The notes under the pieces were generated by a model. That model did no database searches, was not told where the DNA came from, and saw nothing but the letters and a program-made list of their open reading frames with translations. Source: Bacteroides sp. (lineage in GTDB: Bacteria; Bacteroidota; Bacteroidia; Bacteroidales; SM23-62). Taken from it: a DNA stretch of 12,924 bases. Below are positions 1-12,924 of the stretch, piece by piece. The stretch spans positions 1 to 12,924 of the forward strand of contig JAUVKJ010000015.1 of NCBI GenBank assembly GCA_030592145.1, written 5' to 3'. The position numbers and the translations under genes were made by a program. Numbering within the stretch: position 1 is the first letter of the stretch; the number at the start of each line of letters is the position of its first letter.

Positions 1-559
1 GATTCCGGATCCTGAATATCAGTATAATCCTGTTAATGGGATGTACCCTGTTTCCCCTGAAGGGCCAAACGGGGACAATGATCCCTGATCTTGTCTCGCT
101 GGATTCTGCAAGGGCTGTCAGCCTGTTGAAAAGGGCAGAAAAACAAGTTGAGAAAGACAGCCTCGATCAGGCATCTATCCTCGCCTCGGAATCCCTGCAG
201 CTGTCCATGCGTTCCAATCTAAAGGAAACAGAAGTTTCAGCGCTTATCCTGATTGCTGACATATACTCCCGGCTGGACCAGTCCGGAGATGCCATCCCGT
301 ATTACCTCAGGGTGGCAGAGATATTTGAAACAAACCGGGATTTTGTCTCCCTGACCGGGATATATGAAAAGGAAGGGGATTACGGTATTTGAAGAGGATT
401 ATGGCAACAATTACCTGCTGTATGAGATCCGGCCCGATAAAATGCCTGTAGCACACTTTGTTCGTATGAATAAGTTTGCCACCCAGGAACTGGCGATGAT
501 GGATGGGGAATATCGAACAGGTAGATGATATCTGTATGATGGGACTGAGAATTGGTTAA
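1..559 (+). pseudogene. Decayed TPR-SpoIIE phosphatase gene (remnant, 5' end outside window)
   Basis: The coding trace runs through three frames. Frame one is open from base 3 to a stop at 390-392. It begins with a hydrophobic stretch (RILNISIILLMGC) that looks like a signal peptide or lipobox, so the ATG at 36 is internal and the true start lies left of the window. About 100 TPR-like residues follow (for example ALILIADIYSRLDQSGDAIP). A second frame, about 379-508, encodes EIRPDKMPVAHF and then KFATQEL, typical of the C-terminal part of Bacteroidetes SpoIIE phosphatases. A third frame, about 500-559, encodes EQVDDICMMGLRIG and a stop, matching the final EQIDDILVMGLRI of the intact gene at 9656-11809. 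The remaining TPRs, membrane segment, coiled coil and most of the phosphatase are missing, including the SDG metal site. I read this as a pseudogene left by internal deletions. A sequencing or assembly error could explain a frame shift but not hundreds of missing codons. Its tail overlaps the convergent gene by four bases. Confidence 0.8.
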
Positions 560-1638
560 GGGTCTATGGGCATGGACAGGATCACCCCATACTGGCAGAC
601 CGGATACCGGTCGCTCAGCAGTGTACGGCCACCCAGGCTGATCTCAATCTCGGCCACATCGGGCACCCTGTAATACAGGGCATTAGTCTGAACAGACAAT
701 TTTTCCGGCTGAATAGGATCCCTCAGGAGGTCGGTTTTTCCGGTTTTCCGGATCCTCAGGCTGAGTACCTCCGAATCATCTGAACCTTCTTCAAGGATGC
801 CCCTGTTTTCGGAAAATTCAAGGATCTCAATATTCTCAAAAAACCCATCCCCGGAAGGGGTAATATAGTAAGTATATTGAAGCTTCTCCTCGAAAGATTT
901 TCCGATAAAAAGTTCAAGATACTCCCGCTCAATTTCATCCAGCCGCTGAACACTGTAATCGGAAACCTGCGTATTATTATTGCCTGTGAGCATCATGAAG
1001 CGCTCATATCGCAGCTCCAGAATAAAGTCAGCTGCCTCTTCCGCTTTCTCATCGATGGTCTTGACCATCAATTGCTCCTTCAGAACAGGAACCCTGATAA
1101 AAGATGTATCCGTAAGGATGGTTTTGTAAAAGGTGTCGATTGACATGACCGTATTTCTCTCCATTGAAAGTTCGGTAAACATGGGACCTTCATGGGAAGC
1201 GTCCGGCAGATAAGCCTGTTTCCCAGTATATAATGCCTGGCTGTAGTCGTAAATAAGTCCCTCTCTTCCAAGCTTCAGCAAGGGAGAAAGGTCCGTCTGC
1301 CCGGAAACCTGCCTGAGCAGGAAAACGTTGTCAGGATCGGCCTCTTCAAAGGATTCAAGCTGCACCTTTGAAATCCTGTAGGTGGTACTGCTCCGCACAG
1401 GCACATCTTTGATGCTAAGCAGTTTTTCAGAAAAACGGTAATAAGGCCCGTGGATGATCCTGGTCCTGACTACTTCCATATTCAGTTTAAAGGAGGTTTG
1501 GGGAAGGGAATATACATAGCCATTAAGAGACAGGGTATCCCCTGCAAGGACAGGTAGTGTTTCCACGATATTCCCGGGAGCAAAGCAACCTTCCAGTACT
1601 AAAATACTGATTATAAGTATGTTAACTATCTGTCTCAT
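556..1638 (-). CDS. DUF4831 family lipoprotein
   Basis: Predicted exported lipoprotein of about 360 residues, function unknown. The N-terminus has a short basic start, a hydrophobic run and a lipobox-like LEGC, putting the acylated Cys at residue 18. The body shows the DUF4831 pattern: a VYSLPQT segment near residue 45, then GPYYRFSEKLL and a PDNVFLL stretch, as in family members of 330-370 residues. A GTG nine bases upstream (1647) would give 363 residues. I prefer the ATG at 1638 because an AAAAGG sits about eight bases before it and would be too close to the GTG. The start overlaps the end of nnr by 17 bases, so the two genes are probably co-transcribed and translationally coupled. No catalytic motif is evident. 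The family call rests on remembered motifs; the lipoprotein call rests on the sequence. Confidence 0.8.
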   Translation of the reverse strand: MRQIVNILIISILVLEGCFAPGNIVETLPVLAGDTLSLNGYVYSLPQTSFKLNMEVVRTRIIHGPYYRFSEKLLSIKDVPVRSSTTYRISKVQLESFEEADPDNVFLLRQVSGQTDLSPLLKLGREGLIYDYSQALYTGKQAYLPDASHEGPMFTELSMERNTVMSIDTFYKTILTDTSFIRVPVLKEQLMVKTIDEKAEEAADFILELRYERFMMLTGNNNTQVSDYSVQRLDEIEREYLELFIGKSFEEKLQYTYYITPSGDGFFENIEILEFSENRGILEEGSDDSEVLSLRIRKTGKTDLLRDPIQPEKLSVQTNALYYRVPDVAEIEISLGGRTLLSDRYPVCQYGVILSMPIDP

Positions 1639-3172
1639 TACGTGCACCTTTTAAATACTGAAATGCAAAGCCGAGTGACTCTATGATGTCGCCGGCAATC
1701 AGGGATTCTTCCGAAGAGGCCTCCGCCGCCAGGTCGCCCGCCAGTCCGTGCAGGTAAACTCCAAGCAGTGCGGATTCTGCGGGAGAATATCCCTGTCCGA
1801 GCAAAGATAGAATTATTCCGGTTAATACATCACCGCTGCCGGCCGTGGCCATTCCGGGATTCCCCGTGGTATTGAACCAGCAGCTCCCGTCGGGAAAGGC
1901 GATGCTGCTGTTCGCGCCTTTAAGCACAACAATGAGTTTGTGTTTCTGGGCAAACTCCATCTGCAGCAGGTGGCGGCTGTAGCCATTCCTGCCCCGATAC
2001 TCCGGGGGTACTCCGGGGGCCAGTCTTTCAAACTCCTTTGGATGCGGTGTGAGTATCGTGTTTTCAGGCAGCAGTTTGATCCATTCGGGGTTCTCTGATA
2101 AAAGATTCAGGGCATCCGCATCAATCACCAGGGGAACCCTGGCCGCCCCGATCAGTGCCTTAAGGGCCCTGCCCGAATCAGGTTTGCACCCAAGTCCGGG
2201 TCCCACACCAATGGCCGTAAACGCCTCCAGGTCAGGAACATCGGAAAAAATAATATCAGACTGGTCAATGCTGATCAGTGATTCCGGCACCGAAGTCTGC
2301 AGGATCTTATAACCGAAGCGGGGAACATGGCTGGTGACCAACCCGATCCCGCTGCGCAGGCAGGCCCTGGCTGCCAGTACCGCGGCCCCCATCATGCCAT
2401 AGCACCCGGCGATGAGTAGGGCATTCCCGAAATTCCCCTTATGTGCAAATTTTTTTCTGGATTTCAGGATTGTGCTAATGTATTCGGCAACAAGGTAACG
2501 GTAGGGGGTCTCTTCCTCTTCCAGTATTTTCGGATGAAGTCCGATGGGAAGAACTTCCCAGGTTCCCGTGAACTCCTGGTTTTCTGCGAAAAAAAAGGAA
2601 AGGGGAGGAGTTTGAAGGGTCAGGGTATAATCGGCTTTCAGTATGGTATCCGGGTCATTCCCCCGGTTATCCTCCCCGAAGAGCCCGCTGGGCTTATCGA
2701 TCGCGATCCGGAGATTCGGCAGCGCGTTTGCATAGGAGATCACATCTGCGGCCAGGCCGCTTACCTCCCTCGCCAGACCTGAACCGAAAAGGGCATCTAC
2801 TACAACCGCGAAAGGATCGTCAATGATACATCCGGATACCTTCTTCACCTCCGTAATGTGTACCTGCCCGGCAGACCGGAGCCTTTCGAGGTTGGTCTTC
2901 GCATCGGGGGACAGGCTTGAGGAAATCCGGACAAGGAAAACCTCAACCATGTAATTCTTTTCCGAGAGTATCCTGGCCACCGCCAGCCCGTCTCCCCCGT
3001 TGTTCCCCGGACCGACAAGGAATACAAAAGGAATGTTATTTTCGAACAAGCCGGCCAACCATGATGCGATCTGCCGGCTGGCCCTCTCCATAAGGTCAAT
3101 GGACACAATGGGCTCCTTTTCAATGGTGTAGGCATCGATTCGCCGCACCTGTTCCGAAGTAAAAATTTTCAT
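1622..3172 (-). CDS. nnr: Bifunctional NAD(P)H-hydrate epimerase / ADP-dependent dehydratase
   Basis: Cytoplasmic metabolite-repair enzyme of 516 residues, normal for the fused form. The N-terminal YjeF_N domain (about 1-215) epimerises S/R NAD(P)HX and shows GPGNNGGDG at 54-62, DALFGSGL at 126-133 and the acidic residue of IDKPSGL (D159). The C-terminal YjeF_C/CARKD domain (about 240-505) dehydrates S-NAD(P)HX using ADP. It shows HKGNFG at 244-249, GVGPGLG at 322-328, IDADALN at 350-356, LTPHPKEF at 374-381, KGA at 418-420 and the nucleotide-binding NPGMATAGSGDVLTG at 438-452. All dehydratase motifs are intact. One oddity is Lys at position 160, where Ile is usual (IDIPSGL). The gene leads an operon with the overlapping DUF4831 gene and has an exact TAnnTTTG box about 43 bases upstream on its strand. 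The ATG at 3172 fits the family N-terminus (MKIFTSEQVRRIDAYTI). Confidence 0.96.
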   Translation of the reverse strand: MKIFTSEQVRRIDAYTIEKEPIVSIDLMERASRQIASWLAGLFENNIPFVFLVGPGNNGGDGLAVARILSEKNYMVEVFLVRISSSLSPDAKTNLERLRSAGQVHITEVKKVSGCIIDDPFAVVVDALFGSGLAREVSGLAADVISYANALPNLRIAIDKPSGLFGEDNRGNDPDTILKADYTLTLQTPPLSFFFAENQEFTGTWEVLPIGLHPKILEEEETPYRYLVAEYISTILKSRKKFAHKGNFGNALLIAGCYGMMGAAVLAARACLRSGIGLVTSHVPRFGYKILQTSVPESLISIDQSDIIFSDVPDLEAFTAIGVGPGLGCKPDSGRALKALIGAARVPLVIDADALNLLSENPEWIKLLPENTILTPHPKEFERLAPGVPPEYRGRNGYSRHLLQMEFAQKHKLIVVLKGANSSIAFPDGSCWFNTTGNPGMATAGSGDVLTGIILSLLGQGYSPAESALLGVYLHGLAGDLAAEASSEESLIAGDIIESLGFAFQYLKGARNETDS

Positions 3173-3214
3173 TGTTTCAATATTAATGTCTCCAGCACAG
3201 CTTCACCTGAAACA

Positions 3215-3222
3215 CAAATTTA
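3215..3222 (-). promoter_or_regulatory. Putative Bacteroidetes -7 box for the nnr operon
   Basis: Read on the minus strand, this is TAAATTTG, an exact match to the Bacteroidetes -7 consensus TAnnTTTG. Transcription would begin near 3208 and leave a leader of about 36 bases before the nnr ATG. No clear -33 TTTG is seen 19-21 bases upstream, so the site rests on the -7 box and its position. Confidence 0.55.
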
Positions 3223-3224
3223 TA

Positions 3225-3240
3225 ATAATGATTTCATTAT
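3225..3240. promoter_or_regulatory. Palindrome between divergent promoters, possible operator
   Basis: The arms ATAATG (3225-3230) and CATTAT (3235-3240) are perfect inverted repeats around a four-base ATTT spacer. The element sits just upstream of the minus-strand -7 box and about 22 bases before the plus-strand -7 box, where a dimeric regulator could affect both genes. The sequence is AT-rich, so chance is a real alternative. No regulator gene lies next to it. Confidence 0.3.
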
Positions 3241-3262
3241 AACCCGGCGAAAAAAAGATTTC

Positions 3263-3270
3263 TATATTTG
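3263..3270 (+). promoter_or_regulatory. Putative Bacteroidetes -7 box for the peptide transporter
   Basis: TATATTTG is an exact match to TAnnTTTG. Predicted transcription starts near 3277, giving a leader of about 30 bases before the ATG at 3308. A -33 TTTG at the usual spacing is not evident. The divergent partner box lies at 3215-3222. Confidence 0.6.
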
Positions 3271-3307
3271 TCGAATTGTTTTTGCATACGAATCAAAACA
3301 TCACACT

Positions 3308-4954
3308 ATGTTTAAAGGACATCCGAAAGGTCTGCTTGTCGCTTTTTTTGCCAACATGGGCGAGAGATTTAGTTTTTATATAATGATGTCCTGCCTGGTC
3401 TTTTATCTCCAGGCCAGGTACGGACTTGCAGAGGATAAAGCAGGCAATATCTATAGTACCTTCTACCTTTTGACATACGGACTTGCACTGTTAGGGGGTT
3501 TTATCGCCGACAGGACGCATAAGTACAAGGGAACCATATTCATGGGTATCCTGATCATGCTGATAGGAAAAATTTTCATATCCATTCCCAACCTCGGTTA
3601 TGCCGTTACCCTGATCGCACTTTTTATAATCGCCCTCGGGTGCGGCCTTTTCAAGGGAAACCTGCAGGCTATCGTCGGACAACTCTACGATAAACCAGAA
3701 TTCGCCCACCTGAGAGACCGGGCATTCTCCGTATTCTATATGGGGATCAACATCGGCGCTTTTTTCGCTCCCAGCGCTGCCAACGGCATCCGGAACTGGT
3801 ACCTTAAAACACAGGGTTATATATACGATGCGGACCTGGCGGGACTCAGCAATTCATACATGGCCGGCAGGCTGGAGGATACTACCCAGCTCCAGCAGCT
3901 TGCCGACCAGATGACCGGAGCGCCGGTCGCCAACCTCCCGGCATTCACCGCAGATTATATGGATGTATTCTCAACCGGATACAACTGGGCCTTCGGCCTG
4001 GCGGCCATTGCCATGACCATCAGCCTGCTGGTCTTTGTATTCTTCCACCGCATGCTGCCCGACCGTAAAAAGCAGATCCAGGAAGATAAATCCATCGCCA
4101 GGATGCCCTGGTCCGAGGAGAGGCCCAGAATCGTCGCACTCATGCTCGTATTCCTGGTTGTGATCTTTTTCTGGATGTCGTTCCACCAGAACGGGCTTAC
4201 CCTTTCGTTCTTTGCAAGGGATTACACTGCCACCCATGTGGGCGCCGCGACCAATATGTTCTTTGAATTGAAATCCATACTGGCGGTTATCGCCGCAATA
4301 TTCGGACTGGTTTACCTGATCCGCCGGAAATCCACCAGGGTTGAAAGGATCGTCGGGGGTGCACTTGTGCTTGCAGGCGGCGGATTGGCATCGTATTTCT
4401 TCGGAACCTACGGTGTGACCAACCGCATCCAGCCCGAGATCTTCCAGCAGTTCAATCCCATTTTCATCGTATTCCTGACACCTGTGGTAATCGCGGTATT
4501 CTCCTACTGGAACAGCAAGGGAGTGGAACCTTCCTCTCCCCGAAAGATCGGTATCGGGATGATCCTGGCCGCGGCCGGCTTCCTGATCATGGTGCTGGGG
4601 TCAAGGGGACTCACATCTCCTGCCAACCTGGGAGACATGCCATCACCCGACAGGATATCTCCCTACTGGCTGATCAATACCTACCTGGTGCTTACTGTTG
4701 CAGAATTATTCCTTAGTCCCATGGGAATTTCCTTTGTTTCAAAGGTAGCCCCCCCGAGATTCCAGGGACTCATGCAGGGAGGCTGGCTGGGAGCCACGGC
4801 TATCGGGAACGGCTTACTCTTCGTTGGAAGCCTCCTCTGGATACGGATCGAGCTCTGGCAGCTATGGTCGGTGTTTGTGGTTTGCTGCCTGATCTCCGCC
4901 AGCTTTATCTTCTCCATTATGAAAAGGCTGGAACGGGCCACGGGCGACGTATAG
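3308..4954 (+). CDS. POT/PTR2 family peptide MFS transporter
   Basis: Inner-membrane proton-coupled oligopeptide transporter of 548 residues with the many hydrophobic segments expected of a 12-14 helix MFS fold. Family marks in order are helix-1 motif NMGERF at 16-21, GGFIADRTHKYKG at 63-75, the PTR2 signature FYMGINIGAFFAP at 143-155, FFWMSFHQNG at 287-296 and ELFLSPMG at 466-473 followed by the conserved AP near 481. The helix-1 motif is normally ExxER. Here the first Glu is Asn (N16) while E19 and R20 remain, a form I recall in other Bacteroidetes members. Some POT members move substrates other than peptides, so di/tripeptide uptake is the family default and is not shown here. The gene is monocistronic: divergent from nnr behind its own -7 box and convergent with the DUF6048 gene 40 bases downstream. 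Confidence 0.93.
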   Translation: MFKGHPKGLLVAFFANMGERFSFYIMMSCLVFYLQARYGLAEDKAGNIYSTFYLLTYGLALLGGFIADRTHKYKGTIFMGILIMLIGKIFISIPNLGYAVTLIALFIIALGCGLFKGNLQAIVGQLYDKPEFAHLRDRAFSVFYMGINIGAFFAPSAANGIRNWYLKTQGYIYDADLAGLSNSYMAGRLEDTTQLQQLADQMTGAPVANLPAFTADYMDVFSTGYNWAFGLAAIAMTISLLVFVFFHRMLPDRKKQIQEDKSIARMPWSEERPRIVALMLVFLVVIFFWMSFHQNGLTLSFFARDYTATHVGAATNMFFELKSILAVIAAIFGLVYLIRRKSTRVERIVGGALVLAGGGLASYFFGTYGVTNRIQPEIFQQFNPIFIVFLTPVVIAVFSYWNSKGVEPSSPRKIGIGMILAAAGFLIMVLGSRGLTSPANLGDMPSPDRISPYWLINTYLVLTVAELFLSPMGISFVSKVAPPRFQGLMQGGWLGATAIGNGLLFVGSLLWIRIELWQLWSVFVVCCLISASFIFSIMKRLERATGDV

Positions 4955-4994
4955 AACTCATGGAATGCCCTGATGCATCCCGGATGATGGTTTA

Positions 4995-5702
4995 TTATAA
5001 AGGTTCACTCCTTTTCTTGACGATCTTTTTCGGGTTGTACCGCTGCAGCGGGATACGGTAGGCAATGGTGAAATTGAATACGATGCTGGCCCTTTTGCCG
5101 CCCTGCCCGAACCCGGGGATATTGTAGGGTACCATATTTACATCCTCCGTCTGGGCGAGTTTCAGGTTGGCCAGGACCGACCATCCCATGAACACATTAT
5201 TGAAAAGTTCCACCCGGATACCTCCGACCACCGATATCCAGTGTGCATTGATCTGGTTCTCCATCACACTTCCGCCGTAATAGCCGTCAAAATAATCGTC
5301 CGGAATCATGATATCCTCTGCCTGGTGGGTCAGATAGGCGATGCTGTAGCGAAATCCCGCATAAAACATCTCGTAGACATTGGGCTGCTCGTATTTCAGA
5401 AGGTTTACATCAACCCCTGCCCTGCCGAATATGCCGCTCGAACCGTAACGGTAATTGTCCCGCTCAAGCACAACATTCTGATACCCGAATTCGATCACCG
5501 GATAGATGTCCTGCCAGGCCTCGTAATCGACAGAAAAGGTATATATCTTCCGCTCCGGATCAAAATACAGGAGAGTCAGGCTGGCCAGGTCATATCCTAT
5601 CCGGGGGCCCCTCACCCTGCTTCCCTGCTGCTGTGCGGAGAGGGAGCTAAACAACAGTATCAGCAACAGCAGGCTTGATGTATATTTTGAGGTTCTCTTC
5701 AT
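4995..5702 (-). CDS. DUF6048 family exported protein, likely outer-membrane beta-barrel
   Basis: A 235-residue protein with a clear signal peptide (KR, a Leu-rich core, cleavage near LSAQ at about residue 23). The mature part alternates aromatic and small residues in strand-like stretches with many Gly and Tyr. Examples are YGSSGIFGRAGVDVNLLKY, then FYAGFRYSIAYL, VGGIRVELFNNVFMGWSV, YNIPGFG and a terminal FNFTIAYRIPL. This suggests a small beta-barrel and matches my recollection of DUF6048, which usually sits beside a DUF6452 gene, as here. The start overlaps the end of that gene by 56 bases. The signal peptide supports the ATG at 5702, because any later start would lose it. The pair is probably one transcript. 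Molecular function is unknown. Confidence 0.8.
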   Translation of the reverse strand: MKRTSKYTSSLLLLILLFSSLSAQQQGSRVRGPRIGYDLASLTLLYFDPERKIYTFSVDYEAWQDIYPVIEFGYQNVVLERDNYRYGSSGIFGRAGVDVNLLKYEQPNVYEMFYAGFRYSIAYLTHQAEDIMIPDDYFDGYYGGSVMENQINAHWISVVGGIRVELFNNVFMGWSVLANLKLAQTEDVNMVPYNIPGFGQGGKRASIVFNFTIAYRIPLQRYNPKKIVKKRSEPL

Positions 5703-6144
5703 CCGAAAGATTAACCAGGGGGTTAACGATCGAAACAGTATCGATCAGCAGGGTGTCATGTGAAACCCGGTAAATATTGTGATTCGTGGTAAACCCGCAT
5801 GCATAAGATACCAGAACCAGGCTGGGAGTGTGGTAAATATTAATAGTGCCGGTCAGGGCATCTGCACTGAATAAAAAGCTGGTGTATGCCTCCGTACTGT
5901 GCGGCAGCGGAAAAACGATCTTCTGCACACCGGCCGCCGAATCATAGATAAGGCTGTCAGGTCTCAAGGCTCCGGAAAATGTAAAATTATTAAGCAGGGT
6001 GTCCCGCTCCCCTACACTGTCACGTACATAAAACCCGGCATTCACCCTTGAAATGATATCCTTTGTGCAAACTCCTTCACCACTTTCACAGGAAGGGATC
6101 AGCAAAATGATCAACATGAGAAGGATGTAAGGGATTCTCTTCAT
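5647..6144 (-). CDS. DUF6452 family lipoprotein
   Basis: A 165-residue predicted lipoprotein: MKR start, hydrophobic core, then IPSC as the lipobox with the acylated Cys near residue 19. The rest carries the DUF6452 pattern: RVNAGFY near 34, a DTLLNNF segment, DSLIYDS, IVFPLPHS, and LVLVSYACGFTTNHN followed by VSHDTLLIDTV. This looks like a compact beta-sandwich. It is the first gene of a two-gene unit with the DUF6048 barrel-like protein, whose start lies inside its last 56 bases in another frame. The pairing suggests the two act together in the outer membrane, but their role is unknown. It is divergent from the WD40-caspase gene across a 157-base spacer. Confidence 0.8.
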   Translation of the reverse strand: MKRIPYILLMLIILLIPSCESGEGVCTKDIISRVNAGFYVRDSVGERDTLLNNFTFSGALRPDSLIYDSAAGVQKIVFPLPHSTEAYTSFLFSADALTGTINIYHTPSLVLVSYACGFTTNHNIYRVSHDTLLIDTVSIVNPLVNLSDEENLKIYIKPAVADTVV

Positions 6145-6165
6145 TGCAGTACGGTTTGGTTCATT

Positions 6166-6173
6166 CGAAGATA
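6166..6173 (-). promoter_or_regulatory. Possible -7 box for the DUF6452/DUF6048 unit
   Basis: On the minus strand this reads TATCTTCG, seven of eight positions of TAnnTTTG. It lies about 22 bases before the DUF6452 ATG. No -33 TTTG is seen at proper spacing, so support is weak. Confidence 0.3.
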
Positions 6174-6270
6174 GAAAAAGAATTCGAGTATTGGTCCCCG
6201 GCCACCACGGAATATTTCACTAAGCCCGGATAACTTTTCCCCGGCGTTATGAACTATTCCCATTTATTAG

Positions 6271-6278
6271 TAAATTTC
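6271..6278 (+). promoter_or_regulatory. Possible -7 box for the WD40-caspase gene
   Basis: TAAATTTC matches seven of eight positions of TAnnTTTG and would start transcription near 6285, about 17 bases before the ATG at 6302. Another near match, CATATTTG at 6293-6300, abuts the start codon and is badly placed. A -33 element is not evident. Confidence 0.3.
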
Positions 6279-6301
6279 TCTTCCAGTAAAACCATATTTG
6301 T

Positions 6302-9300
6302 ATGCAAGCCTCCCGTATCCTGTATCTGATCGCGATGATCTGTCCCTCCCTTTTGGCGCAAGCCCAGGACTATCCCATTGAAACCGTAATCCAGACCGGC
6401 CATTACGCGGCGGTGACCTCGGTCACATTCAGCCCGGACGGTCGCTTTGCCGCCACCGGAAGCTCCGACAAAACGGTCAAATTATGGGAGGTATCCACCG
6501 GCAGGGAGATTCGGTCCTACCTGGGACATACACATGATATTCGTTATCTGGCCTTCTCTCCCGGCGGCAAAATCCTGGTTTCAATCGACATGGACTACCA
6601 CCTGAAGATCTGGGAGATCCCGACCAGTAAAGAACTCCATGACATTTTCATGCCCGGCGACCGTATCCTGTCCGTGGTGTTCCACCCCGACGGCAGTTCT
6701 GTGATCGCCGGCACCCAACGCAACCATGCCATCCGCTTCAGCCTCAAAGACGGCTCCGAAATGCAAAGGTTCAGACCCGACACAGCCGATATCAATATGC
6801 AGAAGAATTTCGGATATCCCACGGCCCTCTCCGTTGACATCAGTCCCGACGGAAAGACCCTTCTGACCGGGAGCAGCGATCGCACGGCATTCCTTTTCGA
6901 TCTCCGTACGGGGAAGCAGCTCCGCAAATATAAAAGCGACAGGACCTCATGTACCAGCTGTTCCATCGATGCCCGTTTTTCCCCTTCCGGGGAAGAGATC
7001 GTCGTTGGCAACATGGACTCTGTCTATCTATGGAGTACTGCAAGCGCCCAGGTCGTCCGCACCATGCAGGGGCGCAAAAGCCACTGGGGGGCAGCGTGTT
7101 TCAGCCCGGATGGAAAATACATTGCTTCCACCCTTTTCGGCGATTGCTACATCTGGAATGCATCCACCGGGCAACAGGCCGCCGTGCTTGAAGGCCACCT
7201 GAAAGACATTACCGGTGTGCGTTTCCACCCCTCGAAAAACCTGGTCATCACCGGGAGCGAGGACCGTACGGCAAAGATCTGGAGAATCCCCTCAGGAAAG
7301 GAGATGCTCAGCCTGCATGGCTACCTTAACGATGTGGACGAAAAGATACTCAGTGACGGGTACATGTACTGGGTGGCCTTCATGAACGAGATCAAACTGA
7401 GCCCGGACGGCAAATATGTGGCCATCGGGAAAATGGGACACCTGGCCAGGCTTTACGATTTCTACACGGGAAAGCCCGTGCAGGTTTTCAGGGGACATGA
7501 AGGTATTGTTATATCGCTGGATTTCAGTACCGACGGGAAATACCTCGCCACCGGGTCTGCGGACGGGACCGCCAGGATCTGGGATGTGAAAAGCGGGAAG
7601 ATGATGGTATCCCTTCCCGAGCGTACCGCCAACATTCCTTGCTTCTCTGTGGATTTCAGTCCCGACGGAAAACTCCTGGCCACCGGGAGTTGGGACGGCT
7701 GGGTACGGATATGGGAAGTTGAGACAGGACAGCTCATACAGCGTATCCGGGCCCACAAGGATGTATCCCCCTATTCCGTGCAGTTCAGCCATAGCGGATT
7801 GTATGTGATTTCCGGGGGACTCGACCGTAAGCTGAAGATGTTCGAGATCGACACCGGCGAGGAAGTACGTGAGTTCATCGGACATACCAATGTCGTTTCC
7901 GTTGTCAGGCGCCATCCGGACAAAGACAGGATCATCACGGCAAGCTGGGACGGCAAGGCCAGACTATGGAACCTGGCCACCGGTATGCAGCTCATAAAAT
8001 TCACAGCCCACAAGGCCAGGGTGCAGGCGCTCGACATTGATGAAACAGGGAAGTATATGGTAACGGGCAGCGATGACAATACAGCCAGGTTGTGGGATAT
8101 CAATACCGGTGAAGTTATACGGACCTTTGAAGGGCACAGGGGAACGGTAAGTTCAGTCGACATTGATTCCTCCGGACAATGGCTGGTCACCGGCAGCCAT
8201 GACGGCACCCTGAAGACCTGGAATATAAAAACAGGCGAGTTGCTTTTAACCTATATATTTATGGGAGAAAACGACTGGATGGTATCGACCGCTGACGGGC
8301 ATTTTGATGCCTCCGAAGGAGCCCGCGAGTCCATCTTTTTTGTCCGGGGTACAGAAATATTCAATATCGACCAGTTCTTTGATGAGTTCTACAGGCCGGG
8401 GTTGCTACAGGAGAGAATGAAAGCGGAAGAACCTTTCGGAGCGGAACCTTCATTCAGGGGAGGGAGCATACAGGAACGCCTGAAGCAATCCCCTCCCCCT
8501 ACGGTCAGTATCCTTAGTCCCCCGAACCTCGACACTATCAGCAGTCCCATAGTCACCCTGAACGTGAACCTGATCAACCGGGGAGGCGGCATCGACGAGA
8601 TCCGTGTGCTGAACAACGGAAAACGCATCCCGTTCGACAGCGAGGAGGTGCGCAAGGTGAAAAAAGCAGGAAAATCCATTGCCATATCTATCGGGGTAAA
8701 CCTGGTCCCCGGCCGCAACACCGTGCAGGTCAGCGCGTACAGCGAAGGCAGGATAGAATCGTTTCCATCGCACGTGCAGCTGTTCTACGACGGAAAGGGA
8801 CAGGTCATCAACTGCTACCTGGTGGCCGTGGGAATCAACGAGTATGAAAATCCTGCCCTGAACCTGAATTATGCAAAGGACGATGCAAAAGCATTCAGCA
8901 GAGTCATCCGGGACCAGGGAAAGAATATATTCAAAAAAGTCGAGGTCCATACCCTCTACGACAGGGAAGCGACCCGTGAGAACATACTTATGGCTTTGGA
9001 GGAATTATCCCATAAAGTCAGACCCGAGGATGTGTTCGTATTCTATTACGCGGGACACGGAAGCATGGTCGACAATACATTTTATTTCATTCCAACGGAA
9101 AATGTAAGTCTCTACCAGGCAGACAGGCTGGCGAAGGAATCCATCAAGGCCGGAACCATGCAGGAGAAATTCAGGAACATTCCGGCCCTGAAGCAGGTAG
9201 TCGTACTGGATGCCTGCCAGAGCGGTGGGTCCGCCGAGATCCTCGCCCGGAGAGGCGCCATGGAAGAAAAAGCCATGGCGCAGCTTTCACGCAGTTCGGG

Positions 9301-9586
9301 CGTGCACGTGATGGCTGCAGCCGGGAGTGAACAGTATGCCACAGAGGCAGCAAGCCTGGGTCACGGGCTCTTTACATACGCCATCCTCGAAGCGCTCGAT
9401 GGAGGAGCCGACGGGGCTCCCAGGGACGGGAACGTAACCGTCTACGAATTAAAAGCTTACCTTAACGACCAGGTGCCCGAACTCTCCAGGGAGCACAAGG
9501 GAAGCACCCAGTGGCCCTATACCTTTTCGATCGGCCATGATTTTCCCCTTATCCGCAGAAAAGACCCCTCCGGACTCAACCAGTAG
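6302..9586 (+). CDS. Secreted WD40-repeat caspase-family (C14) protein
   Basis: A 1094-residue exported protein. Residues 1-22 form a signal peptide (cleavage near AQA|QDYP). From about 33 to 653 I count fourteen WD40 blades with SPDG, TGS-D and W/F-endings, enough for two seven-bladed propellers. A break with a longer insert lies between blades 7 and 8 (about 340-358). A hinge (656-705: DWMVSTADGHFDAS, then a YRPGLL segment) and an Ig-like stretch (about 733-828) lead to the caspase domain at 836-1085. There the catalytic pair is intact: H919 in YYAGHG (codon 9056-9058) and C972 in LDACQSGG (codon 9215-9217). The Asp two residues before the Cys is where metacaspases hold an S1 acidic residue, so cleavage after Arg/Lys is likely by analogy. 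The propellers probably bind a partner or signal. The next gene, 69 bases downstream, has an extracytoplasmic TPR domain. Domain calls are strong; substrate and role are unknown. Confidence 0.93.
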   Translation: MQASRILYLIAMICPSLLAQAQDYPIETVIQTGHYAAVTSVTFSPDGRFAATGSSDKTVKLWEVSTGREIRSYLGHTHDIRYLAFSPGGKILVSIDMDYHLKIWEIPTSKELHDIFMPGDRILSVVFHPDGSSVIAGTQRNHAIRFSLKDGSEMQRFRPDTADINMQKNFGYPTALSVDISPDGKTLLTGSSDRTAFLFDLRTGKQLRKYKSDRTSCTSCSIDARFSPSGEEIVVGNMDSVYLWSTASAQVVRTMQGRKSHWGAACFSPDGKYIASTLFGDCYIWNASTGQQAAVLEGHLKDITGVRFHPSKNLVITGSEDRTAKIWRIPSGKEMLSLHGYLNDVDEKILSDGYMYWVAFMNEIKLSPDGKYVAIGKMGHLARLYDFYTGKPVQVFRGHEGIVISLDFSTDGKYLATGSADGTARIWDVKSGKMMVSLPERTANIPCFSVDFSPDGKLLATGSWDGWVRIWEVETGQLIQRIRAHKDVSPYSVQFSHSGLYVISGGLDRKLKMFEIDTGEEVREFIGHTNVVSVVRRHPDKDRIITASWDGKARLWNLATGMQLIKFTAHKARVQALDIDETGKYMVTGSDDNTARLWDINTGEVIRTFEGHRGTVSSVDIDSSGQWLVTGSHDGTLKTWNIKTGELLLTYIFMGENDWMVSTADGHFDASEGARESIFFVRGTEIFNIDQFFDEFYRPGLLQERMKAEEPFGAEPSFRGGSIQERLKQSPPPTVSILSPPNLDTISSPIVTLNVNLINRGGGIDEIRVLNNGKRIPFDSEEVRKVKKAGKSIAISIGVNLVPGRNTVQVSAYSEGRIESFPSHVQLFYDGKGQVINCYLVAVGINEYENPALNLNYAKDDAKAFSRVIRDQGKNIFKKVEVHTLYDREATRENILMALEELSHKVRPEDVFVFYYAGHGSMVDNTFYFIPTENVSLYQADRLAKESIKAGTMQEKFRNIPALKQVVVLDACQSGGSAEILARRGAMEEKAMAQLSRSSGVHVMAAAGSEQYATEAASLGHGLFTYAILEALDGGADGAPRDGNVTVYELKAYLNDQVPELSREHKGSTQWPYTFSIGHDFPLIRRKDPSGLNQ

Positions 9587-9597
9587 CAAACAGTGTA

Positions 9598-9627
9598 TTG
9601 AAAATTCATAATAAAAAATTACATTTA
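9598..9627 (+). promoter_or_regulatory. Bacteroidetes-type promoter of the TPR-SpoIIE gene
   Basis: A TTG at 9598-9600 (-33) is followed, after exactly 19 bases, by TACATTTA at 9620-9627, which matches seven of eight positions of TAnnTTTG. The spacing is in the known range of 19-21. Transcription would begin near 9634, about 22 bases before the ATG at 9656. The phosphatase gene may thus be expressed apart from the caspase gene as well as by read-through. Confidence 0.55.
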
Positions 9628-9655
9628 TGTTCTGAATAATGGTTTCCGGTCCCAA

Positions 9656-11809
9656 ATGAAAAAACTGCTGTACATATTGATGTTCTGTATGCTGATCCCT
9701 CCGGTTCAGTCCCAGACACTCACTGACAGCATCCTGAATGTGGTCGGGACCACGGACAATGATTCCATCAGGGTTGAAGCGCTGCTGTCTCTCACCCGTA
9801 TTTTCCTTAGCCGGAACCTGCAGCAGAGTGTGGATTACGGCGAACAGGCCGTTAAACTGGCACAACAAACCGGTTCCCTTCATCATCAGAGCTGGACGCT
9901 GACCACACTTGGCGCCGCCAGGTATTACCAGGGCAATTATGACGAAGCACTGAAAAACTGGCTTGCTTCGGTTGAGATCCTCAAGGTCAGAGAATCAGAG
10001 GCCATCGATTCCGTTTCGAGGGAGGGTCTTATGGACCAGAGAGCCCTGTTGCTCAACAATATCGGTGTAGTCTACAAAACAATGGGCGAGTATGATAAGG
10101 CCATTGAATACTACCAGGAAAATCTTAGAATACAGGAGCAGATCGGGAACACCCTTCAAATGGCACAGAGTCGTTCCAATATTGCCACGGTCTATTTTTT
10201 CTTTGGCCTGGATTATGAGAAGGCCCTCGAATACTACAATGAAAGCCTGAGGCTTTTCTTTGAATACCTTGAGGAGTACCCGGATGCGGAGGATGGCAAG
10301 CGAGGTATCGCACAGACCTACCTGAACATAGGCATCGCCTATAAGGAGATGGACGATTTCGTACTCTCCCTGGAAAATTACAGCAGGGCTTTGCAACAGT
10401 ATGAGGAACTTGATGACAAAGCCGGCGTTGCGCATGTACAGAGAAATATAGGTCTGGTCCAGATGGAAGGCGGCGCTTACGAGGAAGCCCTGCAGTCAAG
10501 CATGGCGGCACTGGCAGTGTACCATGAGATCGGACAGCGAAAGGAAGAATCCGAAATCCTGAGAAACATCGGGGAGATATACTATAAGTGGAATAGATAT
10601 TCCGAAGCACTCGACTATATGAACAGGAGCCTGGATATTTCACGGCAGCTCAACCTGAAAAGGGAGATGTTTGATGTGTATAGAGACGTCTCGGATGTCT
10701 ACAGGGATATGGGTAATTACAAGCTGGCCCTGGAGAATTACGAATTGTACAACATTCTGAAGGACTCCAGCATCCATGAGGAAAACCTGAAGCAGATCTC
10801 CGAACTGGAGACAAAGTACGAGACCGAGAAGGTGGAGCGTGAGAATGTACTGCTCAATACCCAGAACGCCCTTCAGGAAGCACAGGTGAAACGCCAGCGA
10901 ATCTTCATTTTTTCCGTCATCGGAATTTCGGTGATCATCCTCGGATTCGGTTTCCTGGTATACTACCAGTACCAGGAGAAAAAGAAAGCCAATATCCTGC
11001 TCGAGGAACAGAACATCGAGATCAAGCAGCAGCGCGACCAGATCTTCCAGCAAAAGCAGGAGATCACCGACAGCATACAGTATGCAAGCCGGATACAGAA
11101 CGCCATCCTTTCTCCCGATAATATGCTTGACAAGTTGCAGGATCACTTTATTCTTTACAAGCCGAGGGACATTGTCAGCGGCGACTACTACTGGATGACC
11201 CTGAAAGACAACAAGACCATTGTGGCGGTAGCCGACTGTACGGGTCACGGGGTACCGGGGGCCTTCATGAGCATGCTGGGGATCTCTTTCATGAATGAGA
11301 TCGTAAACAAATCCGATACCACAGAGGCCAGCGAGATCCTTAACCAGCTTCGCGGCTACGTGATTTCTTCCCTGGGACAGACAGGTGAAGAAGGGGAAGC
11401 CCAGGACGGAATGGACCTCGCCCTCTGCGTCATTGACCTGAATGCCAGGAAGATCCAGTTCTCCGGTGCATACAATCCTCTATACCTCATCCGGAATGGC
11501 AAACTGATCGAATACAAACCCGATAAAATGCCAATCGGCATACACAAGGAGAAAAACGACCCTTTCAGCAACCATGATATAGATGTCGAGACTGGCGACG
11601 CACTGTACATGTTCTCCGACGGTTATGTCGACCAGTTCGGCGGAACCAGGCAAAAGAAATTTATGACCAAAAACTTCAAGGAACTGCTGCTCCGGATCAA
11701 CAAAAAATCGATGAAAGAGCAGGGTGACATTCTCGACAACACCATCATGGAATGGATGGATGATGTCGAACAGATCGATGACATCCTGGTCATGGGCCTC
11801 CGGATTTAG
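9656..11809 (+). CDS. Membrane TPR-sensor SpoIIE/PP2C serine phosphatase
   Basis: A 717-residue signalling protein. Residues 1-19 are a signal peptide (cleavage near VQS|QT). About seven TPRs span 82-370 (for example LLNNIGVVYKTMGEYDKAIEY at 132-152). A coiled-coil stretch precedes one membrane helix at about 416-437, and a second coiled coil (about 440-485) leads to the SpoIIE domain at 498-717. Metal-binding acidic residues are present: D510 in SGDYYW, D527 in ADCTGHG, D655 in FSDGYVDQFGG and the DD at 708-709. The enzyme should be active. Topology puts the TPRs outside the inner membrane and the phosphatase inside. SpoIIE-type enzymes usually dephosphorylate a STAS anti-anti-sigma factor, but no STAS or anti-sigma kinase gene lies in this window. 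The gene follows the WD40-caspase gene, with its own promoter at 9598-9627. A broken relative lies at 1-559. Confidence 0.94.
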   Translation: MKKLLYILMFCMLIPPVQSQTLTDSILNVVGTTDNDSIRVEALLSLTRIFLSRNLQQSVDYGEQAVKLAQQTGSLHHQSWTLTTLGAARYYQGNYDEALKNWLASVEILKVRESEAIDSVSREGLMDQRALLLNNIGVVYKTMGEYDKAIEYYQENLRIQEQIGNTLQMAQSRSNIATVYFFFGLDYEKALEYYNESLRLFFEYLEEYPDAEDGKRGIAQTYLNIGIAYKEMDDFVLSLENYSRALQQYEELDDKAGVAHVQRNIGLVQMEGGAYEEALQSSMAALAVYHEIGQRKEESEILRNIGEIYYKWNRYSEALDYMNRSLDISRQLNLKREMFDVYRDVSDVYRDMGNYKLALENYELYNILKDSSIHEENLKQISELETKYETEKVERENVLLNTQNALQEAQVKRQRIFIFSVIGISVIILGFGFLVYYQYQEKKKANILLEEQNIEIKQQRDQIFQQKQEITDSIQYASRIQNAILSPDNMLDKLQDHFILYKPRDIVSGDYYWMTLKDNKTIVAVADCTGHGVPGAFMSMLGISFMNEIVNKSDTTEASEILNQLRGYVISSLGQTGEEGEAQDGMDLALCVIDLNARKIQFSGAYNPLYLIRNGKLIEYKPDKMPIGIHKEKNDPFSNHDIDVETGDALYMFSDGYVDQFGGTRQKKFMTKNFKELLLRINKKSMKEQGDILDNTIMEWMDDVEQIDDILVMGLRI

Positions 11810-12041
11810 CAGTCAGCCAACCCGAATAATCACATTCCACCTCCTGATGCAACCTGTTGACCAAAAAAAAGGTCTGATATTAGTTGGTGAATGCCGTTTT
11901 CCTTACCTTTCATTCGCAGGTTTTTTCTATAATGATTTGACGAATGATGTATTTTGTGTGACGAAGAGCCCCGGCCTTTTAAAACCATCCGGGAGCGGAT
12001 TTCGTATTTAGTAAAAACCGAAACAAATCAATCGCTATACC
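11810..12041. other. Intergenic spacer before the PKD gene
   Basis: This stretch of 232 bases separates two plus-strand genes. I see no gene or RNA in it. The only structures are a four-base stem around eight A residues (GACC 11859-11862, GGTC 11871-11874) and a GC-rich imperfect repeat near 11970-11995. Neither has the stem plus T-run of a strong terminator. No full TAnnTTTG box is visible; TATTTTG near 11950 is one base short. Confidence 0.5.
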
Positions 12042-12924
12042 ATGAAAAAAATTTTCCTCCTTCTCCCGATCTTTTGCCTGGCCTTTTTTACCGGCACAGA
12101 TATGAATGCCCAGTATGCTGATTTTGGCACTGAACAAAGCGAACCCGCTTGCGCACCACACGATGTATGGTTTTTTAATTATTCAGACACGATAGAATTG
12201 ATAAGCCCTTCATGGGACTGGACCATTAACGGACAACTCTTTTATGAATGGGAACTTCCCATGCAAACCTTCGAAGCAGGTTCCTACACAATCGTTCTTA
12301 CCCTGTACGATCAGGGTGTCCCATTCGATTCCCAGCAGGAAGATATTGATGTATACGCTTCTGTAGCAAGCTTCGTGATTTCCACCGGAGGGGAAGCCTG
12401 TCCCGGGGAACAACTGAACTTCTGGTTCGATGACATGATCAGCCCGTACTCGGTGCAATGGACATTCGGCGACAACTCAATCCCGGAGGATCAGCATAAT
12501 GATAATTATCCCGACCATACCTATAATGAAGCGGGGATCTACGATGTAACTCTGATCATTGACCATAACTGCGGGCTCGATACCGTTATCCGGCAGGTAA
12601 TTATCAGTGAAACGGCCAAACCTGCGGCACATGGTTATATTACCAACGGGTCGGAGTTCTGTCCGGGCGACCCGGTCATATTTGATGTCGACGGTGAGTT
12701 TACTTCCTACCTGTGGAATTTCGGGGACGGGCACAATTCAACTGAAAGGAGACCCTCACATGTGTATCCTGCAGAGACTGGCACAACCTATGAAGCAACC
12801 GTTACGGTCACTAATTCCTGCGGACAATCCGACACCGATACCGTGGAAGTGGCATTCATGGATAATCTGGATGCCGATGCCGGTTTCGATTATTATATTG
12901 AAAGCCAGTCCATGTGGCCCTGCC
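12042..12924 (+). CDS. Secreted PKD-repeat protein (3' end outside window)
   Basis: The frame is open from the ATG at 12042 to the window edge, with 294 complete codons. The N-terminus is a signal peptide (MKK, hydrophobic core, cleavage near MNA|QY at residue 23). Two PKD-type domains are visible. The first, about 110-190, has VQWTFGDNS and HTYNEAGIYDVTLII. The second, about 195-272, has YLWNFGDGHNS and HVYPAETGTTYEATVTV. Each opens with a Cys-Pro-Gly turn (120-122 and 207-209) and has a later Cys (177 and 260) that could form a disulfide. Residues 35-105 may be a diverged PKD-like domain (SWDWTINGQ, AGSYTIVLTLYD). Such proteins are typically surface or secreted adhesins in Bacteroidetes and often end in a type IX secretion or gliding (gldB/SprB-like) C-terminal domain, which would lie beyond the edge. 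Function cannot be set from this part. Confidence 0.88.
   Translation, partial: MKKIFLLLPIFCLAFFTGTDMNAQYADFGTEQSEPACAPHDVWFFNYSDTIELISPSWDWTINGQLFYEWELPMQTFEAGSYTIVLTLYDQGVPFDSQQEDIDVYASVASFVISTGGEACPGEQLNFWFDDMISPYSVQWTFGDNSIPEDQHNDNYPDHTYNEAGIYDVTLIIDHNCGLDTVIRQVIISETAKPAAHGYITNGSEFCPGDPVIFDVDGEFTSYLWNFGDGHNSTERRPSHVYPAETGTTYEATVTVTNSCGQSDTDTVEVAFMDNLDADAGFDYYIESQSMWPC

Follow-up and report, generated by a model that had tools for sequence, protein, structure and literature searches.

An exported WD40-caspase protein beside a SiaA-type TPR phosphatase in an uncultured Bacteroidota bacterium

Genes of the locus and their products

The window, by which we mean the whole 12,924-bp stretch of DNA analyzed here, is an entire contig of a 73%-complete MAG from an uncultured Bacteroidota bacterium. 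Two neighboring + strand genes are at its center. CASP (6302..9586) encodes an exported WD40-Ig-caspase protein of 1,094 aa, and SPOIIE (9656..11809) encodes a 717-aa protein made up of a signal peptide, TPRs, a transmembrane segment (TM) and a PP2C phosphatase; both assignments come from the ORFs, Pfam and structure models. The ORF coordinates confirm exactly the 69-base gap on one strand described in the first-pass annotation. The start of a third + strand gene, for a PKD-repeat protein, follows at 12042..12924 (ORF, Pfam) and is cut off by the contig edge, because the window comprises the whole contig of an incomplete MAG; the orthologue in genome G004 has 1,849 aa. The other genes encode a transporter, an NAD(P)H-hydrate repair enzyme, DUFs, and TPR and PKD proteins (ORFs, Pfam), and no RNA families or tRNAs were found in the window. 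SPOIIE probably has a promoter of its own, judging from a promoter-like element, TTG-N19-TACATTTA, at 9598..9627 of the + strand, which lies within the CASP/SPOIIE gap and is conserved in 4/4 orthologous loci. A scan with a sigma-70 pattern, which is not that of Bacteroidota, and for terminators detected no terminator-like site on the + strand of the gap.

Pfam recognizes WD40 and Peptidase_C14 domains in CASP. Residues 26 to 662 (6377..8287) contain the fourteen WD40 blades counted earlier: eleven are motif matches and three match the spacing, and the AlphaFold model (pLDDT 83.9, pTM 0.76) has 14 strand groups, sorted by hand, one of them with only three strands of at least 3 residues. From motif, model and Foldseek (2ymu, 1nr0), whose matches were propellers throughout the list, we infer two 7-bladed propellers. 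An Ig-like beta domain (residues 734 to 829; 8501..8788), seen as a Big_7 match under its cut-off and as strands in the model, precedes the caspase domain (residues 838 to 1085; 8813..9556; Peptidase_C14, 7.4e−19, and alignments). Orthocaspases have p20 alone and metacaspases both p20 and p10; in CASP, about 85 residues C-terminal to the p20 domain are conserved and partly folded in the model. The caspase domain alone gave weak matches to solved structures (metacaspase-1, E 0.042).

The alignments place the codons of the caspase site at 9056-9058 (H919), 9209-9211 (D970) and 9215-9217 (C972) of the + strand. The His-Cys dyad lies within p20 and is intact at exactly the positions previously given, H919 and C972 being invariant in 27/27 locus proteins and in 60/60 aligned homologues chosen from 120 listed. 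D970, the acidic residue two before the Cys, is invariant in the locus proteins and aligned homologues as well, and, as in metacaspase structures, it would have an S1 role that confers Arg/Lys specificity. CASP is probably an orthocaspase-like protease, with an activity, and a preference for cleavage after Arg or Lys, predicted from its sequence. An N-terminal hydrophobic core without a TM, shared by 103 of the 120 caspase homologues listed (both by hydropathy), points to a periplasmic location, and a Pfam scan of the C-terminal 434 aa of CASP gave no match to a T9SS C-terminal sorting domain.

SPOIIE, with TPR and SpoIIE domains in Pfam, likewise begins with a hydrophobic core, so that the signal peptides claimed for both proteins hold as judged by hydropathy only. 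Hydropathy also gives SPOIIE a single TM at residues 411 to 439, and core plus one TM recurs in 103 of the 120 phosphatase homologues listed. This topology would place the TPR sensor domain (residues 22 to 369; 9719..10762; Pfam, hydropathy, model) in the periplasm, on the same side of the inner membrane as the caspase, and the phosphatase domain (11066..11806) in the cytoplasm, both in agreement with the first-pass annotation. A predicted helix of residues 378 to 484 (10787..11107; hydropathy, model) runs unbroken across the membrane (TM, 10886-10972), with low model confidence across about residues 370 to 470. In its fold, the TPR domain is similar to LGN as well as to Rap/NprR-type peptide receptors.

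The phosphatase domain resembles SiaA much more closely than it does SpoIIE/RsbU. Its acidic metal ligands are kept, as had been noted: D510, D527, C528, D587, D655, D659 and D708 are invariant in 58 sequences and match, in order and by alignment, the SiaA metal-site residues D457, D474, C475, D534, D600, D604 and D653 described in PMC7647112. The SiaA equivalog NF038263 scores 190.2 bits over residues 451 to 717 only, below its whole-protein cut-off of 700 bits, and SiaA residues R652 and F612, for which published simulations show contacts to SiaC-P, align with I707 and K667. Among 19 genomes, 18 have between 9 and 72 SpoIIE-domain matches each, counting any architecture, and the remaining one has 0.

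Conservation of the neighborhood

CASP and SPOIIE adjoin each other in 4/7 genomes of the family, and their adjacency is kept over two genera at 63 to 64% protein identity, which is more than drift by itself would lead one to expect. G002 retains CASP without the phosphatase and the PKD gene, and all three genes are missing from G001 and G003, where the flanking genes directly adjoin. Outside the family, a SpoIIE-domain neighbor occurs at 1 of 28 caspase loci, 27 of which have a neighbor in view. Neighbors were ORFs of at least 90 aa, so smaller genes are not seen; one locus (L176) has none in view, and L070, where only the WD40 part matched, was left out. Phosphatase homologues without an adjacent caspase were also found. 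Matching of contigs by length among the best 46 caspase and best 43 phosphatase clusters (of 120 listed each) points to at least 9 contigs with homologues of both genes, a rough lower bound because the comparison uses only the longest contig per cluster and does not recover the G005 and G006 pairs, which are known.

Across relatives, the two genes are not retained together as a dedicated pair would be. A fixed partnership is unsupported, because the adjacency was found conserved only within one bacterial family and the genes are lost separately. The candidate envelope signaling pair proposed from first reading thus keeps its export, topology, intact residues and adjacency within the family, but not its standing as a dedicated pair. 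A dedicated CASP-SPOIIE operon is weakened in addition by the promoter-like element in the gap. The survey illustrates that the adjacency of two genes can be weak evidence for a system.

A second, separate SPOIIE-CASP adjacency exists in G380, with a 306-bp gap that contains an inverted repeat (by eye) and with a phosphatase domain that the tree does not place close to that of the window. We rejected it as independent proof of pairing: one such case is not surprising, because about 0.4 are expected by an estimate from 492 SpoIIE-domain matches in 16 genomes beyond the family (about 65.5 Mb, at an assumed 0.9 genes per kb) and 45 slots, left after removal of 6 caspase-caspase slots, with some of the 28 loci coming from genomes beyond those 16.

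A probable sensor phosphatase and protease with optional coupling

The explanation we favor, and consider rather probable, is that the locus encodes two adjoining envelope proteins whose coupling is optional, SPOIIE being a SiaA-type sensor phosphatase and CASP an exported orthocaspase-like protease. The periplasmic TPR domain of SPOIIE would bind a protein or peptide cue, the long helix would transmit its state across the inner membrane, and the PP2C domain in the cytoplasm would dephosphorylate a SiaC-family protein in a partner switch with a SiaB-family kinase. This part is based on the domains, the SiaA-type catalytic center and the SiaB/SiaC genes of the genome; topology, substrate and cue are predictions. 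For CASP, the basis is its domains, intact dyad and D970, and its two propellers could serve as a platform for binding a substrate or partner. The two genes would be neighbors in one family, SPOIIE probably under its own promoter, and open to separate loss. The adjacency kept over two genera and the contigs with homologues of both genes speak against this reading.

It is possible, if doubtful, that the partner of SPOIIE is the product of the third gene, with the TPR domain monitoring export or assembly of a T9SS-exported PKD protein and the caspase being incidental or a processing protease. SPOIIE and PKD genes adjoin in G000, G004 and G006 and also, with no caspase alongside, in two genomes of a different family, G102 and G202, whose PKD proteins share about 36% identity over about 1,790 aa; G002 lacks both genes, and the G004 orthologue carries the C-terminal sorting domain of a T9SS substrate (Por_Secre_tail, 9e−9). 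However, close phosphatase homologues in G382, G320 and G153 have no adjacent PKD gene, the related PKD proteins lying on other contigs, and in the phosphatase tree the G102/G202 proteins are not clearly grouped with that of the window (support of 0.16 to 0.35 at the deciding nodes). This tree omits 8 of 45 proteins with a domain piece of <150 aa (G005, G058, G346b, G042, G095, G133a, G000p5 and G000p8), represents L182 (G346) by a neighboring paralogue and does not include the split G001 paralogue (L157).

The output through a STAS/anti-sigma partner originally suggested needs refining. A classical sigma-B-type output, with a STAS anti-anti-sigma factor as substrate, seems unlikely to us: SPOIIE belongs to the SpoIIE Pfam family and a STAS protein (L131; G000:C206) is encoded in the genome, but the SiaA-type phosphatase domain makes a SiaC-family protein the likelier substrate, and siaB/siaC genes adjoin SPOIIE paralogues elsewhere in this genome. 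Against a SiaC-family substrate count the absence of a siaB or siaC gene from the window (ORFs, Pfam), the presence of the STAS protein, and I707 and K667 at the positions of the SiaC-contacting residues.

We regard as quite improbable the coupling first proposed, in which the TPR domain reads the state or cleavage products of CASP and sets phosphatase output. The shared compartment, the adjacency within the family, the G380 case and the receptor-like TPR fold are consistent with it; CASP alone in G002, the lack of a direct SpoIIE neighbor at 26 of the 27 outside loci with a neighbor in view, the G380 phosphatase domain, which is not close to that of the window, the inverted repeat in the G380 gap, and the promoter-like element of SPOIIE argue against it. 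An elaborated version, a transmembrane peptide relay, is very unlikely: CASP would cut a periplasmic or T9SS client after Arg/Lys, the TPR superhelix would capture the peptide, and the occupied TPR would drive the cytoplasmic SiaC partner switch. The neighboring PKD protein would be a candidate client. Such a relay, if true, would give a bacterial caspase a role in signaling instead of killing. A cell-death or anti-phage effector is hardly credible. In its favor are the PADLOC caspase match (2e−15) and an EACC1-type caspase match that falls under its cut-off (91.7 versus 140 bits), but the PADLOC matches, including one to TPR (8.4e−11), reflect shared domains only, CASP has an N-terminal export signal, and no nucleotide-switch or defense gene was recognized in the window.

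Relation to known systems

Our literature searches found no paper joining caspase family or metacaspase with SpoIIE, or SpoIIE with tetratricopeptide, Bacteroidetes and periplasm, and none naming the output of periplasmic-TPR SpoIIE-domain phosphatases; titles and abstract starts of related literature name no caspase-SpoIIE pair, and the word SpoIIE is absent from the main text of PMC3501461. Such phosphatases have many relatives in databases, and a SiaA-type center in genomes with several SiaC genes offers a concrete substrate to test. From its sequence, exported CASP is a candidate envelope protease with a caspase fold.

With orthocaspases and metacaspases (C14), CASP shares the p20 His-Cys dyad and the acidic residue two before the Cys; its annotated relatives appear in databases as "caspase family protein." WD40 was the commonest extra domain (73/671) in a 2012 survey of prokaryotic forms, which describes metacaspase-NACHT-WD40, its pentapeptide variant and a cyanobacterial WD40-TPR form (PMC3501461), whereas CASP has N-terminal WD40 repeats and is exported. 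SPOIIE is identical in architecture to other Bacteroidota TPR-SpoIIE phosphatases and differs by its caspase neighbor; the Rap/NprR TPR peptide receptors are also among the nearest known systems by fold. With SiaA (PDB 6K4E), which belongs to the SiaABC(D) partner switch of Pseudomonas aeruginosa, SPOIIE has in common the PP2C fold, the N-terminal helices, the metal residues, including the Cys beside the second Asp, and the DGxxDQxGG motif, but it does not keep R652 and F612, has no adjoining siaB/siaC, and carries a periplasmic TPR domain as its sensor.

Architecture of the two proteins

CASP, encoding an exported WD40-Ig-caspase protein (6302-9586; 1,094 amino acids), and SPOIIE, encoding a TPR-SpoIIE phosphatase (9656-11809; 717 amino acids), lie on the same strand with a spacing of 69 bp, and the anatomy described in the first-pass annotation (domains, H919/C972 dyad, gene arrangement) is real. 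Downstream of SPOIIE, a gene for a PKD-repeat protein starts at 12042 and is interrupted after its 5' part by the contig end; the window is an entire contig (C182) of a 2.0-Mb metagenome-assembled genome (346 contigs, 73% complete), whose relatives' names point to Bacteroidota.

CASP combines WD40 repeats with a C14 caspase domain. Its predicted structure (pLDDT 83.9, pTM 0.76) contains 14 strand groups, one with just three clear strands, an Ig-like domain (residues 734-829) and the caspase domain (residues 838-1085). The positions of H919 and C972 are exact, and both residues, along with D970, are invariant in all 27 locus proteins and all 60 aligned homologues (chosen from 120 listed). Because the dyad is intact and D970 is present, the sequence suggests an active protease cleaving after Arg or Lys, the specificity described for orthocaspases (PMC6426788). 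R984-G985 (window 9251-9256), 12 residues past C972, is likewise invariant in the 60 homologues and might, speculatively, be a self-processing site. Hydropathy shows an N-terminal hydrophobic core, and since no T9SS tail was recognized in CASP, the protein is likely periplasmic. Elsewhere, four WD40-caspase genes form a tandem array (G074:C133, L081), a Peptidase_C69 gene lies immediately upstream of a WD40-caspase gene in genome G109, and genes of similar look do so in G208 and G291 (locus set L023, L191, L192).

The SPOIIE model (pLDDT 83.2, pTM 0.51) shows a TPR superhelix (residues 22-369), an unbroken helix of low confidence (378-484) and then a PP2C domain; hydropathy indicates an N-terminal hydrophobic core and one transmembrane segment (411-439). 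With the N terminus exported and one further membrane passage, the TPR domain is predicted to be periplasmic and the phosphatase cytoplasmic. Positive charges are present on both sides of the segment, and hence charge alone cannot settle the orientation.

SpoIIE-domain genes followed by siaC (G000:C151, L130; G004:C235, L135; G006:C227, L136) possibly represent a second SiaA-type module; the copy in G000, the source genome, carries a YfiR/HmsC-like domain (DUF4154). A paralogous TPR-SpoIIE gene in G001:C274 (L157) is interrupted by an in-frame TAG.

Conservation of the neighborhood

The first-pass annotation proposed an envelope signaling pair in which the TPR domain may read, or be acted on by, the state of the caspase. 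The adjacency behind this proposal holds in four of the seven genomes returned for the source family (G000, G004, G005 and G006); outside it, 1 of 28 caspase loci has a SpoIIE-domain gene directly adjacent. A signaling pair is possible, but separable neighbors are a stronger reading.

Within the family, SPOIIE of G005 ends at 492 amino acids at a contig end; in G006, a different genus, CASP is spread over two contigs and its C-terminal part adjoins SPOIIE. G004 and G006 continue with PKD and then a gene for aldehyde dehydrogenase (ALDH). In G002, ALDH lies 58 bp after CASP, SPOIIE and PKD are missing from the locus, and the best phosphatase match in the genome is of a paralogue type (48%). G003 has the POT transporter end, DUF6048, DUF6452 and ALDH on one contig without CASP, SPOIIE or PKD, and in G001 DUF6452 adjoins ALDH. 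ALDH and Nnr identities (compared without G005 and G003, respectively) separate a G000/G004/G005 group from G001/G002/G003, and G006 stands farthest off; the simplest history is therefore loss of SPOIIE and PKD, followed by loss of CASP. CASP of G002 keeps the catalytic dyad, and it looks maintained, judging by its identity to the window protein (C-terminal piece 75%, N-terminal piece 62%) against 72-74% for two neighbors.

The POT gene (window 3308-4954; L072, L121, L074) is ~82-83% identical among G000/G004/G005; its counterparts at the same place in G001/G002/G006 share 45-48% identity with that type, which suggests replacement. Two ORFs between POT and DUF6048 in G004 (L064, 6874-8514) presumably resemble an IS200/IS605 pair.

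In a sample of 393 genomes of the order, family members included, 21 carry phosphatase homologues at E up to 1e-130 and 16 carry CASP homologues at E up to 1e-100; the sole genome outside the family on both lists, G346, has them on different contigs. A phylum sample of 395 genomes yielded five with CASP homologues at the latter level, the source genome among them. The 28 outside caspase loci offered 51 neighbor slots, with a neighbor in view at 27. The single adjacent SpoIIE-domain gene (G380) encodes a phosphatase domain distant from that of SPOIIE and lies upstream of the caspase gene across a 306-bp gap; in G058 such a gene is two genes off. In the protein database, nine contig sizes are common to 46 CASP and 43 SPOIIE clusters; where the longest contig is at least 18 kb, 3 of 15 CASP clusters and 3 of 11 SPOIIE clusters match in size, counts that are a rough lower bound.

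A phosphatase homologue in G382 lies next to POT-Nnr-DUF4831, the flank also seen in the window, and has no caspase beside it. In G102 and G202 a phosphatase homologue is adjacent to a homologous PKD protein (~36% identity over ~1,790 amino acids), again with no caspase; G382, G320 and G153 encode related PKD proteins on other contigs. As a candidate partner of the phosphatase, the PKD protein is on a par with CASP.

The CASP-SPOIIE gap

A scan of the gap's + strand for terminator-like sites found none, and read-through from CASP into SPOIIE is therefore possible. All four loci carry TTG-N19/20-TACATTTA in this gap, a promoter-like arrangement in which TTG would be the -33 element, and much of the remaining gap is divergent among them. 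A looser motif, TTG-N17-22-TAnnTTT, picked after sequence inspection, is expected in 1-8% of such gaps each by first-order simulation; it also occurs once in the SPOIIE-PKD gap of G000 and is absent from that of G004 and G006. The same pattern revealed no promoter of CASP's own. Compared with the reported flavobacterial sigma-A -7 box, TAnnTTTG (PMC9723704), the gap element differs in its last base.
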